In this document: in pieces, positions 1 through 64,000 of the stretch
How positions within the stretch are numbered: position 1 is the first letter of the stretch
Layout: every line of letters begins with the position of its first letter
Assembly: GCF_000092905.1 (NCBI RefSeq)
Contig: NC_014098.1
Coordinates: 3,100,001 to 3,164,000 of the forward strand
DNA: 64,000 bases
Direction: 5' to 3'
From: Kyrpidia tusciae DSM 2912
Lineage (GTDB): Bacteria; Bacillota; Bacilli; Kyrpidiales; Kyrpidiaceae
Program-made: the position numbers and the translations under genes
Notes under the pieces: model-generated
The model's input: only the letters and a program-made list of their open reading frames with translations
Told to the model about the DNA's origin: nothing
Databases searched by the model: none

Positions 1-135
1 CTGGAAGACATTGAGTTGGAACAGACTTTCGGTTATCGGCTGAACACGCCTGCCGACGAGTGGGTGGCACATCCGGAAGGCGCGTCCACGCTAGAGATGT
101 ACCACAAGCGCAAAAGGGACCGGGATGGTCAATGA
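1..135 (+). CDS. C-terminal end of a small protein, possible antitoxin (partial)
   Basis: This frame is open from the window edge and ends with TGA at 133-135. Its last 44 residues are hydrophilic and end in a basic tail (HKRKRDRDGQ). The stop overlaps the start of the next gene as ATGA, which implies translational coupling. The next product looks like a RelE-type toxin, so this is probably the antitoxin of a type II pair. That assignment rests on gene order only, because I do not recognise the family. Confidence 0.45.
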   Translation: MEDIELEQTFGYRLNTPADEWVAHPEGASTLEMYHKRKRDRDGQ

Positions 136-521
136 AACGCTTGGACCATCCCGATTTTTTCGACGTGGACCTGCCGAGGATCGAAGCCGAAATGGGCGGC
201 GAGGCCCGATTCGAAGAATTTTTGGCCTGCCTCGACAAGGCAATTCTCGAAATCATGAAAAACCCGGGCGCCGAAGGGGCGCAACTGGTCCGCCCGCCCC
301 TCTCTGCATACCGGAAGAAGACATTCCATTCCACAAGAAAACCTCCGAAAGGAGTTGGCGCGGATTTCCGGCTGGTTTATCGCTACGATGCTGAAACAGA
401 TACCTTGTATGTTCTCGGGGTCGGGAGACGGAAGCCCAGGGATCTCGACGATGTCCACCGGATTCTGAATGAACGGGTTAACGAGGCTGGAAGGCCTTTT
501 TCTGAGGGCCTTCATGGCTGA
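132..521 (+). CDS. Putative RelE/ParE-like toxin
   Basis: This encodes 129 residues from the ATG at 132, which overlaps the upstream stop. An in-frame start further upstream at 60 would lie inside the preceding gene and is less likely. The C-terminal half (FRLVYRYD, then TLYVLGVGRRKP) has the alternating beta-strand pattern of RelE/ParE mRNA interferases or gyrase poisons. The N-terminal half is helical, with charged residues. The overlapping small partner upstream supports a toxin-antitoxin module. No catalytic residue can be named with certainty. Confidence 0.5.
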   Translation: MKRLDHPDFFDVDLPRIEAEMGGEARFEEFLACLDKAILEIMKNPGAEGAQLVRPPLSAYRKKTFHSTRKPPKGVGADFRLVYRYDAETDTLYVLGVGRRKPRDLDDVHRILNERVNEAGRPFSEGLHG

Positions 522-774
522 GAGTGTCTGGCACGTACCCGAAAACCTGGCCCTTGATCTTGCGAAGGACGAAATGTCCCTCGGCCAAATAGGAAATAAA
601 CCATCGCAAGGACATCCTGGATTGCGTACGATATGCGTACCCAACTTTGTTGCCCCCTCCCTCTCCAGCCGTCCGAGATTCGTGCCCTATAAAACATCAA
701 ATCGATCGGGAAAATTCCAACAGGGATAGACGCGCCTCCTTCGGTTTGGTAAGGTCAAATGGGAGGGAGCGCCC
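522..774. other. Intergenic region upstream of the PucR gene
   Basis: No coding signal was seen. It holds a repeated GCGTAC motif near 625-640 (GTACGATATGCGTAC, imperfectly palindromic) and a TATAAA-like stretch near 690. A GGGAGGGAG ribosome binding site precedes the next ATG. The palindrome may be an operator, but this is weakly supported. Confidence 0.3.
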
Positions 775-2901
775 ATGGCCATCCGAAAGCCCTTTTGCGT
801 CAAAGATGTTCTTCAGCGTCCGATTTTTCAGGAAGCGAAACTGGTGGCGGGACGGGACGGGTTGGACCGCCCGGTGCGGTGGGTGCACGTGCTGGAGGTC
901 ACCGACGCCGCGGAATTGTTGCATGGTGAAGAGCTGATTCTGACCACAGGGGTCGGACTCGGCCGGGACGAGTCGCTGACCTTCCAATACGTGCGGGGGT
1001 TGATCGACAGAGGAGTTTCCGGACTGTGCATCGAGCTCGGCAAATATTTTCCGGACGTGCCGGAAGGCCTGCGTGCTTTGGGCGATGCCAGCCGGTTCCC
1101 CATTATCGTTTTCGAGCGACCCGTCCGGTTTATCGATATCACCCAGGACATCCACGCCTATTTGATCGACCAACACCACGACCAGTTGGTGGAACTTGAA
1201 CGGATTTCCCGCCAATTTTTACAATTGACACTGCGCCCCCAAGGGTTGCGACGAATCCTGGAACTTCTGTATCGAGAGACCGGCTGCCCCGTTCGACTGC
1301 AAGAAGAGGATGGGGAAGTGTTGGTGTACCCCGAAGACGCCGAAGCGGAGATGGCGTCTTCGGCGAGCGGAACCCCGGAAGGGACCGACCCGGGACAGGG
1401 GGAAGCGCTCGTCACCGAAGCCGTGGTTGCCGGGGAAGCCGCCGGGGACTCCCGAAGGCCTCAGGTGCTGTGTCAACCCATCCTGGCCATGGACACCCGG
1501 GTCGGGGAGTTAAGCGTCGCTGTACGAGGAAAACCCTCGGAGTTTTTGCATCTTGTGCTGGATCGGGCGGCCACCGCCATCGCACAAGAATTCTTGCGCC
1601 GCATGTCCCTGGAAGAGCGGCACCTGCGAACCACGCGCCGCTGGATGGACGATCTACTCCACCGGGGGGCGGACCACCTGTCCGGGACGGCAGCCGAATA
1701 CATGCGGCCTGGGACAGCCCTGGTTGTAGCGGCGATCCTTCCACTCCCCCGCGGAGTTGCGGTAGAGGCTGCGACGGCCCCCAACCCAGGCAGTGCCACA
1801 CCAGGAACGCCGGCAGAAGAACCCGGGGAGGCGCTGAGGGACCGCCTGGAAGGATCGCCGGAAGACCGCCTATTACTCCGGGCGGCCCGAATTCTCCCCC
1901 GGGTGTTTCAAAATTATGGTTTTACCGCCTGGTTGTCCCCGGTGGGAAACCACTGGGCTGTGATCGCGGCAAATACCCGGGCTACGGCGGACTCGGGGGG
2001 CACAAAAGGTATGCGAAATAGTGGACGTCCCCGGGGTGCGGTGGTTTCGGGTACGGGTACCCTTGTCCAGGAATCGTCAGAACTGACGGTCAGCCGAAGG
2101 GGGCACACCCGCCCCGCCCGGGACTCGTTTCCCGCTCCGCCGGCGAGAGACAGCGATCCGGCCAGGAGCTTGGAACCCGAGGTCATGATGAGGATTCGCG
2201 AGGCATTGAGGGAACTTATGCGCCGACTGTCTTCCGGCAATGCCGGAGACGGCCAGGAATGGGTTGTGGGGCTCGGTCGGATCGTGTTCCATCCGGCGAA
2301 GGTGTCCGAGGCGTGGCGTCAGGCCACCCAAGCCCTGGCCGCCCAGATGCCCCCCTCCGGTCGCCCTCTCGGCATCTCCCCGGCGGTATCCGGCATCTCC
2401 CCGGCGGTATCCGGCATCTCCCCGGCGATACCCGGCCCGTCATCGGCAGAACCCTGCCCGCGGCTTTTGGCAGCCACTGGATCGCAGAGCACCGCAGGAG
2501 CAGCCGGTCCAGCGGACAATGGCCAACCCCGAATCTCGTTTTTGTCCTACGACGACCTGTACACCTGGCAAGTGTTCCTTCAAATGGACGAACATGCCTT
2601 GGCCGAGTTCGTAGACGGCCAAATTGGCTCCTTGCTTGCCCACGACCGTCTGCACGGAGCGGAACTCGTCGAAACGGCCCGGATGTTTTTCGCGTGCAAT
2701 CAGTCTAAGCAACAGACCGCCCAAGCCCTGTTCATTCACCGGCAAACCCTCTATTATAGGTTGGAACAGATTGCGGCTCTCCTGGGAGACGGTTGGAACC
2801 AGCCGCCCCGGCGCCTCGCCCTGGAGGTGGCCATCGACGCCGCCCGGTTCCTCGCCGCCCGCAGTCCCGGTCGGAGTGAACACGTGCCATACAAGGAGTG
2901 A
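775..2901 (+). CDS. PucR-family transcriptional regulator
   Basis: This encodes 708 residues. The N terminus (about 6-125, with VKDVLQRPIFQEAKLVAG and EELILTTGVGL) is the PucR ligand-sensing domain. The C terminus (about 640-690, CNQSKQQTAQALFIHRQTLYYRL) is the PucR-type helix-turn-helix. Most PucR proteins are near 400-560 residues. The excess here is a low-complexity linker of roughly residues 360-590, rich in Pro, Gly, Ser and Ala, that includes a 21-bp tandem repeat. The start is fixed by GGGAGGGAG eight bases upstream. The gene runs directly into an aldolase, which it probably regulates. PucR regulators usually respond to catabolic substrates such as purines; the effector here is unknown. 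A truncated paralogue start lies at 27666. Confidence 0.88.
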   Translation: MAIRKPFCVKDVLQRPIFQEAKLVAGRDGLDRPVRWVHVLEVTDAAELLHGEELILTTGVGLGRDESLTFQYVRGLIDRGVSGLCIELGKYFPDVPEGLRALGDASRFPIIVFERPVRFIDITQDIHAYLIDQHHDQLVELERISRQFLQLTLRPQGLRRILELLYRETGCPVRLQEEDGEVLVYPEDAEAEMASSASGTPEGTDPGQGEALVTEAVVAGEAAGDSRRPQVLCQPILAMDTRVGELSVAVRGKPSEFLHLVLDRAATAIAQEFLRRMSLEERHLRTTRRWMDDLLHRGADHLSGTAAEYMRPGTALVVAAILPLPRGVAVEAATAPNPGSATPGTPAEEPGEALRDRLEGSPEDRLLLRAARILPRVFQNYGFTAWLSPVGNHWAVIAANTRATADSGGTKGMRNSGRPRGAVVSGTGTLVQESSELTVSRRGHTRPARDSFPAPPARDSDPARSLEPEVMMRIREALRELMRRLSSGNAGDGQEWVVGLGRIVFHPAKVSEAWRQATQALAAQMPPSGRPLGISPAVSGISPAVSGISPAIPGPSSAEPCPRLLAATGSQSTAGAAGPADNGQPRISFLSYDDLYTWQVFLQMDEHALAEFVDGQIGSLLAHDRLHGAELVETARMFFACNQSKQQTAQALFIHRQTLYYRLEQIAALLGDGWNQPPRRLALEVAIDAARFLAARSPGRSEHVPYKE
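2371..2433 (+). repeat. Three tandem 21-bp units inside the PucR gene
   Basis: Three consecutive 21-bp copies encode GISPAVS, GISPAVS and GISPAIP. Copies 1 and 2 are identical, and copy 3 differs by a few bases. The length is a multiple of three, so copy-number change would keep the frame and alter only the linker length. Confidence 0.95.
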
Positions 2902-2906
2902 ATTCC

Positions 2907-3557
2907 ATGCCCGAGAACATCCAAGAACTTCGAAACGCCTTGCTCGATGCGGCCCACCGTCTGGCAGCTCGGGGCCTGGTCCCGGGGACAACCGGCAACG
3001 TCAGTCTTCGGATTCCGGGAACCGACCGGTTTCTCATCACCCCAACCGGCATCCCTTACGACGTTCTCCACGCTTCAGACATGGTGGAGGTCAACCTGCA
3101 AGGCGCCGTCGTGGAAGGAAACCGAAAGCCTTCTAGTGAGACGCCCCTTCACACCCGGATCTATCACAACCACCCGTGGGCCGGAGCGGTGGTGCACACC
3201 CATTCGATGTTCGCCACCACTTTCGCCGTATTGAACGAGGCCATCCCCGCCGTCCACTACGTCATTGCGGGGATGGGAACGGATATTCCAGTGGCCCAAT
3301 ACGCCACTTACGGCTCTGAAGATCTGGCCGTAAACGCCGCCGAGCTCATCTCACCCGAGCAGCGGGCGATCCTTCTTCAAAACCACGGCGTCATTACGGT
3401 GGGCGGCCATCTGGAGGAAGCCCTTCACCACGCCGAAACGGTGGAATATCTGGCGGAGCTTTACTATCGCTCCAGGTCCATCGGCTCACCGAATATCCTG
3501 CCCGAAGAGGAAATCCGCCGGGTGGCGGAGAAGTTTAAAACATATGGACAACGATAA
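2907..3557 (+). CDS. Class II aldolase/adducin family protein (FucA-like)
   Basis: This encodes 216 residues from the ATG at 2907, with AAGGAG at 2893-2898. A GTG at 2898 would overlap the ribosome binding site and the PucR stop, so it is rejected. Typical features are TGNVSLRI near the N terminus, the zinc-binding HTHS with the preceding YHNHPWAGAVV, and the C-terminal LLQNHGVITVGG. The family includes L-fuculose-phosphate and related sugar-phosphate aldolases and some decarboxylases. The substrate is not deducible. Only five bases separate it from the PucR gene, so the two form an operon. Confidence 0.85.
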   Translation: MPENIQELRNALLDAAHRLAARGLVPGTTGNVSLRIPGTDRFLITPTGIPYDVLHASDMVEVNLQGAVVEGNRKPSSETPLHTRIYHNHPWAGAVVHTHSMFATTFAVLNEAIPAVHYVIAGMGTDIPVAQYATYGSEDLAVNAAELISPEQRAILLQNHGVITVGGHLEEALHHAETVEYLAELYYRSRSIGSPNILPEEEIRRVAEKFKTYGQR

Positions 3558-3753
3558 ATTCTTCTCAAAACGGGCATGACACAGGACTCAAAGCTAAAGC
3601 CGAAAGGGTGTGTGCACCGCGTTACCGAGGAACTTTGGGAACTGCCGTATTTCCAGTTTAAGTCAAACATAGGCCAAAGAACGCCCGCTCGGTAAGTTAA
3701 ATCGGACCGGGAATGCGCCTGGCCCTTTCGATGAGAAGAACTTCGATTTTTGG

Positions 3754-3759
3754 TAGAAT
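3754..3759 (+). promoter_or_regulatory. Extended -10 promoter element in the IS110 left end
   Basis: TGG-TAGAAT (TG at 3751-3752, hexamer 3754-3759) has the extended -10 pattern. A perfect hairpin begins ten bases downstream, so this could drive the non-coding RNA of the element. No convincing -35 box is visible. Confidence 0.4.
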
Positions 3760-3764
3760 AGACT

Positions 3765-3950
3765 GCCATGCCGCCGGGGCGGCACCAGCAGAAGGATGAA
3801 AATGGCCTGGTGTTGAATTGTTTCCTTGGTGGCTGGCGAAGGCAGGTCGTCACTGCTTGGTGCCTTGAGCCCGCGGAATAGACTGACTACGACGACCAGG
3901 TGCACCACAGAATGTCGCTCCCGCATTGGGAAGCACGTAGGATAGAATGA
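3765..3950 (+). ncRNA. Candidate IS110 bridge RNA
   Basis: IS110-group elements are known to encode a structured bridge RNA in the non-coding end upstream of the transposase gene. Here that region starts after an extended -10 box with a perfect 7-bp hairpin at 3769-3784 (TGCCGCC/GGCGGCA). It continues without coding potential towards the transposase ribosome binding site. The limits and loop assignments are inference; no target- or donor-binding loop was mapped. Confidence 0.35.
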
Positions 3951-4008
3951 TCGGATATGGTCGTTGCACCAGCCCTTTAATCTTACCAGCCCACCAGGAA
4001 GGATTCAC

Positions 4009-5226
4009 ATGGATGTCGTGTACGACCGTTGCTGCGGCCTCGATGTTCACAAGAAGATGGTTGTTGCTTGTGTGCTGACGCCCGAAACCAAAGAGATTCG
4101 TACCTTTTCTACGATGACCGACGATCTTTTGGAGATGGTCGATTGGCTCGGGAAGCACGGATGTACCCATGTTGCAATGGAAAGCACCGCTTCGTTCTGG
4201 AAGCCGATCTATAACCTTCTGGAATCAGCGGAGTTCAACGTGCTCGTGGTGAATGCCAAGCATATGAAGAATGTTCCGGGCCGTAAGACCGATGTGAAGG
4301 ATGCAGAGTGGATCGCCGGATTACTCCGCCATGGGCTGCTGCAAGCCAGTTACATCCCTAACCGTGAACAACGGGAGTTGAGGGAACTCATTCGTTACCG
4401 CCGGAGCCTAATTGAAGAGCGAGCCAGGGAAGTAAACCGGATTCAAAAGGTACTTGAAGGCGCCAATATTAAATTGTCCTCAGTAGCCAGTGACACGCTT
4501 GGCAAGTCCGGGCGGGCGATACTGGAGGCAATGATCGATGGAGAGAAGAATCCGGAGGTATTGTCCGAGTTGGCCAAGGGTCGGATGAAGACGAAGAAGC
4601 CAGAACTACAAAAGGCGCTGAACGGGCTGATGGGGGAACACCAACGAATGATGTTAGCCGCCCAACTGCGCCACATCGATTATCTGGATGAAGAAATTGC
4701 CCGGCTCGACGAAGAGGTCAAGAGGCGTATGCTCCCTTTTGAGGAGGACCTGGAGTTAATAGACACAATCCCCGGTGTCGGTCGACGGACAGCGGAGCAG
4801 ATTCTCGCTGAAATCGGGACGGACATGGCTCAATTTCCGTCTGCGGCCCATCTGTGTTCATGGGCAGGATTGGCTCCAGGGAACAACGAGAGTGCGGGGA
4901 AACGAAAGTCGGGGAAAACGCGTAAAGGGAACCAAAAGCTCCGAGCAGCGCTTGTGGAAGCAGCACGTGCGGCGGCGAGAACCAAGAACACATACCTGTC
5001 TACACAATATCATCGAATTGCAGCTCGACGAGGAAAAAATCGTGCAGCAGTCGCAGTGGCCCATAGCATCCTAACGATCGTGTATCACATGTTACAACGG
5101 CGGCATCCTTATATCGAACTCGGTCCAACATATTACGAGGAACGTAGAAAAGATGCAGTTATAAAACAGGCCATCCGAAAGTTGCAATCACTCGGTATGG
5201 AAGTATCCGTAAAACCGGTGGCCTAA
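4009..5226 (+). CDS. IS110-family transposase (serine/DEDD recombinase)
   Basis: This encodes 405 residues. The ATG at 4009 follows AGGAAGGA by five bases, so an upstream in-frame ATG at 3964 is rejected. The N-terminal RuvC-like domain shows GLDVHKKMVVACVL, then AMESTASFW and GRKTDVKDAEWIA, which supply the DEDD acidic residues. The C-terminal half carries the transposase-20 signature (IDTIPGVGRRTAEQILAEIG, then WAGLAPGNNESAGKRK) with the conserved serine region. A coiled coil at about 215-260 separates the domains. The length is normal for the family, and the reading frame is intact, so it may be active. Confidence 0.95.
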   Translation: MDVVYDRCCGLDVHKKMVVACVLTPETKEIRTFSTMTDDLLEMVDWLGKHGCTHVAMESTASFWKPIYNLLESAEFNVLVVNAKHMKNVPGRKTDVKDAEWIAGLLRHGLLQASYIPNREQRELRELIRYRRSLIEERAREVNRIQKVLEGANIKLSSVASDTLGKSGRAILEAMIDGEKNPEVLSELAKGRMKTKKPELQKALNGLMGEHQRMMLAAQLRHIDYLDEEIARLDEEVKRRMLPFEEDLELIDTIPGVGRRTAEQILAEIGTDMAQFPSAAHLCSWAGLAPGNNESAGKRKSGKTRKGNQKLRAALVEAARAAARTKNTYLSTQYHRIAARRGKNRAAVAVAHSILTIVYHMLQRRHPYIELGPTYYEERRKDAVIKQAIRKLQSLGMEVSVKPVA

Positions 5227-5396
5227 ACGTACACTCAAAACATTGAAACGCCCGTTCGACACCCTGCATATCACAGGGCTTAGTTTGGTATGCCTTAAAA
5301 ACACCCTTAGTGCTCATTGATTTTCAGGATAGAAGTGGCGGATAAGAAAAACGCTCGCCTCCGCCGGGAATTTTTCCCGAAAGGAGGCGATGCGGG

Positions 5397-5486
5397 ATGG
5401 AGCCACGCGAGTATCGTTTGGCAATGGTTTTGCTAACGTTAATCGCGGTTTTGGTCAGCATCGTCAGCCTAGCGGTACGTCATTAA
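5397..5486 (+). CDS. 29-residue single-membrane-span peptide, putative holin-like type I toxin
   Basis: The peptide starts MEPREYRLAMVLLTLIAVLV and ends SIVSLAVRH. It has a short charged N terminus, about 18 hydrophobic residues and a short basic tail. This architecture matches the putative holin-like toxin peptides of Firmicutes (TxpA/BsrG-like). AAAGGAGG lies nine bases upstream of the ATG, which is strong for such a small ORF. A hairpin follows at 5493-5524, and a convergent promoter faces it from 5577. Toxicity and antisense control are inference. Confidence 0.55.
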   Translation: MEPREYRLAMVLLTLIAVLVSIVSLAVRH

Positions 5487-5492
5487 AACGCT

Positions 5493-5530
5493 AGTCCCTG
5501 GCGAGCTGGCCATCGTCAGGGACTTTGATT
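5493..5530 (+). terminator. Probable terminator after the small membrane peptide
   Basis: AGTCCCTG (5493-5500) pairs with CAGGGACT (5517-5524) and is followed by a short T-rich run. It starts seven bases after the stop codon of the 29-residue peptide. Confidence 0.5.
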
Positions 5531-5571
5531 TGTACCCGGCGAGGCGGGCTCCCCATTTCTTATCCGCCACC

Positions 5572-5600
5572 ATTATAGCATATCCGCATTGTGGTGAATA
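5572..5600 (-). promoter_or_regulatory. Candidate antisense-RNA promoter
   Basis: On the minus strand TATAAT (5572-5577) stands immediately before the GTGGCGG repeat. A TTCACC-like -35 lies about 15 bp upstream. A transcript from here would run antisense to the 3' part of the small peptide mRNA, as in type I toxin-antitoxin loci. Confidence 0.45.
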
Positions 5601-5677
5601 GATACCTTAAGGCAAAAGAAGCGCCAGTGATGCGGGCAGCGGCATAAACTTGCCCCAGGGGGCCGATGTTGTCGAAG

Positions 5678-5715
5678 GCCGCCCGCGTTCCCGACGTGGG
5701 AGCGGGCGGCTTTTT
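5678..5715 (+). terminator. GC-rich hairpin with T-run (copy 1)
   Basis: GCCGCCCGCGTTCCC (5678-5692) and GGGAGCGGGCGGC (5698-5710) form a strong stem followed by TTTTT. A nearly identical hairpin lies at 6399-6435, so the two bracket the antitoxin-toxin pair between them. Confidence 0.85.
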
Positions 5716-5841
5716 CAGCTGAGAAATGAAATCTTGTTCGCACCGTGGGACAAACTCTCCTTCCAATATTTATGATACAATGGGAATGACAGAGGCAGTT
5801 GCGTCATCGTGTAAGGTACGCGCTAACGATGAAAAGGGGAC

Positions 5842-6102
5842 ATGACGGTGAACGTGACTCGAGAGGAAATCCATCGCATAATTGATGAAATTCCGGAGAG
5901 CCAGTTGCCAACTGTTTTGAGCTACCTGAAGAGGTTCACGGATGCTTCCGACGACCCGGTGCAACGGGCACTCGCCAATGCGCCCGTCGACGATGAGCCT
6001 CAGACCGAGGAAGAGCAACGGGCGGTTCAAGAAGGCAAAGCGGACGTCCGCCTGGGCAGGACGTTGTCCACCGATACCTTAAAGCGTGAGCTTGGGCTAT
6101 GA
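5842..6102 (+). CDS. Antitoxin of a RelBE-type pair
   Basis: This encodes 86 residues. An AAGGGG site lies five bases before the ATG. The N terminus (REEIHRIIDEIPESQLPTVLSYLKRF) is a helical motif common to small antitoxins. The middle is acidic (DDEPQTEEEQ), and the C terminus probably wraps the toxin. The stop overlaps the toxin start by four bases. The antitoxin normally neutralises the toxin and represses the operon. No DNA-binding fold is clearly identifiable. Confidence 0.75.
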   Translation: MTVNVTREEIHRIIDEIPESQLPTVLSYLKRFTDASDDPVQRALANAPVDDEPQTEEEQRAVQEGKADVRLGRTLSTDTLKRELGL

Positions 6103-6356
6103 CTTATTCCGTGAGTTGGTCTAGGCAAGCCTTACGCGATTTACAGAAGCTGGACAAGTCTACCGCCACAAGAATCATCGCAGCCGTCGAAACATTTGCA
6201 GAAACCGGCCGCGGAGATGTCAGGAGGCTCAGTAATGCCGACGGTGAATACCGCCTGCGCGTCGGGAATTGGCGCGTTCGGTTCATCCTGAATCATAAGT
6301 CGCACCTCGTTGTAGTGATTCGAGTTTTACCCCGCAGTGGAGCTTATAAACGTTGA
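6099..6356 (+). CDS. RelE/ParE-family toxin
   Basis: This encodes 85 residues. It has the canonical RelE/ParE layout: SVSWSRQALRDLQKLD at the N terminus, helix ATRIIAAVETFAETG, then GEYRLRVGNWRVRFIL and VVVIRVLPRSGAYKR. The conserved R-LR-G-WRVRF strand pattern and the basic C terminus are typical of ribosome-dependent mRNA interferases. The ATGA overlap with the antitoxin implies coupled translation. A strong terminator follows at 6399. Confidence 0.88.
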   Translation: MTYSVSWSRQALRDLQKLDKSTATRIIAAVETFAETGRGDVRRLSNADGEYRLRVGNWRVRFILNHKSHLVVVIRVLPRSGAYKR

Positions 6357-6398
6357 CCGTCCCGAACAACCATGTAAAGGGACTCATAATTCTTGACG

Positions 6399-6435
6399 GC
6401 CGCCCGCGCTCCCTTGAGGGAGCGGGCGGCTTTTT
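6399..6435 (+). terminator. GC-rich hairpin with T-run (copy 2)
   Basis: GCCGCCCGCGCTCCC, a TTGA loop and GGGAGCGGGCGGC are followed by TTTTT. It ends the toxin-antitoxin operon. Stem and tail match copy 1 at 5678 almost base for base. Confidence 0.88.
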
Positions 6436-6499
6436 CAAGTACTTCAGGTACCAATCTTCTAAGTCGTGTCCGTTGCAGGGCACACGGTTTACCATTGGT

Positions 6500-7471
6500 T
6501 CAACTTTCGCTTCGTCCGGGTTGGGTTCCGGCTGCAATCCATAGCCCCACTAGAACGGCAGCACCGCCGACGCAGAACGTCAGCCTCAAAGGCTCGGCAA
6601 GTGTCCAGTGGCCGAGCAGGCCGCCCACCACGGGCTGAAGGGCGAGAAACAGGTTGGCCCGGGCCGCGGAAGCATACTGCACTCCGGCATTCCACAAAAA
6701 GAAGGCGAGGGCTGTGGAAATTAAGCCCAGGTAGAGAACACTTCCCAAAGCCTCTGGCGTGGTCAATATTCTCCAAAGGGCGGGCCAACCGACCGCCATT
6801 CCTTGCATGAAAGCAATCGGGGTGACCATCACCCACCCGGTGACCAGCGCCCCGGCCGTTAAAACGAGAGGATCGGATTCTGACGCCGGCAAACGAGACT
6901 CCGCCCGTTGGACCAACACCGACATTCCCGCCCAGGTGGCCGCCGCCACCACCAGGCAGCCCACTCCTGCCCAGAATAACAGCAAAGACCCCAGCGAACT
7001 CGCCGTTGTCCCCGGGTTGACCAAGGCACCGGCGGTCGCGACAGCAGAGCCGGGGATCACGTCTCCGCCAACCACCAGCCCGACCCCGGCCAGGGCGATG
7101 ATCACCGCCGTCCAAACCCGTCCCCCCACTTGCTCGCCGCTCCAACGGGCCATCAAAGCAGCGAAAACCGGGGAGGACGTTGTCACAAGTGCCCCCAGGT
7201 GGGCCGAGGTCCACGCCGTACCGAGAAACTGCGCCCCGATGGACACTGCATAGCCGACCCCGCCGACGGCCGCGTACCACAGCCAAGTCCTCCTATCCCG
7301 GGGCCAGGGCTGGTGCCGGACCTTGAGCACGAGAGCCAGCACGACCAAGGCTACCGTATATCGCAACCATAGAAGCACAAAAGCGGGAATCACATCGAGT
7401 GCAACTTTGCTGATCACGTACATGCCGCCCCAAATGGCGGCCGCCGCCGACAAGTAGACATAACCTCTCAT
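6500..7471 (-). CDS. EamA/DMT-family transporter
   Basis: This encodes 323 residues with about ten hydrophobic segments arranged as two EamA repeats. The first repeat starts YVYLSAAAAIWGGMYVISKV and ends near residue 145; the second starts near 175 (GVGCLVVAAATWAGMSVLVQ). The repeats are joined by a longer Gly/Ser/Thr linker than usual. Such inner-membrane carriers export amino acids or other metabolites. The substrate cannot be told from sequence. It is not linked by operon structure to its neighbours. Confidence 0.88.
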   Translation of the reverse strand: MRGYVYLSAAAAIWGGMYVISKVALDVIPAFVLLWLRYTVALVVLALVLKVRHQPWPRDRRTWLWYAAVGGVGYAVSIGAQFLGTAWTSAHLGALVTTSSPVFAALMARWSGEQVGGRVWTAVIIALAGVGLVVGGDVIPGSAVATAGALVNPGTTASSLGSLLLFWAGVGCLVVAAATWAGMSVLVQRAESRLPASESDPLVLTAGALVTGWVMVTPIAFMQGMAVGWPALWRILTTPEALGSVLYLGLISTALAFFLWNAGVQYASAARANLFLALQPVVGGLLGHWTLAEPLRLTFCVGGAAVLVGLWIAAGTQPGRSES

Positions 7472-7685
7472 TCTCGTCCCCTCCCCGCCGGAAATCCGGG
7501 CGGGGTCCCCGCCCGGTCTTACAACCCGAGCAGGGCAACTGGGACGTCACGCTCAAAGGGCGGCTTCATCCCTGCCATCACCCCCATTGAGAAAAATCAC
7601 ACCTTTTCCATGGTACCACGGCCAGCCAAGAGGTGCCACCGCGGCTCGCACGCTCTCTTCCACCGCATCCCTCGAACGGCGCCGA

Positions 7686-7808
7686 CTGGCCTTCCATAAA
7701 CGCCACACGATCTGCCACACACCGAGCAAAGCTCATCTCGTGGGTAACAATCACTATCGTCATCCCATCATCCGCCAAATCCTTCACCACCCGAAATACT
7801 TCCCCGAC
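7686..7808 (-). pseudogene. Fragment of a polar-amino-acid ABC transporter ATPase (GlnQ-like)
   Basis: About 41 codons read [20 protein letters not shown], then [20 protein letters not shown]. This is the region after Walker B of GlnQ/HisP-type ATPases, including the switch histidine in THEM. Nothing corresponding to the Walker A or signature segments is nearby, and the downstream part diverges into unrelated sequence. It is a remnant cut at both ends. Confidence 0.8.
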
Positions 7809-7844
7809 TGACGAGCAACGGATTCCCGGTCATCCTTCCACTGG

Positions 7845-8684
7845 TCAGAGGTCCACCGCCTCCACCACCAGATCGAGCCGGACATAAGGAAAACCGAGGT
7901 GTTCCTGAAGATACGTTTTTAGGGCTCGCAGCAGGCGGGTGGCCTTGGCGGGCAGATCGGGGCCTATTCTGTAAACCACGTGGAGCGCAAGATGGAGGGG
8001 TTCGCGGTTGACATAAACCACCCCGCGTACCCGAAAGGACGGGTGGCCCTCTTGAATGACGGCCCGGATGCCCTGTTCCACCGCACGTGGATGGATGAAT
8101 ACTCCACCATTGTGAAACAACGGGAAGACCACCGTCAGGTCCGGATCTGAGTCTGGGGACCGGCGGATCCGGGCCTTGGCCCGGCCCAAGTCGGCGATTC
8201 CGGCGCCCAACACCCGCTCTCCCAACTCCTGGATGAACCGGCGGCCGGCCCCGCGAGAGAGCCTCGCCCCGACGGCGGGAATGGCGTGCATCCCCCGTTT
8301 CCGCCGGTCGCGGGCTTCGGTGAGATGTTGGACGCTGACCACAGACTCGATGGGAATCCATTCGATCTCCCCGGGGATGCCAAGTCGGCTGCAGATCAGA
8401 CGGATCATCTTTTCCGACGTCCCAAGCACCAGACAAGTCGATGGCTGGAGTTGCTTCAGCGCCTCGGCCACCTCCTTCCGGTGGAGATCATCTGCAAAAA
8501 TCGCCCGGCGCGCCGCCCCGAGCTTGGTGAATTCAAATTTTGCCGAAGCCCCGGCCAGAGGGCTGCCGTGCCGAATCAGCAGACCGTCGTCGATGATGCA
8601 ATCGGCCCCCACTTCTGCAGCAATGCGGGCCGCATGATGGCTTTTCCCCGATCCGCTCGGCCCCACCAACCCGTACACTTTCAT
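7845..8684 (-). CDS. P-loop NTPase with C-terminal Asp23/Gls24-like domain
   Basis: This encodes 279 residues from the ATG at 8684, with AAGGAAGGA upstream. Residues 1-15 hold the Walker A motif VGPSGSGKSHHA. The middle resembles a small kinase-like or ATPase core (DDGLLIRHGSPLAG, LVLGTSEKMIRLICSRLGI). The last 65 residues (VRGVVYVNREPLHLALHVVY, then the Leu-rich tail VRLDLVVEAVDL) have the alternating pattern of Asp23 envelope-stress proteins. The combination is unusual. The function is unknown; a nucleotide-dependent role in envelope homeostasis is only a guess. Confidence 0.7.
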   Translation of the reverse strand: MKVYGLVGPSGSGKSHHAARIAAEVGADCIIDDGLLIRHGSPLAGASAKFEFTKLGAARRAIFADDLHRKEVAEALKQLQPSTCLVLGTSEKMIRLICSRLGIPGEIEWIPIESVVSVQHLTEARDRRKRGMHAIPAVGARLSRGAGRRFIQELGERVLGAGIADLGRAKARIRRSPDSDPDLTVVFPLFHNGGVFIHPRAVEQGIRAVIQEGHPSFRVRGVVYVNREPLHLALHVVYRIGPDLPAKATRLLRALKTYLQEHLGFPYVRLDLVVEAVDL

Positions 8685-8780
8685 CAAATCCTTCCTTTCC
8701 CCGCCCACGATCTGTCCGCACAGGAGTTTATCGGTATGATATCATCGAAGCAACACCCTTGTTTACAAAACCCGCGCTTT

Positions 8781-8806
8781 CCTCCCACCCCTTTAGGGGT
8801 GGGAGG
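8781..8806. repeat. Perfect palindromic hairpin upstream of the GntR gene
   Basis: CCTCCCACCCC and GGGGTGGGAGG form 11-bp perfect arms around TTTA. It is followed by AGGTCAGCC, which resembles the GAGGTCAAC ends seen beside the two TnpB remnants in this window. It may be a mobile-element end scar or a terminator for the minus strand; there is no T-run on the plus strand. Confidence 0.75.
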
Positions 8807-8841
8807 AGGTCAGCCTGTCATCTTAATTTGGGAGTGGTACC

Positions 8842-9522
8842 ATGCCCGAATCACCCTTCCCTTTTCCTGGCCGCGAACAAGAAGATTTTAAAAAATCCTT
8901 GCCCATGCGAATCGCCGATTACATTGTGGTCCAGATCTTCCAAGGCCAGTATAAGCCTGGGGAGCGGCTCAAAGAAGAAGAACTCGCCGCCATGTTTGAG
9001 ACGAGCCGAGCTCCGGTGCGGGAAGCGCTGTATCTTTTGCAGATCAACGGACTGGTGGAGCGCCTGCCCCGCCGGGGGGCGGTCGTTCGCTCCTACGCGG
9101 AAAAGGAGGTCCGCGACCTCTATGAAGTACGTTTGGCGTTGGAGAACCTGGCCATGGACAGGATTGCAGAACGCTGGCAGGAGGAATGGGAAGCTGAGTT
9201 TCACCCGATCCTTGAACGGATGGCCCAGGCAGCGGAAGCGGGAGATGCGAAAACCTACGCGCGCCATAACGCCGATTTTCACTGGTTGTTGATGCGACTT
9301 GCCGGCAGTGACATCCTGTGGAATTTGTACCGGCAAACCACGTATCCCCTCAACACCTTGACGCGGCTGTCCACTCGAACCCAGGAGGACCTGTTCCGAT
9401 CCACCGGTGAACATCGGGCCATCGTAGAGGCAATGCGGGAGCACAATTTTCGCGAGGCAAAGGCTTTGTTGAGCCAGAATGTGCAACACGGATTGGAACG
9501 AGTGCTTCGGGTGCGTTTCTAA
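8842..9522 (+). CDS. GntR-family regulator, FCD subfamily
   Basis: This encodes 226 residues. The winged helix lies at about 20-85 (GQYKPGERLKEEELAAMFET, then SRAPVREAL). The FCD effector domain follows (LYEVRLALENLAMDRIAE; His residues in ARHNADFHWLL; STGEHRAIVEAM), with the Asp/His set typical of metal- and acid-binding FCD domains. A GGGAGTGG site precedes the ATG. The likely target is the crotonase-CaiB-MFS operon at 11.8 kb, whose leader holds ATTGTCGACAAT, the palindrome type bound by FadR-like GntR proteins. An IS630 and a toxin-antitoxin pair now separate them. Confidence 0.9.
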   Translation: MPESPFPFPGREQEDFKKSLPMRIADYIVVQIFQGQYKPGERLKEEELAAMFETSRAPVREALYLLQINGLVERLPRRGAVVRSYAEKEVRDLYEVRLALENLAMDRIAERWQEEWEAEFHPILERMAQAAEAGDAKTYARHNADFHWLLMRLAGSDILWNLYRQTTYPLNTLTRLSTRTQEDLFRSTGEHRAIVEAMREHNFREAKALLSQNVQHGLERVLRVRF

Positions 9523-9665
9523 GCCCGATTGTTCCAAACAACCACAACCGGCAGAAAAACGGTTCTCCCTCCCGTCCCTCCCGAAAATCGTTTGACAATG
9601 TGAACGGTTGGTGTTACCCTTTATTCAGCGAATCAGAAAATCAGAAGGGGCGATTGTCTGAATCG

Positions 9666-9693
9666 TTGACGTGTTGCAGGGAATAATTATAGT
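9666..9693 (+). promoter_or_regulatory. Sigma-A promoter of the AbrB/RelE pair
   Basis: TTGACG (9666-9671), a 16-bp spacer and TATAGT (9688-9693) lie about 35 bases before the antitoxin ATG. A second possible promoter, TTGACA (9592-9597) with N17 and TACCCT (9615-9620), lies further upstream. Confidence 0.65.
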
Positions 9694-9727
9694 AATGCAC
9701 GCCAGTCCAACAACAGGAGGACAAAAA

Positions 9728-10018
9728 ATGGCAAAGGCCCGCCTTGGGAAGCGTTCGCAGATCGTTTTGCCTAAGCCGATTGTTGAAGCTCTTCAACTTG
9801 AAGAAGGTACGGAATTTGAAATCACCGTTGTGGATGGCCGCATTGTGATGGAGCCTCTTGTGTCCGTTCCGCGATCGCAAGCATGGTTTTGGACGGAAAA
9901 GTGGCAGCGGGAGGAACGTGAAGCCGAGGAAGATGTTCGAGCCGGTCGATTGACAACGATCCGCAACACTGACGATCTGGACTCCTACTTTGCACAATTG
10001 GACGCCGATCGAGAATGA
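9728..10018 (+). CDS. AbrB/MazE-type antitoxin
   Basis: This encodes 96 residues from the ATG at 9728, with AGGAGG at 9716-9721. The N terminus (ARLGKRSQIVLPKPIVEALQ) is a swapped-hairpin AbrB/SpoVT DNA-binding domain, and VVDGRIVMEPL completes it. The tail is acidic and helical (REEREAEEDVRAGRLTT) and should bind the toxin. It overlaps the toxin start by four bases. It probably represses its own promoter. Confidence 0.85.
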   Translation: MAKARLGKRSQIVLPKPIVEALQLEEGTEFEITVVDGRIVMEPLVSVPRSQAWFWTEKWQREEREAEEDVRAGRLTTIRNTDDLDSYFAQLDADRE

Positions 10019-10278
10019 TTGTGCGCGTCACCCACCGATTCACGAAAAGCCTCGCGAAACTCGACCCGAAATCACGCACAACCGTCAAGAAAGCAATGGA
10101 GCTCTTGTTGGAAAATCCTCACCACCCATCTTTGCGGACACGAAAGATGAAGGGATACGAAGGTGTGTTTGAGGCAAGTGCCAGCATGGACATTCGCATC
10201 ACGTTCCACTATGAGAAGCCCGACACCATTGTGCTTAGGAATGTCAGACACCATGACGACTCCTTGTCCACCCCTTGA
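10015..10278 (+). CDS. RelE-family toxin (YafQ-like)
   Basis: This encodes 87 residues. The ATG overlaps the antitoxin stop. RVTHRFTKSLAKLDPKSRTT forms the N-terminal helices. MKGYEGVFEASASMDIRITF and IVLRNVRHHDDSL correspond to the RelE beta-sheet and C-terminal active-site segment, with the HHD seen in YafQ/HigB-like nucleases. It is intact. The IS630 element inserted ten bases after its stop. Confidence 0.85.
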   Translation: MIVRVTHRFTKSLAKLDPKSRTTVKKAMELLLENPHHPSLRTRKMKGYEGVFEASASMDIRITFHYEKPDTIVLRNVRHHDDSLSTP

Positions 10279-10289
10279 AAATTAATCTA

Positions 10290-11578
10290 GTAGATCGTTT
10301 CCGAAAAACTGTGCACCGCATAATTCGACATGCTTGAAAGGTTTTGTCACTCTCTGACCATTTGAAGCCCATAGCGCCATCGGAATGGAACGGGGTGCTT
10401 GTTGAGTTCGTCCAAGTACTGTTCAATCCGTTCCCGCAGTTCCTCCTTCGAGTTCACCCGGATGTGCCGCAGAACAGTCCGGCTCATTTTGGCGAAAAAA
10501 GATTCGATGATGTTGAGCCAAGAACCGTGTTTCGGTGTGAACACAAATGTAAAACGGCCCGGCACGCTTTCCAAATAGCTTCGGGTCTGCTTGGACGTAT
10601 GAGCAGAGTGGTTATCCAAAATGATGTGGATCTGTACACCGGGCGGATAGTACGCATCGACCGCCTTCAAAAACTCAATGAACTCCGCACTCCGGTGTCG
10701 TTCGCACACCGAATGATGCACATGGCCCGTTACAAGATCAATCCCGCTGAGGACACTGAGCGTCCCCAACCGGACGTATTCGTGATCCCGCTGAAGTGTT
10801 CCTCCCACTCCCGGTTTAGGGAGTCGGTCAGGTGCCGTGTTCGCGATGGCCTGGATGCCTGGCTTTTCGTCATATGACAGAATGGCTTTCAGAGGAGCTT
10901 GCGGGTCGCCGGACTCCCGTAAGATCTCCACCTCTTGGTAGACCGCCAGTACCTCAGCCATCTTGGCGTCAAATTCAGGGTCGCGTTTTTCCAGATAGTA
11001 TTCGATGCGGTGAGGGTGGATGTCCTGTGCTCTCAGAATTTTTGAGATGGTTCCTTTCGCCAGGCGAGCCAAGGACGGGTGTCCCGCCTCCTCACAATGT
11101 GCACGGACATGTTGCGCCAGCAGGCTGTACGTCCACACTTCGTGCGGGTATCCAAGGGCCGTCGGCTTTTGGCAAGCCAAGGAGATCAGCCAAGCCTTCG
11201 CTTCCGGGGTGATGACCTCCGGATGACCCGAGCGGGGCAGATCATCCAAGGCTTGCAAGACGCCCACTTTCCGAGCGCGGCGGATTGTTCCGTTGACCGC
11301 AACGAGGCTCATGCCCAAATCCCGTGCAATGGCTGCCTTGTTCTGTCCGTCCGCATACAGGAGAAGGATGCTCGCTCTTTGGACATGGCGAACACTTTCC
11401 GAGCGGGATTGGCGAATGCGTTCCAACTGCATTCGTTCCTCTTCCGTCAGTGTGATTTCTGGATGCAACTTTCGATAGACACGCCCCGGCATTCTGCTCC
11501 CTCATTTCTACACGTATCGTCACCTCACCCTATCATATGTCGATTGCAAATGCTGTCGAAACAAGGGAAACGATCTAC
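10290..11578 (-). mobile_element. Complete IS630-family element
   Basis: The 13-bp perfect terminal inverted repeats GTAGATCGTTTCC (10290-10302) and GGAAACGATCTAC (11566-11578) enclose one transposase gene. The element is flanked by TA at 10288-10289 and 11579-11580, the duplicated dinucleotide target typical of the IS630/Tc1 group. It is 1289 bp long and appears intact. Confidence 0.93.
10347..11492 (-). CDS. IS630-family transposase
   Basis: This encodes 381 residues. The N terminus has a helix-turn-helix (AIARDLGMSLVAVNGTIRRA). The DDE catalytic core has its first Asp in LKAILSYDEKPGIQ, its second in IHIILDNHSAHTS, and Glu in WLNIIESFFAKMSR. This is the DDE set of the IS630/Tc1-mariner superfamily. 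The length is normal and the frame is unbroken. It lies inside intact terminal repeats, so the element may be mobile. Confidence 0.95.
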   Translation of the reverse strand: MPGRVYRKLHPEITLTEEERMQLERIRQSRSESVRHVQRASILLLYADGQNKAAIARDLGMSLVAVNGTIRRARKVGVLQALDDLPRSGHPEVITPEAKAWLISLACQKPTALGYPHEVWTYSLLAQHVRAHCEEAGHPSLARLAKGTISKILRAQDIHPHRIEYYLEKRDPEFDAKMAEVLAVYQEVEILRESGDPQAPLKAILSYDEKPGIQAIANTAPDRLPKPGVGGTLQRDHEYVRLGTLSVLSGIDLVTGHVHHSVCERHRSAEFIEFLKAVDAYYPPGVQIHIILDNHSAHTSKQTRSYLESVPGRFTFVFTPKHGSWLNIIESFFAKMSRTVLRHIRVNSKEELRERIEQYLDELNKHPVPFRWRYGLQMVRE

Positions 11579-11581
11579 TAG

Positions 11582-11766
11582 ATCGGCCGCCGTGCCCCGA
11601 ACCTCCCCACGAAGCGTCAGGGAGAAGGTTCAGAATTCGTGCGCCCGGCTGCGGGAAATCCTGAAGTTCTACACCGACCACCCCCGCCATAAAATGTGAT
11701 GACCTCATGGTTACGGACAGGGCGATAGGTCTAAAATTCCGTTGTCAGAATCGATCTTTTCTTGTA
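11582..11766. other. Intergenic region after the IS630 element
   Basis: A short open stretch on the plus strand (about 11600-11699, ending KFYTDHPRHKM) could be the tail of an unrecognised gene cut by rearrangement. Otherwise nothing was identified before the operon promoter at 11767. Confidence 0.3.
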
Positions 11767-11795
11767 TTGACATCGGGCACTGGTCGTTTTATACT
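11767..11795 (+). promoter_or_regulatory. Sigma-A promoter of the crotonase/CaiB/MFS operon
   Basis: TTGACA (11767-11772), a 17-bp spacer and TATACT (11790-11795) form a near-consensus promoter 66 bp before the first start codon. Confidence 0.85.
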
Positions 11796-11804
11796 AGCTC
11801 CAGG

Positions 11805-11818
11805 GATTGTCGACAATC
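11805..11818. promoter_or_regulatory. Palindromic operator, probably for a GntR/FCD regulator
   Basis: GATTGTCGACAATC is a perfect 14-bp palindrome, located where the transcript should start. A half-repeat CGACAATC follows directly. ATTGTCGACAAT-like sites are typical for FCD-type GntR repressors, and such a gene lies at 8842. Repression by blocking initiation is inferred. Confidence 0.65.
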
Positions 11819-11860
11819 GACAATCACCGTTTATCCCAAATTTAAAAGGAGGTGAGAGAG

Positions 11861-12709
11861 ATGCGGGTAACGGTTCGCCAGTTTGAGCCGGGGTCGGCAG
11901 TGTGGCTGCAACTTACGGGCCCCGTGGCGGTGCTGACGATCAAGCGGCCCCACCGAAAGAATGCCCTCAACCGCTCGGCCTGGGCGACCCTCGGAGACTG
12001 GGTGCGACATTTGCCCGCCAAGACCCGTCTCCTGGTCATTCGCGGAGCCGGGGGCGATTTTTCGTCGGGCAGCGACCTCAAAGAGTTCGCCTCCCTTACG
12101 GAAGCGGAGGTGAACCAAGCCTTTGAGTTGATGGAAAATACCATATCGGCGGTGGAATCGTTACCCATTCCGACTATTGCGACCATCGATGGTGGAGCCT
12201 ATGGGGCGGCCTTTGTACTGACACTCGCCTGCGATCTGCGGCTGGGGACATCCCGCGCCAAGCTCGGGATCCCCGTCGGCAAGCTCGGCATCACCCTGCA
12301 GCCGCCCTTTGTCCGCCGCATCCTGCGGGAACTTGGGCCATCTGCGGCAAAAGATCTGGTGTTCACCGGACGCATCCTCGATGCCGACATGGCCCGGGCC
12401 ATGGGAATTCTCAACGACGTGGTTCCGCCTGAGCACCTGACAGACCACACGATCCGCATGGTTCGGACCATTCTTCGTCAATCCCGCGCTTCAGTACTGG
12501 CCATGAAAGAAAGTGTGCGAAAAGTCCTCGCCGAAGCCGAGATGGAGGAGATGCGGCAAGAAAACGACCACCCTGCGCGCAGCTGGGTGTACGGGCCCGA
12601 TTTTTTCCCCGCTGTTTCCGCTTTTGCCACAAAACGGGCGCACCGCTTTGAAGGGAGGCCGGACGCGATCAAAACCTGCGCGGATACACCGAGGGGGGAT
12701 GGACGATGA
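11861..12709 (+). CDS. Enoyl-CoA hydratase/isomerase (crotonase) family protein
   Basis: This encodes 282 residues from the ATG at 11861, with AAAGGAGG eight bases upstream. The crotonase fold shows VAVLTIKRPHRKNALN and the oxyanion-hole segments RGAGGDFSSGSDLKEF and GGAYGAAFVLTLACDLRL. The two Glu residues of true hydratases (the PE and E of PEINLG...MEMVLTG) are replaced by Val-Gly and Asp (GIPVGKLG, AAKDLVFTG). A hydratase reaction is therefore doubtful, and an isomerase, lyase or thioesterase role is possible. It is coupled to the CaiB gene by ATGA. A second copy of its C-terminal third is fused to a PIN domain at 27980. Confidence 0.85.
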   Translation: MRVTVRQFEPGSAVWLQLTGPVAVLTIKRPHRKNALNRSAWATLGDWVRHLPAKTRLLVIRGAGGDFSSGSDLKEFASLTEAEVNQAFELMENTISAVESLPIPTIATIDGGAYGAAFVLTLACDLRLGTSRAKLGIPVGKLGITLQPPFVRRILRELGPSAAKDLVFTGRILDADMARAMGILNDVVPPEHLTDHTIRMVRTILRQSRASVLAMKESVRKVLAEAEMEEMRQENDHPARSWVYGPDFFPAVSAFATKRAHRFEGRPDAIKTCADTPRGDGR

Positions 12710-13893
12710 CCGATTTAGCGGGTTTGACCATCGTCGACCTGACCAGAATCCTGAGCGGCCCGTTTTGCACGATGTATTTTGCCGACATGGGGGCCGAAGT
12801 GATTAAGGTCGAACCCCCCGGGGGAGACGACACGCGAAGGTGGGGCCCGCCCTTCGTGAAAGGGGAAAGTGCCTATTATCTCAGTGTCAACCGGAACAAG
12901 CGGAGTGTGGTGCTGGATATCAAAACGCCCCTCGGTAAGGAGGCGCTAAAAAGGCTGATTCGTCGGGCGGATGTCGTGGTGGAAAATTTCCGTCCCGGGA
13001 CACTGGAGCGGCTTGGATTTGGCTTCGAAGTCCTTCGGCGAATCAATCCCCAGATCATTCTCGCTTCGATTTCTGGATTCGGTCAAACCGGACCGTACCG
13101 GGACGATCCGGGATATGATCTCATCGCCCAGGGGATGGGCGGGATTATGAGCGTCACCGGGCAGCCGGGCGGGCCGCCCACCAAGGTGGGCTTTTCTGTC
13201 GCGGACATCGGTGCCGGGATGTGGGCGATCATTGGAATCCTGACCGCCTTGCTCAACCGCGAGAAGGTCGGAGCCCAGTGGATCGACGTGTCCCTCCTCG
13301 ATGCGGTGGTGTCGTGGCAAACCTACGTGGCTGCGAACTTTTTTGCAACGGGAGAAGAACCGGCGCCCGCCGGGAACGTCCATCCGAATATTGCACCGTA
13401 CCAGAGTTTTGCCTCCAAAGACGGTTATTTTAACCTGGCGGTGGGGAACGATGAGCTGTGGAGGAGGTTTTGCGAGGCGGTGGGGCGACCGGAATGGATC
13501 GAGGATCCGCGCTTCTGTACCAACTCCCGGCGGGTGCAGAACCGGCAAGAACTGGTGGAGCTGCTGCAACCCTTGTTTCAGTCGCGAACTACGGCGGAAT
13601 GGGTTGGACTGTTTCGGAGTCGCCGAATCCCGGCGGGCCCGATCTATCGATTCTCCGAGCTCTACGCCGATCCCCAGGTTTTGGCGCGAAAGATGATCCG
13701 AATGTTTCACCATAAAAAAATCGGTGAGTTTCGAACCATCGGGATACCAATCCATTTTCTGCATCAGGACGGGCACGGGCGCGAGATCGCGCCGCCGCCA
13801 GCTTTGGGGGAACATTCCCGCCAGATCCTCAGGGGATTGGGATTTTCAGAAAGAGATATTGAACAGATGATTGCCGAAAGCGCGAGAAAGTAA
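12706..13893 (+). CDS. CaiB/BaiF family CoA-transferase
   Basis: This encodes 395 residues with the full type III CoA-transferase architecture: VVDLTRILSGPFCTMYFADM at the N terminus, AEVIKVEPPGGDDTR, NRNKRSVVLDIK, then SISGFGQTGPY and YDLIAQGMGGIMSVTG. The catalytic Asp probably lies in VADIGAG (about residue 170). It moves CoA between carboxylic acids. With the neighbouring crotonase and an MFS carrier it likely activates an imported acid. The start overlaps the crotonase stop. Confidence 0.93.
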   Translation: MTDLAGLTIVDLTRILSGPFCTMYFADMGAEVIKVEPPGGDDTRRWGPPFVKGESAYYLSVNRNKRSVVLDIKTPLGKEALKRLIRRADVVVENFRPGTLERLGFGFEVLRRINPQIILASISGFGQTGPYRDDPGYDLIAQGMGGIMSVTGQPGGPPTKVGFSVADIGAGMWAIIGILTALLNREKVGAQWIDVSLLDAVVSWQTYVAANFFATGEEPAPAGNVHPNIAPYQSFASKDGYFNLAVGNDELWRRFCEAVGRPEWIEDPRFCTNSRRVQNRQELVELLQPLFQSRTTAEWVGLFRSRRIPAGPIYRFSELYADPQVLARKMIRMFHHKKIGEFRTIGIPIHFLHQDGHGREIAPPPALGEHSRQILRGLGFSERDIEQMIAESARK

Positions 13894-13905
13894 GGAGAGA
13901 GGGGG

Positions 13906-15219
13906 TTGTCATCGATGTCCCAAATCAAGGATGCCGCCCGTGCCGCCCAGGTGCGGCGGGCGGCCGTTGCCAGCACCGTTGGAACGGCCATCGAGTGGTA
14001 TGATTTTTTCTTGTACGGCACCGTGGCGGCTTTGGTTTTCCCTCATTTGTTTTTTCCGAAATCCGATGTTTATGTCGGAACATTGCAATCGTTTACGACA
14101 TTTGCACTTGGCTTTTTGGCCCGTCCGATCGGAGCGGCGATCTTCGGCCATTACGGAGATCGCCTCGGGCGGAAAGCGACGTTGATCATCACCCTGGGGT
14201 TGATGGGCGTGAGCAGCGCCATCATCGGCATCCTGCCGACCTACACCTCCATCGGTCTCTGGGCCCCCATCCTGCTCACGGTACTGCGGATGTTGCAGGG
14301 TATCGGGGTCGGCGGGGAATGGGGCGGGTCGGTGTTGCTGTCCATGGAGTGGGGCAACCAGCGGCGCCGGGGACTGATGGCGTCCTGGCCGCAGATGGGG
14401 GTGCCCTTGGGCCTGGTGCTCTCCTCCGGGACGGTGGCTCTGTTTATCGCCATTTCCGGCCCGGGATTTCTCACCTGGGGCTGGCGGATTCCCTTTTTGC
14501 TAAGTTTGGTGCTCGTCGCCATCGGTCTGTTTATCCGGCTGCGGGTGATGGAAACCCCGCATTTCCAGAAAGTGGTTGAAGAACGGAAGGTCATTGACGT
14601 TCCCGTCGTGGAAGTAATCCGGCGGCATCCCAAGGAGATTATCCTTTCCGCCCTGATCCGAATGGCTGAACAGGCGCCGTTTTATATTTTTATCTCGTTT
14701 GTTCTGAGTTATGGGAAAACAAACTTGGGATTTGGCGAGGGTTTTCTCACCCTGGCGACCACAACCGCGGGGATCTTGTCGCTATTTACCATTCCCTTTT
14801 TCGGCCACCTGTCCGACGTGATCGGGCGAAAAAATATGTATATGGCCGGTGCCGTGTTGGTGTTGTTGTATGCGTTCCCGTACTTTGCCCTGCTCGATAC
14901 GAAACTCCCAGCATTGGTGTTCTTGGCCATCATTGTGTCCATGATCCCCCACGACGCCCTGTACGGCCCCCAGGCGGCCTTTATCGCGGAACATTTTCCG
15001 ACCAATCTGCGGTACAGCGGGGCGTCCATCGGCTATCAGTTGGCTTCGGTGGTGGCAGGCGGCCCGGCACCGCTCATTGCCACCTGGCTGCTCCACACAT
15101 ACGGAACCGGGTACTCGATCAGCGTGTACATCGTGATCAACGCAGTCATTACCATCATCGCCACGGCCATGATGAAAGAGCGGGCTAAGGTGGAAATCGA
15201 TAAGGAACTGCCGGTTTAA
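13906..15219 (+). CDS. MFS transporter, metabolite:H+ symporter type
   Basis: This encodes 437 residues from the TTG at 13906, with AAGGAG eight bases upstream. The in-frame ATG at 13915 is the alternative start. It has twelve hydrophobic segments. The signature GTAIEWYDFFLYGTVAALVF and the loop GHYGDRLGRKATL are characteristic of the MHS group (ShiA, KgtP, PcaT, ProP). GIGVGGEWGGSVLLSMEW follows in helix 4-5. The group imports organic acids and osmolytes with protons. As the last gene of the operon it probably brings in the substrate for the CoA-transferase. Confidence 0.92.
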   Translation: MSSMSQIKDAARAAQVRRAAVASTVGTAIEWYDFFLYGTVAALVFPHLFFPKSDVYVGTLQSFTTFALGFLARPIGAAIFGHYGDRLGRKATLIITLGLMGVSSAIIGILPTYTSIGLWAPILLTVLRMLQGIGVGGEWGGSVLLSMEWGNQRRRGLMASWPQMGVPLGLVLSSGTVALFIAISGPGFLTWGWRIPFLLSLVLVAIGLFIRLRVMETPHFQKVVEERKVIDVPVVEVIRRHPKEIILSALIRMAEQAPFYIFISFVLSYGKTNLGFGEGFLTLATTTAGILSLFTIPFFGHLSDVIGRKNMYMAGAVLVLLYAFPYFALLDTKLPALVFLAIIVSMIPHDALYGPQAAFIAEHFPTNLRYSGASIGYQLASVVAGGPAPLIATWLLHTYGTGYSISVYIVINAVITIIATAMMKERAKVEIDKELPV

Positions 15220-15990
15220 AAAAGCAGATCGTACTTGACCAGAGCTTGGACGGCTGACAGGCACGCAGACTTGTCCTGTCCGCTGAGATGCGAGCAGGAA
15301 AATACCGTTTCACCGAGGCCGGGCAAATCCTCCAGCTCCCGGAAAGTGAGGCAAAGGTGGTGCTCGGGGAGTGCCAGAAAATACCCCGAACCGGACGGAC
15401 CGATCACGCAGGTGAATCGGCGGTCGCGGTTCTCCACGGCGAACTCCACATGACTTCCGTGATGGATTGAAGCGCAATGGCCGGGCAGCGGGTATATTCG
15501 CCCGCGCCCGGCTTGTCGGTCTGTGCTGCCTGGGGGACCGCGCCCGGCCCGGAACCCGCGGTCGTCGACCCAGGCGATCCCGTCATGATCGGAGGTGAGA
15601 CGCTCCACGTGGTCAGCAATGGCCTCGGGGGGAGTCCCCGCGAAACGGTTCACCTATCCGTTCTGTCCGGCGGGCGTGTGGACTGATACGATCCCGTCCA
15701 GATAATCCACTGCCATTCCGAACGCCTCACAGACAAGACATCATGAAAGCAAGGTTCGACCTCCGGACAGTTCCGGCGGCACATCGAAGGTGACGCTCTG
15801 TCCGTTTACTGAAACCACTGGGTCGCCGATTCGCAAGGTGATGAAAAAATTTGGTTGCACGCCGTTCATGGGACCCGAGAGGATGGGACGATGTGGAAGA
15901 AAATGTACCGGTGGTTTGGCTATAAGCTGACCATTGTTACTGTCCAGAAACAGGAGCCCGGCAGCGGATGAGCAACCGGAACGCGATTCA
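15216..15990 (-). pseudogene. Degraded gene with copper-amine-oxidase N-terminal-like (stalk) domain
   Basis: One minus-strand frame reads through this region with two stops, TGA at 15741-15743 and TAG at 15654-15656. Around the first stop the sequence fits the stalk domain of copper amine oxidase N-terminal proteins (VSVNGQSVTFDVPPELSGGR, TLL, stop, then VCEAFGMAVDYLDGIVSV). The 145 codons after the second stop remain open from a GTG at 15653 and encode a Cys-containing protein end (FTCVIGPSGSGYFLALPEHH). They could also be a separate small gene. The 3' end meets the MFS stop convergently. Confidence 0.5.
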
Positions 15991-16980
15991 ATCGCCCCGG
16001 CCCGCTCCGCCGTTCGAAGCCGATTGTCGAACCCCGTCGAGGACGGCCGCCGCCACCGTCTCGGCCGCCCACGCACCGACCAGATCCACCGGTGCGGTCA
16101 CGCCGCCGACGGCCAGAGCGAACAGCGCATCCCCGTCATACATGGTGTGGGCCGGTCGGATCACCCGGGCCAAGCCGTCATGAGCCATGGTCGCCACCTT
16201 CTTCGCCTGGACTTTGCTCATCCGGGCGTTGGTCACCACAACCCCGATGGTGGTGTTCGTCCCGGGCAGCAGGACGCCGAAACCCGGCCCTGTGTTCCAC
16301 ACCGCCAGTGTGTCCAAGGGCTTCCCGTCTTCCCCCAGGGGCCCGGCGAGAATCTCCCCGGTGGCGGGGTCCACAACGTGTCCCACGGCATTCACCGCCA
16401 CCACCGCCGCAACGACGAGACCCCCTGGCAATTGCACGGCAGCTGTCCCCAGCCCGCCGTCCATGGCGCGCAGGTGGCCCAGCGCCTTCCCCACCGTGGC
16501 GCCGGCTCCAGCCCCGACCCGCCCCCGTTCCGGGACCTCCCGGGCCGCCTCGCACGCCGCATAACCCATCACCGCGTCCGGCCGGCGGGAACCGTCTCCC
16601 ACGGCCAAATCAAACAGCACCGCACCGGGCACAATGGGGACCCGCCCCACCCCGACATCCAGGCCGTATCCCCGCTCCTCCAGGTAACGCATCACCCCGT
16701 CCGCCGCCGCCAAACCGAAGGCGCTGCCCCCGGCGAGAAGCACCCCGTGCACCTCTTGCACCAGATTCACCGGGTCGAGCAAATCCGTTTCCCGGGTGCC
16801 CGGCGCAGACCCGCGCACATCCACACCGGCCGCCGCCCCCTCCGGGGTGAGAACCACCGTACAGCCGGTCCTCGCCCGTAGATCGTGGGCGTGTCCGATC
16901 CTTACACCGGGCAGAGGAAACCATGCCGCCCGTTGCACCCCGTCCGACGTCGTCCCCGGACCGTCTCCGTTCTCCCTCAC
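15988..16980 (-). CDS. P1-family peptidase (DmpA/L-aminopeptidase-esterase type)
   Basis: This encodes about 330 residues. The start is set at a GTG (16980) because the frame upstream is the tail of a TnpB remnant. The family motifs are PGVRIGHAHD, GCTVVLTPEGAAAGVDVRG, LLAGGSAFGLAAADGVMRYL and the C-terminal GTNTTIGVVVTNARMSKVQA. The last contains the nucleophile region at which these Ntn-fold enzymes cleave themselves. They hydrolyse N-terminal amino acids, D-amino amides or beta-peptides. It is the last gene of the sigma-54 operon, separated from the S component by an insertion remnant. Confidence 0.9.
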   Translation of the reverse strand: MRENGDGPGTTSDGVQRAAWFPLPGVRIGHAHDLRARTGCTVVLTPEGAAAGVDVRGSAPGTRETDLLDPVNLVQEVHGVLLAGGSAFGLAAADGVMRYLEERGYGLDVGVGRVPIVPGAVLFDLAVGDGSRRPDAVMGYAACEAAREVPERGRVGAGAGATVGKALGHLRAMDGGLGTAAVQLPGGLVVAAVVAVNAVGHVVDPATGEILAGPLGEDGKPLDTLAVWNTGPGFGVLLPGTNTTIGVVVTNARMSKVQAKKVATMAHDGLARVIRPAHTMYDGDALFALAVGGVTAPVDLVGAWAAETVAAAVLDGVRQSASNGGAGRGD

Positions 16981-16989
16981 CCTCGTGTC

Positions 16990-17245
16990 ACCCCCACACC
17001 GTTGATCGCCTCTGCGCCTGAAGGCGGGAGATTCCTTCCTGCCACCAGGATCCTTGGTGCACCCCTTGGATCGGTCACTTTGACCGACTCCCAGGCACTT
17101 AGACCACGGAACAGGCGAACCGGGCCGTCCGGCCTTTAAAATGTTCATCGCCCCCACCGTGTCGGCATGTGCCTGAAACCCACACCGTTCACACCGAAAT
17201 GGGGATTGCGTCGGCCGATTCGCCGCGCTTTTGTGCCCGCAGCAG
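16990..17245 (-). pseudogene. C-terminal remnant of an IS200/IS605-type TnpB with its right end
   Basis: The minus strand encodes CGHKSAANRPTQSPFRCERC, GFQAHADTVGAMNIL and then a Gly/Arg/Ser tail. This is the TnpB zinc finger followed by the conserved HAD-VGA-NIL end. The segment finishes with GAATCTCCCGCCTTCAGGCG and GATCAAC, matching the end beside the second remnant at 50478. The RuvC catalytic part is absent. The frame runs open into the P1 peptidase gene. Confidence 0.85.
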
Positions 17246-17257
17246 GCGCCGGCCGCC

Positions 17258-17806
17258 CTAGATCCGCGCCTTGGACGATCGCCGGTCCACCCGCTTCCAG
17301 GCCAGCACCACCGCCAGGGTCACGATCACCGAGACCACCGCTTCGGGCAGGCCGTTCAACACCGCCACCGACGCGGCCACCCCGAGGGACATGTAGTTTC
17401 TCACCACGGCCATGCCCAAAACCAACACCGTGTTGGTCGCGGAGCCCACAAAAGCGGCCACCCCCACCGCCAGCGGATCATTCCACCGACGCAGCCCCCG
17501 ATAGACAAAATAGGCCGCCACACCGATGAACAACCTCGGCAGGATCGCCACCAACGGATCTTTGAACAGGGGCACCGTGGCATTCAAGAACGACGAAATC
17601 CCAAAAATCAATCCAATAATGCCGCCGACCACCCAGCCTTCCAAAATCCCCCCGATAATGGCCGGCACGTGCATAATGGTGGCGTGTCCGGCCGCGGTGG
17701 GCACCGGAATGAACCCCAACTGCGTCACACCCAGAAGCACCGCAATGGCACCCAACACACCGCTGACCACGATTTGGCGGACCGTCAACACACTTTTCTG
17801 TTTCAT
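17258..17806 (-). CDS. ECF transporter substrate-binding (S) component
   Basis: This encodes 182 residues from the ATG at 17806, seven bases after AAGGT. The ATG at 17812 is too close to that site. There are six hydrophobic segments, with TVRQIVVSGVLGAIAVLLG, AGHATIMHVPAIIGGILEGW and DPLVAILPRLFIGVAAYFVY, the pattern of DUF3816-type S components (PanT-like). It would bind a small molecule and dock onto EcfT/EcfA encoded just upstream. The substrate cannot be read from sequence. Location in a catabolic operon suggests a carbon source rather than only a vitamin. Confidence 0.85.
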   Translation of the reverse strand: MKQKSVLTVRQIVVSGVLGAIAVLLGVTQLGFIPVPTAAGHATIMHVPAIIGGILEGWVVGGIIGLIFGISSFLNATVPLFKDPLVAILPRLFIGVAAYFVYRGLRRWNDPLAVGVAAFVGSATNTVLVLGMAVVRNYMSLGVAASVAVLNGLPEAVVSVIVTLAVVLAWKRVDRRSSKARI

Positions 17807-17842
17807 GCTCATTACCTTCCTCTCGCGAAATGATGGAGCCTG

Positions 17843-18679
17843 CTACACGGGAAACCGGATCAACCACATGGCCGCACAGAAGGCGACCACCAAGACCGCC
17901 GCCACCCCGTCCCGGGCCTGCATCCGGTACTCGGTATAGGTGGTTCGCCGGGCGCCCGGAACATAGCCCCTGGCTTCCATGGCGGTGATGAGATCCTCGG
18001 CGCGGTGCATCGCACTGACAAACAATGGAATGATGACCGGAAACGTCTGTTTCGTGCGCCGAACCACCTGCCACCAGCGAAAATGCCCGAAATCCGCCCC
18101 CCGACTGGCCTGTGCCTTCACCAGTTTCTCCATTTCCATGGCAAACGTCGGGACAAAGCGCACGGTGATGGTCAGGATCAAGGTCACTTCATGAACGGGA
18201 AACCGGATGCGGGCCAGCGGCCGGAGCAGGGCCTCGGTGCCCCGGGCCAGATCGTTCACCGTGGTGGTCAGGGTGAGAACACTGACCAAACATAGGATTT
18301 CCAAAAATCGCATCACCGCCACCACGGCGATTTTGAGTCCGTCGGCGGTGACACTGAACCATCCCGCCTGCCAAAGCACCACCGCTCCGGGGCCCTTGCC
18401 CAAGAACAGCACCTGCAGAATGAACAGCACCACCACAAAAGGCAGGGCCGGGCGCAATCCCGACAGGCCGTAGCCCACCGGCACCCGGGAGACGATCAGA
18501 ACCAGCAGACACGCCGCCGCCATGACGACATTTCCGGTGTACGTCGACGCAAAGGCCGCCGTCAAAACCAGCATGGCGAAAAGGATGATTTTCACCCGGG
18601 GATCCAGGCGATGGACCGCCGAATCTGCGGGAATATACTGTCCGATGGTGACATACCGGGTCAACTCAAAACTGCTCAC
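17843..18679 (-). CDS. ecfT: ECF transporter transmembrane component EcfT
   Basis: This encodes 278 residues. SAVHRLDPRVKIILFAMLVL opens the family. The two coupling-helix Ala-Arg-Gly type motifs are ASRGADF and MEARGYVPG. Five or six hydrophobic segments are visible. It links the S component to the ATPase module in the membrane. The start lies three bases after the fused ATPase gene, so translation is coupled. Confidence 0.93.
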   Translation of the reverse strand: MSSFELTRYVTIGQYIPADSAVHRLDPRVKIILFAMLVLTAAFASTYTGNVVMAAACLLVLIVSRVPVGYGLSGLRPALPFVVVLFILQVLFLGKGPGAVVLWQAGWFSVTADGLKIAVVAVMRFLEILCLVSVLTLTTTVNDLARGTEALLRPLARIRFPVHEVTLILTITVRFVPTFAMEMEKLVKAQASRGADFGHFRWWQVVRRTKQTFPVIIPLFVSAMHRAEDLITAMEARGYVPGARRTTYTEYRMQARDGVAAVLVVAFCAAMWLIRFPV

Positions 18680-18682
18680 CGC

Positions 18683-20761
18683 TCATCCCCCCACCTCGAC
18701 GCCCGGTTCCGACAGCAACCGCCTGATTAACGCCTCGGCCACCGCATCGGGAGAGTAGCCCTCAGCCTCAACGGCAACACCCCGCTCCCGGAGACGGTGC
18801 ACCACCTCGACGTGAGGAGGGACACCCACATTCCACCGCGCACAGCGCTGCGGGTCGTCAAACAGCTCATCCGGCGAACCGGACCACACCGCTGTCCCTC
18901 CCTCCATAAGGATGACCTGGTCGGCGAACCGGGCCACCTCGGTCAAATTGTGGGTGATGAACACCAGGGTCACCCCCTCCTCCCGGTTCAACCGCAGCAA
19001 ATGCTCGAGCAGTTCGTCCCGGGAACGTGGGTCGAGGCCCGCCGTGGGTTCGTCGAGCACCAGTACTTCCGGGCGCAGGGCCAAGACCCCAGCGATGGCC
19101 ACTTTCCGCCGCTGGCCGCCGCTCAGGGCATATACCGGCCGATCTTTCCATTCGAAAGGAATCCCCACCATCTCCATGGCCCGGCGAACCCGTTCTCTGA
19201 CCTCATCGATGGCCAGTCCCAGCCGCCAGGGCCCGAACGCCACATCATCCCCGATCAGCCGCTCGAACAGTTGGTCTTCGGCCTGTTGAAACACCAGGCC
19301 CACCCGGGTGCGGAGGATTTTCCAATCCCGCCGCGGGTCGGCGTATCCGGACACATCCACCGTCAGGTGCCCTTCCTGGACGGGGATCAGACCGTTAAAA
19401 TGCTGCACCAAGGTGGATTTTCCGGATCCGGTGTGTCCAACCAGGGCCGTGACGCCGCCCCGGGGGATCGAGAGGGTCACGTCCCGAAGTGCCCGGTGTT
19501 CCAAGGGCGTCTTTTTCATGTAGACATAGCCGAGGCCCCGGGCGGCGATGATCGGGTCAGCCGATTTGCCGGGGCGCTCGTCCGCCGCGCCTCCTGTCCC
19601 TTGTCCCGTCCGATTCCCTTCCCCCCGATCCTCTGCGCACTCCGAACCCGGCTCCGGCCGTACCGCGGTCGGCCGACCTTCAATTTGACCGGCGGCGTGA
19701 AAACCGAAAGATCCGGGGTAAGAAAAAACTCCTTCTCCGGGGATATCTGCCGTACGGACCGCGGGGCCGCCGGACTTCACCCGCCGCTCCACCTCCCGGA
19801 CGAGTTCCTCGGTTCGAATGCACATCGGAAACCCCGGGAGCACCTCGGCGATCCGGCGGGATACGGCGGCCGCCGCCGGCACGTCCAAGTGGAGCGCGGC
19901 CAAAACCTCCTGACGCCGACCGAACACTTCCTCCGGAAGCCCCTGCATCACCACCCGGCCCTCGTGGATCACGACGATGCGGTCGGCCAAGGCCGCCTCT
20001 TCCATGTGGTGGGTGACGGCCACCACCGTCACTCCCGCCGCCCGAAGCTCGCGAACGGCCGCCATGACCTCCTCCCGGCCGGGGGTATCCAGCATGCTGG
20101 TGGCTTCATCCAGAACGATGCACGCCGGACGCATGGCCAGGACCCCGGCGATGGCCACCCGCTGTTTTTGCCCCCCGGACAGGTGATGCGGGGAGCGGTG
20201 CCGGTATTCCCACATTCCCACCCGGCGCAGGGCGTCCTCCACCCGCCGACGCATCTCCTCCCTGGGAAGAGCGAGATTCTCCAGACCGAAAGCCACATCC
20301 TCTTCCACCGTCGCGGCGATGATCTGATTGTCCGGGTGTTGAAAGACCATGCCCACCATGCGGCGGATCTGTCCAATATTCCGATGGTCTGAGGTATCCA
20401 GCCCCGCCACCCGCACGGCGCCCCTCCGGGGTACCAACAGGCCGTTCAGGTGCTTGGCCAGCGTCGATTTTCCCGACCCGTTATGGCCGAGGATCGCGAC
20501 GAATTCCCCGGGGAACACCTCCAGGGAGGCTCCGCGCAGGACCAGACCGTCCGTGTCCGCGGTATCCGTCTCGGACTGGATTTCCGCGGGCTGCCGGCCC
20601 CCCGTCTGTCGATCGGTCCACTGACGATCTTCGCCGCCCGTCGTCAATCCGGCACCCTCCCCCGGTTCGGCACCGTCCACGGAACCCGCCGCCTTCGATC
20701 GATCCTCCCGGTCGGCGTAAGAAAAATATACGTCTTCCACGCGAATCAACGGTTCGTTCAC
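18683..20761 (-). CDS. Fused ECF transporter ATPase (EcfA and EcfA' in one chain)
   Basis: This encodes 692 residues from a GTG whose TGA overlap (GTGA) joins it to the upstream peptidase gene. It carries two complete ATPase domains. The first has Walker A GHNGSGKST, the Q-loop near FQHPDNQII, signature LSGGQKQRV and Walker B CIVLDEAT. The second has GHTGSGKST, FQQAEDQLFERL, signature LSGGQRRKV and VLVLDEPTAG. About 90 residues of low-complexity linker join them, and a hydrophilic insert follows the first strand pair. Most ECF systems encode the two ATPases separately. Confidence 0.93.
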   Translation of the reverse strand: MNEPLIRVEDVYFSYADREDRSKAAGSVDGAEPGEGAGLTTGGEDRQWTDRQTGGRQPAEIQSETDTADTDGLVLRGASLEVFPGEFVAILGHNGSGKSTLAKHLNGLLVPRRGAVRVAGLDTSDHRNIGQIRRMVGMVFQHPDNQIIAATVEEDVAFGLENLALPREEMRRRVEDALRRVGMWEYRHRSPHHLSGGQKQRVAIAGVLAMRPACIVLDEATSMLDTPGREEVMAAVRELRAAGVTVVAVTHHMEEAALADRIVVIHEGRVVMQGLPEEVFGRRQEVLAALHLDVPAAAAVSRRIAEVLPGFPMCIRTEELVREVERRVKSGGPAVRTADIPGEGVFSYPGSFGFHAAGQIEGRPTAVRPEPGSECAEDRGEGNRTGQGTGGAADERPGKSADPIIAARGLGYVYMKKTPLEHRALRDVTLSIPRGGVTALVGHTGSGKSTLVQHFNGLIPVQEGHLTVDVSGYADPRRDWKILRTRVGLVFQQAEDQLFERLIGDDVAFGPWRLGLAIDEVRERVRRAMEMVGIPFEWKDRPVYALSGGQRRKVAIAGVLALRPEVLVLDEPTAGLDPRSRDELLEHLLRLNREEGVTLVFITHNLTEVARFADQVILMEGGTAVWSGSPDELFDDPQRCARWNVGVPPHVEVVHRLRERGVAVEAEGYSPDAVAEALIRRLLSEPGVEVGG

Positions 20762-21987
20762 GATTCCCCCGCCCCTGATCCGGCCAGGAACCGCCGAGCC
20801 GCTTCGGCGTACATCCGGGCCGTGACCAAAAGTTCCTCCACTTCGACATACTCGTCCACCTGATGGGGCAGCGTCCGGCTGCCGGCGCCGGTGGTGACCA
20901 CGGGAATCCCCGCCCAGGCGTGCAGGAACGTCCCGTCCGTGGCCCCCGGCACGCCGTTGTAGACCGGTTCCCGTCCCGTCACCGCCCGGTACGCTTCCGC
21001 CACGGCGCGCACCACGGGGTCCCCGGGCTCGGTCTCGGTGCACGGGCGATCATCCAGCACCTCGAAGGAAGCCGAAAAATCCGGATCCCCGGCGGCCAGG
21101 GAATCGAGGATGCGCCGGACGTCCGCGACGAGCCGCTCGTGGTCCTGCCCGGGCACCGTCCGCAGATCCAGGAAGACCGTCGCCTCCCCGGGTACCACGT
21201 TGACCTGGGCCTCTCCTTCGGCGGGCGCCCGAACGATGGTCGGGGTGATGTGCGGCACCCCCAGGTACGGATGGCGCCCCAGCCGGCGCACCTCGCGCTC
21301 CTCCCATTGTTCCACATTCACCAGGAATTTGGCCAGACGGGGAATGGGGTTAATCCCGGCGTACGGCATGGCCCCGTGGGCCATTTTCCCGGCGAAATCC
21401 AACCGGATCCTCAAAGCCCCCTTTTGCGCCACACAAATCTGATTTTCTTCAGGTTCGCAAATGATCGCGCCGTCGACCCCCCGGGCCCACCCTTGGCGGA
21501 TAAAATGTTTGATCCCGATCATCATGCCCTCTTCATCCACGGGAATGCACAGCAGAATCGTCCCCGGAAAATCCCGGCCGGCATCCAGAAGGGCTTTGGC
21601 GGCCAGGATCATCGCCGCGGTGTTGCCTTTGGTGTCGCAGGCTCCCCGGCCGTAGATCCTTCCATCCAACAACTCGCCGCCGAAGGGATCCACCGACCAT
21701 CGTCCGGGATCCCCGGCGGTCACCACATCGGTGTGACCCTCGAACAGGAGGGTTTTCCCCGGCCCCCGGCCCCGAATTCTGCCGATCACGTTCGGTCGGC
21801 CCGGGGCGGCCTCCTCCACAAACACTTCCACCCCGAGTTTCCTAAGATAGTCTGCAATGAACAGGGCCACCTCGGCTTCGGTGCCGCCGGGTTCTCCGGG
21901 CCGATACACGCTCGGGATGCGGACCAACGCCTGGGTCAGACGGATGAGTTCATCTTGGTCGATTTCGATGTAGTGCGCAGTCTTCAA
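20758..21987 (-). CDS. M20-family metallopeptidase (ArgE/DapE/ACY1 type)
   Basis: This encodes 409 residues from a TTG at 21987, seven bases after AGGAGG. A GTG at 21993 would sit on the ribosome binding site. Zinc-ligand motifs are LFEGHTDVV, GRGACDTKGN with the bridging Asp, and CIPVDEEGMM with the catalytic and metal Glu pair. GKMAHGAMPYAGINPI is the dimerisation-domain His region. It would cleave an N-acyl or N-carbamoyl amino acid or a short peptide. It overlaps the ATPase gene and so belongs to the same operon. Confidence 0.92.
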   Translation of the reverse strand: MKTAHYIEIDQDELIRLTQALVRIPSVYRPGEPGGTEAEVALFIADYLRKLGVEVFVEEAAPGRPNVIGRIRGRGPGKTLLFEGHTDVVTAGDPGRWSVDPFGGELLDGRIYGRGACDTKGNTAAMILAAKALLDAGRDFPGTILLCIPVDEEGMMIGIKHFIRQGWARGVDGAIICEPEENQICVAQKGALRIRLDFAGKMAHGAMPYAGINPIPRLAKFLVNVEQWEEREVRRLGRHPYLGVPHITPTIVRAPAEGEAQVNVVPGEATVFLDLRTVPGQDHERLVADVRRILDSLAAGDPDFSASFEVLDDRPCTETEPGDPVVRAVAEAYRAVTGREPVYNGVPGATDGTFLHAWAGIPVVTTGAGSRTLPHQVDEYVEVEELLVTARMYAEAARRFLAGSGAGES

Positions 21988-22011
21988 GGCCACCCCTCCT
22001 ATTTCAAAAAC

Positions 22012-22809
22012 TCAGACACATCGTCCGCCGTCCACTTCCAAGGCCACACCGGTGATGAGATCGGCCTCATCCGAGGCCAGGAACAGGGCGGCCCGGGCGA
22101 TGTCCTCGGGCTGAGCGAGCCGGCCGAGCGGCACCGTTTCCAAGAACCGCCGCCGTCCCTCCTCAAGATCCCCGCCGCCGATAAACTGGTTCAACATCGG
22201 GGTGTCGGTGGCCACGGGGTTGATGCAGTTCACCCGGATCTTCCAGGGCGCCAACTCCAGAGCGAGGGATTTGGTGAGTGCGATCACCGCACCCTTGGAT
22301 GCGCAATAAGCGTTGAGACCGGGCCGCGGCCGAATGCCCGCGGTGGACGCCGTACTGAGGATCACCCCTCCCCCTTGGCGTTTCATGTGCGGCACTGCCG
22401 CCCGGCATCCCAGAAACACACCCTTTACATTGACATCCATGATCCGCTGCCAGTCCTCCAACCGAACTTCCTCCACCGGTGTGAAGGGCATGGGAATCCC
22501 GGCGTTGTTGAAGAGCACGTCGATGCGACCGAACTCCCGCACCGCCGTCTCGACCATGAGCCGGGCATCCTCCTCCCGGGTCACGTCCACCCGGACCGCC
22601 GTCGCCCGTCCACCGGCGTCCCGAATGGTCGCCGCCACCCGCTCAGCCCCTTCTCCGTCCAGGTCGGCCACCACCACCGCCGCCCCGTGGCGGGCGAACA
22701 GCTCTGCGCCTGCCCGGCCCATTCCCGAGGCCGCCCCGGTGATCACCGCCGTCTTTCCCGCGAGTCTCAGCATCGCCTCACCGACTGGTTGTGTTCCTTC
22801 CGCCGACAT
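22012..22809 (-). CDS. Short-chain dehydrogenase/reductase
   Basis: This encodes 265 residues. The NAD(P) site is TGAASGMGRAG. NNAG follows, and the catalytic set is Ser in LSTASTAG with Tyr and Lys in YCASKGA. VADLDGEG after strand 2 suggests preference for NAD(H). The C terminus GVALEVDGGRCV is typical. The ATG overlaps the stop of the aldehyde dehydrogenase gene (TGATG). It presumably oxidises or reduces an alcohol/ketone intermediate in the pathway. Confidence 0.95.
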   Translation of the reverse strand: MSAEGTQPVGEAMLRLAGKTAVITGAASGMGRAGAELFARHGAAVVVADLDGEGAERVAATIRDAGGRATAVRVDVTREEDARLMVETAVREFGRIDVLFNNAGIPMPFTPVEEVRLEDWQRIMDVNVKGVFLGCRAAVPHMKRQGGGVILSTASTAGIRPRPGLNAYCASKGAVIALTKSLALELAPWKIRVNCINPVATDTPMLNQFIGGGDLEEGRRRFLETVPLGRLAQPEDIARAALFLASDEADLITGVALEVDGGRCV

Positions 22810-24284
22810 CAACGGTCCTCCCCTTCCTCGGTCAAATCGACGATCACCACGTGCAAATCCGTCATCTCTTCGATGGCGTATTTCGGCCCCTCCCGGCCGA
22901 TGCCGCTGCCTTTGACGCCGCCGTAAGGCACCAGGTCGGACCGATACGTCGAAGCATCGTTCACAATCACCCCGCCGTATTGCAGCTCCCGGGCGGCCCG
23001 CATGATCCGGCCCACGTCCCGGGTGAACAGTCCGGCCTGAAGTCCGTAAGGCGAGTCGTTGGCCATGGCCAGAGCCTCGTCGAACGTATTGTACTTCGTG
23101 ATCGTCACCACCGGAGCGAAGACCTCTTCGCACACCACCTTCATATCCGGCCGCACGTCCGTCAGCACCGTGGGCTCCAGGATCGCCCTGTCCCGGGTTC
23201 CCCCGGCGAGCAGCCGGGCCCCTTGGGCCACCGCCTCCCGCACCCAGGTTTCGGCACGGACGGCGTCCTGTTCACTGATCATCGGCCCGACATCCGTTTT
23301 CGGATCCCGGGGATCCCCGACCTTCAGGGCCCTGACCCGCTCCACAAACCGCTCGACAAATTCGTCAAAAATCGGCGCATGGACGTACAGCCGCTGGACG
23401 GAAATACACGCCTGGCCCGCCGCGGAGAACGCCCGGGCCGCACAGATCCGCACCGCCCGCGCCAAATCGGCGTCGGAATGAACGATGTTGGGCGAACTGT
23501 TCCCGAGTTCCAGCGCGACCCGCCGCAGCCCGGTCCCGGCCTTGATCCGCTCCCCCGCCCTGGCGCTCCCGGTGAAGGTGTAGAACCGAAAACCCGGGTG
23601 CTCCAGCATCCATTGGCCGACCTCCGCCCCGCCCTGGATCACCTGAACGTGGCCGGGAGGCCCGCCGCACTCCACAAGCCCTTGGACCAACACCAGGGTG
23701 GAAATGGGAGTTTGAGGTGCGGGTTTGATGACGATGGCGTTGCCCGCCGCCAGGGCCGGGGCGATTTTGTGGACCGCCAGCAAAAACGGATAGTTGAAGG
23801 GGGTGATCCCCGCCACGACACCCAGGGGCACCCGGATCGCGAAGCCCATTTTGCGTTCGGATCCCGGGATGCTGTCCACGGGAAGCACCTCGCCCCCGAT
23901 GCGCTTGGCCTCCTCGGCCGCCAGGAGCATGGCGTGGTAGGCCCGGTCCACCTCCACCACGGTGTCCTTGTGGGGCTTGCCCACTTCGTCCACCAACAGG
24001 TTCACCAGTTCCTCCCGGCGGGCCCGGATCCACGTCGCGGCGGCGCTGAGCCATTCATACCGCTCGAAGGGCGACAACGGCCGGCTGCGGAAAGATCGTT
24101 CCGCCGCCGCCACCGCCCGGTCCACGTCTTCCCGGGAGGCCGTGCACACCCAGGCCATGGGCTCGCCGGTGTATTTGTTGCGCACCAGAACCGGCTCCGC
24201 CCCTTCCACCGCTTTGCCGTCGATCCACAGCCCGTACACCGGCAGACCGTCTCGGCCGGCGATGGTCATGCGTTCTGCAATCAC
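22809..24284 (-). CDS. NAD(P)-dependent aldehyde dehydrogenase
   Basis: This encodes 491 residues from a GTG at 24284, ten bases after AGGAGG. Motifs are VPLGVVAGITPFNYPFLLAV, FTGSARAGERI, the catalytic Glu in RVALELGNSSPNIV and the catalytic Cys in FSAAGQACISVQRLYV. EEVFAPVVTITKYNTFDEAL marks the C-terminal part. It resembles glyceraldehyde-3-phosphate/lactaldehyde-type or phosphonoacetaldehyde-type ALDHs. The substrate is likely the aldehyde made upstream in this operon. Confidence 0.94.
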   Translation of the reverse strand: MIAERMTIAGRDGLPVYGLWIDGKAVEGAEPVLVRNKYTGEPMAWVCTASREDVDRAVAAAERSFRSRPLSPFERYEWLSAAATWIRARREELVNLLVDEVGKPHKDTVVEVDRAYHAMLLAAEEAKRIGGEVLPVDSIPGSERKMGFAIRVPLGVVAGITPFNYPFLLAVHKIAPALAAGNAIVIKPAPQTPISTLVLVQGLVECGGPPGHVQVIQGGAEVGQWMLEHPGFRFYTFTGSARAGERIKAGTGLRRVALELGNSSPNIVHSDADLARAVRICAARAFSAAGQACISVQRLYVHAPIFDEFVERFVERVRALKVGDPRDPKTDVGPMISEQDAVRAETWVREAVAQGARLLAGGTRDRAILEPTVLTDVRPDMKVVCEEVFAPVVTITKYNTFDEALAMANDSPYGLQAGLFTRDVGRIMRAARELQYGGVIVNDASTYRSDLVPYGGVKGSGIGREGPKYAIEEMTDLHVVIVDLTEEGEDR

Positions 24285-24301
24285 CGGTTGCTTCCCTCCT
24301 T

Positions 24302-25393
24302 TCACCTCGGTCTCGCCCCGACCGGTCGCGGGTGCTCCAGGGCGCGGACGACAGCGTCCCCCACCTCTTCGGTGCTCGCCGTACCGCCCAAATCCCGGGT
24401 CCACACCCGGCCCTCCGCCAAGACCTGTTCGATCGCCCGCACCACCTCCGCCGCCGGCTCCGGGTGCCCCAAATGCTCCAACATCATGGCTCCGCTCCAG
24501 ATGGCGGCAATCGGATTGGCGATGCCTTTGCCGGCGATGTCCGGAGCCGAGCCGTGCACCGGCTCGAACATCGAAGGGAAGCGCTTTTCCGGGTTGATGT
24601 TCCCCGCCGGAGCCACGCCCAGCCCCCCGACCACCGCCGCCCCGAGGTCGGAGAGGATGTCGCCGAAGAGATTGGTGGCCAGAACCACGTCCAGAGTCTC
24701 CGGCCGCAGCACAAAAAGCGTACTCAGGGCGTCGACGTGATAAAAGGACACATCGACATCGGGAAACTCCACCCGGCAACTCCGGATCACCTCGTCCCAG
24801 TAGGGCATCGTGTGCGCCAACCCGTTCGATTTGGTGGCCACGGCCACATGGCCCCGGCGCCTCCGGGCCAGAGACAGGGCGTACCGGGCCACCCGTTCGA
24901 TCCCGTATCGGGTGAAAACACTGGTCTGCACCGCCATCTCCACCGGCGTGCCGGGATGAAGTCGTCCGCCGATGTCCGAGTATTCCCCTTCGGTGTTTTC
25001 CCGGACGATGACAAAATCGAGGTCCCGGGCCTCCTTGTGGCGAAGGGGACTCTCCAACCCGGCCAGGAGCTTGGCCGGTCGCAGGTTGACATATTGTTGG
25101 AAAGCTTTCCGGATGGGCAGAATCAGCTGCCAAACCGACACGTGATCGGGCACCGAGGGGTCCCCGACGGCTCCGAGATAGATGCCGTCATAGGTGCGCA
25201 ACTGTTCGATGCCGTCCGCCGGCATCATCCGGCCGTGACGCCGATAATACGAGCAATTCCAGGGAAGCCAATCGAATTCCAGGCGGAACATCCCGGCACG
25301 GACGGCGGCCGCCTCCAGAACTTTCACGCCTTCCCGGACGACTTCCGGTCCGATCCCGTCCCCCGGGATCACAGCGATGCGGTGGGTCCGCAC
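24302..25393 (-). CDS. Isocitrate/isopropylmalate-type dehydrogenase, tartrate/D-malate dehydrogenase group
   Basis: This encodes 363 residues from a GTG at 25393 behind AAAGGGGGG. VIPGDGIGPEVV opens the fold. Substrate-binding Arg residues lie in VNLRPAKLL, and the Lys in VATKSNGLAHT. The metal Asp residues lie in NLFGDILSDLGA, and EPVHGSAPDIAGKG is the NAD-specific end. YLGAVGDPSVPDHVSVW favours tartrate/D-malate dehydrogenases over LeuB. It performs oxidative decarboxylation of a 2-hydroxy acid. It is the first gene after the sigma-54 promoter. Confidence 0.9.
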   Translation of the reverse strand: MRTHRIAVIPGDGIGPEVVREGVKVLEAAAVRAGMFRLEFDWLPWNCSYYRRHGRMMPADGIEQLRTYDGIYLGAVGDPSVPDHVSVWQLILPIRKAFQQYVNLRPAKLLAGLESPLRHKEARDLDFVIVRENTEGEYSDIGGRLHPGTPVEMAVQTSVFTRYGIERVARYALSLARRRRGHVAVATKSNGLAHTMPYWDEVIRSCRVEFPDVDVSFYHVDALSTLFVLRPETLDVVLATNLFGDILSDLGAAVVGGLGVAPAGNINPEKRFPSMFEPVHGSAPDIAGKGIANPIAAIWSGAMMLEHLGHPEPAAEVVRAIEQVLAEGRVWTRDLGGTASTEEVGDAVVRALEHPRPVGARPR

Positions 25394-25459
25394 AAGAGCC
25401 CCCCTTTCGATACGGCCGCACCCGGCTCGAATGCGACCGGTGGATACGCCCCCATCACA

Positions 25460-25475
25460 AGCAAGAACAATGCCA
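25460..25475 (-). promoter_or_regulatory. Sigma-54 (-24/-12) promoter
   Basis: On the minus strand TGGCATTGTTCTTGCT matches TGGCAY-N5-TTGCW with the GG and GC exactly 12 bp apart (first G to first G). It is 67 bp before the GTG of the tartrate-type dehydrogenase gene. The adjacent gene upstream encodes a sigma-54 activator. Confidence 0.88.
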
Positions 25476-25701
25476 ATGGTGGAAATTCCTCGACCACTGG
25501 ACAGACGCCGAATTTTCGTCATTCACGATCCAAATCCAGGAAGATTGCAACCCATCGCAACAGCCTATCCAATCGGTCCGACATTCGAATGTTGCATCTT
25601 GTTTCATCCGGTTGCGGACGATCGAGTAGGCCGCCCCGACAATGTGGAGGTGAACCCGGTTCCGGATCGGTCGGCGAACATGAATGACGCGTCGGAGCGC
25701 G
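25476..25701. promoter_or_regulatory. Candidate upstream activator sites of the sigma-54 operon
   Basis: Between the -24 box and the activator gene lie a perfect 12-bp palindrome ACATTCGAATGT (25581-25592), the interrupted repeat TTGC-N8-GCAA near 25544-25559, and two further TTGC motifs near 25593 and 25611. Enhancer-binding proteins usually bind such dyads 80-200 bp upstream. Which one is used is inference. Confidence 0.4.
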
Positions 25702-27513
25702 CTAGAGGCCGTCTGCCCGCCGCTCCGCCGGCCGCCCCATCGCGCACCCATGCCGGCGGAGTTTCCGCCACAAGGTCGTCCGGTGCATCCCCAAACGCCG
25801 GGCGGCCCGTCCGATGCGCCCGCCTTCTTCCTCCAGCACCCGGCAAATGCGGGCCCACTCCCGTTCCCTGTCCCGGCCTCCCCAGTAGCGATCCGGGAAG
25901 ATGGGCGGCATCGCATCGCGGGGCGGCTGTTCCCCGCCGGGGTCTCGCGATACCCCCGGAACAATCTCCGAACTCCCGCTGTCCACCTCGGAATGCATTG
26001 TCTCGGCCCAGGCGGGACCATTCGCGGCCGGAGCCTCTCCGACGTCACCCGCGTCCCTTGCCGGAGCCCCCTCCATCCGAAACGGCAACCACACCCCGGG
26101 CTGAAACAGGCGAAGGGCCTGTCCCGCGTGACAGAGGACGATGGCCCGTTCCACCAGATTTCGCAATTCCCGCACATTTCCGGGCCACGGGTAGTCCTTC
26201 ATGCGCTCCAAATCTTCCTCCGGCGGAGGGAGGATGTGCTTGCCTCCCCCTTCTATCCATTCCCGCACGAACGCCCGCACCAGGTGCGGAATGTCCTCGG
26301 TCCGTTCCCGCAACGGCGGAACGGACAATACCAGCACGGCCAGCCGAAAAAAGAGATCCCGGCGAAACATGCCCCGTGCCATGAGGGATGTCAAATCCTG
26401 GTTTGTCGCGGCAATGATGCGCACATCCACGGGAATCACCCGGGTACCGCCTAAGCGCATCACCTCCCGTTCCTGCAACACCCGCAGGAGCCGGGCCTGA
26501 AGAGCGATGGGCAGCTCCCCGATTTCATCGAGAAACAGCGTTCCTCCGTGCGCCAGTTCGAACAGACCCTGCTTGCCTCCTTTTCGCGCCCCGGTGAACG
26601 ACCCTTCTTCATAACCGAACAACTCACTTTCCAACAGCGTCTCCGGTACCGCCGCACAATTCAGAGCCACAAAGGGGCCGCCCCTGCGACGGCTGGCGGA
26701 ATGGATCCCCTGGGCCAAAATCTCTTTCCCCGTTCCTGATTCTCCCATCAAAAGCACCGTGGAATCGACTCCTGCGTACCTTCGGGCCAATTCCACCAAC
26801 TCCCGCATGGCCGGAGACTCCGCCACCATATCTTCCAAGGTCCATTTCGCCGCGAGCCCCCGGTGATGCAGCTTGCGGCGAATCGACTGTTCGTATTGCT
26901 GCAGCTGGGTGACATCACGGAACGTGGACACAGCCCCGATCAGCTCTCCCCGCCGGATGATCGGAGCCCGGTTCGCCACCACCGTCCGGCCGCCGACCTG
27001 ACGCAGCTCATCTTTTTCCGGGGTCTTTCGCTCCAGCACCCGCGGAAGTCCGGCACCCGGGTTGAATTCCGTGACGATTTTCCCCAGGGCCTCCTGAACG
27101 GGTATTCCCAGGATCTCTCCGGCCGCCGGATTGAACACCACCACCCGGCCTTCGTTGTTCACACCGATAATGCCGTCGTGGGACAGATCCACGATTGTCC
27201 GGTAAAATTGCAGCTGTTGCTCAAGCATCGGGTACAGGGAGTCCATCCGCCGGACCGCTCCGCACAGGGCGGCCAAATATTCGGATCGTTCCCATAAACC
27301 AGGGTCGAGGATGACAGGCATTCCGGGCCCGGGGGCGGTCCGGCCTTCGGGCACCAGCCAAAGGGTGGCCGAGGATTCTGCCGGCCCCTCCTCGCCCGGA
27401 GGAGAACGGTCGCCTTTACAGACCGCCACGAACGCTTCCTCCCCCGCTTCCTGCAGCGCTTTCTCGATTCGCTTCCGTTCCGCTTTCGATCGGCAGACAA
27501 TTCCGATATCCAT
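25702..27513 (-). CDS. Sigma-54-dependent transcriptional activator
   Basis: This encodes 603 residues. There is a short N-terminal region (about 1-100, GIVCRSKAERKRIEKALQEA), then a PAS domain (about 105-215, IVDLSHDGIIGVNNEGRVVV, FNPAAGEILG). The AAA+ domain is at about 240-475: Walker A LLMGESGTGKEIL, the GAFTGA-type loop as GSFTGARKGG, Walker B GTLFLDEIGEL, and the arginine finger region RRDLFFRLAVLVLSVPPLRE. A variable linker precedes the C-terminal Fis-type helix-turn-helix (RIGRAARRLGMHRTTLWRKL). It probably activates the -24/-12 promoter at 25460. The PAS ligand is unknown. Confidence 0.95.
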   Translation of the reverse strand: MDIGIVCRSKAERKRIEKALQEAGEEAFVAVCKGDRSPPGEEGPAESSATLWLVPEGRTAPGPGMPVILDPGLWERSEYLAALCGAVRRMDSLYPMLEQQLQFYRTIVDLSHDGIIGVNNEGRVVVFNPAAGEILGIPVQEALGKIVTEFNPGAGLPRVLERKTPEKDELRQVGGRTVVANRAPIIRRGELIGAVSTFRDVTQLQQYEQSIRRKLHHRGLAAKWTLEDMVAESPAMRELVELARRYAGVDSTVLLMGESGTGKEILAQGIHSASRRRGGPFVALNCAAVPETLLESELFGYEEGSFTGARKGGKQGLFELAHGGTLFLDEIGELPIALQARLLRVLQEREVMRLGGTRVIPVDVRIIAATNQDLTSLMARGMFRRDLFFRLAVLVLSVPPLRERTEDIPHLVRAFVREWIEGGGKHILPPPEEDLERMKDYPWPGNVRELRNLVERAIVLCHAGQALRLFQPGVWLPFRMEGAPARDAGDVGEAPAANGPAWAETMHSEVDSGSSEIVPGVSRDPGGEQPPRDAMPPIFPDRYWGGRDREREWARICRVLEEEGGRIGRAARRLGMHRTTLWRKLRRHGCAMGRPAERRADGL

Positions 27514-27665
27514 GCACCGCTCCCCTTTCTCAGCGACGCGTCCCGGTTCTGCGACGACCCTACGTTTCCTCTCATTCTACACCACAACTCGAATTCCGAG
27601 AAAAATCGCCGCATCCGTGAACGCATCGGTCCCGGTTTGATATGTTCAGAGAAGGGGGAGAGCCC

Positions 27666-27745
27666 ATGACCGTCGGAGAGCCCTTTCGCATCAAAGACAT
27701 GCTTCGTCGTCCGATTTTTCAGGAAGCCAAACTGGTGTCCGGGGG
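27666..27745 (+). pseudogene. 5' remnant of a second PucR-family gene
   Basis: Twenty-six codons (MTVGEPFRIKDMLRRPIFQE, then AKLVSG) match the start of the PucR protein encoded at 775 (KPFCVKDVLQRPIFQEAKLV). The ribosome binding region GGGGGAGAGCCC is also similar. The frame ends in unrelated sequence. With the crotonase and CaiB pieces downstream it marks a lost second locus. Confidence 0.88.
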
Positions 27746-27842
27746 GGCGCGGCATACGGCGCCCGGTACGATGGGGGGATTGTACAATGAGTTTCAGATC
27801 GGCCCATAAATGGTATGAACCTTGCGTCATTTCGCTGATTGG

Positions 27843-27880
27843 ATGATTAAAACAGCTTGTTGTGGCTGTTCGAAACATCG
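27843..27880. repeat. 38-bp repeat, copy 1
   Basis: This stretch from ATGATTAAAACAGC to CGAAACATCG recurs inverted at 40233-40270 with one mismatch. Flanking sequences differ on both sides, so it is probably a short mobile-element end or an exchange scar. Confidence 0.85.
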
Positions 27881-27979
27881 ATATCTTACGCCAACGAAAC
27901 ATTTCGTGGATCCATTACGATGAGGCCGAATTTGCGGATGATGCAGGATTTGTAAAAGAATTTATGTCCGATTCAGGGC

Positions 27980-28573
27980 ATGAGCATCATGAAGGCAGCA
28001 GTGTGTAATGCCAGCCCGATGATCGCCCTGTCTTACATTGGTCTCTTCCGTGTGTTAGGGCAACTGTTCGAACCTGTGACCGTACCCCAGGCCGTGTGGA
28101 ACGAAGTGATGGCAAACCGAGGAGCGTTCGGAATAAAGGAACTGAAAAGTGCGGTGGAATACGGGGAAGTCATGGTCTTCCAAGTCCAGAACCAAACCCT
28201 TGTTGAAAAGTTGTCCGGTCGGTTGTATCGTGGTGAACTCGTCTATACCGGCCGAATCCTCGATGCCCGGACGGCCCTGTCCATGGGGGTCTTGAACTAC
28301 GTGGTGCCCCCGGAGCAACTGACCGATTTCACCGTAGATTTGGCACGCACCGTTCTCCGCCAATCCTACGCTTCGGTGGTCGCTGTCAAACGCAGCGTCC
28401 GCCGAATCATGGAGGGCGAAGCGGCCGAAGACACGCCGACCGACCGATACTGGGTGTACGGTCCGGATTGTTTCCCGGCCGTCTCACCTTTGCCACGCGT
28501 CAGTCCCGTTCGGGACACAAGGGAGATGCCGTGCGCGAGCGTCATACTCAGTGATCGCGGGGGAAAAACATGA
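27980..28573 (+). CDS. Chimeric ORF: PIN-domain (DUF3368/VapC-like) N terminus fused to crotonase C terminus
   Basis: The 197 codons are open. Residues 1-86 (AVCNASPMIALSYIGLFRVL, VTVPQAVWNEVM, VEKLSGRLYRGE) are a PIN-like DUF3368 domain, with Asn in place of the usual first Asp (CNAS for DAS). From about residue 87 (LVYTGRILDARTALSMGVLN, YVVPPEQLTD, YWVYGPDCFPAV) the sequence is the C-terminal third of the crotonase at 11861. The join lies near nucleotide 28236 and keeps frame. The last PIN motif is lost. It is probably a rearrangement product rather than an active toxin, though it could be expressed. Confidence 0.85.
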   Translation: MSIMKAAVCNASPMIALSYIGLFRVLGQLFEPVTVPQAVWNEVMANRGAFGIKELKSAVEYGEVMVFQVQNQTLVEKLSGRLYRGELVYTGRILDARTALSMGVLNYVVPPEQLTDFTVDLARTVLRQSYASVVAVKRSVRRIMEGEAAEDTPTDRYWVYGPDCFPAVSPLPRVSPVRDTREMPCASVILSDRGGKT

Positions 28574-28602
28574 CCATAGTCGATTTGACGCACATTCGAT
28601 TC
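28570..28602 (+). pseudogene. 5' remnant of a CaiB/BaiF CoA-transferase gene
   Basis: The ATG overlaps the chimeric ORF stop as ATGA, as in the intact operon at 12706, and the first codons (MTIVDLTHIR) match TIVDLTRIL there. Similarity ends after about ten codons. It completes the trace of a second PucR/crotonase/CaiB locus. Confidence 0.7.
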
Positions 28603-28666
28603 CAAAGCGTCGTCCGCAGACTGAACTTGACGCTTGCACACACTTCCGTGTCCCGCGCTCCTGTCC

Positions 28667-29344
28667 CTAAAGGACATCTCCAATCCTGCGATACGCACTG
28701 TGAAAGAACAGCAACGGCCGTCCCTCACCCGGGTGCAAAGTCACCACTTCTCCCACGTAGAACGTGTGATCTCCTCCATCATAACTGTCCCAAAGTCGGC
28801 AGGCCAAACTTGCCAAACAATCGGATAACACAGGTATATCCTCGCACCAGTGATAGGGCAAGGATTCTTCCACCATCCGATCCGGTTTCCCGGCAAAATG
28901 CCGGGAAACCGATACCTGATCCTCCCTCAGAATGTTGATGCCGAACCGTTTGGCTTGAGGACTCAACAGAACATCCACCGCCAACCCGTGATGGGGTGAA
29001 GCCCCCACCATCACCGGAACCACCGTCTTTCCGGACAAAAATCCCGGCGGCATCTGATCGAGAAACATTTTTAACAACCCGGAATACGAAGCTTTAAAGG
29101 TGGGGCTCGCCACGACGAGGAAATCCACCTCACTGATTCTGCCCAGCGCCTCTTCCACCGACGGACTGGGCCATTGGACCAACTCAGATCCCAACAGCGT
29201 CAGATCCTCCTGCGATTCCTCGACGGTGAATCCGTACGTCTTGGCCCGTTCGGCGACCTGCCGGACCACCTCTGAAGCAGCCTCCCACGTCCGCGAACGG
29301 GCCTTCGGATTTCCAACCACCATATGCATGTGTAAAACCGACAC
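28667..29344 (-). CDS. FMN reductase fused to the C-terminal half of a flavin reductase
   Basis: This encodes 225 residues from a GTG at 29344, six bases after AAAGGGGG. Residues 1-125 are an NAD(P)H-dependent FMN reductase of flavodoxin fold (VVGNPKARSRTWEAA, VVASPTFKASYSGLLKMFLD, VVPVMVGASPHHG). From about 135 the sequence switches to the split-barrel flavin reductase family (FGINILREDQVSVSRHFAGK, CRLWDSYDGGDHTFYVGEV, YRRIGDVL), without that family's N-terminal half. It probably supplies FMNH2 to the monooxygenase at 30432. Whether the tail is functional is open. Confidence 0.82.
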   Translation of the reverse strand: MSVLHMHMVVGNPKARSRTWEAASEVVRQVAERAKTYGFTVEESQEDLTLLGSELVQWPSPSVEEALGRISEVDFLVVASPTFKASYSGLLKMFLDQMPPGFLSGKTVVPVMVGASPHHGLAVDVLLSPQAKRFGINILREDQVSVSRHFAGKPDRMVEESLPYHWCEDIPVLSDCLASLACRLWDSYDGGDHTFYVGEVVTLHPGEGRPLLFFHSAYRRIGDVL

Positions 29345-29412
29345 ACCCATCCCCCTTTCCCCCTACGAGCCGCCCCCATCGCAACGATCAAGACACGACT
29401 CTCTCCGGGTGA

Positions 29413-30399
29413 TTACCTTCTTTCCCGGCCGGTGACCCGTGTGGGATGGTTAAGAGCGGTCAGCGGGGGATCTCCCCTCAAGACCCGGCGAACATTCCTT
29501 TGAATGACGTCCGTAATGCCGTCATAAGACTGATCTGTGCATCCCCCGATGTGCGGCGTGATGAGCAGGTTCCTCCCTCCCGCTGTCCAGGCGGAAGGAA
29601 TCGGCGGCGGTTCCTCCCGAACCACATCGAGACCCGCACCGGCGATCGCTCCCATGTCCAGTGCGGCCAACAACGCCTCTTCGTCCACCCAAATCCCCCG
29701 GGAAACATTGATGAAATAAGCGGACGGCTTCATCAGGAGAAAATCCCGCACAGTAAACGGGATGACCTCCGACGGAGAATTGGCCGAAGCGGTGACCACG
29801 ACAAAATCGGACTCTTGGAGCAACCGATCCCGCTCTTCCGGCCCGGCCAACCAATCAAATAGACCCGACAGAGAAGGGTCCGGGCTGCGTTTGATCCCGA
29901 TCAGCCGAACGCCAAAAGGAACCAGGCGTTCGGCCAGAGCTTTTCCGATCCCCCCCACGCCATAGATCCCGACCGTTCGATTCCGCAAGGAGACACCCAA
30001 TGGATTGCCCCAATCGCCGGACAAAAACCGCTCGCGAGCCTGTCGAATTCTTCGGGAGAGCGTCAGCATGTGCCATAAGGCGATTTCCGCCACGGATTCC
30101 GCATTTCCGGAACCGTAGGAGGGGACATTGGCCACCCACACCCCAAGCTCCGTGGCCGCCTCGACATCCACCGAGTCCACCCCCACTCCCGCCTGATGAA
30201 TCAGGCGCACCTCTCGGAGGCCCTCCAGCAGATCCCGATTCACGGGCTCCACCCCGGGAATCAGCACCTTCAACTCGGGATGCCGGATCAACTGATCCCT
30301 CTCCACCACATCCACCCCGACTTCGGGCAGTTTTGCCCTCAACTGTTCCAGCAGATTCCCCCAATTCTTGGAGACCAAACCCACTACGACCTTGTACAT
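29413..30399 (-). CDS. D-isomer-specific 2-hydroxyacid dehydrogenase
   Basis: This encodes 328 residues. It has the NAD-binding Rossmann domain with GIYGVGGIGKALAERL. The substrate and catalytic set is Arg in FINVSRGIWVDEEAL, Glu in VREEPPPIPS and His in LLITPHIGGCTDQS. The N-terminal part (LIHQAGVGVDSVDVEAA) is the catalytic domain. It would interconvert a 2-oxoacid and a D-2-hydroxyacid as part of the surrounding degradation operon. Confidence 0.93.
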   Translation of the reverse strand: MYKVVVGLVSKNWGNLLEQLRAKLPEVGVDVVERDQLIRHPELKVLIPGVEPVNRDLLEGLREVRLIHQAGVGVDSVDVEAATELGVWVANVPSYGSGNAESVAEIALWHMLTLSRRIRQARERFLSGDWGNPLGVSLRNRTVGIYGVGGIGKALAERLVPFGVRLIGIKRSPDPSLSGLFDWLAGPEERDRLLQESDFVVVTASANSPSEVIPFTVRDFLLMKPSAYFINVSRGIWVDEEALLAALDMGAIAGAGLDVVREEPPPIPSAWTAGGRNLLITPHIGGCTDQSYDGITDVIQRNVRRVLRGDPPLTALNHPTRVTGRERR

Positions 30400-30431
30400 C
30401 GCGGTTCGATCATTCCTTTCGAACTCTCTTT

Positions 30432-31775
30432 TCAGGAGTGAACCATGCTCTTGGGGGCAGGCCGACTCAGCCCCAGATGATCCCGCAACGTCACTCCCGT
30501 GTACTCTTTCCGGAATATGCCGCGCCGTTGCAGCTCCGGCACCACCAGCCGAACAAAGTCTTCAAAACTGCCCGGCAAGACGCAGGGAGTGAGCACAAAA
30601 CCGTCGCACGCTTCTTCCCGAAACATCGCCTCCATGGCATCGGCCACTTGGGCCGGCGTCCCCACCAACTGCGGCGTCAGTTCACTCGTTGCAAAACGTT
30701 TGGCCGCGTCGCCCAAGCTCAGATTTTCGCTCTGGGTTCCCTGAAGGATCACGTCAAAGGAACCACGGGATCCCTCTTCAAGATAGACCTGGCGAATCGG
30801 TTCGTCCAAAGGGTATTTGGACAGATCAATGCCGATATGACTGGACATGGTCGATAAGCCGACAACCGGATGCACCAGCTCATTGACAAAATCCGCCTTC
30901 TCCCTGGCGAGCGCCTCCGTCTCGCCGACAATGACTTGCAGGGCCGGCAGAATGGCGCACTCCTCCGGCTCGCGCCCGTATCTGGCCATCCGAGATTTCA
31001 CGTCCCGATAGAAGTTTTTCATCTCTTCCACCCGGTGGTGGAGCGTGAAGATCACCTCGCCCCACCGGGCTGCGAATTCTCTCCCCCTCTCCGAGGATCC
31101 CGCCTGCATGAGCACCGGATATCCCTGAGGACCGCGGGGCAAGGTGAGCGGGCCTTTTACTTTTAACCACGTTCCCGCGTGATCAACCGCGTGAACCTTG
31201 GACGGATCGGCGTACACGCCGGTTTCCCGGTCCATCACGATCGCGTCTTCCTCCCAACTGTCCCACAGTTTTAAGCAAACTTCAAGGAATTCATCCGCCC
31301 GATCGTACCGCTTGTCGCGATCGGGAATCCGCTCAAAACCGAAGTTTTGCGCCTCGGCATGGGTGCTGGACGTCACAATGTTCCACGCGATGCGTCCTTT
31401 GGTCAAGTGATCCAATGTGCAGAGCGTCCGAGCGATATAAAACGGAGCATAGAAGGTCGTGGACAACGTCGCTCCCAAGCCCAACCTCTCCGTCGCCGTC
31501 GCGACCATCGCCAAGACAGAAACCGGATCCAGCGACATCGATCCCTGTCCCCCGTACTTCACCCCGACCTCGTACCCTCCTTGAAAACCGCCGTAGACGC
31601 ACAACACGTCGGGAAAAAACAACATGTCAAACTTTCCTTGTTCCAAAACCCGGCCGATCTGCTGATATAACTCAACCGCAAAAAGATTGCGGTGAGTCGC
31701 CGGGTGACGCCACATCCCGTGATGATGATTCGTCGGGCTCAGATACAAGTACGCAACTAAATGCATGTGTTTCAT
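30432..31775 (-). CDS. LLM-class flavin-dependent monooxygenase (NtaA/SnaA/DszA group)
   Basis: This encodes 447 residues. Typical features are HHHGMWRHP near the N terminus, FDMLFFPDVLCVYGGFQGGY, LGLGATLSTTFYAPF, GRIAWNIVTSSTHAEAQNFG and GYPVLMQAGSSERGREFAAR. The group uses reduced FMN made by a partner reductase to oxidise C-N or C-S bonds in chelators, sulfones or heterocycles. A candidate reductase is encoded at 28667. RidA and an importer lie in the same operon. The substrate is not identifiable. Confidence 0.92.
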   Translation of the reverse strand: MKHMHLVAYLYLSPTNHHHGMWRHPATHRNLFAVELYQQIGRVLEQGKFDMLFFPDVLCVYGGFQGGYEVGVKYGGQGSMSLDPVSVLAMVATATERLGLGATLSTTFYAPFYIARTLCTLDHLTKGRIAWNIVTSSTHAEAQNFGFERIPDRDKRYDRADEFLEVCLKLWDSWEEDAIVMDRETGVYADPSKVHAVDHAGTWLKVKGPLTLPRGPQGYPVLMQAGSSERGREFAARWGEVIFTLHHRVEEMKNFYRDVKSRMARYGREPEECAILPALQVIVGETEALAREKADFVNELVHPVVGLSTMSSHIGIDLSKYPLDEPIRQVYLEEGSRGSFDVILQGTQSENLSLGDAAKRFATSELTPQLVGTPAQVADAMEAMFREEACDGFVLTPCVLPGSFEDFVRLVVPELQRRGIFRKEYTGVTLRDHLGLSRPAPKSMVHS

Positions 31776-31814
31776 GATCTTTTCCCTCCACCGTCATCCT
31801 GTTTTCGTCCGCGT

Positions 31815-32225
31815 TCAACGAACAACCCGGGGTTGCGTTGTCGCCACAACTTCGACTTCGATCAGGCCCACCACCAAAGGCGCTCCCACCGTCGTCCGAG
31901 CCGGATAAGGCTCGGTGAAACATTCGTAAAACAGTTCGTTCCACACAGGGAAATCTTCGGTGTTCTTCAGATAGGCCTTCACTTTCACCACATGGTCCAA
32001 GTTCAGCCCGGCCGCCCGCAGCATCTTGTCGACGTTGTCGAGGGCCGTGCGGGCGTGCTCCTTGAAGTCCGCCTCATGCGCCACTTCCCCGGTGGCCGGA
32101 TCCAACCCCGTCATACCGCTGATCAAGAATATCTCTCCGATCTGCACCACCGGGGTCGTACGCAACTGAAATTTTTCATTCAGGACCTGAAACGCGTCCA
32201 CCGGTCCAAGCAATTTTAACATCAT
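31815..32225 (-). CDS. RidA-family (YjgF/YER057c/UK114) protein
   Basis: This encodes 136 residues. The family core is present: EIFLISGMTGLDPATGEVAH, ALDNVDKMLRAAGLNLDHVV and PARTTVGAPLV with the key Arg that binds the carboxylate of enamine/imine intermediates. Glu in GLIEVEVVAT is also present. RidA proteins hydrolyse reactive imines. Next to a monooxygenase this resembles RutC in the pyrimidine Rut pathway. AAGGAAGG precedes the ATG. Confidence 0.92.
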   Translation of the reverse strand: MMLKLLGPVDAFQVLNEKFQLRTTPVVQIGEIFLISGMTGLDPATGEVAHEADFKEHARTALDNVDKMLRAAGLNLDHVVKVKAYLKNTEDFPVWNELFYECFTEPYPARTTVGAPLVVGLIEVEVVATTQPRVVR

Positions 32226-32254
32226 CAGCCGCCCTTCCTTTCTTGGTTTATAGA

Positions 32255-33421
32255 TTATTGGTATGGAACAAACTTCCCGTTTTTCACCGTTAAAATGATG
32301 GAGGGGGATCCTTGAATGTCTCCATTCTTATCAAAAGTGATTTTTCCAGCGATCCCTTGAAATCCCCCCGGATCCCGAAGCACCGTTTTGATGGCGTCAA
32401 AAGAGAGAGAATGGGCCTTCTCGATCGCCTGCTTCAGGATGTGGACACTGTCGTACGCGAGGTGTCCCAAGAATCCCGGTTCTTTTCCGTATTTCTCCTT
32501 GTAGCGCGCCACGTATTTTTGCGCTTGATCACTGGAAATCAGCGTGACCGGCGTCAGCGTTTCCATGACGACATTCTCTGCGGCAGGTCCCGCCAAGGCA
32601 ATGAACTGCTGATCATAGTTGCTGTTTCCCATCAGATATTGGGTCTCCAACCCCAGGGCTTTCCCCTGTTTCACGAGAGCCGCCCCCTCAGGGTAGTATC
32701 CGGAGTAATAAAACAGGTCCGGATTCATTGACTTGATCTTGGTCAACACCGGAGAATAGTCCTTTTCCCCCGGCGTGATCGCTTCAAAATCGACCACTTT
32801 GCCGCCCATTTGTTCGAATGCATCTTTGAAATACGTCGCCAACCCTTTCGAATAGGTGCTGTTGTCGTGAATGACCGCCGCCGTTTTTGCCCCGAGTCTT
32901 TCCGCCGCCACCTTGGCATCCATGGCGCCAAACTGATCGTCCTTCGGGGACATCCGAAACACGTTGTCAAATCCCATTTGTGTCAACTTGGGATTGCTCG
33001 CGGGCGGAAACATCAGAACGCCCCCTTGGGAATAGACTTGCTCGGTCGCCATGGCGGTGGAACTGGACAACGGGCCGAGTACGGCAATGACCTTCTCGTC
33101 AACAAGCCGACTGGCCACATTCAATGCCCCTTCATTGGACATGGTGTCATCCTCGGCGACGAATTGGATAGGGTGCCCAAGAATTCCCCCGGACTGATTG
33201 ATCTCCTCAATGGCCAGGGCCGCAGCGTCTCGATAGTCGGTTCCCCATGACGCGGTCGACCCGCTGAGAGGCGCGCTCAACCCGATTTTGACCGGTGCCG
33301 CGTCCCCCTGCGCATCATTGGTGGTACTGCTGCCCGAGCCACAACCGACGATGGATCCCACAGCCGCAAGAAGCCCTATGGCCGTGAACAAGATTTTGCG
33401 TGGTGTTGCTTTCATTTCCAC
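32255..33421 (-). CDS. Branched-chain amino acid-type ABC transporter substrate-binding lipoprotein
   Basis: This encodes 388 residues from a GTG nine bases after GGGAGG. The signal peptide ends in a lipobox (SIVGC at about residues 23-27), so the protein is lipid-anchored outside the membrane. PVKIGLSAPLSGSTASWGTD and QFVAEDDTMSNEGALNVASR, then VLGPLSSSTAMATEQVYSQG, are typical of LivJ/LivK-like binding proteins. The genes for both permeases and both ATPases follow upstream. The ligand may be an amide or amino-acid-like xenobiotic rather than leucine. Confidence 0.93.
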   Translation of the reverse strand: MEMKATPRKILFTAIGLLAAVGSIVGCGSGSSTTNDAQGDAAPVKIGLSAPLSGSTASWGTDYRDAAALAIEEINQSGGILGHPIQFVAEDDTMSNEGALNVASRLVDEKVIAVLGPLSSSTAMATEQVYSQGGVLMFPPASNPKLTQMGFDNVFRMSPKDDQFGAMDAKVAAERLGAKTAAVIHDNSTYSKGLATYFKDAFEQMGGKVVDFEAITPGEKDYSPVLTKIKSMNPDLFYYSGYYPEGAALVKQGKALGLETQYLMGNSNYDQQFIALAGPAAENVVMETLTPVTLISSDQAQKYVARYKEKYGKEPGFLGHLAYDSVHILKQAIEKAHSLSFDAIKTVLRDPGGFQGIAGKITFDKNGDIQGSPSIILTVKNGKFVPYQ

Positions 33422-33439
33422 AAGATTGTTCCTCCCGTG

Positions 33440-34471
33440 TCAGTATCCTCGAGTCCGAACGCCACCCTGTCCTTCCACGGCAGCCGGGTCGGTCGCCCGT
33501 TCACTTCCGGGAATCGTAGCCGGGAGCGGAACAATCCACGGCTTTGTCGGCCAAATGCCCCGGGGTCGAAAGCGGAGAACCGCCATAATGGCCACCCCGA
33601 AGATCACCAGCCGCCAATCCGCCAGTGCCCGGACGAATTCGGGCAGCCCGATCATCAGGACCGTACCGAGCACAACCCCCGGTAAACTCCCCATGCCGCC
33701 GACAATGATGATCCCAATCATCTGCACCGAATTCATGAGGGTAAAGGATCCCGGGGTCACGATCCCCATCCTTGCCGCCAGAAAGGCCCCGGCCACTCCC
33801 GCCCAGGCGGAACCAAGAACAAAAAGTTGCAGTTTTCTCCTGTAGGTGGGAACCCCCACCGCTTCGGCCGCCAATTCGTCTTCCCGGAGCGCCAGCCAGG
33901 ATCGGCCCACCGTCGACTTTTGCAAATAGGTCAGAAGGGCGATCGACACCAGGACAACCACCAGAAGCAGGTAGTAAAAATCAGCGGGCTGACTCAATGT
34001 CCCTCCAAACCACCGCGGTTTGGGTATGCCGACAATTCCGTTCGGCCCCCCTGTGATATCTAAATTGTTGATCGTCAGGTGGATGATTTCACCCAGCGCC
34101 AGAGATCCGAGCATAAAATATTCCCCTCTCAGGCGCAGAATCGGCGCTCCAAACAACAGGGCGACGAGGCAAACGGCAGCCACGGACGCCGGCAAGGCCG
34201 CCCAAAAGGACACTCCCCGCGTCATCAACAGTGCGGCAGTATAGGCGCCAATCCCGTAGAAGCCGGCATATCCCAGAAAGGGAAGGCCGGCGGTGCCGAA
34301 GATGAGGTGCATGCCCATCCCAAGCACCATGTACAGCAACACATTGATCATGACGTTCAGCAGAAAACGATCGTCAACCCACCACGGCCAGATCGCGGCT
34401 GCCAACAGCAATGCCGCTAGGGACACCCATTTGAGGAGGTTTCGATTTCGCTGTTGCTGTTCGATCCACAC
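33440..34471 (-). CDS. Branched-chain-type ABC permease (LivM family)
   Basis: This encodes 343 residues from a GTG at 34471, with AAAGGAAG upstream. It has about nine to ten hydrophobic segments. MHLIFGTAGLPFLGYAGFYG, the LRGEYFMLGSLALGEIIHL motif and the EAA-like loop SWLALREDELAAEAVGV identify LivM. It forms the membrane channel with LivH. It sits between the ATPase genes and the binding-protein gene. Confidence 0.92.
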   Translation of the reverse strand: MWIEQQQRNRNLLKWVSLAALLLAAAIWPWWVDDRFLLNVMINVLLYMVLGMGMHLIFGTAGLPFLGYAGFYGIGAYTAALLMTRGVSFWAALPASVAAVCLVALLFGAPILRLRGEYFMLGSLALGEIIHLTINNLDITGGPNGIVGIPKPRWFGGTLSQPADFYYLLLVVVLVSIALLTYLQKSTVGRSWLALREDELAAEAVGVPTYRRKLQLFVLGSAWAGVAGAFLAARMGIVTPGSFTLMNSVQMIGIIIVGGMGSLPGVVLGTVLMIGLPEFVRALADWRLVIFGVAIMAVLRFRPRGIWPTKPWIVPLPATIPGSERATDPAAVEGQGGVRTRGY

Positions 34472-34494
34472 ATTCGTCTTCCTTTCCCATTGGT

Positions 34495-35205
34495 TTACAT
34501 GCCGAGGTAAACCTCCTGGACCACCGGATTTTTTCGCATTTCTTCGGCAGTTCCCGACATGACCACCCGCCCCGTCTCCAAGAGATAGCATCGATCGGCA
34601 AACTCGAGGGCTTTGGCCGCATTTTGCTCAACCAAGAGGATGGAAACGCGTTGGTGCCGGATCTGCGTCAGAGCCTCAAAAATCTGATCAATCACCAGAG
34701 GAGCCAGGCCCAAAGAAGGTTCATCCAACATCATCAGCTTCGGCTCGGCCATGAGAGCGCGCCCCAGCGCCAACATTTGTTGCTCTCCACCGCTCAACGT
34801 GCCCGCCAACTGTTTCGAACGTTCACGCAGTCTCGGAAACATATCCAGGACCCGCTCCATGTTCCGTTTCATGCGCCCTTCTCTTCTCCGGGCATAACCG
34901 CCGAGTTCCAGATTTTCGAGAACCGACATCCCAGGGAACACGCGCCGTCCTTCCGGCACCTGAACAATGCCCGTGCGAACAATGCTTTCGGCCTTCCGTT
35001 TGCGGAGAGAAACCCCCTCAAAAACGATATCCCCGTCGTACGAAACCACCCCGGAAATCGCATTCAATGTTGTACTCTTTCCGGCTCCATTGGCACCGAT
35101 GAGGGCCACCCACTCGCCTTCCTTCATCGTGAACCCGACGTCCTGAACCGCTCGTACGCCGCCGTATCGGACATTCAGATGGCGCACTTCAAGGAGCGAC
35201 GGCAT
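34495..35205 (-). CDS. Branched-chain-type ABC transporter ATPase (LivF family)
   Basis: This encodes 236 residues. Walker A is GANGAGKST, signature LSGGEQQML, Walker B LMMLDEPSLGLAP. The short N terminus and MSVLENLELGGYARRREGRM are typical of LivF. It overlaps the livG-like gene by 17 bp, so translation is coupled. Confidence 0.95.
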   Translation of the reverse strand: MPSLLEVRHLNVRYGGVRAVQDVGFTMKEGEWVALIGANGAGKSTTLNAISGVVSYDGDIVFEGVSLRKRKAESIVRTGIVQVPEGRRVFPGMSVLENLELGGYARRREGRMKRNMERVLDMFPRLRERSKQLAGTLSGGEQQMLALGRALMAEPKLMMLDEPSLGLAPLVIDQIFEALTQIRHQRVSILLVEQNAAKALEFADRCYLLETGRVVMSGTAEEMRKNPVVQEVYLGM

Positions 35206-36043
35206 ACCGATCCCCTTCCCGCAACCCGGGTGCGCCGTCCACAGTCCCCACCGGGGCCTGTTCGAATCCGGAAGTTCCTAAGTACGACGCAATCACCTGC
35301 GGATCCTGCCGCACCTCGGCCGGAGATCCTTCGGCAATCTTCACTCCGTGGTTGAGCACCACCACCCGCTCCGCCAAGGACATCACCAGACGCATGTCAT
35401 GCTCGATTAAAACCACTGTGATGCCGCGGGCTGCAATCCGTTCAAGAAAGGAAGACAATTCCTTTCGCTCCACCTGGCTCAACCCGGCCGCAGGTTCATC
35501 CAGAATCAGAACCTCCGGCTGGGTCGCCAAAGCTCTCGCCAGTTCTACCCGGCGTTGTTCTCCGTAGGGCAGATGAAAGGCCAATTCGTTGGCTCGTCTG
35601 TATAAAGAGGGGCTCACGAAAGACAGGCAGCTGTACGCCCATTCGATCCGCTGTCGCTCTGCCCGGCGGAAGGCCCTGGGGCGAAACAGGGCATTCCCCA
35701 CGCCGCCCCGGCCCTGCCCTCGGCAGGCAACCAAGACGTTTTCCAATACTGTCATCGCCGGAAAGAGCCGAACTCCCTGAAACGTTCTGGCAATTCCGCG
35801 GCTGACCCTTTGGCTCGGCGGCAAAGCGGTCATGTCCTCTCCGTTGTGGAGGACCTTGCCCGAAGTTGGTGCGTGAAGACCTGTCACCAGGTGAAAAAAC
35901 GTACTTTTCCCCGCCCCGTTGGGGCCGATCACCGCTGTAATGCTCCCTTTGGGAATTTGAACCGAGAAATCTTTCAAAGCCACGAACCCGGAAAACTGCT
36001 TCGTGAGTTCTTTCGCTTCCAAGACCGGTCTGTCGCTGTTCAC
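35189..36043 (-). CDS. Branched-chain-type ABC transporter ATPase (LivG family)
   Basis: This encodes 284 residues. Walker A is GPNGAGKST, then RTFQGVRLFPAMTVLENVLV and the signature-equivalent LPYGEQRRVELARAL. Walker B is VLILDEPAAGLSQVE, followed by IEHDMRLVMSLAERVVVLNHG. Both features are typical of LivG. It pairs with LivF on the LivHM channel. Confidence 0.95.
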   Translation of the reverse strand: MNSDRPVLEAKELTKQFSGFVALKDFSVQIPKGSITAVIGPNGAGKSTFFHLVTGLHAPTSGKVLHNGEDMTALPPSQRVSRGIARTFQGVRLFPAMTVLENVLVACRGQGRGGVGNALFRPRAFRRAERQRIEWAYSCLSFVSPSLYRRANELAFHLPYGEQRRVELARALATQPEVLILDEPAAGLSQVERKELSSFLERIAARGITVVLIEHDMRLVMSLAERVVVLNHGVKIAEGSPAEVRQDPQVIASYLGTSGFEQAPVGTVDGAPGLREGDRYAVAP

Positions 36044-36088
36044 CGCCGTTCCCTCCTCCGCATCTTCCGTTTCACCGGTTTCCTCCGC

Positions 36089-36991
36089 CTACAGCCGCTC
36101 AGGCAACGCTTCGCCGAAGATTCCCTGCGGTCGGATCAGGATCACCAGCAGCAGCAGGACATAGGCGATCACGCCCTTCCATTCGGCGGGCACCAACGAA
36201 CTGCCGAACGCTTCGAAAATTCCGAGCAGAATTCCTCCGACGATCGCCCCTTTGACATTGCCGAACCCGCCAAATATCGCGGCGGCAAAGCCGTTAATGC
36301 CGGCCTGAAATCCCATGTAGAAGTTCACGGATCCGTAATACAAGGCGACGAAATACCCCGATACTCCGCTGAGACCGGCGGCCACCACAAACACCAGGGC
36401 CACGGCCGCTTCCGTGGAGATGCCCATCAGGCGGGCCGCCGTGGGATCCTGTGCCACGGCCCGCAAGGCTTTCCCCGGGAGAGTGCTGCGGAGGAATCGA
36501 TCGAGAAGAACCATCAACAGCACGGCGACGCTCAACATCACCAATTGGACATAGGACATTCGAACATCGGCCATCTGAATGCCGGTCAACGGCCACAAAG
36601 CGGGCACATTGTTGAACCCTGCGCCAAACAGGTTTAACACTGTGTTTTCAATCGCAATCGCCAAACCCAGGGACGCCATGACCGGTATAAACGGCGGCGC
36701 GTTTCGCAGCGGGCGGAAAACGAAGCGCTCCGTGGCCCACCCCAACAAGACCGCCGCAACCATGGCCGCCACTCCCGATGCAATGGCCCGGACGAAGGCG
36801 GGACTCTGCTCAGGGACGGCCACTAACGCGAAAAGAGTGGCAAATGCTCCGAGCATGTATCCTTCACCTTGAGCAAAATTCACCAGACGACTTGCACTGT
36901 AGACCAATGTATACCCCAGAGCCATCAACGCATAGATCGATCCGATCGTTACACCGTTGATAACATTCTGGAAAATAAACATGACATTCAC
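36089..36991 (-). CDS. Branched-chain-type ABC permease (LivH family)
   Basis: This encodes about 300 residues from a GTG at 36991; ATG 36982 is an alternative. An upstream GTG at 37003 abuts the AAGGAGG site and is unlikely. VINGVTIGSIYALMALGYTL opens the family. GKALRAVAQDPTAARLMGIS is the EAA-like cytoplasmic loop contacting the ATPases. It is the first gene of the operon, divergent from the LysR gene. Confidence 0.92.
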   Translation of the reverse strand: MNVMFIFQNVINGVTIGSIYALMALGYTLVYSASRLVNFAQGEGYMLGAFATLFALVAVPEQSPAFVRAIASGVAAMVAAVLLGWATERFVFRPLRNAPPFIPVMASLGLAIAIENTVLNLFGAGFNNVPALWPLTGIQMADVRMSYVQLVMLSVAVLLMVLLDRFLRSTLPGKALRAVAQDPTAARLMGISTEAAVALVFVVAAGLSGVSGYFVALYYGSVNFYMGFQAGINGFAAAIFGGFGNVKGAIVGGILLGIFEAFGSSLVPAEWKGVIAYVLLLLVILIRPQGIFGEALPERL

Positions 36992-37003
36992 AATTCGAAG
37001 CAC

Positions 37004-37169
37004 CCCTCCTTACGAGAATGTCGTCTGAAAGCGAGTCTTCCTTGATCAATAATCTAACATATAACCGACTACACCTTGGATTATACGTCATGTTTAATTA
37101 CAATAAAACTACAGGATTTCGATCGCCCGATTCGTTTGATGAATAATCCCCACAAAGGAGAGGATGTCG
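37004..37169. promoter_or_regulatory. Divergent control region between the transporter operon and the LysR gene
   Basis: It is A+T-rich. ATAATC (37049-37054) and GATTAT (37079-37084) form a spaced inverted repeat that could be part of a LysR-type binding site. No promoter hexamers are convincing enough to assign. Confidence 0.35.
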
Positions 37170-38072
37170 ATGAACCTGGACCAACTCCTCACCTTCATCG
37201 AGGTCGAAAAAACACGCAATTTTTCCAGGGCGGCGGAAAACCTTTTCCTTCCTCAACCCACCTTGTCCAACCGCATTCGAAGCTTGGAGCAAGAATTGGG
37301 GGGGCAGCTTTTTGAACGGGATTCACGGGGAGTTCGTCTCACCGAATTCGGGAAAATGGCTTTGCCCTATGTGGCATCCATCGTCTCCCAGTGGGCGGAG
37401 TTGAATCACAACCTGAGGAATTATCGAGAAAACTTGAAGAAAACCTTCCGCATCGGGATTCCTTTTGCTTTTTTTACCAGCGTCATGCCCAGGCTCCTTC
37501 CCCGACTGATTGAGCGATTTCCTTACATGAGCTTCTCTTTCACCAACATTTTGACCAGCAATATTATCGACGAGATCCAAAACCACGCCATCGACTTGGG
37601 GATCACGGCGTACGAAGTTGTCAATCCGCAAATTGCCTTTCACAAGATTGACGAGCAGGAGGTTTCCGCCGTGATGGCCCCGTTCTATCCATTGGCGAGA
37701 CAGACCGACAAATCCGTCTCCCTCGCGCAGGTGGCCGCGGAACCTTTGGTGTTGTTCGGAAAAAACACCGCATACCGCATTCAAATCGACAACGAATTCC
37801 GCAAACGACAACTCCGCTATGTCGAGTTGATCGAGATCAATGAGATCAATACGATTATTGGAATTCTGAAGGGCGGGATCGGAGTCAGCCTGCTTCCCAA
37901 CCGTTTCATCGAAATGGAACTTCAAACCGGCGAATTGGTTTCATTTCCGATACGCCCCGAACCCATGAAGCCCTTTCAAACATTCGCCGCCTACAGCACC
38001 GTCGATAGCGCCAAAATCCCCGATATCAAAAGCATTATCGATGAAATGACATCATTTTTTAGCGAAACTTAA
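37170..38072 (+). CDS. LysR-family transcriptional regulator
   Basis: This encodes 300 residues from the ATG at 37170, nine bases after AAGGAG. The ATG at 37164 is too close. The winged helix is QLLTFIEVEKTRNFSRAAEN, then LFLPQPTLSNRIRSLEQELG. The effector domain follows (TFRIGIPFAFFTSVMPRLLP, IIGILKGGIGVSLLPNRFIE). It is divergent from the transporter/monooxygenase operon and probably controls it in response to the imported compound. Confidence 0.94.
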   Translation: MNLDQLLTFIEVEKTRNFSRAAENLFLPQPTLSNRIRSLEQELGGQLFERDSRGVRLTEFGKMALPYVASIVSQWAELNHNLRNYRENLKKTFRIGIPFAFFTSVMPRLLPRLIERFPYMSFSFTNILTSNIIDEIQNHAIDLGITAYEVVNPQIAFHKIDEQEVSAVMAPFYPLARQTDKSVSLAQVAAEPLVLFGKNTAYRIQIDNEFRKRQLRYVELIEINEINTIIGILKGGIGVSLLPNRFIEMELQTGELVSFPIRPEPMKPFQTFAAYSTVDSAKIPDIKSIIDEMTSFFSET

Positions 38073-38420
38073 TGCGTTACAGCCTGATTCGCACCGTCAC
38101 CTGTCCCCGGGCATAAAAAAACCTCTTTGTAGAAGAGAGTGATTATTGCATCAGTTTCCTCCGAATTTCCTCGGCCCATCGGGAAGCACCGCGCGTGACG
38201 GCGTTCCCGGGCCCTGGTTTCGTTTGAAGCCGTGCCGGACCGGGGCAGGCGGCCTGCCCTGCCGCGACCGGGAACGCCCCCCTCATCACCGTCGGAAGTC
38301 GATCTCATGAACCGTATCATCCCACCTGACCGTGGTTCGCGGCACCGGAGTTTCAGCGACCACCTGCCCACGGGAGATGACGTATCGGGGAAGGGGCATT
38401 CTGCGCATCAGATCCCATTT
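38073..38420. other. Intergenic debris upstream of the IS1634-type element
   Basis: There is no supported gene. A GC-rich dyad occurs at about 38200-38278 (CGTTCCCGGGCCC and GGGAACG). GATCCCATTT at 38410-38420 repeats part of the adjacent element end. Short reading frames here look like fragments and were not recognised. Confidence 0.3.
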
Positions 38421-40193
38421 ATCCCATTTTTCGCACATCGAAGAATGTCGAAACATGGAATTGATCATCTGCCTATTTCGACAAAATTCGACGTTATATC
38501 CACAAACAATGGCTTCCCTGAGGATTCAGTTGTCACATGATGTCGATTACCCACTTTCCGCCGGTGGCAATGAAGCTCCCATCAAGAGGTTATCCGTCCG
38601 GATCCGAATCCATCGAAGAATCTGGATCCCCGTCTCGGTGAGTCCCTGAAGATGATGGGTGACCGTCCCATCCGGCAGGTGCACGATCACGTGGGTTAAC
38701 CCGTCAAACTCTTTCAGTAACGTTCGAGTAGTCGGAGAGCGAAACTTCGCACCCGCGATCGCCAGTGCCGTTTGTTGATCCTCCCGCATCCCTTGGCGCA
38801 CCCGGTGTTGAATGATCGCGTACACCAGCAGCCCCAGTAAAAAGACATAGGCCAACGCCAAGACGCGTTTGGGGGTCTTGACGAAAATTCCGTGCACAAA
38901 ATAGGGCTGTTTCAGGGCCCGAAACAGGTTCTCCACCTCAATCTGGCCTTTGTAATCCCGCAGCAGATCGGCATCGTCGGCCCAACGCGTTCGCGGGACG
39001 TTACTGATCAGGACAAATGTACTGTCCCGTCGCCGTCTCTGTTCAATGGCCTCCGTGTCGGGTTCCACCGTGAAGGTCACTCGCCACCGGATAACCTCTA
39101 CGTTCCCTGAGTCGGGATCGTGTTTTCGCGAGCGTCCCACCCGCCGTTTCACGGTCCTTTCCTGCACCACCCGGCCGGTGACATGATGAAATCCCCAGCG
39201 ATTATGACGCCGCCGCCAATCTTCCAAAGCCACCTTGGCGTCAGCTTCACAGTGGTAGCTCAGCCGCTCCTGCTGGGCCACCGCCTTCTCAATCGCCTGA
39301 GCCTCCTCTGCCACGAGTTTCTCCAGTCGCTTGGCTTTGCGCTGATCGAGTGCCGAGGACTCCACCACCACAAACCGATAGGTCCTCCCGTACAACTTCT
39401 CCTCGGTAACAAAGGCCGAATCGGCCACGACGATCAGGGTGTTCCAGACCTCTGGCGACAACAGTTCCGTGATCCGCTCTGTCCATGGCCCGTACCACTT
39501 CTTGTCGCTCTGATTCCCGCTCATCACATCCGCGAATAAGGGAAGCCCGCCGTAACTCCCCAGCCCAAACAAAAACTGCTTGAGGTCCGGACGCAGGTCC
39601 TTGCTGTACCCTCGGGTGATGCGAAAAGGCGCATCCTCGAAGTCGGCGGGATCGTAACTGCCTTGGACGGAAAAGGAGGTGGTGTCCAACCGGATGACAT
39701 CCAGAACCAGGGACCGGGCATCCGGAGATCCCAAGGCAATCTCGTGATAAAGGCGCCAAGGATCGGCGTCGGCGAACTTATCCAGGGCCCGTGCCAGCCG
39801 GTCGTCATTGAAGTGGCCGGCCTCGATGCCATTGCCCAACAAGGCCTCCACATCCATATCCCGGAAGAATCACTCGATCCGGTACAATGGTTCCCGGCGC
39901 ACGAGAAGATTGACCAAGAGAGCCGTGATGGCGGTGCCGGGGCTCACCTCGGTCCGATGGCGGTCCCACGTCACGTGGGCATCGATGATCTCCGCCACAC
40001 GAAGCTCTCGACACAAGTAAGCCACCAGCGGTGCCGCTTCCAGCTTGTGAACTTCCACCGTAACACCCGGAAGTTGCATGTCTCTCCCCTCCAAACTCTG
40101 GTACAGAGAGAATTCGGAGGTTCTTGTGCGTTTTCCTCCTATACCGCTTAAAAAACCATCATTCGACAAAATCTGACATGCGAAAAATGGGAT
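38421..40193 (-). mobile_element. IS1634-family (IS4-like) element
   Basis: Near-perfect terminal repeats ATCCCATTTTTCGCA (38421-38435) and TGCGAAAAATGGGAT (40179-40193) enclose one long transposase frame. The 1773-bp length fits the family. No clear target duplication was found. The transposase has a nonsense codon. Confidence 0.82.
38547..40079 (-). pseudogene. IS1634-family transposase with an in-frame TGA
   Basis: The frame starts at the ATG at 40079 after GGAGGGGAGAG and would give about 510 residues. A TGA at 39870-39872 falls between PLYRIE and FFRDMDVEALLG, where the family has a Trp, so TGG has become TGA. The C-terminal part keeps the DDE-type core: VIRLDTTSFSVQG, then VADSAFVTEEKLYG, and Glu in YKGQIEVENLFRALKQP. 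One point mutation inactivated it, or it is read through. Confidence 0.88.
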
Positions 40194-40195
40194 CT

Positions 40196-40683
40196 AACCA
40201 TACTTCGTACCCACAGCAGGCGCGCACCTCTACGATGTTTCGAACAGCCACAACCAGCTGTTTTAATCATTGCCAATGCGTGGCTCGCCAGATGAGCAAT
40301 GCGAACATCCGGCAAGATCAAAACACGGTTGTTGTTAACAATCCTCGGCCGATACCGCATTCGCTGTGACTCCACCCGATCCACTCATCCCGTGCCGCCA
40401 ACGCCTTCGCCGCCGCTCCAAACACGAAGGCCCCCATGATGTGCCGACCGTTTCCCCGAATCCAGTAGCGTTGGAGGGCTCTAATGGCGAGGGTAAATCC
40501 CAGCGGGTGGTAGGCCGTTATCGTGGCATTCCAGTCCACCTCTTGTCGTTGTGTCACAGGCTCCACAGCGATCGGGCGAACGTCCTGCAGGGAAGCGTGA
40601 AGCTGTGCATGAACCACCATACTCCGTTCGGCCCGGACCTTCCTGTCTCCGATCCAAAAAGGGACCTCAAACTGAGATTTCAT
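40196..40683 (-). pseudogene. Broken DUF4338 (DruA-like) gene
   Basis: From the start near 40683 the protein reads SLQDVRPIAVEPVTQRQEVD, ALQRYWIRGNGRHIMGAFVF and AAKALAARDEWIGWS. This is the DUF4338 core found in transposon-linked proteins and in DruA of the Druantia defence system. Near 40345 the frame shifts, and the conserved block continues as IVNNNRVLILPDVRIAHLAS, then HALAMIKTAG. The end runs into the IS1634-type element. Family membership is well supported; a defence role is not. Confidence 0.7.
40233..40270. repeat. 38-bp repeat, copy 2 (inverted relative to copy 1)
   Basis: It matches 27843-27880 in reverse complement with one mismatch. Here it falls at the point where similarity of the DUF4338 remnant to its family ends. 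Confidence 0.85.
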
Positions 40684-40855
40684 CCCGATTATACCTTCGA
40701 GACTATGATCTCAGATAGATTCGCGCCTGTTTAGGGACAGTTGCAGCAAAATTTTCTCCGCACCCGTGAAGAAATCAAGCGGCGCAAGGGCTCGACAACC
40801 CATGCGTCAGCACTGCTTCTGATCGCACAGGCTGGACAAAAAAGTTTACGACCGG
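40684..40855. other. Short intergenic stretch
   Basis: A plus-strand fragment (QQNFLRTREEIKRRKGSTTH, about 40741-40855) is open but unrecognised and lacks a ribosome binding site. No other feature was seen. Confidence 0.25.
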
Positions 40856-41524
40856 TCAGTCTGTCTGAACAAGATAGATATCTCGCAACTCAGATATCGA
40901 AGTGCGCAGAATGTCGAGCAGTTCCGGGCGGATCTCTTCGTCCACCTCACACACGGTAACTGCCGCCCCTCCCTTCTTCCAGCGCTCCAGTACCAAGCGG
41001 GCAATGTTATAGCCTTGATTGTCCAGCAGACGCGATACACCGGCCAGGAAGCCGCGAACATCCCTGTGGTACAGGATGAGTGTCGGTCGATCTCCACTGA
41101 ATTTTACCGGCAAGCCGTCCAGCTCTTGTATCTCGACTTTGCCGCCGCCGATGGAGCTCCCAATGATGTGAACCGTCCGCATGTCGCCACTCAATTTAAT
41201 GGACACGGTGTTCGGGTGGAAAAAGCCGAGATTGGCCTTACGAAATGCATAGATGAGACCCGCCTCCGCAGCCTTTTCTTTTGCTGCAGACACCTCCCGC
41301 GATGCCGGAGAATAGCCGAGCACCCCCGCCAGGAGCGCGAGATCCGTCCCGTGTCCCTGATACGTTTCCGCAAACGAGCCCATAAGATAGAATACCGCTT
41401 CGCGCGGAGACTCTCTGAGCACTTGTCGGGCGATGTTTCCAATCCGTACGGCTCCAGCCGTATGGGAACTTGAGGGTCCGACCATGACCGGACCGATGAT
41501 TTCGAATGCACTCTGGTACTTCAT
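40856..41524 (-). CDS. sdaAB: L-serine dehydratase, beta subunit
   Basis: This encodes 222 residues. VMVGPSSSHTAGAVRIGNIA is the substrate-carboxylate binding segment of iron-sulfur serine dehydratases. GSFAETYQGHGTDLALLAG follows. The C-terminal 75 residues (LILYHRDVRGFLAGVSRLLD onward) form an ACT domain that regulates with serine. The alpha subunit gene lies just upstream. Together they convert L-serine to pyruvate and ammonia. Confidence 0.95.
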   Translation of the reverse strand: MKYQSAFEIIGPVMVGPSSSHTAGAVRIGNIARQVLRESPREAVFYLMGSFAETYQGHGTDLALLAGVLGYSPASREVSAAKEKAAEAGLIYAFRKANLGFFHPNTVSIKLSGDMRTVHIIGSSIGGGKVEIQELDGLPVKFSGDRPTLILYHRDVRGFLAGVSRLLDNQGYNIARLVLERWKKGGAAVTVCEVDEEIRPELLDILRTSISELRDIYLVQTD

Positions 41525-41578
41525 GCCTTTTCGTCGCCCCTTGGACCCGGTACAATCGGCATCGCTGTTCCTATTTCC

Positions 41579-42460
41579 TCACGACTTTGATCCAAACACC
41601 TGCTCGCGTAGCCGTTGGCCCGTCGGGGTTGCCGCCAAACCTCCGAGTCCAGTCTCCCGCAAGGAAACGGGAAGTTCCTTGCCTATCTCGTGCAACACCT
41701 GAATCACTTCATCCGGCGGAATCACGCTCTTTACACCGGCCAGCGCCATCTCGGCCGCGGCCAGTGCGGTGACGGCGTGCAGCCCATTGCGAATAATGCA
41801 CGGTACTTCCACAAGGCCACCGACAGGATCACAAACCAAGCCGAGTGAATTCTTAAGCGCCAGTCCGACCGCGTGTCCGACCTGCTGCGGTCGACCGCCG
41901 GCCAGCTCGACTAACGCTCCCGCCGCCATGGCGGTAGCCGAGCCAACTTCGGCCTGACAACCGCCGGCCGCACCGGCGATCGATGCGGAGTTTGCAATCA
42001 CTAGACCGATCGCCGCCGCTGTGAACATCGACCGCACGACCGCGTGGCGCGGAAAGCGCCCGGTATCGAGCGCATAGACCAATACACCCGGCAAGATGCC
42101 TGCTGCTCCGGCTGTTGGAGTCGCCACAATGCGGCCCATGCCCGCATTCACCTCGGAGACAGCCAAGGCATACGACACAACCTGCAGCGTGTTTCTGTCC
42201 ATCAGGACCGGTCCGCGCTGAAGGTATTGGTATACGCGGTAGGCATCGCCGCCCGTGATACCCGTTCGTGACATCACAGGCTTTGCGATCCCCTGACGAA
42301 CCGCTTCTTCCATAACGTCGAAGTAGTGGCTCATCCGCTCCAGGATCCGCATTTCCGATTGTCCGGTCTGTTCCATTTCCGTCTCCAGCATGAGCTGCGA
42401 GAATGTCGTTTCACGTTCCTCAGCCTGTCTCACGAGTTCATGAAGTTGCCTAAATGCCAT
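41579..42460 (-). CDS. sdaAA: L-serine dehydratase, alpha (iron-sulfur) subunit
   Basis: This encodes 293 residues. The Cys ligands of the 4Fe-4S cluster lie in AGGCQAEVGSATAMAAG, LVCDPVGGLVEVPCIIRN and surrounding segments. GMGRIVATPTAGAAGILPG is the active-site glycine-rich region. The C-terminal tail is somewhat longer than usual. It forms the two-subunit Bacillus-type enzyme with the product at 40856. Confidence 0.95.
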   Translation of the reverse strand: MAFRQLHELVRQAEERETTFSQLMLETEMEQTGQSEMRILERMSHYFDVMEEAVRQGIAKPVMSRTGITGGDAYRVYQYLQRGPVLMDRNTLQVVSYALAVSEVNAGMGRIVATPTAGAAGILPGVLVYALDTGRFPRHAVVRSMFTAAAIGLVIANSASIAGAAGGCQAEVGSATAMAAGALVELAGGRPQQVGHAVGLALKNSLGLVCDPVGGLVEVPCIIRNGLHAVTALAAAEMALAGVKSVIPPDEVIQVLHEIGKELPVSLRETGLGGLAATPTGQRLREQVFGSKS

Positions 42461-42686
42461 TGCTGAGCCTTCCTTCCATAATCAGTGTGCCGTCGACAGA
42501 CATCTGAGCATCTTCAAACTCGTATTTTAAGGGGCCGTCCTGCATTCCAGAACCCTGGTCAAGCCGTCCGACCACCGTGCGGTTCGGCGCCTTGCACAGT
42601 GGTCGGCATTGTTCCGCGTCTCCCCAACAGGGACCGTGAGGTGCGCAAACGTGAAAAGGGATGGTTCCTACGCGGAGATGGCGATC
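42461..42686. other. Gap between the DapA-like gene and sdaAA
   Basis: No gene, promoter or strong hairpin was identified. It is noticeably G+C-richer than the cluster to its right and may be the join between two blocks of different origin. Confidence 0.25.
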
Positions 42687-43736
42687 TCAGGAAAGCCACT
42701 CTTGCAAATGATCGCGGACGAACTGGTCATCCGTGAGATGCGGATACATCCGATACACCCGGTCAATTTCCTCTTTTTGCCCGCTGGATAGCCTTTCCTT
42801 CGGATTCAGACACCAGATGCCCTTGAGTAACCCCTGGCGCTTCAACACTTCATGTATGCCGGCAATGGAACCTTGGAAACTGTTGTGGGGATCAAATAGG
42901 GCTGCGTTCATATCCGTAATTTCTGAGCCTAAGGTGAGCAGGTTACTGGGAATCATTCCTGTTTTCTTAGCCTTACGAACTTCCTCAAAGATTTCAACTG
43001 CACGTTTTGTCCAGACGGCCCAATGTCCGAGCAATCCCCCCACAATGGTTTTCTCAACCACATCACCGGAAACCGGTACTCGGTAGGTTGTCAGCAAGTC
43101 GACAACAATACTATCATCGTTACCCGTATAGAGGGCGATCTCGTGACTTCGACCCGACGCACAGACCGCACGGACCACGTCTAAGGTCTGATAGCGGTTG
43201 AACGGGGCGATTTTGATTGCAACCAGTTGTGGGATCTCGACGAACCTCCGCCAAAATTCATAACTGAGAGGCCGTCCGCCCACTGAAGGTTGAAGGTAAA
43301 ACCCAAATAAAGGCATTACCTTCCCCACCTCGGCGGCTCGAACCAGCAGCTGATGCTCTGTGGCATCTTTTAGTCCATGAGGGCTTAACAAAACCAGGTC
43401 ATACCCCAAATCCTTTGCAATCTCCGCCTCGCGCACGGCCTGCTCCGTAGGGCCGCAGACGCCGGCGACCTTCAAAAACGGTCGTTTCAACGAAGCTTCT
43501 TCCACAGTTTGCGCTGCCAATCTTAGAACAGGCTCATACAGTCCGACATCATGAATCTCAAACTGAGTGGTATGGACGCCAACGGCAACACCACCGGCAC
43601 CACTTGCAATGTAGTACCGGGTTAAAGCGCGTTGGTGTACTTCGTCTAACTCATGCTGTTCCGTGAGTGCCAACGGATGGGCCGGAATCACGGTTCCTTC
43701 CTTCAGAAGTTGAAATTTCTCCTTATTCATGGTCAT
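42687..43736 (-). CDS. DapA-like class I aldolase/lyase (dihydrodipicolinate synthase family)
   Basis: This encodes 349 residues from the ATG at 43736, close to the stop of the upstream gene. It has the (beta/alpha)8 pattern of the family: GTVIPAHPLALTEQHELDEV, YIASGAGGVAVGVHTTQFEI, LLSPHGL and the Schiff-base Lys in LVAIKIAPFNRYQ. It is about 50 residues longer than DapA. The family also contains hydroxy-acid aldolases such as KDG or trans-o-hydroxybenzylidenepyruvate aldolases. The substrate is unknown. It is translationally linked to the NAD-dependent epimerase-like gene. Confidence 0.85.
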   Translation of the reverse strand: MTMNKEKFQLLKEGTVIPAHPLALTEQHELDEVHQRALTRYYIASGAGGVAVGVHTTQFEIHDVGLYEPVLRLAAQTVEEASLKRPFLKVAGVCGPTEQAVREAEIAKDLGYDLVLLSPHGLKDATEHQLLVRAAEVGKVMPLFGFYLQPSVGGRPLSYEFWRRFVEIPQLVAIKIAPFNRYQTLDVVRAVCASGRSHEIALYTGNDDSIVVDLLTTYRVPVSGDVVEKTIVGGLLGHWAVWTKRAVEIFEEVRKAKKTGMIPSNLLTLGSEITDMNAALFDPHNSFQGSIAGIHEVLKRQGLLKGIWCLNPKERLSSGQKEEIDRVYRMYPHLTDDQFVRDHLQEWLS

Positions 43737-43738
43737 GA

Positions 43739-44755
43739 TTAAAACCTGCCTTGTCTTTCCTGAAAGTGTGTCGGTTTCCCCAGCAATGGCAATCCGTTTT
43801 GAATCCATTCTGTCACCCAGTCAATCATCTGTCCCAGTGTAACGCGAGGATAACCGAATAACTGCTGACTCAGACTTGCATTGCTTATGAGCGCGGTCTC
43901 CGATTCTTCATTGATAAAAATAGGTTCCTTACCAAAATTCTTTCCGAATACCTGGGCGACCCACCGGATGGAAACCGTCTCCGGACCGGTGACATTTACA
44001 ACTTTTGGTGGGGTGCTACAGTGCAAGAGAGCGCGCAGCGCGCGTTCGTTGGCGTCACCCTGCCAGATCACATTGACATGTCCCATGCTGAGATCGATGG
44101 GCCGCCCTTCAAATACACTTTGTGCCACATCGACGAGAACACCGTACCGCAAATCCACTGCATAGTTGAGACGAAAATGCAGTACAGGCATCTGATATTT
44201 TCGTGAGAAGTAATCGAAGATCCGTTCGCGACCCAGGCAAGACTGCGCGTATTCGCCGTACGGCTGAGGAGGGGTCGACTCCGTCGCCCCACCCCATGCA
44301 ACCGGAGATAAATGGTAAATATTCCCGGTCGAAAAAGACACAATGCGCGAGTTCCGAAAGTGCTCTGCAACCCGTCCGGGAAGATACGTGTTCATCGCCC
44401 ATAAGAGATGTTCGTTTCCGGTAGACCCAAACTTATATCCGACCATATAGATGACGTTTTCGACTTCCGGTAACGCGGCCAGTTGGCGTTCATCAAGCAG
44501 GTCGGCAGAGATCACCGTGATACCGTGTCTCTCCAATTTTCGGCGAACAGACTCATCCGAGAAACGCGAGACGGCATAAACTTTGAAGTCTTTACCGGCC
44601 GCTGTGATCGCGTTCCGAGCGAGCACGGCCAGCGTCGGCCCCATCTTTCCGCCTGCACCAAGGATCATGACATCACCCGACAACCGAGCCATGTCTTGAA
44701 TGAGTTCATCAGACGGCGCAACTAATACCTGTTCAAGTTCTTCGACAGATTTCAT
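43739..44755 (-). CDS. NAD-dependent epimerase/dehydratase-like protein
   Basis: This encodes 338 residues. The nucleotide-binding motif is VMILGAGGKMGPTLAVLARN after a helical N-terminal extension of about 25 residues. STGNIYHLSP and the sugar-epimerase-like RLNYAVDLRYGVLVDVA identify an extended SDR. Tyr in PPQPYGEYAQS lies where the YxxxK motif is expected, but the Lys is replaced (YGEYAQS). Catalysis may therefore differ. The base composition is more A+T-rich than the flanking operons. Confidence 0.85.
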   Translation of the reverse strand: MKSVEELEQVLVAPSDELIQDMARLSGDVMILGAGGKMGPTLAVLARNAITAAGKDFKVYAVSRFSDESVRRKLERHGITVISADLLDERQLAALPEVENVIYMVGYKFGSTGNEHLLWAMNTYLPGRVAEHFRNSRIVSFSTGNIYHLSPVAWGGATESTPPQPYGEYAQSCLGRERIFDYFSRKYQMPVLHFRLNYAVDLRYGVLVDVAQSVFEGRPIDLSMGHVNVIWQGDANERALRALLHCSTPPKVVNVTGPETVSIRWVAQVFGKNFGKEPIFINEESETALISNASLSQQLFGYPRVTLGQMIDWVTEWIQNGLPLLGKPTHFQERQGRF

Positions 44756-44818
44756 CTTCTTCTCCTCATCCCCCTGATATCCGGATTTGCGAACTTGTCG
44801 AGGAACACTTCGAGCCCA

Positions 44819-46126
44819 TCAATCTTGCGCAAAGTCAACATCCTTGGTTTCCGGCCCGAGCGCCGCACCGATCACAACCAGGATAGAACCGATGATCAGT
44901 AGCACCAACTCCGTGTAAACGGCCGGAACGATGCGACTCAGCCAGATTTGATAGAACGCATAAAAAGAGGGCAGTACGACCGCTAAGCTATATCCGAGAC
45001 CAAATCCGCTCGCCCGTACATTGGTGCGGAATCGTTCGTTGATATACGTCGTCGCTAGGCCCCAAATGTTTCCAACAATCACTTCAATCAGGATGGTTAA
45101 AATAAATATTCCCCATACTCCTTGCCATTCTGTGGAGATCAACCAGTAGTTTAGCATCCCTCCGACGACGGCGGCCACCAACCCCGCCCAAATGAGATAC
45201 GTTCTTCGTCCGATTCGCTGACTGATCATTCCTGCCGCAAGATACGCCACAAACAGAGCCACCTCACTGGTAAGCATGACAATCGTCACGGTGGTTTGAG
45301 GAAGATGGAGACTCTTGTTCAATAACCCGGGAATGACAGCGCTAATCATGTACGAAGTGAGCCAAAACCCGTTCATCATTACCCATACTTGAAAGAAGCC
45401 CTTCAAATTTCCGGCGGAAAATAACGTACGCAACGGATTGATCGATCGTTCGGAACGCTCCCATAACTCCGATTCCGGAACAAACTTTTTGTAATAAAGC
45501 ACGAACAGAAGTGAAATGGCGGCACCTACGAAGAAGGGAATCCTCCATCCCCAATGAATATACGGGGCGTCCGGTCCATTCAACGGCGCCACTTGTAACA
45601 TTAGAAATGTTAGAAAATTAATAACTATATATGAGAGAGGAAAACCGGACATGATCAGGGCACCGTAAAACCCGCGCTTCTCTCTCGGACAGTATTCCAT
45701 GGCCAGCGGACTCGCGGATGTATATTCTCCTGCGAGGAACAATCCATCAATGAACCGCAAGATGATCAAGAGAACCAACGAAGCCAATCCCCATGTTTGA
45801 TATCCGGGTAGACACGCCATCAGCAGAGTAGTTATACCAAACCCCGTCACGGAGATAATGGCTGTACGCTTCCGTCCGAATCTATCGGCCACATGTCCGA
45901 ACAATAATGCGCCAATCGGCCTGGCCACCAACGTCACGACAAACACAACGCTGTTAACCACCGACAGGGTTGAAGCGCCCAGCGTGTTCGGAACAAAATA
46001 ACTGATGGCCGGCCCGAGGACAATCACCGGCAGCCATACGTCAAACATGTCTACAAAAAACCCAAGGAATGCACCAATAATTGCTTGGCGTCCTCGGGGG
46101 TCCAGTCTTCTTTCAGTCGAAGACAT
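44819..46126 (-). CDS. MFS transporter (MHS-like)
   Basis: This encodes 435 residues from the ATG at 46126 behind AAAGGGGGGAG. It has twelve hydrophobic segments, with GAFLGFFVDMFDVWLPVIVL and LLFGHVADRFGRKRTAII between helices 2 and 3. GLFLAGEYTSASPLAMEYCP is the helix 4-5 region. It is probably the importer for the substrate of the aldolase/epimerase pair that follows it in the operon. Confidence 0.92.
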   Translation of the reverse strand: MSSTERRLDPRGRQAIIGAFLGFFVDMFDVWLPVIVLGPAISYFVPNTLGASTLSVVNSVVFVVTLVARPIGALLFGHVADRFGRKRTAIISVTGFGITTLLMACLPGYQTWGLASLVLLIILRFIDGLFLAGEYTSASPLAMEYCPREKRGFYGALIMSGFPLSYIVINFLTFLMLQVAPLNGPDAPYIHWGWRIPFFVGAAISLLFVLYYKKFVPESELWERSERSINPLRTLFSAGNLKGFFQVWVMMNGFWLTSYMISAVIPGLLNKSLHLPQTTVTIVMLTSEVALFVAYLAAGMISQRIGRRTYLIWAGLVAAVVGGMLNYWLISTEWQGVWGIFILTILIEVIVGNIWGLATTYINERFRTNVRASGFGLGYSLAVVLPSFYAFYQIWLSRIVPAVYTELVLLIIGSILVVIGAALGPETKDVDFAQD

Positions 46127-46472
46127 ACGAATAACTCCCCCCTTTTCGCAAGATTCGCTATCCTCTCCCATCACCCACATGTGAGTCCATGCCGACAACC
46201 GCATTAAAGAACCCCGTAGAACACCCCCTTACGCATGATTCTCGAACCCAATCCTAATTACGGTCTATTTAAGGAATTCTATTCTTAGGCTGAATTATAA
46301 CATCCCCAAACTCGATACGCAAGCTCACTTATCATAATCCACGCCGAAAATCCATAGCCAGGACGCGAAAAATATGCTACGCTAACAATTGAGCATAAAT
46401 CAGCCGATATTAAAAGACGGATGATCAAAACCTTTTTGGTACTTACTTAGCCGGCAGTGAGGTGACGAAAAG
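46127..46472. promoter_or_regulatory. Divergent A+T-rich control region
   Basis: It separates the minus-strand MFS/epimerase/aldolase operon from the plus-strand amidohydrolase/regulator pair. It is much richer in A+T than its surroundings. TATGCT near 46374 and TATGAT on the minus strand near 46330 are possible -10 boxes, but no matching -35 is convincing. The regulator encoded at 47666 is the obvious candidate to act here. Confidence 0.35.
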
Positions 46473-47669
46473 TTGTCGATAAAGGTTGAGCAACTGGATC
46501 ATTGGGTGACCGAAGTTCGTGATGATGTCGTCCAGTGGCGCAGGCATTTACACGCACACCCGGAACTTTCATTTGAAGAAGAAAAGACATCCCAATTTGT
46601 TTATGATACGTTGAATTCGTTCCATGCATTTGAACTGGATCGCCCCACCAGAACAAGTGTCGTGGCGCGACTCCACGGAACCAAGCCCGGTCCGGTTGTG
46701 GCGGTGCGGGCGGACATCGACGCTCTGCCCATTGTGGAAGAAAACGACTTCGCATTCGCTTCTCGAACACCCGGAGTCATGCACGCTTGCGGCCACGATG
46801 GTCATACGGCCATACTGTTGGGCGTCGCCAAAATCCTATCCCGGTTACAAGAACATCTTACCGGAGAGGTAAGATTGTTATTCCAGCACGCGGAAGAGCT
46901 GTACCCGGGCGGAGCCCGGGAGTTGGTTCAGGCGGGGGTTGTTGACGGGGTGGATGCGATCATTGGCGCTCATCTGTGGACATCCCTGGAAGTGGGCAAA
47001 ATCGGCATCACTGTCGGCCCCATGATGGCCGCCCCCGACACGTTTCATATCGTGATCATCGGAAAAGGTGGTCACGCCGGCCAACCCCATCTCACAGTGG
47101 ACAGCATCGCTGTTGCGGCCCAGGTGGTAACCAATCTGCAACATATCGTGTCCCGCAACACAGATCCATTCGAAACCCTGGTCGTTTCAGTGACCCAGTT
47201 TGTCGCCGGAACCACGAATAATGTGATTCCGGGAAGTGCCGAGTTGGTCGGTACCGTGCGATCATTCAACCCCGATTTGCGTCGGGAGACACCCAAGTTG
47301 ATGGAACGGGTGATCAAGGGTGTTGCAGAAGCACACGGTGCCGCCTACCGGTTTACGTATAATCATGGATACCGACCGGTCGTGAATGACGCACGAGTCA
47401 CACAACGGTTGCGCGAGTCCATGCTTGAGGCATTCGGTCCTGCGGCGATCGTAGATAACATACGAACGATGGCCGGCGAAGACTTTTCCGCTTACCAATC
47501 CAAAATCCCCGGAAGTTTCTTTTTCATTGGAGCCGGCAACCCGGCCAAGGGCATCGCTTACCCGCATCACCACGCACGCTTCACAGTGGATGAGGAAGCG
47601 CTGGCCATCGGCGTAAAAGCGTATCTGAGCGGAATATTTAAGTTGTTGGAAGACGGTGTTAAAGGATGA
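46473..47669 (+). CDS. M20-family amidohydrolase (N-acyl amino acid hydrolase type)
   Basis: This encodes 398 residues from a TTG behind GTGAGGTGACG. HLHAHPELSFEEEKTSQFVY, GVMHACGHDGHTAILLG and LFQHAEELYPGGARELVQAG carry the metal ligands of the IAA-amino-acid hydrolase/hippurate hydrolase group. GKGGHAGQPHLTVDSI is the lid-domain His. It releases an amino acid from an acylated conjugate. Its stop overlaps the next gene as ATGA. Confidence 0.94.
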   Translation: MSIKVEQLDHWVTEVRDDVVQWRRHLHAHPELSFEEEKTSQFVYDTLNSFHAFELDRPTRTSVVARLHGTKPGPVVAVRADIDALPIVEENDFAFASRTPGVMHACGHDGHTAILLGVAKILSRLQEHLTGEVRLLFQHAEELYPGGARELVQAGVVDGVDAIIGAHLWTSLEVGKIGITVGPMMAAPDTFHIVIIGKGGHAGQPHLTVDSIAVAAQVVTNLQHIVSRNTDPFETLVVSVTQFVAGTTNNVIPGSAELVGTVRSFNPDLRRETPKLMERVIKGVAEAHGAAYRFTYNHGYRPVVNDARVTQRLRESMLEAFGPAAIVDNIRTMAGEDFSAYQSKIPGSFFFIGAGNPAKGIAYPHHHARFTVDEEALAIGVKAYLSGIFKLLEDGVKG

Positions 47670-48943
47670 AAATACGCCTAGGACTCATCGGTGCCGACGA
47701 TTCCGTTGCGCAGATTCAGACGGTCGCTCGCGACTATCCGGAAATTGAACTTCGTCCTCTCGTGTATTGGCGAGAACCCGAGGTCATCGACATCCTGAGT
47801 CAACATATCTCGGACATGGACATGTGGTTATTCAGCGGACAAGTACCCTATTCCATCGCAAAGAAGTGGGGTCGATTGAACGTTCCCATTTTCTACGTGC
47901 CCCATACAGGCTCAAGTCTGTACGGGCTGCTATTGTACCTGGTTCATGAACAGGGGCTGCGTCTTTCCGAGATGAGCTTTGATACTTTCCATTCCACCGA
48001 GATGAAAAGATTGTTGGAGGATATCGGAATCTATACGGATATTCATCTTTACCACTATCCGGATGAAATTGAAGCCGGTGAACTGGCACAGTTCCATGCA
48101 GACTTATGGCGCAACGGAGTAACCAAAGTTGCGGTTACGTGTTTGCGATCTGCGCAAATTGAACTTCAGCGCCTTGGAGTGCACGCCTATCACGTACTTC
48201 CGGCCCGCACGGCGATCTCATCCACTTTCGAGTCTATTCTTAAAACTCATCAACTCCTTCACTATCGGAGTTCCCAAGTCGCAGTACTGTTGTTGGATAC
48301 GGGAGAATTGCAAGGTGAGGCGGGTTATAGTCGTGCCGGTACAGAATCGCACTTAAAACGATGGGCACAACGTTTGGCGGGCACCTTGCAAGAGACGTCT
48401 TCGGGAGAGTTTGCTATATGGACAACCCGTCGTCACGTTGAGGACATCACAAACGGATTTCACACCGTGCCGGCGCTACCCGGGGTAGATCTTCCACCCT
48501 ATCATTCCCTTTGTAGCGGTGTCGGTTTGGGTCAGACAGTTGCACAGGCACAAGAACATGCGAGATTGGCACTGCAATACGCCCGCAAATACGGCACAGG
48601 CAACTGGTGCTGCGTACTTGACGACAAACATGTGATAGGTCCATTGGGTAAACAGAATCAGCTAACTTACTCCTATACGGACGAGCAATTACGAGGTGCC
48701 AGTCAAAAAGTCTCATTGAGCACAACGACTTTAAGCAAGTTGCAAGCAATACTTCGGAACATCGGCAAGAACGAGATTACGTCACGGGAGCTGGCTGAAC
48801 ATATGGGTATTCTACCGCGTAGTGCCCGCCGTATATTGCTTGAGTTGGAACAGGCCGGATTTGCAAACGTGGTCGGCGAGGAGGCGCCGCATTTGCGCGG
48901 CCGACCGCGGAAGATTTATTATATTCATTTCGGTAACCAGTGA
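47666..48943 (+). CDS. Putative transcriptional regulator with a cyclase/GTP-cyclohydrolase III-like central domain
   Basis: This encodes 425 residues. The N-terminal 160 residues resemble a periplasmic-binding-like or response-sensing alpha/beta domain (RLGLIGADDSVAQIQTVARD, MWLFSGQVPYSIAKKWG). The centre (VAVLLLDTGELQGEAGYSRA, SGVGLGQTVAQAQEHARLAL) has the pattern of degenerate GGDEF/GTP-cyclohydrolase III-like domains. The C-terminal 70 residues (EITSRELAEHMGILPRSARR, ILLELEQAGFANVVGEEA) form a winged helix. It is coupled to the amidohydrolase gene. The ligand could be a nucleotide, but that is speculation. Confidence 0.7.
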   Translation: MKIRLGLIGADDSVAQIQTVARDYPEIELRPLVYWREPEVIDILSQHISDMDMWLFSGQVPYSIAKKWGRLNVPIFYVPHTGSSLYGLLLYLVHEQGLRLSEMSFDTFHSTEMKRLLEDIGIYTDIHLYHYPDEIEAGELAQFHADLWRNGVTKVAVTCLRSAQIELQRLGVHAYHVLPARTAISSTFESILKTHQLLHYRSSQVAVLLLDTGELQGEAGYSRAGTESHLKRWAQRLAGTLQETSSGEFAIWTTRRHVEDITNGFHTVPALPGVDLPPYHSLCSGVGLGQTVAQAQEHARLALQYARKYGTGNWCCVLDDKHVIGPLGKQNQLTYSYTDEQLRGASQKVSLSTTTLSKLQAILRNIGKNEITSRELAEHMGILPRSARRILLELEQAGFANVVGEEAPHLRGRPRKIYYIHFGNQ

Positions 48944-49274
48944 TACGGAGGTGACAATTGATGAGCGGCTCCGTTTCACCCTTTCGACTCCCTCCTCCCA
49001 CTCAGTTTGCAGGCGGATTGGCTCTTATGTTGCACCGATCAGCATGAAGCCTTCCCTCCGACCGTTCAAGAGCCTCGGTCATGCGTGAGCCGGCCAATGT
49101 GATCACCTTCGACTGCAACCTTCTGCCGTCCGATTGCCCAGGAATTTTTTTCGCCAGGCATTGGCGCCAGGCATTGGGTCGATTTGAAACCCGGGGCCCA
49201 GTATCCGGGTATAGTGAGGATGGGATCGGGGATAGGAGGGGCAATTGGATGACACAGACGAAGAGCGTTGCCGA
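48944..49274. other. Region with a possible 28-codon ORF and no recognised gene
   Basis: A 28-codon plus-strand frame (48961-49047, MSGSVSPFRLPPPTQFAGGL) has a strong GGAGGTGA site but no recognisable family. It may be the start of a deleted gene. A minus-strand frame at 49002-49244 is also unrecognised. The rest is debris leading into the sigma-factor remnant. Confidence 0.3.
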
Positions 49275-49605
49275 TTGACGGGAACCGAGACGAAGCCCTG
49301 GACCTGACCCAGGAAACGTTCATCCGCGCCTTTCACGATCTGGACGGGTTTCAGCCCGGCGATCCATTAAGCCATGGCTGCGTCAGGTAGCCATGCGACT
49401 TTGCTCCAATCATTTGTGCAACAGAATGAGCCGGAGCCGGGCCGACTGCTCGTTGGAACATCCCCTGGGCAGAGAGTTGATTTTGGTGGATACCCTTGAA
49501 TCAGGGCACGATCCGGCCCGGGAGGTGGAGTGGCGGGATTTGGGCCGATGTCTCTAGCAGGCCGTAGAATGTTTGCCACCTCTCTACCGAGTTGATTGTA
49601 GCCTC
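49275..49605 (+). pseudogene. Broken ECF-type sigma factor gene
   Basis: GNRDEALDLTQETFIRAFHD and LDGFQPGDP match region 2 of ECF sigma factors. After a frameshift near 49370 the family continues as KPWLRQVAMRLCSNHL. After a stop at 49555-49557 it resumes as QAVECLPPLYRVD, the start of region 4. The first 30 codons or so are also missing. Several independent lesions show it is long dead. Confidence 0.75.
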
Positions 49606-49730
49606 CAGCCGAACCGAATAGGCCTTCTTCCATTTGGTGGCAGACTTGAATCGCTCACCGGAGTGTTCTTCTACCTTCCACCATGGGATCATCCGATCCA
49701 GTTTGATCCAGCGGTTCTCTTTGTTGAATT
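49606..49730 (-). pseudogene. N-terminal fragment of an IS5-type transposase
   Basis: The minus strand reads KFNKENRWIKLDRMIPWWKV, then EEHSGERFKSATKWKKAY. This resembles the start of IS5/IS1182-like transposases (ENRW-KL--LIPW--LEE). It has no continuation and lies between the sigma-factor and IstB remnants. Confidence 0.5.
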
Positions 49731-50076
49731 TGCCGCACTGGCGGATCTCTTGTATGCCAGTTTGGCGGATCGTTCCACGCCCCAAAAGCTGGCGTCGCTG
49801 AGCCGCTACCACCTGCTGATCATCGACGAGTTGGGCTACATGCCCATGGACAAGCAACGGGCGAACCTCTTTTTCCAGCTCGTCAGCAAGCTCTATGAGA
49901 CAGGATCGATCATCCTGACGACCAACATGCCTTTTGACGAGTGGGACAAGGTGTTTGGCGATACCATTGCTTCTGCCGCCATCATTGATCGTCTGGTGCA
50001 TCATAGTCACATTTTTCACATTCAGGGTCACGGTTACCGGATGAAGGACAAGCTCAAGGCTGATGCCTCCGCCTGA
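49731..50076 (+). pseudogene. 3' half of an IS21-family istB helper ATPase gene
   Basis: The sequence FAALADLLYASLADRS, then LSRYHLLIIDELGYMPMDKQ and GSIILTTNMPFDEWDKVFGD, TIASAAIIDRLVHHSHIFHI is the C-terminal half of IstB. It retains Walker B (LLIIDELG) and the sensor region. The Walker A part and the istA transposase gene are missing. Confidence 0.92.
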
Positions 50077-50298
50077 TCACCAGCCCGGCGGACTTGGTAC
50101 CCCATGTTGTCCGTGCGTGTGCGACACGCGCACGTGGCCTTTGTCCCCTAAGGGCCGATACACTTGGCCAGTTGGGACAAAGGCCGACGACGGTGAACCC
50201 TGAGTCGACACGACATGGCAAGTGATGACTTCCGTTTTCTGAGGGGCGGGGGCAAAATTCAGTGCCAAACCGGGGTCAATTCTACTTGACGATCAACA
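50077..50298 (+). mobile_element. Right end of a truncated IS21-family element
   Basis: The non-coding tail after istB ends GGTCAATTCTACTTGACGAT then CAACA, which corresponds to the usual IS21 terminal sequence (TGT...TCAAGTAGAATTGACC in reverse). It joins directly to the TnpB remnant, so the IS21 probably inserted into the tnpB gene before being truncated. Confidence 0.7.
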
Positions 50299-50478
50299 CA
50301 CGGTGGGTGCCATGAACATTTTAAGGGCTGGACTGGCCCGGATCGCCTGTTCCCCGGTCTGGTGCCGGGGAGTCGGTCGCTCCCGGAGGAGCGACCGATC
50401 CAAGGGGAGCAACAAGGCCCCTGGTGGCAGGAAGGAATCTCCCGTCTTCAGGCGGGGTGAGGAGGTCAACCACATGAA
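50299..50478 (+). pseudogene. Second TnpB C-terminal remnant with element right end
   Basis: HTVGAMNILRAG followed by a Gly/Arg/Ser-rich tail and GGRKESPVFRRGEEVN matches the tail at 16990-17245 (GGRKESPAFRRRGD). The DNA finishes GAATCTCCCGTCTTCAGGCG then GGGTGAGGAGGTCAAC, which forms a small hairpin. It lies against the 3' end of the macrodomain gene. Confidence 0.85.
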
Positions 50479-50892
50479 TAAAGATGTCAATCGGAAGAGG
50501 TTTCAGATATCTTTCTATCAAAGGCTGAACCTCTGTCTCCCAGTTCAGCCCGCCATTTCCACAACCAAGAAGAGGAAAAGAGATGGAGGTAATTTGTTTC
50601 TGAGCATAAGTTTCCACAAATTTCTTCAGCCCTGCGTCGATGTGTTCGACGTTAGACGGATTACGCCAATGTTTCTTTGTGAGAAAGTTGAGAATCCACT
50701 TGTGCGGTGTTTTATAAAGCCACAAGCAGCGAATGTCGAATAGCTTTCGCTCACAGAGGGACCGATACTGTGCATACATTTCTGGATAAATAAAGGCAAA
50801 GTGTTTGGCAATTCCTTTGCCCATTACTCCACCGTGTTAACGAGAACTTTTGCCGGGCTTTCGAACAGATCCGTGGTTTCATATCGAAGCAC
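50479..50892 (-). pseudogene. DarG-like macrodomain gene with a one-base frameshift
   Basis: From a GTG at 50892 (GAGGTG upstream) it reads VLRYETTDLFESPAKVLVNT, then loses one base near 50825-50832. The next frame continues MGKGIAKHFAFIYPEMYAQY, WILNFLTKKHWRNPSNVEHI and ISFPLLGCGNGGLNWETEVQ. These are the ADP-ribose-binding motifs of DarG/PARG-like macrodomains. The C-terminal end has been replaced by the TnpB element end. No DarT-like toxin gene is adjacent. It may be a former antitoxin. Confidence 0.8.
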
Positions 50893-51024
50893 GGGAGCCA
50901 CCTCCCGAAGAAAGGCGGTACCCCACAGCGATACCGCAAAAGTGCTGTTCAGAAAAGATTCAAAATCGAACCACGGGTCTCAGGTGCTCAGATGTTCGAA
51001 TTCGCGGATCATATCCACTGACAT

Positions 51025-51053
51025 ATTATACCATAATTGAAGATGACGGTAAA
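51025..51053 (-). promoter_or_regulatory. Sigma-A promoter upstream of the macrodomain gene
   Basis: On the minus strand TTTACC (51048-51053), a 17-bp spacer and TATAAT (51025-51030) form a strong promoter about 130 bp upstream of the macrodomain start. The transcript leader holds short stop-interrupted coding traces (DPWFDFESFLNSTFAV). Confidence 0.7.
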
Positions 51054-51338
51054 CCACGGATCGACCCGTTACTTGAAACATATCCATCCGTTTCAAGCAC
51101 CCGCCCCTTACGGGGCAGGGGCGCCTGTCTGACCCGGTTGCCCGGTGCGGCTTCCCGTTTCATCGAAGACCGCCCGGCTAAGCCGGGTCATACACCCTCT
51201 CCACAGGCGTTTTTCGTCTCCGGTCCACTCCCGGCGACGGCGGCCGCAAGAGCCGCCAGAATCCGTGATTCAGGACCTTGCCGTCGCTCGGTCGGAAAGC
51301 TTCGACATTCCACGGCCTCATGAGTCGCCACCTTCTAT
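51054..51338. other. Intergenic region with two GC hairpins
   Basis: CCGCCCC-TTAC-GGGGCAGG (about 51102-51120) and CCGCCCGGC-TAA-GCCGGG (about 51171-51187) are hairpins without T-runs. No gene was recognised. They may be remains of element ends. Confidence 0.35.
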
Positions 51339-52715
51339 TTAGCTCTCCACCTCCTGCGCTGAAGAATCTCTCTTCCACCAAACCAGACAGCCATAGGCAA
51401 TCAAAACCACACCAAAACTCAGAAGACTGAGAAGCAACTGCGACCGTTGATCCTCCATAAATGCCATCGAGATAATCACTGCAAGCATGCCGAGTATCGT
51501 CGCATAGGTCAAATACGGATAAAGCCACATCTTCACCCGCAGACGTTCAGGAGACTCTTTTTCCAGTCGCGCCCGTATCTTCAATTCCGAAAAAGCAATT
51601 AACAAATAGATAAAAAGCGCCACCGCACCGGAAGAATTCACGAGAAACAGAAACACCCGATCGGGCGAGACATAGGCCATAATCACCGATAGATACCCAA
51701 TGACCGTTCCGCATAAAATTGCCCTCATCGGCACCTGATGGCGGTTGAGAGCAAGAAAGTACTGCGGAGCTTCTCCCCGTTGGGCCAGCACATACAACAT
51801 TCGCGATGCTGTGTACAGCCCGGAATTAAGACAAGACAATACTGCCGTCAAGACAATCACATTCATGATGTCGGCCGCCGCCGGAATATGCATAACCTCC
51901 AGAGCGCTGACATACGGGCTTTTCAGCACCGCCGCATCATTCCACGGCAGAATGGTTACAACTAAGAAAATCGATCCCACGTAAAAAATCAACACCCGCC
52001 AAATGACAGAATTCGTAGCCTTAGCTACTGCTCGTTCCGGCTCCGACGACTCACCGGCAGCTATGGTAACAATCTCAGAACCCATAAAGGAAAAAATGAC
52101 GATTACAATACCGCGCAAAATCGCACCCCATCCGTTTGGAGCAAATCCGCCGTGCGCAAAAAGATTTGTAAAATTGAAAGCTGAAGATCCCGGCCAAAAC
52201 CCGAGGAGAAACAACACCCCCAGTACTAGAAACACGACGATGGCCGCAACCTTAATCGACGAAAACCAAAATTCAAACTCCCCATAAGAGCGAACCGAAG
52301 CAATATTGGTTAGGGTTAACAGAATCATCAGCAACAAACTCATTACCCATAAGGGAATCTGCGGAAACCAGAATCGCAGAATTCCCGCTCCCGCTGTCGC
52401 CTCCACCGCTACGACGATCACCCAGAAATACCAATACAGCCAACCAATAGAAAAACCAGCCCATCCCCCCAGGGCCAGACGGGCGTATTGAGAGAAAGAC
52501 CCGACCGCAGGGTAGGCGGCGGCCATCTCACCGAGCATGCGCATGACAAGAACTACGAGAAGACCGGCCAACAAGTACGAAAGGAACGCTGCCGGACCGG
52601 TTGCATGAATCACTGCGCCACTGCCCACAAATAGGCCGGCTCCAATAACCCCTCCCAAAGATATCATTGTAAGATGACGAGTTTTTAGATCTTTCTTCAG
52701 TTGAGTGCTGTCCAT
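51339..52715 (-). CDS. Amino acid permease, GABA/beta-alanine-type (APC superfamily)
   Basis: This encodes 458 residues from the ATG at 52715, behind GGGAGGGG. It has twelve hydrophobic segments. TRHLTMISLGGVIGAGLFVG and the glycine-rich GSGAVIHATGPAA, with SFMGSEIVTIAAGESSEPER in helix 6 and 7, define the GabP/AnsP-type amino acid transporters. The gene lies downstream of the beta-alanine aminotransferase gene but has its own promoter (52761). It probably imports beta-alanine, GABA or a related omega-amino acid. Confidence 0.92.
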   Translation of the reverse strand: MDSTQLKKDLKTRHLTMISLGGVIGAGLFVGSGAVIHATGPAAFLSYLLAGLLVVLVMRMLGEMAAAYPAVGSFSQYARLALGGWAGFSIGWLYWYFWVIVVAVEATAGAGILRFWFPQIPLWVMSLLLMILLTLTNIASVRSYGEFEFWFSSIKVAAIVVFLVLGVLFLLGFWPGSSAFNFTNLFAHGGFAPNGWGAILRGIVIVIFSFMGSEIVTIAAGESSEPERAVAKATNSVIWRVLIFYVGSIFLVVTILPWNDAAVLKSPYVSALEVMHIPAAADIMNVIVLTAVLSCLNSGLYTASRMLYVLAQRGEAPQYFLALNRHQVPMRAILCGTVIGYLSVIMAYVSPDRVFLFLVNSSGAVALFIYLLIAFSELKIRARLEKESPERLRVKMWLYPYLTYATILGMLAVIISMAFMEDQRSQLLLSLLSFGVVLIAYGCLVWWKRDSSAQEVES

Positions 52716-52760
52716 ACATTGCCCCTCCCTCTCGGACGTTGGAGTAAGTAACATTTTTCT

Positions 52761-52789
52761 TTTATACATATATCTACTTATTCAGTCAA
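52761..52789 (-). promoter_or_regulatory. Sigma-A promoter of the amino acid permease gene
   Basis: On the minus strand TTGACT (52784-52789), a 17-bp spacer and TATAAA (52761-52766) lie 46 bp before the start codon. Confidence 0.85.
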
Positions 52790-52804
52790 AATTAATCCGA
52801 CTGC

Positions 52805-52840
52805 GCGGGATAAGAAAGACTGCCCGTCTCCTTATCCCGC
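52805..52840 (-). terminator. Hairpin after the aminotransferase gene
   Basis: GCGGGATAAG and CTTATCCCGC form a perfect 10-bp stem with a 16-base loop, just after the aminotransferase stop and before the permease promoter. The T-run is weak (GGATTAATTTT). Confidence 0.55.
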
Positions 52841-52852
52841 ACCACTTACCCC

Positions 52853-54259
52853 CTACCCCTCCCCCGCTTCCTCCAGCGCTTTGCGCAGGACATCGGCAAT
52901 CAACCTCACCTCCTCGTCGGTCACCACGAAGGGCGGCGAAATGGTCAAAACGTTGTTGAACCGGGGCACAGTGTCGCTGTTCTTGCCGATGAGCACCCCT
53001 CTCCGCTTGCACCCGGCGATAACCTTGCCGACAAAGTCCGAGGGCGCCGGCTCTTTGGTCGCTTTATCGGCCACCAGCTCAATGCCCGCCATGAAACCGA
53101 AGAACCGCAGGTCGCCGACGTTCGGGTGCGCCGCCAAGGGCTCGAGCGCCTCCCGCAGCCTCTCGCCCAACTCCTCCGCCCGTTTGACGTACTCCCGCTC
53201 ATCCATCAACTCCAGCGTCTTGACGGCCAAAGCGCAGGCGGTGGCGTTGCCGCCGAAGGTGTTCACATGGCGGAAATGGGCATAGGGCTCATCCTCCTTA
53301 AACGCCTCGAAGAGCTCCTCCCGCACCGCCGTGGCCGAAAGGGGCAGATATGCGCTGGTGATGCCTTTCGCCATGGTGACGATGTCCGGCTGCACCCCGT
53401 AGTTCTGGTGGCCGAACCGCCGCCCGGACCGGCCGAATCCACAGATCACCTCGTCGATAATGAGCAAAACCCCGTACTTGTCACAAATCTCCCGCACCCG
53501 GCCGAGATACTCGGGCGGCGGCGCGATGACCCCACCCCCGGTGATGGTCGGTTCCATGATCACCGCGGCCACTGTTTTCGGCTCCTCCCAGTTGATCACC
53601 TGCTCGATGGCGGACGCGCACTCAATCCCGCAGGCCCCGTGGGTCTGCCCGAAGGGACACCGGTAACAATACGGCGGCGGAACGTGCACGAACCCCGGAG
53701 CCAAAGGCTCATAACGATATTTGCGCTGCGCTTGGCCCGTGGCCGCCAGGGCCCCCGCCGAATTCCCATGGTACGCCCGGTATCGGGAGAGGATTTTCCA
53801 CCGGGTGGGCTCCCCCCGCTGGGCGTGATACTGCCTGGCGATTTTAAAAGCCACCTCATTGGCTTCAGACCCGCTGTTCGAGTAAAATACCCGATAATCC
53901 CCGCCCAACCACTCGTTTAATTTTTCACTCAACCGAATGGCCGGCAAGTGACTCTGGGTCAATGGAAAATACGGCATCTCTAGAAGCTGCTGATAGGCCG
54001 CTTCGGCCAACGCCTTCTGGGAATACCCGAGGTTGACGCACCACAGCCCGGACATGGCATCGAGATACCGATTCCCCTCCAGATCCTCCACCCATGCCCC
54101 GTCTCCTTTGACCACCACCATCGGATCCCGGCTGGCCACATAAGGCTGAATATGATGCCACACATACCGCCGATCTTTCTCGATCCACTCCCGGGTCTCC
54201 CTTCCTTCGGGAAGGTTCGGACGTCCCGATGTCTCCCTCAGGGTTTCTTGTTCCAACAT
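52853..54259 (-). CDS. Class III aminotransferase (beta-alanine/omega-amino acid:pyruvate type)
   Basis: This encodes 468 residues from the ATG at 54259, five bases after AAGGAG. YCYRCPFGQTHGACGIECAS is an unusual Cys-rich insert for the family. The PLP site is Asp in LLIIDEVICGFGRSG and the Schiff-base Lys in IVTMAKGITSAYLPL. YSNSGSEANEVAFKIARQYH binds the cofactor phosphate. Beside MmsA and alanine dehydrogenase it fits beta-alanine:pyruvate transaminase, giving malonate semialdehyde and alanine. Confidence 0.93.
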   Translation of the reverse strand: MLEQETLRETSGRPNLPEGRETREWIEKDRRYVWHHIQPYVASRDPMVVVKGDGAWVEDLEGNRYLDAMSGLWCVNLGYSQKALAEAAYQQLLEMPYFPLTQSHLPAIRLSEKLNEWLGGDYRVFYSNSGSEANEVAFKIARQYHAQRGEPTRWKILSRYRAYHGNSAGALAATGQAQRKYRYEPLAPGFVHVPPPYCYRCPFGQTHGACGIECASAIEQVINWEEPKTVAAVIMEPTITGGGVIAPPPEYLGRVREICDKYGVLLIIDEVICGFGRSGRRFGHQNYGVQPDIVTMAKGITSAYLPLSATAVREELFEAFKEDEPYAHFRHVNTFGGNATACALAVKTLELMDEREYVKRAEELGERLREALEPLAAHPNVGDLRFFGFMAGIELVADKATKEPAPSDFVGKVIAGCKRRGVLIGKNSDTVPRFNNVLTISPPFVVTDEEVRLIADVLRKALEEAGEG

Positions 54260-54307
54260 TCCCACTCCTTCTTCCCGGCGTCATACGGCCCGGGTGTTAT
54301 GCACAGC

Positions 54308-54390
54308 TCATCCACATATCCACATTTCAGCTGTGGACAACCGACCTCATATTGTGGACAAACCGCACCCTTATCCACATATTCTCCACA
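54308..54390. promoter_or_regulatory. Cluster of DnaA-box-like sites
   Basis: Within 83 bp there are TCATCCACA (54308-54316), ATATCCACA (54316-54324), TGTGGACAA (54332-54340), TGTGGACAA (54353-54361), the consensus TTATCCACA (54371-54379) and TCTCCACAG (54382-54390). Orientation is mixed. The sites fill the only gap between the alanine dehydrogenase and aminotransferase genes. They could bind DnaA as a titration or regulatory site. No replication genes are nearby. Confidence 0.75.
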
Positions 54391-54426
54391 GCAGGCGCCG
54401 TCACCGCCCGCTGGACACACGGCACA

Positions 54427-55551
54427 CTACACCGCCACAGCGCCTTCCAGCACCCTTCGGGGGTCCGTCCAGGGCAACCCGAACGCCTCCGCCACGCCCC
54501 GACAGGTCACCCGCCCCCGGGCCACGTTCACTCCGCGAAGGAGCGGCCGATCTCCCAGGGCCGCCTTCACCCCGCCTCTGGCCAGCTTCAACACATAGGG
54601 CAACGTCGCCCCCGTCAGGGCAAAGGTCGACGTCCTGGGCACCGCACCGGGCATGTTGGCCACCGCATAATGCACCACCCCGTGCACCGAATATACCGGA
54701 TCATCATGGGTGGTCACCCGGTCCGCCGTCTCCACGCACCCTCCTTGGTCCACCGCCACGTCGACGATCACCGCCCCCGGGCGCATCTCGGCCACCATCT
54801 CCCGGGTGACCAATTTTGGCGCCCGGGCTCCGGGGATGAGCACCGCCCCGATCACCAGATCCGCCATCCTGACCGCCTCGGCCAGGGCATAGGCGCTGGA
54901 CATCACCGTCTTCACCCGGCCCCCGAACAGATCGTCCAGAGCCCGAAGCCGACCGCCGTCAATGTCAAAAATCGTCACATCCGCCCCCAGCCCCGCCGCC
55001 ATCTTCGCCGCCTGGGTGCCTACAGTTCCCCCGCCAACCACCACCACCCGGGCCGGCAACACTCCCGGCACGCCGCCGAGCAGCACTCCGGCACCGCCGT
55101 TTGGCTTCTCCAAAAACCTCGCCCCGACCTGGACCGCCATCCGCCCCGCCACCTCGCTCATGGGAGCGAGCAGGGGCAATCCGCCGCCATCCACCTGGAT
55201 CGTTTCGTAGGCCACCGCCGTCATGCCCGCATCCCGCAGCGCTTCGGTCAGCTCCCGGTCGGCGGCCAGGTGCAGATAGGTAAACAGAATCAGATCTTCT
55301 CGAAAATACCGGTATTCTTCGGGCCGCGGCTCTTTGACCTTGACCACCAGATCGGCGGCCCACGCTTCTTCCGCCGTGCCCAGGCGGCCACCGGCCCGCA
55401 CGTATTCCGCATCGTCAATGCCGCTGCCGACCCCGGCCCCGGATTCCACCACCACCTCGTGCCCGGCGTCCACCAGATCCCGTACCCCCGCCGGCGTCAG
55501 CCCCACCCGAAACTCCCGTTCCTTGATCTCCTTCGGCACCCCTACCCGCAT
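54427..55551 (-). CDS. ald: Alanine dehydrogenase
   Basis: This encodes 374 residues from the ATG at 55551, overlapping the upstream stop (TGATG). A GTG at 55554 is also possible. [20 protein letters not shown] is the family start with the substrate-binding Arg. [10 protein letters not shown] has the catalytic Lys, and [16 protein letters not shown] the catalytic His. [20 protein letters not shown] binds NAD. It oxidises L-alanine to pyruvate and ammonia, which would regenerate the amino acceptor for the transaminase. Confidence 0.95.
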
Positions 55552-57026
55552 CACCGACCGCCTCCGAACCAGCGGGAAGTCACCATTTTCTTCCTTGTGT
55601 AAAATTCCACCCCATCCCGCCCCGTGGCGTGCAGATCGCCATAAAACGAATTTTTCCAGCCGCTGAAAGGGAAGAAGGCCATCGGCACCGGCACCCCGAC
55701 GTTGACGCCGAGCATCCCCGCTTGCACCGTCTCCCGGAACATCCGGGCCGCCGCGCCGCTCTCGGTGTAGATCACCGCCGAGTTCCCGAACCGGGACCGA
55801 TTCACCACCCCGATCGCCTCTTCCAAGCTGTCCGCGCGAATGACGCTCAGCACCGGGGCGAACAATTCTTCCCGAGCCACCGTCATCTCCGGATTCACCC
55901 GATCCAGAATCGTCGGCCCGAGGAAGAACCCCTGGGGCAGCCGCTCCATGGCGTCCCGGCCGTCCCGGGCCATGACCGCCCCTTCCGCCAGCCCCTGATG
56001 AATTCGCTCCACCACCCGGGCCCGGTGTTCGGCGCGAATCAAGGGCCCCAGCTCCACCCCCTCCTCCAGGCCGTTGCCGATCCGCATCCTATCCCCGGCT
56101 TCCACCAAGGCCTCCACCAAGGGGTCACCCACCGATCCCACCGCCACCACCACACTACAGGCCATACAGCGCTGACCCGCCGACCCGAAACCGGAGTTCC
56201 GGATGGCGTGCACCGCCCCTTCGAGATTCGCGTCCGGCATCACGATGTGGTGATTTTTCGCCCCGGCCAAAGCCTGTACCCGTTTCCCCGCGGCCGCCGC
56301 CGTCCGGTACACGTGCTCGGCTACAGGCTGGGAGCCAACAAAAGAAACGGCATCCACCCCGGGGTGCGTCAGGAGGGCGTCCACCACCTCTTTGCCCCCG
56401 TGAACCAGATTGAGCACCCCTTCGGGAATCCCGGCTTCCATGGCCAACTCCACCAATCGCATGGAAGTCAAGGGGGTCCGCTCCGAAGGTTTCAACACAA
56501 AGGCATTCCCCGCCGCCAGGGCGATGGGCATCATCCACATGGGCACCATCATGGGAAAATTAAAGGGCACGATGCCCGCCACGACACCCACGGGGTAGCG
56601 GACCATCTCCATGTCGATCCCCCGGGACACCTGGGGACTTGCGTACCCTTGCATGAGGGTGGGCATCCCGGCCGCGAATTCCACCACTTCAATGCCGCGC
56701 CACACCTCGCCCCGGGCGTCGTCCAGGGTCTTGCCGTTTTCGGTGGTCACCAGGCGGGCCAGCTCCTCCAGCCGCTGGACCAAAAGCTCCCGCCACCGGA
56801 ACATCACCCGGGCCCGCTCCACCACAGGTACTTCCCGCCAGGATTCAAACGCCTCCCGGGCGGCCCGAACCGCCCTGTCCACATCCGCAGCTGTGGACAG
56901 GGGCACCTCTGCCAAAAGCTCCCCGGTGGCCGGATTGGGCACCGGCAAGACTTGATCAGTTTGAGATGCCTGCCACATCCCGCCAATAAAATTTCTGAGC
57001 CGCATCTCCTGAACCGTCGTTCCCAC
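55551..57026 (-). CDS. mmsA: CoA-acylating (methyl)malonate-semialdehyde dehydrogenase
   Basis: This encodes about 491 residues from a GTG at 57026 (AGAGGTGAG upstream). GTG 57035 and ATG 57005 are alternatives. [20 protein letters not shown] and the catalytic Cys in [18 protein letters not shown] are typical. The usual ALDH general-base Glu is absent ([18 protein letters not shown]), a hallmark of MmsA/IolA-type acylating enzymes. It converts malonate semialdehyde with CoA and NAD to acetyl-CoA and CO2. Confidence 0.95.
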
Positions 57027-57444
57027 GCCTCTCACCTCTTTGCCGATCCTCTGGAATCAGCGTATCAGAATGGCGCGATCTTTTCGTCAGACAAAGTGTA
57101 TGAGAATTGAGCCTCTTCATTGGACACTTCGGTGACTTCCCGGCGCTGGCCCCGCGGCAGCCCGATGCAGGTTCGTTTTGGGCATAAAAAACGCTTTAAT
57201 TGTTCTAAAAATTTATACCGCTTGGCCGTCTGAATGAACGAGCATCAAGTGGGTTTGTCAACAGCTACTTAAGCAGGGGACATGCGGAGGCCCGGATTTG
57301 GGCAATCGCGCGTTCCAGTTTCCTGCCGGTCCGATCTGCAGGATGTTGAGACGGTAGGAACACAAATCACACAAGAAAGGCATCACAAACCCGATTTGCA
57401 AGACGGACTCGGAATCATTTATAATGGTCACAGAGGTGGTCACC
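57027..57444. other. Intergenic region upstream of mmsA and the VapBC-like pair
   Basis: It is A+T-rich around 57180-57260. The minus-strand mmsA operon and the plus-strand toxin-antitoxin operon are divergent here. TTGCAAGACGG and TATAAT (57419-57424) may be part of the plus-strand promoter. I found no sigma-54-type promoter. Confidence 0.35.
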
Positions 57445-57705
57445 ATGAAAATGGTCAGCATTAAGGAATTCCGCGATCATGCGACTCAACACCTGAAAAC
57501 GTCTGAACCTATCATTATCATGCGCGGGTCTTCACCCGCCGGAGTCTTCCTGCCCTGGGATGAGTCCATGGTGCCGACTGAAATCGTGAAAAAGGCCATC
57601 TATGAGAATCTGTCCCGCGAGTTGCAGAAGCAAATGGAAAGGGCGCACGTATCCGAACAGGAGGTCCTGGCGGATTTTGAAGCCTATCGAAAAAATTGTG
57701 ATTGA
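57445..57705 (+). CDS. Phd/YefM-type antitoxin
   Basis: This encodes 86 residues from the ATG at 57445 behind GAGGTGGT. SIKEFRDHATQHLKTSEPII and IMRGSSPAGVFLPWDE are the Phd/YefM DNA-binding fold. The C-terminal half is a long charged helix (LSRELQKQMERAHVSEQEVL) for toxin binding. It overlaps the toxin gene by 29 bases. Confidence 0.82.
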   Translation: MKMVSIKEFRDHATQHLKTSEPIIIMRGSSPAGVFLPWDESMVPTEIVKKAIYENLSRELQKQMERAHVSEQEVLADFEAYRKNCD

Positions 57706-58102
57706 TGCAAACGCCCTCTTGTCCATTGTTATCGGCGGACAGGCAGCCCGACGCATTGTCCTTCATCCGAAAGCCCCAGACCTCTACGCAGCGGTACAGG
57801 CGTATTCCGAAGTGGAAAAGTACCTTCCCATCTTGGCTGAGCGAAAAAAACTGAACGAAAAACTGTTGTGGTCCGTATGGAATATGCTCCCAGTAGAGAT
57901 CCTGGCTCCACCGACAAATGGGCCAGCTTGGGAGAATGCGTGGAATTGCCTGCACCAACGCGATCTTGATGATGTTCCTACGTTAGCTCTCGCCCTGGAA
58001 CACCACTGGCCGATTTGGAGCCAGGACAAGGATTTCGAAGAGGCACGGGATCTGTGCCATGTGTATTCTACAGCGGAATTGCTGCGAATCCTGGATGGCT
58101 GA
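57677..58102 (+). CDS. PIN-domain toxin (VapC family)
   Basis: This encodes 141 residues from a TTG at 57677, with AGGAGG upstream at 57659. IEKIVIDANALLSIVIGG supplies the first Asp. YSEVEKYLPIL supplies the acidic residue of helix 3, LDDVPTLALALEH the third, and IWSQDKDFEEARD the fourth. The active-site set of a PIN RNase is complete. It partners with the Phd-like antitoxin, a mixed pairing often seen in VapBC loci. Confidence 0.88.
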   Translation: MKPIEKIVIDANALLSIVIGGQAARRIVLHPKAPDLYAAVQAYSEVEKYLPILAERKKLNEKLLWSVWNMLPVEILAPPTNGPAWENAWNCLHQRDLDDVPTLALALEHHWPIWSQDKDFEEARDLCHVYSTAELLRILDG

Positions 58103-58259
58103 TCAAGAACCAACGCGGTTCTCCACCCATTCTTCCTTACACTGGGGGACCTTCTCCCTTGCCGTGTATCACCTTCGACTTCATGCCGCGTTTCTGGCCA
58201 AGTACCGGCGGAATTCGACCATTGACATCGGGGCCGAAGAAGCGTTTCCTTTTTTCTAG
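58096..58259 (+). pseudogene. Possible N-terminal remnant of an IS200-type TnpA transposase
   Basis: The frame from an ATG overlapping the VapC stop reads EPTRFSTHS, then SLAVYHLRLHAAFLAKYRRN. This resembles the start of Y1 transposases (THSVY-L-YH-VF-TKYRR). It ends at a stop about 50 codons later, without the catalytic Tyr. The similarity is short and the call tentative. Confidence 0.4.
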
Positions 58260-58281
58260 AACGGAAGGAGGAAACCCGGCG

Positions 58282-58869
58282 TTGGAAGGGGAAGAACCCG
58301 TTAGTTTGCAACGGATGGCGACTTTGATCTGGGAGTTGCAGCGAACCATCCAGGACGCAAAAAGGGACATTCATCATCGATTTGATCATTTGGAGGAACG
58401 GCTGGATCACATCCAGATGCAACTGCACGCTTTGCAACAGGAACAGGAGCGTTATAACGGGCGGCAGCGATCGGTGGAACAGACCGTGGAAACCTCCCGC
58501 AGACTCGGGGAACAGACCCTCGGGCGTTTTGGAGATTTAGAAAAAGAAATGGATCGGGTGATCCGGCGGGCGGGGGCCGAAGCGGATCGCCGCCTCGACC
58601 GCATCGAGGCCACCCAGCGGGAAATTCTCCGGGAACTGGAACAAACCTACGGTGATCTACGCACATTTAGACGGGAGTGGCGGGCGGATTCCGGAGGAAG
58701 ACATCCCGGTCGCCAAGAAAAGGGCGTTCCCCTCGCCGATGGCCAAGCCGGCCAAGCCGACCTCGCGGGCGGCGCACCCCCCCCACTGCCCCAGGAACAA
58801 CCGCCGGGCCGCGGTGCCCACACGATATCCCCAGAAGGGCGGGCGGACAACCGGAAGGAAGATTGGTAG
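58282..58869 (+). CDS. Coiled-coil protein of unknown function
   Basis: This encodes 195 residues from a TTG at 58282, ten bases after AAGGAGG. Residues 10-135 are almost pure heptad-repeat helix (MATLIWELQRTIQDAKRDIH, LEERLDHIQMQLHALQQEQE, ADRRLDRIEATQREILRELE). The last 55 residues are Pro/Gly/Gln-rich and disordered-looking. There is no signal peptide or membrane segment. A cytosolic scaffold or DNA-associated role is possible, but nothing supports a specific one. Confidence 0.65.
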   Translation: MEGEEPVSLQRMATLIWELQRTIQDAKRDIHHRFDHLEERLDHIQMQLHALQQEQERYNGRQRSVEQTVETSRRLGEQTLGRFGDLEKEMDRVIRRAGAEADRRLDRIEATQREILRELEQTYGDLRTFRREWRADSGGRHPGRQEKGVPLADGQAGQADLAGGAPPPLPQEQPPGRGAHTISPEGRADNRKEDW

Positions 58870-58917
58870 CGCTTCCGGGGAGAGATCGGGAGCCGACCAA
58901 GCAGCCCAGCTCTGAGA

Positions 58918-58996
58918 ATCGAGTAGGAGGGGGCGGCTAGCCCCCGTCCTCTCACACTGCCGAACATGCAGGTCCGCATCCGGCGGTTCACCAACT
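58918..58996 (-). mobile_element. 3' end of a group II intron (domains V-VI)
   Basis: On the minus strand GAACCGCCGGATGCGG, GCATGTTCGGC and AGTGTGAGAGGA form a domain-V-like hairpin. It is followed by GGGGGCTAGCCGCCCCC and CTACTCGAT, a domain-VI-like stem with a bulged A before the 3' splice end. It begins directly after the stop codon of the maturase remnant, which is the normal order. Confidence 0.65.
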
Positions 58997-59182
58997 TTAA
59001 CGAAACCTTCGGTAACATTCGGTTAAACCCATCAAGCCTTGGGCCTGCCAGTAGGCGTTTCCCAGGGCTCGATTCATCGGCCCATGGGCCATTCGCCGCG
59101 GCCCTTTGCGGGCATTTGGCAAAGTCGTGCACCACCCACTCCGGCAACCCCAGTGCAACGACCGCGCTGACGAACGAAACAC
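58997..59182 (-). pseudogene. C-terminal fragment of a group II intron reverse transcriptase/maturase
   Basis: The frame ends LPNARKGPRRMAHGPMNRAL, then GNAYWQAQGLMGLTECYRRF. It matches the conserved end of intron-encoded proteins (A-SRKGPWRMS--P--NRALSNAY---QGL-SL). The reverse transcriptase domain is absent; only unrecognised sequence follows upstream to about 59240. It is a 5'-truncated intron. Confidence 0.8.
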
Positions 59183-59315
59183 ACCGCTCCTCCCTTACGG
59201 AGGTGCGGGGCCACCTTCTTCCACCGCTCTGCCGGCCGATCACTCGTCACCGAAGCAGAGATCGGCCTCCCGGGCCGAGGGGAAAGGGAGGCCGCTGCCG
59301 GCTATACAACATTGA
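59183..59315. other. Gap between the intron remnant and the PHP gene
   Basis: Nothing recognised. It may contain the truncation point of the intron near 59240. Confidence 0.25.
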
Positions 59316-60173
59316 TCAACCGAGAATCGCCCGACGGCATGTCTGCAATGCGTCGATACACGCCTCCCCGGCATCCCTGCATCCGAGGGTATGGCTCGGA
59401 TCCCCGTAGAGCCCGTGATCATCCGAGCCTCCCGTGATGACGAGGTCGAATCTGCGAGCGAGCTCCTTCGCCCTCCCTTCTTCCTCCGGTCCGTGCAGGG
59501 GATGATAGACTTCGATCCCCGCCAGGCCGGCCTCAACCCATTCCTCCACCGCGGAAAAATTGTCAAACTGCCCCGGGTGGGCCAGAACGGGAACGCCGCT
59601 CGCCGCCCGAATCGCCCCAATGGCCTCCCGGGCGTCGAGATACACAACCGACGTATACGCAATCCCCGCCTGACCGTTCTCGCCCCGGGAAAACAACCGC
59701 TTATAGAGCGGACCGTAGATCGACTCCGCATAACCGCGGTCGATCAGGGCGTGCATGATGTGCTGCTTGTACACGCCGGTCCCCCCTCGGGCATACCGCT
59801 GCACCTCTTCCCACGTGATTTCATACCCCGCCCGTTGCAGTTTGCCGACCATCTCAAAAGAGGCCCGATGTCGGCGCTCCCGCATGGGGCGACAAAGGGA
59901 TTCCAGGGCCTTGTGTCCCGGCTCGACGTACAGGCCCAAGAGATGCGCCCGCCTGCCCCTGGCGAAATCATACGCAGAAATCTCGATTCCCGGCACGATG
60001 TTGACACCCTGCGCTCTTCCGATTTCGATCGCCCGGTTTAGACCCGCGGTGGTGTCATGATCGGTGATCGCCAGCTGGTCGACACCGACTTCCTTGGCCC
60101 GGGCGATCACCTCTTCGATGGACCGAGAACTGTCGGACATCCGGGTATGGCAGTGCAAATCCACGATGCCCAT
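59316..60173 (-). CDS. PHP-domain metal-dependent phosphoesterase
   Basis: This encodes 285 residues. DLHCHTRMSDSSRSIEEVI, LAITDHDT and GIEISAYDF are the first three metal-binding motifs. VLAHPGQFDNFSAVEEWV and ITGGSDDHGL complete the trinuclear site. GGAGGGAG precedes the ATG. Coming after phnM, it may hydrolyse the cyclic ribose phosphate made by C-P lyase, a job done by PhnP or by PHP-type phosphodiesterases in some bacteria. That role is inference. Confidence 0.9.
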   Translation of the reverse strand: MGIVDLHCHTRMSDSSRSIEEVIARAKEVGVDQLAITDHDTTAGLNRAIEIGRAQGVNIVPGIEISAYDFARGRRAHLLGLYVEPGHKALESLCRPMRERRHRASFEMVGKLQRAGYEITWEEVQRYARGGTGVYKQHIMHALIDRGYAESIYGPLYKRLFSRGENGQAGIAYTSVVYLDAREAIGAIRAASGVPVLAHPGQFDNFSAVEEWVEAGLAGIEVYHPLHGPEEEGRAKELARRFDLVITGGSDDHGLYGDPSHTLGCRDAGEACIDALQTCRRAILG

Positions 60174-60190
60174 GGACTGATCTCCCTCCT

Positions 60191-61366
60191 CTATGCATAA
60201 TCGGCCCGGTAGACCACGGATCCCCCGACGATGGTCCGCCGCACCACCGGATGATTCCCGGCAGGCTCAACGAGAATGAGGTCGGCCCGTTTTCCGACTT
60301 CGATGGAACCCCATTCCCCGTCCAACCCAACCGCCTTTGCCGGGCCGAGGGTCGCCAGCCGAACCGCTTCCGGAAGGCCGAGCCCATCGTTGGCCAACAA
60401 AAACACAGCCTCCAGCAGGGAGGGAACATGATAGTCCGAACACAGGAGGTCCACCACCCCGGCCGCGATCCCATCCCTCGCCCGAAGGTTCCCGTTGTGC
60501 GATCCCCCCCGGACCACATTTGGGGCGCCGAGACACACGCTCATCCCCCGATCCACCGCAAAGGCCGCCGCCCGAAGATGAATCGGGAATTCACTGATGG
60601 ACGCCCCGTTTTCCGCCATCCAGCCGATCCGCTCCCGCTCGTCGTCATCGTGGGACGCCAAGGGGATGCCCCATCGGACCGCCTCCCGGGCGATCTCTTG
60701 GAGCCGGGAGCGGTCCAGGTCCCGCCGGGCCCGCCGCTGTCGTTCCTTGATCACCCGGGCCTCTTCCCCGGACACCCCGAAGGTCTTGAGCAGGTACCGT
60801 TCAAATTGCCCCTCTTTTTTAAATTGCCCCTGATCGGGGGAGTGATCCATAAAAGAGAGCAAATCAATGTTCCCTTCCCCGATATGCCGCAGAACCAGGT
60901 CGATTCCCGGCACATTGATCCATTCATGACGCAGATGGATCCGGTGCCGAATCATCGTTCGCCCAACCGTCGCCGCCCGCATCTCACCGATGATCCGATC
61001 CACCGTCTCGTTCTGTCGAATGCCGGTTTCCCCGCTCAGCGCCAGGGCGTGGTACACCGTAGTGACGCCCCAGGCGGCACAGCGGCGTTCAACGGCATTG
61101 AACGCCGTGCGAAAGGGAAACGACGTTCCCAAGCGAGGGGCCCACTCCTTCTCCATGGCATCACAATGAAGGTCGATCAAGCCGGGCATGACGACCAGGC
61201 CTCTGGCGTCAACCCGCCGAACCCCGGCCGAACGGGAAACATCCGGTCGGGACCCGGGTGCGCACAGACCGACGATCCGCCCGTTCGACACGTGCACGTC
61301 GGCCTCGACGACCCGGTCCACCAACACCACGGCACCGCCTTCCACCCACAAATCCGTCCTGCTCAC
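60191..61366 (-). CDS. phnM: Alpha-D-ribose 1-methylphosphonate 5-triphosphate diphosphatase
   Basis: This encodes 391 residues of the amidohydrolase fold. VMPGLIDLHCDAMEKEWAPR is the first metal motif in its PhnM form. DLLSFMDHSPDQGQFKKEG, LASHDDDERERIGWMAENGA, FPIHLRAAAFAVDRGM and LCSDYHVPSLLEAVFLLAND are all characteristic. It removes diphosphate from the triphosphate intermediate so that PhnJ can act. It follows phnL with a 71-bp gap. Confidence 0.95.
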   Translation of the reverse strand: MSRTDLWVEGGAVVLVDRVVEADVHVSNGRIVGLCAPGSRPDVSRSAGVRRVDARGLVVMPGLIDLHCDAMEKEWAPRLGTSFPFRTAFNAVERRCAAWGVTTVYHALALSGETGIRQNETVDRIIGEMRAATVGRTMIRHRIHLRHEWINVPGIDLVLRHIGEGNIDLLSFMDHSPDQGQFKKEGQFERYLLKTFGVSGEEARVIKERQRRARRDLDRSRLQEIAREAVRWGIPLASHDDDERERIGWMAENGASISEFPIHLRAAAFAVDRGMSVCLGAPNVVRGGSHNGNLRARDGIAAGVVDLLCSDYHVPSLLEAVFLLANDGLGLPEAVRLATLGPAKAVGLDGEWGSIEVGKRADLILVEPAGNHPVVRRTIVGGSVVYRADYA

Positions 61367-61437
61367 CCCCGTCCGACTCGATTATGGCCGACGGCCAACC
61401 CCCACCGCCGAATCCGATGAGGGTCAAGCATCCTGTT

Positions 61438-62148
61438 TCAGGCGGGGATGTCGCCGGCGATCACCCCGTCGTTCATCCGGATCTCCCGATCCACCACCTG
61501 TTCCATAAAATCCAGATCGTGAAAAATCCCGATCATGCTGGTGCCCGCCCGTTTGAACTCCCCGAGCATATCGCGAACGATCCGCTTCGAAGATTCGTCC
61601 AGGGACGCCGTCGGTTCATCCAGGAGAAGCAGCCGAGGACGTTTCACCATTTCCTTGGCCAGATTCAGCCGGAGCTTCTCCCCGCCGCTGAAGGTGTGAG
61701 GATACGTATCCCACAGTTTCTCGGGCAATTGAAAACGCCGCAGGATCTCCCGGGCCTCCCGTTTCGCCGCATCCCGGGAGACGCCGGCCTCTAAGGCCTT
61801 CCCCATGACCACCTCCATGGCCGTCAACCTGGGCAGCACATTCAAGAATTGCGAGGCATAGCCGATCTCCCGGCGGCGCAGGGCGATCACCTGTTGCTCG
61901 GTCGCTTGGGCCAGATCAATGGCGCCATAAAGCTCCGAGCAATACACCATGGTCCCCCGGGTGGGTAGATAGGTGCGAAAAATGCACTTGAGCAAACTGG
62001 ATTTTCCCGATCCGCTCTTCCCGGTGATGCCCAGGAATTCCCCTTCCTCAAGGGAAAAATGCACTCCCCCCACGCCGACGATGGTCTTCCCGGTATGATG
62101 CATCCGAAAGATCTTGTGGAGCCCCTTCACGTCGAGAATCACAGCCAT
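61438..62148 (-). CDS. phnL: Phosphonate C-P lyase system ATPase-like protein PhnL
   Basis: This encodes 236 residues. Walker A is GKSGSGKSSLL, signature FSGGEKLRLNLAKEM, Walker B LLLLDEPTASLD. QVIALRRREIGYASQFLNVL is typical of PhnL. It is an ABC-type ATPase without a membrane partner, needed for the C-P lyase core in vivo. It starts 12 bp after phnK. Confidence 0.94.
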   Translation of the reverse strand: MAVILDVKGLHKIFRMHHTGKTIVGVGGVHFSLEEGEFLGITGKSGSGKSSLLKCIFRTYLPTRGTMVYCSELYGAIDLAQATEQQVIALRRREIGYASQFLNVLPRLTAMEVVMGKALEAGVSRDAAKREAREILRRFQLPEKLWDTYPHTFSGGEKLRLNLAKEMVKRPRLLLLDEPTASLDESSKRIVRDMLGEFKRAGTSMIGIFHDLDFMEQVVDREIRMNDGVIAGDIPA

Positions 62149-62160
62149 TTTCCCATCTCC

Positions 62161-63006
62161 TCACCAAATCATGGAGTTCACCAACAGTTGGGTATACGCA
62201 TGTTGGGGGTCTTCCATGATTTGATCTGTCAAACCCTCTTCCACGATTCTACCGTTTTTCATGACCACGGTCCGGTCGGCCAACATGCGAATGACCCCAA
62301 AATCGTGGGACACGACGATCATCGTGATGCCGAGATCCCGCTGAAGCTGCCGGATCACATCCAAAATCTGCGCCTGCACCGACACGTCCAGCCCCGTGGT
62401 CACCTCGTCCAACAGGAGCAGCGGGGGATCATTGGCCAACGCTTTTGAGATTTGCACCCGCTGCTGCATGCCGCCGCTGAAACGTTTGGGGGGCTCATCC
62501 ATCCGCTCAATGGGAATTTCCGTTTTTGCAAGCAGATCCCGGGCTCGTTCCCGGATCCGTCCCACATGATACCAGTCCGCGGCAATCAATTTCTCGGCGA
62601 TGTTGCCCCCGCTGGAAAAATCGAGCCTCAGCCCCAGATGAGGATTCTGGTACACCACTCCCATCTGGTGATTGCGGATCCACCGTTTCTTCTGTTTGCT
62701 CACCGTCCACAGATTGGTCTTTCCCCCATCCACGCCACGAAGAAACATCTCCCCGCCCGTGGGCTCCTCATCAAAGCACAGGGTCTTGATCAGGGTGCTT
62801 TTCCCCGACCCGCTTTCCCCGACGACGCCGAGGATTTCTCCTGGGTACACATCGAAACCCACGCCGCCGCACGATACGATCGAGCCGCACCGCGGACAGC
62901 GGTTGCTCTCGACTTCCGGACCAGTCAAAAGCAAACAGTTCTCACAACCCGGCCCATAGATTTTGCTCATCCCCCTCACGCGGAGCAGCGGCTCCTCTTC
63001 ATGCAT
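62161..63006 (-). CDS. phnK: Phosphonate C-P lyase system ATPase-like protein PhnK
   Basis: This encodes 281 residues. Walker A is GESGSGKSTL, signature FSGGMQQRVQISKAL, Walker B LLLLDEVTTGLDV. It binds the C-P lyase core through PhnJ. Residues 15-45 hold two CxxC pairs (GCENCLL, NRCPRCGS) and a further Cys (VSCGG). This looks like a zinc ribbon placed between strands 1 and 2. The start overlaps phnJ by eight bases (ATGCATGA). Confidence 0.93.
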   Translation of the reverse strand: MHEEEPLLRVRGMSKIYGPGCENCLLLTGPEVESNRCPRCGSIVSCGGVGFDVYPGEILGVVGESGSGKSTLIKTLCFDEEPTGGEMFLRGVDGGKTNLWTVSKQKKRWIRNHQMGVVYQNPHLGLRLDFSSGGNIAEKLIAADWYHVGRIRERARDLLAKTEIPIERMDEPPKRFSGGMQQRVQISKALANDPPLLLLDEVTTGLDVSVQAQILDVIRQLQRDLGITMIVVSHDFGVIRMLADRTVVMKNGRIVEEGLTDQIMEDPQHAYTQLLVNSMIW

Positions 63007-63874
63007 ACCATGACCCCCCGATCTCCACCGATTGGCCCAGATTCCGCTTCTGCCTTTTTAGGCAATAACTAGTATCCGAGCAATAATAGTTGACTTCCCC
63101 GGTCTCCCGATCAAAGACTTCGGTCAAATACGTGCCCCCCTGGCCGCACCGGGCACACACGCGGCCGTCAAAATCCTCGACCCGAAATTCATAGTCCTCG
63201 AATTGGAGAGGAACGACATCGGTGTGGGGCGGGATCGCGTAGATCCGCTTCTCCCGGCCCGCTCCGAACAGGAACAGGGTCTCGGCCCGGTGCAGTTTTG
63301 GCACATCAAATCGGGGGATCGGCGTCGGATCCATCACATACCGGCCGTTGACCATGACCGGATACCGATGCGAAAGAGTGATCTCTCCCCATCGGACGAT
63401 ATCCTCATACAAAAACACCCAGAGTTTGCTGTAATCGCGTTCCGCGTGCATCCGGCGGGTCTCCCGTTCGCTGGGTTCCACCCAGCGCAGCGGCTCGGGG
63501 TAGGGAACTTGAAGAACAAGGATTTGCCGATCGGTCAGCTTTTCCTCGGGAATCCGGTGTCGGGTTTGGATCAGGGTGGCCCGTCGGGTATCGGTGGTGG
63601 TGGTCACCCCGGTGGTGTCGTGGATGAGTTCCCGCAGATTGCAGGCGTTCACGCTGTCGTCATCCCCCTGGTCGATCACCTTCACGATGTCGGACGGCCC
63701 AACGATGGCCAGGGTGATGTGCAAACCTCCGGTGCCCCACCCCCGGGCGATGGGAAGCTCCCGGGAACCGAAGGGCACCTGATATCCGGGAATGGCCACC
63801 GCCTTCAGAAGACTGCGGCGCACCTCTCGTTTTGTGTTCTCATCGATAAACGCATAATTGTATACACCGTTCAC
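62999..63874 (-). CDS. phnJ: Carbon-phosphorus lyase catalytic subunit PhnJ
   Basis: This encodes 291 residues from a GTG overlapping the phnI stop (GTGA). YNYAFIDENTKREVRRSLLK and ARGWGTGGLHITLAIVG contain the glycyl-radical region. VCARCGQGGTYLTEVFDRET and YYCSDTSYCLKRQ carry the four conserved Cys, for the iron-sulfur cluster and the catalytic thiyl. It cleaves the C-P bond of ribose-1-phosphonate 5-phosphate by radical SAM chemistry. The extra residues relative to E. coli are at the C terminus. Confidence 0.97.
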   Translation of the reverse strand: MNGVYNYAFIDENTKREVRRSLLKAVAIPGYQVPFGSRELPIARGWGTGGLHITLAIVGPSDIVKVIDQGDDDSVNACNLRELIHDTTGVTTTTDTRRATLIQTRHRIPEEKLTDRQILVLQVPYPEPLRWVEPSERETRRMHAERDYSKLWVFLYEDIVRWGEITLSHRYPVMVNGRYVMDPTPIPRFDVPKLHRAETLFLFGAGREKRIYAIPPHTDVVPLQFEDYEFRVEDFDGRVCARCGQGGTYLTEVFDRETGEVNYYCSDTSYCLKRQKRNLGQSVEIGGSWYA

Positions 63875-64000
63875 GCCCGGGGCCCCCTCTGCCGTTGGAT
63901 TGATCCCACCCGAATCATCTCGGCTTGGAAATCGACATAATGAGGGAGTTTCCAATGGGCGACAAATCCCGACGATTCGATGCCGTCGATGTGGTACAGG
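63871..64000 (-). CDS. phnI: C-P lyase complex subunit PhnI (C-terminal end, runs off the window)
   Basis: The last 42 codons read LYHIDGIESSGFVAHWKLPH, YVDFQAEMIRVGSIQRQR. This is the characteristic PhnI C terminus (HVDGIESSGFV-HLKLPHYVDFQAEL). The TGA overlaps the phnJ start. PhnI with PhnG, H and L attaches adenine-nucleotide ribose to phosphonate. Confidence 0.93.
   Translation of the reverse strand, partial: LYHIDGIESSGFVAHWKLPHYVDFQAEMIRVGSIQRQRGPRA

Follow-up and report, generated by a model that had tools for sequence, protein, structure and literature searches.

In Kyrpidia tusciae DSM 2912, DnaA boxes lie crowded together between a gene for alanine dehydrogenase (ald) and a gene for an aminotransferase, which raises the question of what a dense array of replication-initiator sites is doing in a catabolic operon. 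The first-pass annotation had described six such sites, held that their density was not to be expected inside a catabolic operon, and suggested that they might couple DnaA or replication state to the operon or buffer DnaA. Here the array was analysed within the window, which is the whole 64-kb stretch of DNA at positions 3100001-3164000 of the single 3,384,766-bp contig of the host, and was compared with related genomes and with known DnaA-box clusters.

Composition of the box array

On the minus strand, the gene order is an mmsA-type dehydrogenase (CoA-acylating methylmalonate-semialdehyde dehydrogenase; curated model TIGR01722), ald, the box cluster, a class III (omega) aminotransferase, and a GABA-type amino-acid permease, for which the nearest model is GABA permease with a score under that model's cutoff. 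The cluster is intergenic, between the ald stop and the start of the aminotransferase open reading frame (Table 1), and the curated models bear out the gene context originally claimed for it.

Boxes were defined as 9-mers on either strand with at most one mismatch to the DnaA-box consensus TTATCCACA. Seven of these fall within 94 bp (3154297-3154390 in whole-genome coordinates), and these seven are more than half of the 12 found in the whole 64-kb window. All six TCCACA/TGTGGA sites of the first-pass annotation were found at their places (54311, 54319, 54332 on the minus strand, 54353 on the minus strand, 54374, and 54385), as was the perfect TTATCCACA; the count of six, however, was too low, as a seventh box, TTATGCACA, lies just outside the interval 54308-54390 to which the cluster had been confined. 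From start to start, the seven boxes are spaced by 11-8-16-21-18-11 bp.

Table 1. Genes and DnaA boxes at the ald/aminotransferase locus (positions in the window; Bu79 is a Kyrpidia congener).
Feature	Position	Strand	Sequence	Remarks
Class III omega-aminotransferase (NF005812)	52853..54265	-		Downstream of cluster; open reading frame starts at 54265; ATG at 54259, GGAG before it
Whole DnaA-box cluster	54297..54390	.		94 bp, 7 boxes
Box 1	54297..54305	+	TTATGCACA	Forms first double box with box 2 (2-bp gap); identical in both congeners
Box 2	54308..54316	+	TCATCCACA
Box 3	54316..54324	+	ATATCCACA	One base common to box 2; identical in both congeners
Box 4	54332..54340	-	TTGTCCACA	TTTTCCACA in Bu79
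Box 5	54353..54361	-	TTGTCCACA	Exactly 21 bp from box 4; perfect TTATCCACA in Bu79
Box 6	54371..54379	+	TTATCCACA	Perfect consensus; forms second double box with box 7 (2-bp gap); TTTTGCACA in Bu79
Box 7	54382..54390	+	TTCTCCACA	CCATCCACA in Bu79
ald, alanine dehydrogenase (TIGR00518)	54427..55554	-		Upstream of cluster; stop at 54427

That the array arose by chance or as a repeat artefact without function is scarcely credible. The motif TCCACA is indeed mildly over-represented in the window (54 observed against 34 expected), but 100 first-order Markov sequences of 64 kb with the dinucleotide make-up of the window (6.4 Mb in total) contained a mean of 8.3 boxes per 64 kb and never more than 2 per 100 bp, shuffling the 94-bp cluster 200,000 times gave a maximum of 3 boxes, and in the congener Bu79 the boxes are conserved over the spacers between them.

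Conservation of the box geometry in Kyrpidia

The cluster is present in two congeners, G001 and Kyrpidia Bu79, with box order, orientation and spacing identical to those in the window, and in each of the three genomes the gap within the double boxes 1+2 and 6+7 is exactly 2 bp. In G001, 62 of 62 box bases and 27 of 32 spacer bases are identical to the window. In Bu79, 54 of 62 box bases and 28 of 28 bases of the CACA cores are kept, whereas the spacers match at 10 of 32 positions, which is near random (boxes versus spacers, Fisher p = 7e-8), and the perfect box is found at position 5 instead of position 6. As a yardstick for the divergence of Bu79, its aminotransferase is 86-88% identical to that of the window, the third codon positions of its ald match at 61%, and the intergenic DNA flanking its cluster does not align with the window. 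The ald-aminotransferase gap, 161 bp long in the window, has widened to about 608 bp in Bu79, and the distance from the cluster to the aminotransferase reading frame has risen from 31 bp to about 142 bp; thus, box geometry was kept and gene distance was not. The conservation that the first-pass annotation had asked for was thereby found, with the cluster kept in two congeners against randomised spacers. Because boxes and cores are retained in Bu79 while spacers are near random and gene distances have changed several-fold, comparison of these sequences, which represent only two independent lineages (tusciae/EA-1 and Bu79), indicates that selection acts on the box geometry itself.

A pattern search across the family recovered the core of the cluster in the three Kyrpidia genomes only. 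The sister genus was represented by a single genome (G003 = Bu37), where the aminotransferase gene remains next to ald and the short gap between them contains no boxes; the cluster is therefore not ancient at this site. Among the aminotransferase loci in named genomes, that of Kyrpidia Bu79 alone has a cluster; at none of the other 79, Bacillus loci included, were at least three boxes found within 120 bp.

Position relative to oriC and other box groups

The origin of the host is located at contig position 1, with boxes at 16-330, dnaA (579 bits against TIGR00362) from about 366, and further boxes at 1724-1817; in the dnaA-dnaN gap (1724-1860) boxes are followed by a stretch of 80% AT. The mapping shows that the cluster is outside oriC but near it, about 230 kb to the left (6.8% of the chromosome) on the left replication arm, and in G001 (genome of 3,352,175 bp) it is about 238 kb from the oriC end. 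The boxes of oriC, which include TTATCCACA, TTGTCCACA, TTATGCACA, and CTATCCACA, are of the same types as those of the cluster and comparably dense, whereas box order and spacing differ and an AT-rich region and flanking dnaA are found only at oriC. Use of the same box types at oriC, together with the geometry conserved in congeners, supports the view that the sites are genuine DnaA boxes, as first proposed. In B. inaquosorum (G041), a close relative of B. subtilis, groups of boxes lie to the left of oriC at about 88, 328, and 441 kb and match the published yydA, ywcI/vpr, and ywlC positions (PMC4447404), so the pattern-search approach recovers known clusters.

Other groups of boxes and repeats were also encountered. 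A second conserved DnaA-box cluster outside oriC is located at 2893852-2893930 of the genome (L148:3853-3931), about 491 kb left of oriC, after fliD-fliS-fliT, with counterparts at L149:3555-3689, L150:4891-5009, L161:3727-3897, L182:2119-2248, and L183:2161-2274. This second cluster precedes hpf, the gene for a ribosome hibernation factor, by about 0.1-0.7 kb in G003, G015, and G022; in Kyrpidia, pxp-type genes intervene and the distance to hpf is about 5.8 kb. Of 398 Bacilli genomes sampled, 105 contain tandem boxes TTRTCCACATTATCCACA. Among 40 enlarged tandem-box loci, 12 from several families have these boxes within about 4 kb of hpf (L234, L235, L237, L238, L247, L251, L255, L257, L258, L261, L262, L263), 5 of the 12 having been chosen for known hpf proximity, and one of the 40 is plainly oriC. 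Others, at L224-L233, L236, L240-L244, L246, L248-L250, L252-L254, L256, L259, and L260, have no dnaA/dnaN or hpf within about 6 kb, and many contain 5-9 boxes in about 300 bp. An old DnaA-box cluster linked to hpf or flagellar genes outside B. subtilis seems likely, and a literature search returned no report of one. Eight identical TCCACAGCTTGTGGA inverted repeats, on either strand (107443, 135031, 576648, 899081, 906453, 1094364, 1633146, 2822731), are probably copies of a repeated element. Three TTATCCACA at 1.685 Mb of the genome were set aside, as two of these perfect boxes are inside an IS3-type transposase reading frame (L151:2907-3647), nearly opposite oriC.

Probable titration of DnaA and the rival readings

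B. subtilis provides the closest comparison. Six DnaA-box clusters are located outside oriC beside unrelated genes in this organism (Okumura et al., 2012, cited in PMC5295017), and joint deletion of the six caused early initiation, which was partly cured when one cluster was restored (PMC5295017, PMC13220808). In vitro, DnaA has no stronger sites than oriC and these clusters (PMC4447404). The opinion that such density is not expected in a catabolic operon thus fails as a general rule, as the B. subtilis clusters also stand beside unrelated genes (PMC5295017, PMC4447404). The Kyrpidia cluster resembles them in its dense boxes, its intergenic position, which most of them share, its unrelated neighbours, box consensus, and class of bacteria, and several of them are within about 0.1-0.65 Mb of oriC, a range that includes its own distance. 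It differs from them in the rigid inter-box geometry documented across Kyrpidia species, in its DnaA binding, which is predicted, and in its neighbours, ald and the aminotransferase gene as against ywcI, ywlC, gcp, yydA, trmE, and sda. With these different neighbours, and with no cluster at Bacillus aminotransferase loci, no orthology to a particular B. subtilis cluster was found, and the relation is one of analogy. The two double boxes have the same orientation and the exact 2-bp gap of the double boxes with a 2-3 bp gap that are the preferred in vivo target of DnaA in E. coli (PMC11317965), although here they are embedded within a seven-box array.

On account of the B. subtilis analogy and of the double boxes with a 2-bp gap in three genomes, the element is probably an oriC-proximal DnaA-titration cluster outside oriC that is in the operon incidentally. 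We infer from the sequence that DnaA would bind the 94-bp element cooperatively, with nucleation probably on the double boxes 1+2 and 6+7 at the ends and on the reversed pair 4+5 spaced by 21 bp. Because it is near oriC, the cluster would be duplicated early in each replication round, and each new copy would keep DnaA from oriC, such that re-initiation may be delayed or stabilised. The location in the aminotransferase operon would most likely be merely a permissive intergenic gap. Buffering of DnaA, one of the two roles originally suggested, accordingly stands as a candidate, given the distance from oriC and the conserved geometry, whereas a coupling to the operon is less well supported.

That coupling would require DnaA to act here mainly as a transcription factor, repressing or activating the aminotransferase and permease genes and so linking catabolism to replication state, as may be compared with B. 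subtilis sda, ywcI, and ywlC. The cluster does occupy the gap that lies 5' to the aminotransferase gene, close to the reading frame, and DnaA regulates genes adjoining several of the B. subtilis clusters (PMC4447404), by analogy with which a local effect on transcription could occur. However, a crude scan of 54150-54600 found no sigma-70-type promoter-like match on the minus (coding) strand, the distance to the gene varies between the window and Bu79, ald and the aminotransferase gene follow one another as cistrons on the same strand, and the operon is free of boxes in the sister genus, so that we consider this role rather unlikely. It is very improbable that the cluster is a secondary origin of replication or the remnant of one, derived for example from an integrated plasmid. 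The box density of the cluster resembles that of the upstream part of oriC, but the richest 30-bp window reaches 60% AT as compared with 80% in the dnaA-dnaN gap, the adjacent genes are ald and the aminotransferase gene, with no dnaA, dnaN, or other replication gene next to the cluster, and a syntenic single-strand operon continues on both sides; as no AT-rich unwinding region was found, a secondary origin was rejected.

The fixed geometry bears on a further reading, in which the element, like E. coli DARS or datA, would hold DnaA in a complex that changes its nucleotide or oligomeric state, beyond titration. Fixed spacing would be superfluous in a pure sponge, and its exactness here hints at a complex of a more specific kind; a defined nucleoprotein complex can be argued for because all six inter-box distances, and the orientations, were kept exactly while the spacers were randomised. 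Boxes 1, 2, 6, and 7 also agree in helical phase within 1 bp, and exactly two turns separate boxes 4 and 5; with seven points from two lineages, however, power is low and too little is at hand for a claim on phasing. Like datA, DARS1, and DARS2, the cluster is a non-coding group of DnaA boxes outside oriC; unlike them, it has no known IHF or Fis partner, and the comparison is by sequence, with no homology claimed. B. subtilis is without datA and DARS loci (PMC13220808) and controls DnaA through proteins that act on its cooperative binding (PMC4447404), and no accessory-protein site was identified at the cluster. Remodelling of this kind is quite unlikely. Its bolder form, a geometry-dependent nucleoprotein switch of Bacilli that would remodel or inactivate DnaA on a fixed array in which two double boxes enclose a reversed pair two turns apart, as a Gram-positive functional counterpart of datA/DARS, is likewise unlikely.

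As to what titration by the Kyrpidia cluster would add to this picture, the searchable literature on Gram-positive bacteria reports clusters of DnaA boxes outside oriC essentially from B. subtilis alone, and a search found no study of DnaA sites in Kyrpidia. New are the location and the genus, the kind itself being known from B. subtilis, and what stands out is the fixed geometry. A conserved Kyrpidia cluster beside an unrelated gene, at a similar distance from oriC, suggests that selection acts on origin proximity and not on gene context, which is a prediction of the titration model, and the frozen spacing is a concrete and testable hint that such clusters form a defined complex.
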